From Cytophagaceae bacterium (lineage in GTDB: Bacteria; Bacteroidota; Bacteroidia; Cytophagales; Spirosomataceae), in contig JAIXRT010000043.1 in the NCBI GenBank assembly GCA_027485075.1, positions 1 to 11,809 on the forward strand: DNA of 11,809 nt. Direction: 5' to 3'. The notes under the pieces were generated by a model. The model was not told the DNA's origin and made no database searches. It saw only the letters and a list, made by a program, of their open reading frames with translations. How positions within the stretch are numbered: position 1 is the first letter of the stretch; every line of letters begins with the position of its first letter. A program made the position numbers and the translations under genes. Shown in pieces: positions 1 to 11,809 of this stretch.

Positions 1-338
1 AACCGTTTTAATCCCTTTAGGATAATTGGGTAAGCGGCTTTTTGGCCGATATAAGCGACAATTCCACACATATAGATTGATTTTTAGGGCGAATTTTAGA
101 AGCACAAATATCTTGAAATTAAGGCTGATTTGCAAGGAATTGGAATGTGCTGCCGCGTTCGAAGATCCCAGCAGCCTTAACTCAAAAACACATTTTTGGC
201 TACTTTTAGGAGCTGAATCCTGATAATTTTAGCCAATTTGATCCGATTTGTGCAATTTTAGGCCATTTTTTCCCTAATTTCACGCTTTAAGTTGTTTGGG
301 TTCAGGCCCTGATAACCTGGCAAAAACTCCCTAAATTC
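1..338. other. Intergenic region upstream of the GH13 gene, no convincing gene
   Basis: No credible coding region is visible here. A 65-codon ORF (26-223, +) gives a basic, low-complexity peptide with no recognisable domain, and I reject it. The first bases could be the 3' end of an upstream plus-strand gene: reading from base 1 gives a short tail ending in TAA at 31-33, and frame 2 also gives a short tail ending at 23-25. Neither can be confirmed. The region holds a long inverted repeat (listed separately), several copies of a loose (A)TTTTAG motif (near 83, 94, 204, 227 and 256), and two inverted copies of GCACAAAT (102-109 and, reversed, 246-253). The promoter of the GH13 gene should lie here. 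A weak candidate is a TTG near 292 with TAACCTGG about 18 bases downstream, but it matches the Bacteroidota -7 consensus poorly. Confidence 0.6.
113..185. repeat. Long inverted repeat with a competing inner stem
   Basis: TTAAGGCTG at 119-127 is perfectly complementary to CAGCCTTAA at 172-180. The pairing can be extended by TTGA (113-116) with TCAA (182-185) across a small internal loop, giving 13 pairs enclosing about 44 bases. Inside, GCTGC (149-153) can instead pair with GCAGC (171-175), which uses the same right-hand bases, so the two folds exclude each other. No U-run follows directly, so this is not an obvious terminator. It could be a structured RNA element, an attenuator-like switch or chance. 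Confidence 0.4.
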
Positions 339-2174
339 ATGAAGAAACTTATAATATTTCTATTCGCCTCCTTCTCTATTTACGCACAAGATTTACGCGT
401 GGAACCACTCAGCTGGTGGACTGGCATGAAAAATACCCAACTACAATTAATGATCCACGGAAAGGATTTAAAAGGGAGCGAGGTAATTGCCAAAAAGCCA
501 GGTTTAAAGATCGTAAAAGTTCATTCGGCCGACAGCCCAAATTATTTGTTTGTTGACTGTGAAATCTCGAAAAATACCCCGGCAGGAACATATCCCATTG
601 ACCTAAAAAAAGGTGGTAAAATCATCCATCACATCGATTATTCCTTACAAGCACGCGATAAAAATTCCGCAAATCGGCCCTCATACAGCACAAAAGACGT
701 CATCTACTTAATCACCCCAGATCGTTTTGCTAATGGGGATCCATCCAATGATGCGGCACCTGGATTCCGAGAGCCCAATCCTGCACGTAATGAAATGTAT
801 GGTCGCCACGGTGGAGATATCAAAGGAATAACAGACCGATTGGATTACATGCATGACATGGGCTTCACAGCGATTTGGAGTTTGCCGGTTCAAACCAATG
901 ACCAAGCGAAGGAAAGCTACCATGGATACGCCATTACTGATCACTATGCGATTGATCCGCGTTTTGGGACCAACGAAGATTACAAAAATTTAGCTTTGAA
1001 AGCTGGCCAAAAAGGCATCAAGATTATCATGGATGTCGTGTTAAATCACTGCGGAGATGGCCACTGGTGGATGAAAGATTTTCCATTCAAGGATTGGATT
1101 AATTTCGACGGAAAGTTTGTTTCGACTACCCATCGTAGAGAAACGGTCCAAGATCCACATGTGTCCAAATTCGACGCGAAGATGCAGTCAGAAGGTTGGT
1201 TCGTGCCTGCTATGCCTGATTTGAATCAAAAAAATCCTTTCATGGCCAAATATTTGATTCAAAATACGATTTGGTGGATTGAATACGCACATCTAGGCGG
1301 AATCCGGATCGATACGTATCCGTATTCAGAGAAGCAATTTGCGGCGCAATGGTCAGATGCCGTTTTAACGGAATACCCTAACCTCAATCTAGTGGGTGAA
1401 GAGTGGTCATCAAATCCCATCATCACGTCCTATTGGCAAAAAGGAAAAGTGAATCGCGACGGATTTAAATCTTCATTGCCAGCGCTTATGGATTTTCCCT
1501 TACAAAATGCGTTAACTGATGCCATGAATGAAAATGACCAGGATTGGGGCAAGGGATTGAATAAAATTTACAGTGTACTGTCAAACGATTTAGTTTATGC
1601 CAATCCAGATAATTTGGTGGTTTTCGGTGACAATCATGACATGTCTCGTTTTTATACCCAAGTAAGGCATGACCAAGCATTATTTCGCATGGGCATCACT
1701 TTTTTAATGACCACGCGTGGTATTCCACAGATTTTTTATGGTACTGAGAATTTGATGTCGAACCCCAAAAGTAGCGAGCATGGTGAAATTCGTGGTGATT
1801 TTTACGGCGGCTGGCCAGGCGATGCGAAAGATGCGGTGAGTCAAAAGGGGTTTACGGCCGACGAGAAAAGCACGCAGGATTTCTTTAAAAAATTATTGAA
1901 TTGGCGTAAAAATAATTCGGTTATTCATGACGGCAAATTGCTGCATTTTGGCCCAGAAAATGGCATTTATGTGTATTTTAGATATACGGATACAGGAAAA
2001 GTGATGGTGGTTTTAAATAAAAATGCACAAGAAAAAGTCATCGATTTAGCCAAATTTGCTGAAATTATCCAACCCGGAATGGCCGCTAAAGAGGTTATTA
2101 CAGATAAACAATTTACCTTAGGGGCTAACCTGAACGTTGCCGGAAAAACAGCAATGATTTTAGAAGTACATTAA
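339..2174 (+). CDS. Exported GH13 cyclomaltodextrinase/neopullulanase-like amylase (SusA-type)
   Basis: This 611-residue enzyme of glycoside hydrolase family 13 probably hydrolyses alpha-1,4 bonds in cyclodextrins, maltodextrins or pullulan. Residues 1-16 form a signal peptide ending in SIYAQ, so it is exported, probably to the periplasm. Residues about 18-106 match the beta-sandwich N-domain of Bacteroidota cyclomaltodextrinases. The (beta/alpha)8 barrel starts near VIYLITPDRFANGDP (121-135). GH13 signatures are all present: DVVLNH (232-237), MPDLN (292-296, the region V variant), GIRIDTYPY (321-329) with nucleophile D325, GEEW (353-356) with acid/base E354, and GDNHD (430-434) with D434. 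A C-terminal beta domain follows about residue 535. The length of about 600 is typical of SusA and Flavobacterium cyclomaltodextrinases. All catalytic residues are intact. No SusC, SusD or SusB gene is adjacent. Exact substrate preference cannot be read from sequence. Confidence 0.93.
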   Translation: MKKLIIFLFASFSIYAQDLRVEPLSWWTGMKNTQLQLMIHGKDLKGSEVIAKKPGLKIVKVHSADSPNYLFVDCEISKNTPAGTYPIDLKKGGKIIHHIDYSLQARDKNSANRPSYSTKDVIYLITPDRFANGDPSNDAAPGFREPNPARNEMYGRHGGDIKGITDRLDYMHDMGFTAIWSLPVQTNDQAKESYHGYAITDHYAIDPRFGTNEDYKNLALKAGQKGIKIIMDVVLNHCGDGHWWMKDFPFKDWINFDGKFVSTTHRRETVQDPHVSKFDAKMQSEGWFVPAMPDLNQKNPFMAKYLIQNTIWWIEYAHLGGIRIDTYPYSEKQFAAQWSDAVLTEYPNLNLVGEEWSSNPIITSYWQKGKVNRDGFKSSLPALMDFPLQNALTDAMNENDQDWGKGLNKIYSVLSNDLVYANPDNLVVFGDNHDMSRFYTQVRHDQALFRMGITFLMTTRGIPQIFYGTENLMSNPKSSEHGEIRGDFYGGWPGDAKDAVSQKGFTADEKSTQDFFKKLLNWRKNNSVIHDGKLLHFGPENGIYVYFRYTDTGKVMVVLNKNAQEKVIDLAKFAEIIQPGMAAKEVITDKQFTLGANLNVAGKTAMILEVH

Positions 2175-2180
2175 ACGCGT

Positions 2181-2205
2181 AAAAAAATAAAACCCGAAAG
2201 GGCTT
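2181..2205 (-). terminator. Short hairpin with U-run on the minus strand
   Basis: CCC GAAA GGG (2193-2202) forms a compact hairpin. Read on the minus strand it is AAGCCC-TTTC-GGGTTT, with one G-T wobble, followed by TTATTTTTTT, which looks like an intrinsic terminator. On the plus strand the same bases give a stem with a GNRA-type GAAA loop but no U-run after it. No minus-strand gene lies upstream of it, so it may block antisense transcription into the GH13 gene. Alternatively it acts as an RNA hairpin in the leader of the histidine kinase gene. Confidence 0.4.
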
Positions 2206-2214
2206 AGTTCTAAT
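2203..2214 (+). promoter_or_regulatory. CTTAGTTCTAAT motif in the kinase gene leader
   Basis: The ten bases TAGTTCTAAT (2205-2214) lie 10 bases before the start codon of the histidine kinase, directly after the CCC-GAAA-GGG hairpin. The same ten bases occur at 4807-4816 and 7103-7112, both in intergenic modules proposed here to be small RNA genes. A visual reading found no other copy. The function is unknown. Its position in an mRNA leader next to a start codon would suit a binding site for an RNA-binding protein or a pairing partner. Confidence 0.4.
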
Positions 2215-2224
2215 CAATCAATAC

Positions 2225-4165
2225 ATGTTTCGTAAAATCGTCTACGGTTTTTGCGTACTGCTGCTGCATGCACTTGGATATAGTCTTCCAGCGCATGCCA
2301 CAGCGGATAGCTATCATCCTCGTAAGTTTTCAAATCATGCCCAATATGCTGATTTTAACGCAATGTGGCAAGATTGGGATCAAAAGTATCGATCGGATGA
2401 AGGCTATTTTTCATTTGCTAATGTAGCCGACCTCGAGGTTATCCTGACGGGGCATTTACAAAAAGCTCGAAAAGAAAAAGACCTTGCCAAGGTGGTTCGT
2501 GTGCTCTTGCCATTGTCTATGGTCTATCACAATCAAGCTAAATTTGACCAAGGTCTTCCTTTATTGGAGTGGCTTTTTCAACACCTTTCCCTCGTTCCTA
2601 AACATTATCATCGCGACGTGTACATTAAGTTGGAAGAGGAATATCGAGGAAAAAATCTGCTCGAAAAAGCCATCGTCATTCGGCAGAAACGGATCGAAAA
2701 GGGCTACATTAAAACCTTTTGGGAAATTTACCGCGATTGTGGCTTGTACGAAGATGCCATCAAAGATTATCGGGCCAATCAGCCTTTTCCTGCTGAATTA
2801 GAAATAAGGCGTGTCTATTACTATAATCGACTAGGAAATCTTTATTTTTTGAATGGTCAATTTGATCTTGCTGTTCAGCAATATAGAATCGGTGCCCAAC
2901 AAACGAATTTATTGATTCAATGGAATAAAAGAACGAAGCAATTTTTGCCTCGGGAACTGGACTATTGGCGCGGTGAATTTAAAGGAAAATTAGTGATGTG
3001 TCGGATTAAGCAAGGTATTTATACGAATGCCATCAAGACATTAAAAGAAGATTTAGCCTTAACTAAAGATGATATCGACCATCAAATTCAAAGTATGATT
3101 GTATTGAGTCAATGTTTTATTCATGCGAAGCAATTTCCCCTTGCCAAATCCTATTTAGACTCCGCCCGCCGTTACATGCAAGGTAAAGTAATTAAGCCCT
3201 TGCGAATTGATTTATTAGCCACCTATGCATCCTATCATAAATCAGTTAATCAGTCGGATTCTGCATTTTATTTTTTAACTGCGCAACACCATTACCAGGA
3301 TAGCTTAAATGAAACGATGAATCGAAATAAATCGGTTTTATTATTAGGCCAGTTAGAAGTCACCAAACGCCGCGCCGAATTACTGGCCTCAAAAAATGAC
3401 TTATTGAAGTTGACGAAAGTCACCGCAGTTCAACAAATTCAAGTGCGTAGTTTGATTTTATTGGTGATTATCATGTTGGTCTCGATCATTGTTTCTATGA
3501 TCATTATCCGTCAAAAATACCTACTAAAAGTCCGAGCAGAACAAATCGTTTTGCAGAATAGTCGGAACGAAATTTTACTCAAAGAATTACATCATCGCGT
3601 TAAGAATAACCTACAAGTAATTTACAGTCTATTGAATTTACAAAACCGACGGGTTCGAAATAAAGAATCGAATGAACTGATTCGCTCCATGCAAAATCGG
3701 ATTCAAACGTTTGCGCTTGTTCATTCTAATTTACATAATACCCATGAATTTGAATTTGTAAATGTCAATGAGTACATAAAGACGCTTGTTGCACATTTGA
3801 TTTTAGTTTTCCAGCATGATGAAGAAAATCCGGTAACCATTCAATATGATATCGATACGGAGCTCCAATTAAGTTTGGAGAAAATCACTTCGTTTGGTTT
3901 AATCCTTAATGAAATTATTTCGAATGCATTTAAATATGCATTTACACATGTAAAGAATGGTATTTTGACGATTCGAGTACAGCGTCTAGGACAAAAGATT
4001 AGTATAGTCATTTCGGATAATGGACCGGGAAAGGAGGCTGATTTGACAGATTCGGGCCAACTAGGCATGAAACTTATCACACTTATGTGCAAGCAAATGG
4101 ATGCCACACATGAAATGCGTGCAGACGGTGGAATCATTCACCAAATAACGTTTAACTATTTATAG
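2225..4165 (+). CDS. TPR-containing sensor histidine kinase, HisKA_2 family
   Basis: This 646-residue sensor kinase should autophosphorylate on histidine and pass phosphate to the response regulator encoded directly downstream. An N-terminal signal or anchor (about 5-26) precedes a sensor region of alpha-helical TPR-like repeats (about 60-365), probably periplasmic. One membrane helix lies at about 408-428, followed by a short linker. The H-box is LKELHHRVKNNLQ (452-464), with H457 the likely phospho-acceptor by comparison with HWE/HisKA_2 kinases. The ATPase domain shows the N-box NEIISNAFKY (562-571) and the G1 box DNGPG (598-602), with a G2-like GQLGMKLI near 611-618. The gene lies 50 bases after the GH13 gene and its stop codon abuts the next start, so translation is probably coupled. 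The ligand is unknown; TPR sensors of this type are common in Cytophagia. Confidence 0.9.
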   Translation: MFRKIVYGFCVLLLHALGYSLPAHATADSYHPRKFSNHAQYADFNAMWQDWDQKYRSDEGYFSFANVADLEVILTGHLQKARKEKDLAKVVRVLLPLSMVYHNQAKFDQGLPLLEWLFQHLSLVPKHYHRDVYIKLEEEYRGKNLLEKAIVIRQKRIEKGYIKTFWEIYRDCGLYEDAIKDYRANQPFPAELEIRRVYYYNRLGNLYFLNGQFDLAVQQYRIGAQQTNLLIQWNKRTKQFLPRELDYWRGEFKGKLVMCRIKQGIYTNAIKTLKEDLALTKDDIDHQIQSMIVLSQCFIHAKQFPLAKSYLDSARRYMQGKVIKPLRIDLLATYASYHKSVNQSDSAFYFLTAQHHYQDSLNETMNRNKSVLLLGQLEVTKRRAELLASKNDLLKLTKVTAVQQIQVRSLILLVIIMLVSIIVSMIIIRQKYLLKVRAEQIVLQNSRNEILLKELHHRVKNNLQVIYSLLNLQNRRVRNKESNELIRSMQNRIQTFALVHSNLHNTHEFEFVNVNEYIKTLVAHLILVFQHDEENPVTIQYDIDTELQLSLEKITSFGLILNEIISNAFKYAFTHVKNGILTIRVQRLGQKISIVISDNGPGKEADLTDSGQLGMKLITLMCKQMDATHEMRADGGIIHQITFNYL

Positions 4166-4744
4166 ATGGGATATAATCGAATTTTGGTTTTGGAAGATGA
4201 GGTTATTGTAGCTATGGATCTTCAAGAAATTTTGGAGAAATCTGGTTTTGAGGTGATGATAGCACATAATTACCAAGAAGCTAAGGCGATTCTAGTCGAC
4301 TGGAAACCACAGTTGGCTATTTGCGATATAGACCTAGGGCTAGGTAAAACGGGTATCGACTTTGCCTTGGATGCCAAAAGTCGGGTACCTTCCTTGGAAG
4401 TTATGTTTTTGACGGCATTTGGCGATCGGAATCATTTAGATCAAACCAATGAATCTAGTCCAATAAACTACCTTGTTAAACCATGGAATGAAAGTCAAAT
4501 CAACATTTCGGTGGAAATGGCTTTTCAAGCCATTCATAAGAAATCGGGTGAAGGGCATGACTTTACGCCGGCCGAAAAGCGTATTTTGGAATTAATTGCG
4601 GCGCAAAAGAAGACAAAGGAAATTGCCGAAATGCTTTTCATATCTGAGAAAACGGTTAAAAACCACCGCTATCATATTTCGAAGAAATTAGGGTTGTCGA
4701 ATGAAAATAACAGTCTACTTTCCTGGGCGTTAAAAAACATGTAA
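4166..4744 (+). CDS. LuxR/NarL-type response regulator
   Basis: This 192-residue response regulator is the evident partner of the preceding kinase. The receiver domain (about 4-122) has the acidic pair E10/D11, phospho-acceptor D54 in ICDIDLG, T83 in FLTAF and K105 in LVKPW, so the switch residues are all present. A LuxR/GerE helix-turn-helix domain follows (about 132-190), with the recognition region TKEIAEMLFISEKTVKNH (150-167). Its ATG directly follows the kinase TAG with no gap, which supports one operon and translational coupling. A phosphorylated dimer should bind a dyad in DNA. A conspicuous dyad begins 2 bases after its own stop codon (4747-4764), and a related one lies at 7042-7055; both are plausible but unproven targets. 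Confidence 0.93.
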   Translation: MGYNRILVLEDEVIVAMDLQEILEKSGFEVMIAHNYQEAKAILVDWKPQLAICDIDLGLGKTGIDFALDAKSRVPSLEVMFLTAFGDRNHLDQTNESSPINYLVKPWNESQINISVEMAFQAIHKKSGEGHDFTPAEKRILELIAAQKKTKEIAEMLFISEKTVKNHRYHISKKLGLSNENNSLLSWALKNM

Positions 4745-4746
4745 AT

Positions 4747-4764
4747 ATGAGGCCTGGGCCTCAT
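4747..4764. promoter_or_regulatory. Dyad ATGAGGCCTGGGCCTCAT, candidate operator
   Basis: The two 8-base arms ATGAGGCC and GGCCTCAT are perfectly complementary around a 2-base centre. The dyad directly abuts a promoter-like TTG at 4764-4766, so it would be centred about 10 bases upstream of a -33 element, a usual place for an activator. A partly degenerate copy with the same left half sits at the matching position of the second module (7040-7056). The adjacent response regulator is the obvious candidate binder, by inference only. The same bases could instead form an RNA hairpin if transcribed from the regulator gene. Confidence 0.4.
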
Positions 4765-4794
4765 TGTCTACGGGTGGTAATTAACGTTCCTTTG
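4764..4794 (+). promoter_or_regulatory. Candidate Bacteroidota promoter of small RNA 1
   Basis: TTG (4764-4766) and TTCCTTTG (4787-4794) are separated by 20 bases. The Bacteroidota consensus is TTG, about 17-23 bases, then TAnnTTTG; here the -7 element matches at all fixed positions except the A. The same pair with the same 20-base gap occurs at 7057-7087, although the bases between them differ almost completely, as expected for promoter elements. Transcription would start near 4800. Confidence 0.4.
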
Positions 4795-4799
4795 TAGCC

Positions 4800-4866
4800 T
4801 TACTCCTAGTTCTAATAAATCCATATAAAGTGTCCTGATGCAAATTCAGGGCACTTTATTGTTTTT
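4800..4866 (+). ncRNA. Candidate small RNA 1, downstream of the response regulator
   Basis: This proposed transcript of about 65 bases runs from a promoter-like element to an intrinsic terminator. It begins with TCCTAGTTCTAAT (4804-4816), identical to the start of candidate small RNA 2 (7100-7112), then has a short unique part and a terminator stem. Its 3' end is antisense to the last codons and stop of the esterase gene on the other strand. It could instead be the 3' untranslated region of the response regulator operon, released by processing. I know no named RNA family that I can assign it to. Confidence 0.35.
4825..4866 (+). terminator. Intrinsic terminator after the response regulator
   Basis: Bases 4825-4838 pair with 4846-4859: fourteen pairs with a single G-T wobble around a 7-base loop, followed by TTGTTTTT. 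It should end plus-strand transcripts from the two-component operon and the small RNA module. The stem covers the TAA stop (4856-4858) of the opposing esterase gene. On the minus strand only a weak T-rich tail follows, so it may work in both directions but less well for the esterase. Confidence 0.8.
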
Positions 4867-6943
4867 GGATCTTGATGGATTTTAGCCCATGACTGAATTT
4901 TACGAAATAAGTTCCTGTAGGAACTTGGCTCAGCGGGATTTGATCTTTTGTTTGAATTCCCACTTTTTCCCACCAAATCCGACCTTGTATGTCGATCAAT
5001 TGAATCTGAAGGCCCGGATAGATTTTCTTGTCAATTTCTATTTGTACATAATCCTGGGTAGGATTGGGAAAAATGCGTATTTCGGAAATCGCTTCTTCAT
5101 TTCCTAAAATAAGCACTTGTCTATTCGCTGATCTGGGTACCAAGCATCCAGCCGCACTTTTTATCTCTACTGCATAGGTTCCCGAAACCATGACGGTTAA
5201 ATTTTGCTTGACTTCGCCTGGCATTAAGGTACCATTTTGGAACCACTGGTAAAATCCTGCTGGTGAGGTAGTTAGCCTATTTTCGCTTAAGTTGGTGACT
5301 TGAGGAATTGGTAATTGCTTCTCAAATGGACAATCATCTACTTTGTCCAATAATCCATCTGCATCACTATCTCGCTGATCCGAAGCGCAACCGTTTTTAT
5401 CTACGGGATTATTTGGGCTAGTATTCGGACATTGATCTTTCGCATTCACATACCCGTCCAAATCATCGTCAAAATAATTGTCGTATGGTTCAATTAAAAA
5501 ATGATCGAAGGCAAAGGCTCGCATTCCCGTTTGATTAGTTAAAAATGGAGCGGCAATTTGATACCCTTTGGGATGATTATAAAATGACGGGGTATAGGCG
5601 AGCGTGTCTGAGGTAGGTGCTTTCGAAAGCCATAAAGTCAATTCGTTGTCCTTCGCGTCAATACGTACTAATTCGGTAAAATTCGCATGGGGAAATGCGA
5701 TTGGAGCAAAGAAGAAGTTGTTTTTCAGACTTTGTGTTCGTTTATTCCCATTCCAATCTGTCACGGTCGAATCTGCCGGGATGCGGAGTTTTTGGCCTTT
5801 ATCAAAAGCCAAAATGATTTTTTTCTTGTCTTTACTTGCGAAATAAGCGCGTTGAATATTGGGACTTTCAATATGGGGATTTTTCTCTGGACGGTATAAA
5901 TCAGCCTCTAATAATCGGTGTAATTCCGCGGCAGTTTGAGCATATCCTTCGGGTGAATAATGAATACCATCATATCCTTTCGTCCCAATGGTCGCAAAAC
6001 CCCTGATGAAAGTATCCGTTTGCGTGATCGATCGCTGTCCATCGCGGATGACGCTTTGTATCGAAAGTTCACCATGCAGGATGTTGATCTGTGGTAGGTA
6101 TATTTTTTGAATACTAGGGTATTCTTTTTTGAGCAATTCGGCGTGCTTTTTGAAGTTGGCCAACCACTCTGGGGCGTTGCCGCTGGTTTCATTTTCGCCT
6201 TGTCGGTAAATGAATGCCTTCACGTGATTTGCGATGCCGGCCTTTTGGCTTCGGTAAAGCAATTTGCCGCTGGAGGTTTTAAGATCCATGGGGTTTGCAC
6301 TTCGGAAAAGATTGTATTCCATGGAGGAGCCGCCAGAACCGCCATTGATGATGCAGATGGGAATTTTTTGTTTTTCAATGAGGAGGCGCTGGAGTTCGGA
6401 GGCAAAGAGGCCAACGTCCGATGGGCTGTTGGAAATCGACCAAAGTGTATCTGCCGCATGGTAAGGCGCATAGTTTTCATAGTCTGGATTTCGGCCAAAG
6501 CTGCGCGCAAATTCACCTTTGTAGACTTTGGGGTGATCTTTACCTGTATATGAATTGGATTGACCACTCACCAAAAAAACATCGCCAGCGACGATATTTT
6601 CACGGCGCGCGAGGAATGTGGAGTCCTTTCCGTTTAGCCAATATACATCCAATTGGTATTGAGCTAATTCAGCTCGAATGGGAATGCGTAACACAAAGTC
6701 ACCGGCTGTTTTTAGTGCGGTTTTAGTGTACGAGTAGGGTGTTTTATTTTTTGTAATGCTTACAGATATAGACCCGGTAGTTCCAGCGCGCATCCGCCCT
6801 GAAATGGGAATGTAAGCGATATTTTGTGCATCACGCGGGTAGAGCTGTAGATTTTGCGGTAGTTGATGAAAGGTGACTTGTTGGCCTACCAAACCATGGT
6901 GCACCAATGCACTAATTAAAAACAATGAAGATATAAATTTCAA
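4856..6943 (-). CDS. Secreted SGNH/SASA-type acetylesterase with TSP3, Ig-like and T9SS domains
   Basis: This 695-residue protein is probably an exported carbohydrate O-acetylesterase of the sialate O-acetylesterase-like (SASA) family. The start is TTG (6943-6941): an in-frame TAA lies six codons upstream with no ATG between, and this start gives a clear signal peptide (1-20, KFISSLFLISALVHHGLVG). The SGNH fold shows GQSN with nucleophile S129, GGS (201-203), GEN with N251, and DGIH with D325 and H328. Residues about 488-541 are acidic calcium-binding thrombospondin type 3-like repeats (DDDLDGYVNAKDQCP, DSDADGLLDKVDDCP). An Ig/PKD-like segment follows (about 545-612), then a type A T9SS sorting domain (about 621-695, IFPNPTQ ... 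PTGTYFVKF). It is therefore secreted or held at the cell surface. It stands alone on its strand, flanked by two copies of the non-coding module. Substrate (xylan, pectin or sialic acid) is not determinable. Confidence 0.88.
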   Translation of the reverse strand: MKFISSLFLISALVHHGLVGQQVTFHQLPQNLQLYPRDAQNIAYIPISGRMRAGTTGSISVSITKNKTPYSYTKTALKTAGDFVLRIPIRAELAQYQLDVYWLNGKDSTFLARRENIVAGDVFLVSGQSNSYTGKDHPKVYKGEFARSFGRNPDYENYAPYHAADTLWSISNSPSDVGLFASELQRLLIEKQKIPICIINGGSGGSSMEYNLFRSANPMDLKTSSGKLLYRSQKAGIANHVKAFIYRQGENETSGNAPEWLANFKKHAELLKKEYPSIQKIYLPQINILHGELSIQSVIRDGQRSITQTDTFIRGFATIGTKGYDGIHYSPEGYAQTAAELHRLLEADLYRPEKNPHIESPNIQRAYFASKDKKKIILAFDKGQKLRIPADSTVTDWNGNKRTQSLKNNFFFAPIAFPHANFTELVRIDAKDNELTLWLSKAPTSDTLAYTPSFYNHPKGYQIAAPFLTNQTGMRAFAFDHFLIEPYDNYFDDDLDGYVNAKDQCPNTSPNNPVDKNGCASDQRDSDADGLLDKVDDCPFEKQLPIPQVTNLSENRLTTSPAGFYQWFQNGTLMPGEVKQNLTVMVSGTYAVEIKSAAGCLVPRSANRQVLILGNEEAISEIRIFPNPTQDYVQIEIDKKIYPGLQIQLIDIQGRIWWEKVGIQTKDQIPLSQVPTGTYFVKFSHGLKSIKIQKQ

Positions 6944-7056
6944 AACAGAGGATAAGCTTTAAAGCGCCCTAAAGCTACGCAATTTGTCAATGAGTCTACG
7001 CATAATTTAGTTAAAGGTACCTTGGTTCACATCTGCAAAATGAGGCCTAGGGCCTA

Positions 7057-7087
7057 TTGTGCTTATCTGCATAAGGTTGTTCCTTTG
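7057..7087 (+). promoter_or_regulatory. Candidate promoter of small RNA 2
   Basis: TTG (7057-7059) and TTCCTTTG (7080-7087) are 20 bases apart, as in the first module, and fit the Bacteroidota TTG/TAnnTTTG pattern with one mismatch. An imperfect GAGGCCTAGGGCCT dyad (7042-7055) lies just upstream, like the perfect one at 4747-4764. Transcription would start near 7093-7096. Confidence 0.4.
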
Positions 7088-7093
7088 AATAAG

Positions 7094-7190
7094 TAAAATT
7101 CCTAGTTCTAATTCAATACGCGATTACCTAACCCTAATACCTTAAATTTATACAATGCCTCTGCTAGGGATAGCGGGGGCTTTATTTTTT
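7094..7190 (+). ncRNA. Candidate small RNA 2, upstream of the amidase gene
   Basis: A strong plus-strand terminator ends this segment, yet no plus-strand gene lies between the response regulator terminator (4866) and here, so an independent non-coding transcript is the simplest explanation. The proposed RNA is about 95 bases. It carries TCCTAGTTCTAAT (7100-7112) near its 5' end, an AT-rich middle and a terminator stem. The 5' motif is shared with candidate small RNA 1; the bodies and terminators differ. An alternative is a premature terminator in a long amidase leader starting further upstream. Confidence 0.45.
7157..7190 (+). terminator. Strong orphan intrinsic terminator
   Basis: GCCTCTGCTA (7157-7166) pairs with TAGCGGGGGC (7171-7180) over ten positions, two of them wobbles, around a GGGA tetraloop, followed by TTTATTTTTT (7181-7190). 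It works only in the plus direction. No coding sequence on this strand precedes it for over 2.3 kb. Confidence 0.85.
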
Positions 7191-7332
7191 AGTTTCCATC
7201 GACCAGTCTTTACATGCTACAGATAATGCATGAAAGGGTACGATATGACCAATAAATAATTAATTTTAGGCAGGCCGAGGAAACATTTTTGCGAAGTCAT
7301 CGGTTGGCTTTTTAAATCCCCTTTTTACCGTC

Positions 7333-8970
7333 ATGAGAAAACTTATTTTTTTATTACTATTCAGCTACGTGGCCGTTGGCCAAACGAAATCTGATATTCA
7401 AGGCGCTTCCCGCCTTTTTGATTTAACCTTCACCGCTCAAGAATTAGATACGCTGTATTCAGATGTGTTAGATAACGTGGCGAATTATAAAGCGATGCAT
7501 GGCTTAAGTTTGGGGAATGAGGTGCCTTTGAGTCTTTGGCAGAATCCAAGATTGCCTGGGATGAAGTTTGATGAAACGCAGCGTGCGGTGGTTTGGCCTG
7601 CTGTTAAGGCGTCATTACCAGTGAATAAATCAGATTTGGCTTTTTACTCCATCGATCAGCTCGCGTATTTGATGAAGTCAAAACAAATTACATCTGTTGC
7701 ATTAACCCAATTTTTCATTGAGCGTATCAAGACCTATGGAGCTAGCTTACAGTGTGTTGTCAGTTTGCAGGAGGAAATTGCTTTGTCGCAAGCGCGTCAG
7801 GCAGATCAGGAAATTGCTGCTGGAAAATACCGGGGCTTATTGCATGGAATTCCATATGGCTTAAAAGATTTGTTTGCGGTCAAAGGGACCAAGACTACTT
7901 GGGGGGCGGCACCATATCAAGATCAAATAATTGAGGAGGATGCGTATGTGTATGCTAAACTCAAAGAATCTGGCGCTGTCTTGGTGGCGAAATTCACGTT
8001 GGGTGCGCTGGCAATGGGTGATTATTGGTTTGGAGGGAGAACAAAAAATCCGTGGAATTTGAATGTGGGCTCATCGGGTTCTTCAGCTGGATCTGCTTCT
8101 GCGACGGTGGCGGGACTTGTCCCATTTGCGATTGGTACGGAGACGTGGGGCAGTATAGTTTCGCCTGCAACTACGTGTGGGGCAACGGGATTACGACCTA
8201 CATTTGGAAGTATTAGTCGGTCAGGTGCCATGGCGCTAAGCTATTCATTAGATAAAGTAGGCCCAATATGCCGGTCGGCGAACGATGCTGCCATCGTTTT
8301 TCATTACCTACATGGAACGGATGGGAAGGATTTGGCAGCGGTTAATATGCCATTCAATTACCAGGCAAATCGTTCATTAAAAGGAATGAAGATTGCATAT
8401 GCCAAAAACTATTTTGATAAGATTAAGGATACGACGCGAAATGAATGGCGTGTTTTGGCTGAATTAAAGCAGCAGGGAGTGACTTTGATTCCGGTGGAAT
8501 TTCCTGATGAAAAAGTATATACATTCAATATCATGGATGTGATCATTGGGGCAGAATGTGCGGCGCAATTTGATGAATTGACCCGAAAAAACATCGATGA
8601 TCAGTTGACCCGTCAAACGAAAAATGACTGGCCAAATCAGTTTAGAACCTCCCGATTTATTCCCGCAGTAGAATATATCAATGCCCAGCGGCACCGATAC
8701 ACCTTGATGCAAAAGGTTGACGAAGTCATTTCGCAATATGATGCCATTATTTGTCCATCCCGGGGTGGAGGCAATCAATCTGCCATCACGAATTTGACGG
8801 GTCATCCCGTTGTTTGTGTTCCTACGGGCTTGGATGCGAAAAACAAGCTACCTACCGGAATATCGTTTGTGGGCAAATTGTATGATGAGGGTACGTTGTT
8901 GCGCATTGCGCAATTTTACCAGGATCATACAAAGCATGAAGAAATTCATCCAGAAGCTTTTATACGTTAA
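7333..8970 (+). CDS. Exported amidase-signature family amidase
   Basis: This 545-residue enzyme of the amidase signature family hydrolyses an amide bond, substrate unknown. A signal peptide (1-16, RKLIFLLLFSYVAVG) is followed by QTKS, so it is exported, unlike the cytoplasmic GatA subunit. A family-atypical N-terminal segment (about 20-100) comes before the catalytic domain. The Ser-cisSer-Lys triad is intact: K178 in GIPYGLKDLF, cis-S250 in the glycine/serine loop GSSGSSAGSAS (246-256), and nucleophile S274 in TWGSIVSPA. The 24-residue spacing of the two serines matches the family. A C-terminal LTGHPVVCVPTG stretch (488-499) is also typical. No GatB or GatC gene is nearby, which supports a stand-alone amidase, perhaps acting on peptides or aryl or acyl amides. 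Its stop is 12 bases from the stop of the convergent next gene. Confidence 0.92.
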   Translation: MRKLIFLLLFSYVAVGQTKSDIQGASRLFDLTFTAQELDTLYSDVLDNVANYKAMHGLSLGNEVPLSLWQNPRLPGMKFDETQRAVVWPAVKASLPVNKSDLAFYSIDQLAYLMKSKQITSVALTQFFIERIKTYGASLQCVVSLQEEIALSQARQADQEIAAGKYRGLLHGIPYGLKDLFAVKGTKTTWGAAPYQDQIIEEDAYVYAKLKESGAVLVAKFTLGALAMGDYWFGGRTKNPWNLNVGSSGSSAGSASATVAGLVPFAIGTETWGSIVSPATTCGATGLRPTFGSISRSGAMALSYSLDKVGPICRSANDAAIVFHYLHGTDGKDLAAVNMPFNYQANRSLKGMKIAYAKNYFDKIKDTTRNEWRVLAELKQQGVTLIPVEFPDEKVYTFNIMDVIIGAECAAQFDELTRKNIDDQLTRQTKNDWPNQFRTSRFIPAVEYINAQRHRYTLMQKVDEVISQYDAIICPSRGGGNQSAITNLTGHPVVCVPTGLDAKNKLPTGISFVGKLYDEGTLLRIAQFYQDHTKHEEIHPEAFIR

Positions 8971-8982
8971 TAAACAATAATA
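8971..8982. other. Very short gap between convergent genes
   Basis: Only 12 AT-rich bases separate the stop of the amidase (TAA, 8968-8970) from that of the dienelactone hydrolase gene (TAA, complement of 8983-8985). I see no hairpin terminator in the gap, so the 3' ends of the two transcripts probably overlap as antisense. Confidence 0.6.
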
Positions 8983-9846
8983 TTATAAATACTTTTTGAA
9001 GAAACTTATTGTTCTATTCCAAGCTAAATCGGCCGGTTCTTTCTGATAGCGCGCTGGGGATGAGTCATTATTAAAGGCATGCTGTGCCCCTTCATAAATG
9101 AACAATTGATAATCTATTTGATTGCTTTTCAGCGCATTTTCATAGGCTGGAATACCCGTATTGATACGTTCATCTAAACCGGCATAATGAAGCATTAATT
9201 TAGCTTTAATTTTAGGAACGAGTGCAGCGTCGATTTGCCGACCGTAATACGGCACGCCTAAAGTTAATGCAGGATCCGCGGCAGCCAAATCGTTTACGAC
9301 TCCACCGCCCCAACAGAATCCAATGCAAGCGGTTTTTTGATTACTATTTTTCAAGGTTCTTAGGTAGCTAAGACCGCTCAGCATATTTTCTGTGTTTTGC
9401 TTCGCATCTAGTTTTCCAATTAACGTTCGCCCCTCATCTTCATTGATGGGCGTCCCACCAAATTGACTCAAGCCGTCGATCCCTAACGCGATAAATCCCT
9501 CCTTGGCGATTCGCCTCGTAACATCTTTAATGTGTGGTGTTAAGCCTCTGTTTTCATGTATAACCAAAACAGCGCCCAAGCGCTTTTTCGCCTGCTTGGG
9601 TTGGGCTAAATATCCTTTGATAATCCCATTGGAGGAAGGGAACTCCGCCGTTGAAATGAGTAAGTCGCTATCATCCTCGGCTACTTGCGCACTTGCCGCA
9701 TAACTGCCCTCCAGAGCGGGTAAAATAGTGCTTAATGCAGCTGTACCGCCGATTAATTTGGTTAATCGGCTTAAGAATACCTCTCTAGTTAAAGGCTTGT
9801 GTGTATATTCATCAAATAGTTGGATGATTTCTTGATTTAACTTCAT
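8983..9846 (-). CDS. Dienelactone hydrolase family protein with N-terminal export-like segment
   Basis: This 287-residue alpha/beta hydrolase belongs to the dienelactone hydrolase family. The Cys-Asp-His triad is visible: C178 in the elbow GFCWGGG, D225 in GLDER and H256 in GAQHAF. E98 in the HENRG motif, which gates the cysteine in this family, is also present. The first about 55 residues lie outside the usual hydrolase core and resemble a Tat-type leader of exported homologues (LTREVFLSRLTKLIGGTAALS), but the twin arginine is reduced to R-E. Export by Tat is therefore doubtful; a cytoplasmic or Sec-dependent location remains possible. The gene is divergent from the glycoside hydrolase-like gene over a 121-base region and convergent with the amidase. 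The family name does not show that the substrate is a dienelactone: many members are general esterases. Confidence 0.9.
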   Translation of the reverse strand: MKLNQEIIQLFDEYTHKPLTREVFLSRLTKLIGGTAALSTILPALEGSYAASAQVAEDDSDLLISTAEFPSSNGIIKGYLAQPKQAKKRLGAVLVIHENRGLTPHIKDVTRRIAKEGFIALGIDGLSQFGGTPINEDEGRTLIGKLDAKQNTENMLSGLSYLRTLKNSNQKTACIGFCWGGGVVNDLAAADPALTLGVPYYGRQIDAALVPKIKAKLMLHYAGLDERINTGIPAYENALKSNQIDYQLFIYEGAQHAFNNDSSPARYQKEPADLAWNRTISFFKKYL

Positions 9847-9919
9847 CGTAAATTTTATTTAAAATGTTATTTTTCAGGAATGATTGGCAATATAAAATTT
9901 TATTGGCGGGGTTTACATG

Positions 9920-9945
9920 TTTGTGCCAACTAGCACAAATTTTTT
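9920..9945 (+). promoter_or_regulatory. Inverted repeat TTTGTGC-CAACTA-GCACAAA, operator or attenuator
   Basis: Seven-base perfect arms (9920-9926 and 9933-9939) surround a 6-base centre, followed by six T's (9940-9945). It lies between the divergent dienelactone hydrolase and glycoside hydrolase-like genes, 22 bases before the latter's ATG. As DNA it looks like an operator serving both genes. As RNA it looks like a weak intrinsic terminator in the leader of the downstream gene. The half-site GCACAAAT also occurs at 102-109 and, reversed, at 246-253 upstream of the GH13 gene. Confidence 0.5.
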
Positions 9946-9967
9946 CAATTCTATAACATTGGTACCT

Positions 9968-11809
9968 ATGAGAAAATTAGTTCACGCATTGTTTTTTGTT
10001 TCGTTTGCTTTTTCGAGTCAAGCCCAGATCGTTGACTTTTCAAATGCCAGTATATATGTAACAAAAGAATTAAAATCTCCTTTTAGAGAAACTTATATCA
10101 GGCTAATTCAGGAGGAGATTAAAAAGCGGACTGAGATTAATTTGCGTGTGCAAGAACAATCGGATATGACGCCGGTGATTGCTTTGGCGTTTGCTAAAGA
10201 TCAAGATTTACATGGCATTCCATTGCCCCAATTGCCTAAAAATTCGCCAGCATTTGCCAAAGAGGGATACGCTCTCTCCATCGATATACGTACGAAAAGG
10301 CCTATTTTATGGATCATAGGTGGAGATGAAAGGGGTATTTTATATTCCTTGGGGGAGTTTTTTCGAAAAGCCCATTTGTCAAAGAATAAAATTTTAGTGG
10401 ATAAGAAATACGAGGTGGCTGTTTCGCCGCTGCATTCGATTCGTGGCCACCAGTTGGGTTATCGAAACACAGCGAATTCATGGGATGCTTGGGATCCAAA
10501 GCAGTATGAACAGTACATACGAGATTTAGCGCTTTTTGGAATAAATGCGATTGAAAATATTCCCATGGAGGACAGTCCGCTGGGGCCTCACATGAAATTA
10601 TCTCGGGAGGAAATGAATGTTAAATTAAGCCAAATCTGTTCGAATTATGGGCTTGATTATTGGGTTTGGACACCTGCAGTTGTGGACTTAGCGGATGAAG
10701 CTAAGTTTAAGCAGGAGGTCATGAAGCATGCTGATTTTTATAAGAGAACCCCTAAGATCGATGGCGTTTTTTTTCCAGGGGGTGATCCAGGAAGTAATCA
10801 TCCGAAATATGTGTTAACTTTCTTACAAGCAATCGCAGCAGAATTGAAATTATCCCATCCTGCAGCGGGAATGTGGGTTTCTTTGCAAGGATTTAGTGAC
10901 GAGGAGGTTAATTACTTTTACGAATACCTGGAAAAGTATCAGCCCAACTGGCTTGCGGGGGTAGTCACAGGTCCCAGCAGCCCTGATCTGGCCAGCACCC
11001 GTTTTAGATTGCCCAAACAATACAAGCACCGCCATTACCCAGATATCACACATACGGTGCGATGTCAATATCCCACCGAAAATTGGGATCAGGCATTTGC
11101 CCTCACCGAAGGGCGTGAAGTTTCGAATCCTCAGCCGGTGTATTATGCGAAAATACATCAGCGATTTGCGCATTTGACAGATGGATCCATTAATTATTCC
11201 GATGGTGTGCATGATGATGTCAATAAAGTTATTTGGAGCCAAAAATCGGTCGATCCTTCAAAAGATGTGCGTGAGGTATTAGTTGACTATGCGCGATTCT
11301 TTTTTGGCCATCAGGTATCAGAGAAAGTGGCTGATGGCATTTTGGCTTTGGAGCGTAATTGGGTAGGTCCAGCGGAGGAAAATGGGGGTATTGAAACAAC
11401 GTTTGCGTACTGGGTAAATTTAGAATTACAATATCCAACCTTGAAGAATAATTGGCGTTGGCAACAGCTATTATTGCGCGCACATTACGATACCTATGTA
11501 AAACGGCGCAAAATCCGGGAGCAAAAATTGGAGCAACAAGCCAATTTAATCTTAGCCAATGCTAGCGAAATAGGTGTGAATAAAGCGATGGAAATGGCGC
11601 TTGAGAAGGTTAATGAGGCAGATAATTCGTTAGAAAATTCAGAATTACGCCAAAAAATCATCTCCTATTGCGATGCATTATTTACCTCCATTGGTTTACA
11701 GACGAGTGTAGAGAAGTATCGGGCAAGTGGCGCGGAACGTGGGGCCATATTGGATTTTATTGATTACACACTTAATAACCGGTGGTGGTTAGAAAAAAAA
11801 AAAAAAAAA
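9968..11809 (+). CDS. Exported glycoside-hydrolase-like TIM-barrel protein, 3' truncated
   Basis: This open frame runs from ATG at 9968 through the window end (614 codons, no stop). A signal peptide (1-20, ending SSQAQ) implies export. Residues about 21-150 look like the non-catalytic alpha/beta domain that precedes the barrel in GH67, GH20 and related families, including the typical GGDERGILYSLGEFFRKA (118-135). The barrel begins near SIRGHQLGYRNTANSWDAWD (157-176), followed by INAIENIP (192-199), YWVWTP (231-236), GVFFPGGDPG (266-275) and MWVSLQGF (302-309). These look conserved, but I cannot assign a CAZy family or catalytic acids with confidence; an alpha-glucuronidase-like annotation is the nearest guess. 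A helical region follows about 485. The last five codons are all AAA, in a 17-A run that probably replaces the true sequence. Confidence 0.75.
   Translation, partial: MRKLVHALFFVSFAFSSQAQIVDFSNASIYVTKELKSPFRETYIRLIQEEIKKRTEINLRVQEQSDMTPVIALAFAKDQDLHGIPLPQLPKNSPAFAKEGYALSIDIRTKRPILWIIGGDERGILYSLGEFFRKAHLSKNKILVDKKYEVAVSPLHSIRGHQLGYRNTANSWDAWDPKQYEQYIRDLALFGINAIENIPMEDSPLGPHMKLSREEMNVKLSQICSNYGLDYWVWTPAVVDLADEAKFKQEVMKHADFYKRTPKIDGVFFPGGDPGSNHPKYVLTFLQAIAAELKLSHPAAGMWVSLQGFSDEEVNYFYEYLEKYQPNWLAGVVTGPSSPDLASTRFRLPKQYKHRHYPDITHTVRCQYPTENWDQAFALTEGREVSNPQPVYYAKIHQRFAHLTDGSINYSDGVHDDVNKVIWSQKSVDPSKDVREVLVDYARFFFGHQVSEKVADGILALERNWVGPAEENGGIETTFAYWVNLELQYPTLKNNWRWQQLLLRAHYDTYVKRRKIREQKLEQQANLILANASEIGVNKAMEMALEKVNEADNSLENSELRQKIISYCDALFTSIGLQTSVEKYRASGAERGAILDFIDYTLNNRWWLEKKKKK
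11793..11809. repeat. Terminal run of 17 A's
   Basis: The window ends in 17 consecutive A's inside an open reading frame. The longest other A run I see is about seven bases (2181-2187). It encodes an implausible poly-lysine tail right after the conserved-looking NNRWWLE. This is most likely an assembly or sequencing artefact at a contig end. Confidence 0.7.

Follow-up and report, generated by a model that had tools for sequence, protein, structure and literature searches.

Two small RNA modules beside a two-component system in a Cytophagaceae genome are best explained by a circuit in which the response regulator (RR) drives both RNAs, here called s1 and s2, and these titrate another RNA, X, by target mimicry of the kinase leader; we put the probability of this reading at roughly 45%. 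The window, that is, the whole stretch of DNA analysed, comprises 11,809 nucleotides (contig JAIXRT010000043.1), and its features are collected in Table 1. An earlier sequence-only reading had proposed the two modules; to this we add two observations on their shared block, namely that a further copy stands in the kinase leader and that the block's complement occurs in a second predicted RNA family, X. In the proposed circuit, X would pair with the kinase leader, restraining synthesis of the kinase and so of the RR. The 5′ block of s1 and s2 repeats the sequence just 5′ of the kinase ATG. Once the system is switched on, both RNAs would soak up X by mimicry, which would make the circuit self-reinforcing, and titration of X would also free its other partners.

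Table 1. Features of the window that enter the proposed circuit
Feature	Position	Strand	Basis
Shared-block copy in kinase leader, CTTAGTTCTAAT	2203..2214	+	TAGTTCTAA ends 11 nt before kinase ATG at 2225
Histidine kinase (TPR region, HisKA_2, HATPase)	2225..4165	+	Pfam HisKA_2 E 6e-24
RR with LuxR/GerE DNA-binding domain, proposed activator of s1 and s2	4166..4744	+	Pfam Response_reg E 1.3e-13, GerE E 6.3e-15
s1 operator palindrome, ATGAGGCCTGGGCCTCAT	4747..4764	+	Operator-site search, geometry across module copies
s1 promoter: TTG 4764-4766, 20-nt spacer, TTCCTTTG 4787-4794	4764..4794	+	Geometry across copies and Bacteroidota consensus
s1 RNA (predicted start): TCCTAGTTCTAAT 4804-4816, terminator hairpin ~4822-4861, T-run to 4866	4800..4866	+	Fold z -4.7; copies in G006 and G012 (decayed)
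s2 operator, imperfect palindrome, ATGAGGCCTAGGGCCTAT	7040..7057	+	Alignment and geometry across copies
s2 promoter: TTG 7057-7059, 20-nt spacer, TTCCTTTG 7080-7087	7057..7087	+	Geometry across copies
s2 RNA (predicted start): TCCTAGTTCTAAT 7100-7112, terminator hairpin 7157-7180, T-run 7181-7190	7093..7190	+	Model R1, alignment A1
s2 conserved body, with CCTAACCCTAAT at 7127-7138	7117-7156	+	Alignment A1

The two modules have in common a palindrome, a TTG-N20-TTCCTTTG promoter and TCCTAGTTCTAAT, and they end in different terminators. In s1, ATGAGGCCTGGGCCTCATTGT is separated by 18 bases from GTTCCTTTG (4786-4794), which is followed after a further 9 bases by TCCTAGTTCTAAT and then by a hairpin and T-run. 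The s2 module begins with ATGAGGCCTAGGGCCTATTGT, again 18 bases from GTTCCTTTG (7079-7087); there the gap before TCCTAGTTCTAAT is 12 bases, and a body of about 40 nt, absent from s1, precedes a different hairpin and T-run. Every block was found where the sequence-only reading had placed it, in the order that it gave for 4747-4866 and 7040-7190. The promoter that it proposed, with a 20-base spacer, has the same geometry in 10 of 10 module copies. Bacteroidota housekeeping promoters combine a TTG element, a spacer of about 20 bases and TAnnTTTG, and the same consensus is given in PMC9723704.

A repeated 13-mer alone is frequent by chance (mean of 2.8 pairs in dinucleotide shuffles of the window versus 3 observed). 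The combination of a repeated 13-mer and a shared 9-mer just upstream arose in 3 of 400 such shuffles, a figure that excludes the A-run at the contig end (it supersedes 9/300 with the A-run) and scores these two blocks only, the third block and the equal gap lying outside the test. The decisive support for the modules is comparative rather than this chance test. None of 200 shuffles folded as stably as the s1 RNA. Folding of the whole s2 RNA is ordinary (z -0.3; 70 of 200 shuffles equally stable), and the terminator is therefore its only structured part. Anywhere in the window, no Rfam match was obtained up to E 1, which bears out the earlier statement that the modules match no named RNA family, and no tRNA or tmRNA was found. 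Across 11 related loci, gathering scores were reached by tRNAs only, so that neither s1 and s2 nor X has a match at Rfam thresholds; a sub-threshold rnk_leader match covers the X locus of G000 (33.7 bits versus 50).

The RR has an orthologue in 9 of the 38 genomes of the genus (RR genomes). Strong s2 matches to model R1 were obtained in 6 of the 38 genomes, to which we add one diverged copy in G003, a weak match retained because operator, promoter and body core are present. Weak matches (E 0.02-0.08) in G008, G015, G016, G024 and G025, which lack the RR, were excluded after reading. Thus counted, s2 is found in 7 of 9 RR genomes versus 0 of 29 without the RR (Fisher p 2.9e-6, ignoring kinship). 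Its body and terminator are kept between species, the body being its best-conserved part. By contrast with s2, which is a conserved predicted RNA, s1 is a lineage-specific partial copy: it occurs in 3 of 9 RR genomes (decayed in G012, present also in G006) and is absent from G003. In the G006 copy, TAG replaces TTG at -33 and the block has a mismatch to TAGG-type X. Promoter geometry, conservation of s2 between species, and linkage to and co-occurrence with the RR together support the view that s1 and s2 are two predicted sibling genes for small noncoding RNAs that share operator, promoter and 5′ sequence, as the sequence-only reading had suggested.

The conserved s2 body is left unexplained by the titration model. 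No antisense partner for it was found: with up to two mismatches allowed, TATTAGGGTTAGGTA had fewer matches than its control in 6 of 7 genomes (in G003, 7 versus 8 for the control), and none was seen before a terminator in 30 loci read, s2 itself apart. Some loci matching the body are leaders that carry s2 sequence in the sense orientation. A viral source of s2 was considered and rejected, an exact 20-mer of the body occurring in no viral contig.

In all 10 module copies, the palindrome is centred 38.5 nt upstream of where the -7 box ends, and this box always starts TT. The RR stop codon and the palindrome overlap in G023, G032, G036 and G011, with s2 next in line. Within the 9 RR genomes, 5 palindrome sites have at most one mismatch, and 5 of 5 are modules. 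The s2 operators of G000, G006 and G003 have three mismatches relative to the perfect palindrome, a distance shared by several unrelated sites. Sites with 2-3 mismatches outside modules (for example, AAGAGGCCTAGGCCTCTT in G000 and G032) were taken as terminators, by look only. One operator type precedes two modules in G000 and again in G006. Given the palindrome–promoter geometry, the linkage and co-occurrence, and the operator specificity, the RR probably activates s1 and s2. It would bind the palindrome, whose centre is near -43.5 and just 5′ of the -33 element, and turn on promoters that have a weak -7 box.

The copy of the block in the kinase leader keeps its position: 8 of 9 RR genomes have TAGTTCTAA 10-12 nt before an ATG start codon, G020 being the one that lacks it. 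A general leader motif was ruled out, CCTANNNCTAA occurring in none of 164 other leaders of G023 (drawn from 400 kb, with start codons set mechanically). The kinase leader of G000 and G006, read backwards, resembles the motif followed by a small hairpin and a T-run. A minus-strand copy of X at this position was rejected, the scores of model R2 being weak (best E 0.28, at L073; all others at least 3).

The exact complement of the shared block sits just before the covarying terminator of X. This arrangement was found at 18 loci in 15 genomes, 7 of 25 candidate places having been discarded (the s2 of G011, two judged intragenic by look and four that read in the other direction). Plain terminators account for many weak R2 matches. 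Covariation in the hairpin is 0.80, versus 0.20 after shuffling. TAGG-type X is present in all 7 RR genomes that have an intact TAGG-type block, versus 9 of 29 genomes without the RR (p 0.0014); the latter occurrences imply that X has other work. An explanation of X as a high-copy repeat was set aside (TTAGAACNNGGANT has 128 matches in the 38 genomes versus 62 for the reversed control, many of them intragenic). Predicted duplexes of s1, s2 and the kinase leader with X of the same genome range from -14.4 to -26.1 kcal/mol and were matched by 0-2 of 300 shuffled X sequences in 16 of 17 rows, scores that are partly circular because X was found by searching for the block complement. When duplexes were compared across genomes, X from the same species was not systematically the best partner. 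In G003, s2 carries CTTGTTCTA and the single X read carries TAGAACAAG.

Two other ways in which s1 and s2 could act as RNAs were weighed. They might be ordinary trans-acting pairing RNAs under the RR, binding TTAGAACTAGG in X-bearing transcripts, several of which are mRNA 3′ ends, and altering their stability, with the kinase-leader copy competing for or joining this network. The linkage to the RR fits equally, several X elements lie directly 3′ of a stop codon, and the conserved, unstructured s2 body could pair with further RNAs. We nevertheless consider this rather unlikely, as the fixed position of the block in the kinase leader would go unexplained and X looks like a free-standing RNA in G000, G006 and G012. 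Alternatively, s1 and s2 could titrate an RNA-binding protein whose recognition site, CCUANNNCUAAU, would occur in a few mRNA leaders, as in Gac/Rsm but with another protein. Two such blocks are present in s2, CCTAGTTCTAAT and CCTAACCCTAAT; the first recurs in the kinase leader, and a small core XRE gene has the second in its leader (ACCTAACCCTAAT in G023, G032, G036 and G011; ACCTAACCC, with its 3′ part changed, in G000, G003 and G012). However, of 22 XRE leaders read from genomes without the RR, 6 contain a similar ACCTAACCA, so that an older origin or chance may explain the second block, and a protein would not account for the exact complement in X, which makes this reading improbable.

It is very unlikely that TCCTAGTTCTAAT is instead a DNA element, such as a downstream promoter element or second operator, with s1 and s2 being small RNAs of unrelated action. 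The block does lie near the predicted start of each module and is also present in the intergenic region of the kinase, but its distance to the -7 box is variable (in the window, 9 and 12 nt) whereas that to the kinase ATG is fixed, its orientation in X is constant relative to the covarying hairpin, and G-U pairing is preserved where C has changed to T, in the kinase leader of G000 and in s2 of G036. Least credible is a role of the modules as leaders or attenuators for the genes next to them, or as coding sequences for small peptides. Downstream of s2, on the same strand, lies an amidase gene, and in the window an ATG stands just ahead of the s2 hairpin; yet s1 faces a convergent gene, the gene downstream of s2 varies (amidase in G000 and G006; tRNA-Arg or a remnant in G003, G023 and G036), and the ATG is missing from the other four aligned s2 copies, in which indels of 1-2 nt break the frame.

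The proposed titration circuit resembles both Gac/Rsm and the CiaR-controlled csRNAs, and membership in either is not claimed. The Gac/Rsm regulator is of the LuxR type, and its upstream site is an 18-bp palindrome. In GacS/GacA-RsmX/Y/Z and BarA/UvrY-CsrB/C of gammaproteobacteria, a two-component system drives sibling small RNAs, which titrate a post-transcriptional regulator by mimicking its sites in mRNA leaders (PMC7366521). Linkage, co-occurrence and operator placement would fit such control of s1 and s2, which carry a copy of kinase-leader sequence. Rsm RNAs bind CsrA through GGA-loop motifs; GGA is absent from s1 and occurs once in s2, within its terminator loop, and the candidate partner here is an RNA rather than CsrA. 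CiaR, from a different regulator class and phylum, binds a direct-repeat site, whereas the regulator here is GerE/LuxR-type and its predicted site palindromic. Several related small RNAs behind one regulator's predicted site type, as in G000 and G006, recall the streptococcal CiaRH-csRNA system, with its shared promoter elements, in which comC is one of the mRNAs targeted by csRNAs; the likeness is an analogy only, because site and regulator differ, and the available text of these sources mentions no kinase-leader copy in csRNAs (PMC3091779, PMC8186281, PMC4507080). Within Bacteroidota, the multicopy FopS/GibS RNAs of Bacteroides (RbpB network) are also siblings with a shared segment, compared here by description: 14 paralogues with a common seed repress SusC-like transporters, and the available text of PMC11697453 neither describes two-component control nor terms them sponges. 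Sponge RNAs such as the antagonist of PinT in Salmonella sequester another small RNA by pairing (PMC12721325). The corresponding trait is present here, the kinase-leader block recurring in s1 and s2 and its complement in X, with pairing predicted; unlike the PinT antagonist, the proposed sponge would be controlled by a regulator whose own kinase supplies the mimicked leader.

More tentatively, the whole may be a positive-feedback switch based on RNA pairing, in which the RR drives decoys that copy the leader of its own kinase and draw off an older, genus-wide X that holds the kinase mRNA down, a Gac/Rsm logic with RNA standing in for the repressor protein. In the literature searched, a scope that leaves out most subscription journals, no circuit of this kind was found described for Bacteroidota. 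The predictions give pairing partners and sites at single-base resolution, so the circuit is directly testable. If true, non-gut Bacteroidota would have a two-component pathway with small RNAs as its main recognisable output, and the mimicked sequence would be the kinase's own leader. X would be a second RNA family, with a strongly covarying terminator hairpin and members throughout the genus, and the kinase-leader copy in s1 and s2 is a hint that freshwater Bacteroidota possess an RNA circuit that reinforces itself.

The shared blocks and gaps that the sequence-only reading had claimed for two candidate small RNA modules, s1 and s2, were exact when the window was read again. In addition, a 13-mer repeat with a common 9-mer just upstream was matched in 3 of 400 shuffles. 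The window is one entire contig of a draft genome (G000; 2.3 Mb, 286 contigs). A run of 17 A at the contig end (11793-11809), within an unfinished gene, is probably an assembly edge.

Features of the window, and tRNA-Arg neighbourhoods of s2 in related loci
Feature	Position	Strand
Amylase	339-2174	
Histidine kinase	2225-4165	
RR, LuxR-type response regulator	4166-4744	
Module s1	4747-4866	
Esterase with T9SS tail	4856-6943	minus
Module s2	7040-7190	
Amidase	7333-8970	
Dienelactone hydrolase	8983-9846	minus
s2/tRNA-Arg, L010 and L012	just after s2	
s2/tRNA-Arg, L076 (G020)	about 7615-7690	
s2/tRNA-Arg, L074 (G003)	3297-3369	

Relatives of RR, the proposed activator of both modules, were found at 45 loci, six of which (L007-L012) align over the full or almost the full protein length, with 52-94% identity. 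At L010, L011 and L012, from genomes G023, G032 and G036, s2 sits right where the RR gene ends, with operator, promoter, block, body and terminator all present. The RR C terminus reads ..GYKNEA-stop in these three genomes and in G011, with the stop codon within the palindrome. Across five aligned modules the spacer varies, while the operator's first 12 nt, ATTGT, GTTCCTTTG, CTAGTTCTA and 22 consecutive nucleotides of the body are invariant. The operator is partly coding in the four genomes with RR overlap, but G000 and G006, whose s2 operators are not linked to RR, keep these 12 nt as well. The terminator stems of L011 and L012 carry an additional C and an additional G on opposing sides. Judged by its sequence, s2 is a conserved RNA gene, with the body as its best conserved portion; a search for a partner of the body found none. 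In module s1, which lacks the body, the operator, promoter and block are followed by a terminator of its own. G000 and G006 carry s1, G012 has a decayed copy and G003 has none; the module looks like a lineage-specific partial duplicate.

An RNA model built without the operator and promoter gave strong matches (E of 7e-17 or better) in six of the 38 genomes of the genus, and a family-wide search of 222 genomes under stricter filters gave strong matches in those same six only. RR orthologues occur in 9 of the 38: the six strong-match genomes, G003, G012 and G020. The model reaches E 0.065 in G003, yet operator, promoter and body core are present there; the G012 contig stops before the expected s2 position; and behind RR in G020 no s2 was found, only GGCTAGTTCTA beside a tRNA-Arg fragment. 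No strong match occurred in the 29 genomes without RR, and the co-occurrence of s2 with RR gives a Fisher p of 2.9e-6, uncorrected for kinship and drawn from assemblies 62-99% complete. Module s2 (a remnant in G020) adjoins a tRNA-Arg(ccg) gene in G003 and a partial tRNA copy in G020, G023 and G036, and an intact tRNA-Arg lies a few kb beyond in L012 and L076. This position beside tRNA-Arg resembles an integration site whose cargo varies.

Control regions were read in ten module copies from eight genomes. In all ten, the promoter spacer is 20 nt, the palindrome centre lies 38.5 nt before the end of the -7 box, and that box begins with TT, not TA; if the box spans -12 to -5, as given in PMC9723704, the centre falls at about -43.5. 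One copy, s1 of G006, has TAG at -33. These features are consistent with an activator-dependent promoter. Across the nine RR genomes, all five sites with at most one mismatch to ATGAGGCCTAGGCCTCAT are modules; at two to three mismatches modules are mixed with other sites, and the decayed G012 s1 operator has more than three. The RR helix region SEKTVKNHRYHISKKL is identical or differs by a single residue in the eight module-bearing genomes and is more altered in G020.

At 18 loci, spread over 15 genomes, a hairpin with a T-run directly follows TTAGAACTAGGATT, the complement of the shared block; we call this family X. In its hairpin 97.9% of cells pair, and the covariation score is 0.80, versus 0.20 when shuffled and no more than 0.23 in slid controls; X is therefore an RNA element whose reading direction is antisense to that of the block. 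Further members (TTAGAACACGGAGT, TTAGAACAAGGAGT and similar) are frequently found shortly after a stop codon. In G000, G006 and G012, X (L160, L170 and L180) is preceded by a conserved promoter-like stretch; this and the 3′ part are common to all three, and the 5′ part of G000 is unlike the other two. The G000 locus overlaps an rnk_leader match that is below threshold, and Rfam returned no family at threshold except tRNAs for the window and related loci. Of the RR genomes whose TAGG-type block is intact, 7/7 have a TAGG-type X, versus 9/29 genomes without RR (p 0.0014). Since the search that found X used the complement of the block as its query, this association is support, not proof. The G011 TAGG-type X ends GGAAT. 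At L284 (G030:C6) and G001:C31, both from genomes that lack RR, about 6 kb separates an X element from a CCTAGTTCTAAT block located behind another gene.

Computed energies for s1, s2 and the kinase leader with same-genome X range from -14.4 to -26.1 kcal/mol. Simple shuffles of X reached them 0-2 times in 300 in 16 of 17 rows and seven times in the G003 s2 row; across genomes, own-species X was not systematically the best partner. In G003, s2 carries CTTGTTCTA, and TAGAACAAG stands in the X that was read in this genome; the two pair at -15.0, and the same s2 gives -8.0 to -11.9 with eight TAGG-type X and -14.4 with a non-X stretch of G020 bearing ACGG. Because G006 carries the same AAGG-type X alongside the TAGG type, the G003 pair looks like a switch to another partner and not like a compensated change.

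The block also recurs in leaders. TAGTTCTAA stands in the kinase leader of 8/9 RR genomes (missing from G020), 10-12 nt before a start codon in all eight; G011 has a second ATG at 3 nt. The G003 kinase gene is a short remnant, yet its leader keeps TAGTTCTAA; at this locus (L075, between the amylase and RR genes) RR is kept, and s2 is kept on another contig. CCTANNNCTAA occurred in 0/164 other leaders of G023. In G032, TCCTAGTTCTAAT also lies in another gene's leader (L133, G032:C225:26957), a possible additional partner of X.

Sibling small RNAs driven by a response regulator are already described for Gac/Rsm (PMC7366521) and are reported as the CiaR csRNAs. Rsm RNAs are marked by GGA motifs, of which s1 has none and s2 has one. 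Titration of a protein by s1 and s2 is a possible alternative reading, because the second s2 block, CCTAACCCTAAT, recurs in the leader of a small core XRE gene, ahead of its start codon: ACCTAACCCTAAT precedes that codon in 4/8 RR genomes read, and ACCTAACCC, which resembles that block, in 7/8 (leaders L285-L314); ACCTAACCA occurs in the XRE leaders of 6/22 genomes without RR. A sponge reading, in which s1 and s2 would mimic the kinase leader and titrate X in positive feedback, leaves the s2 body unexplained. It does explain why the block stands in the kinase leader and in both modules, why X holds its complement, and why s1 is hardly more than block and terminator.
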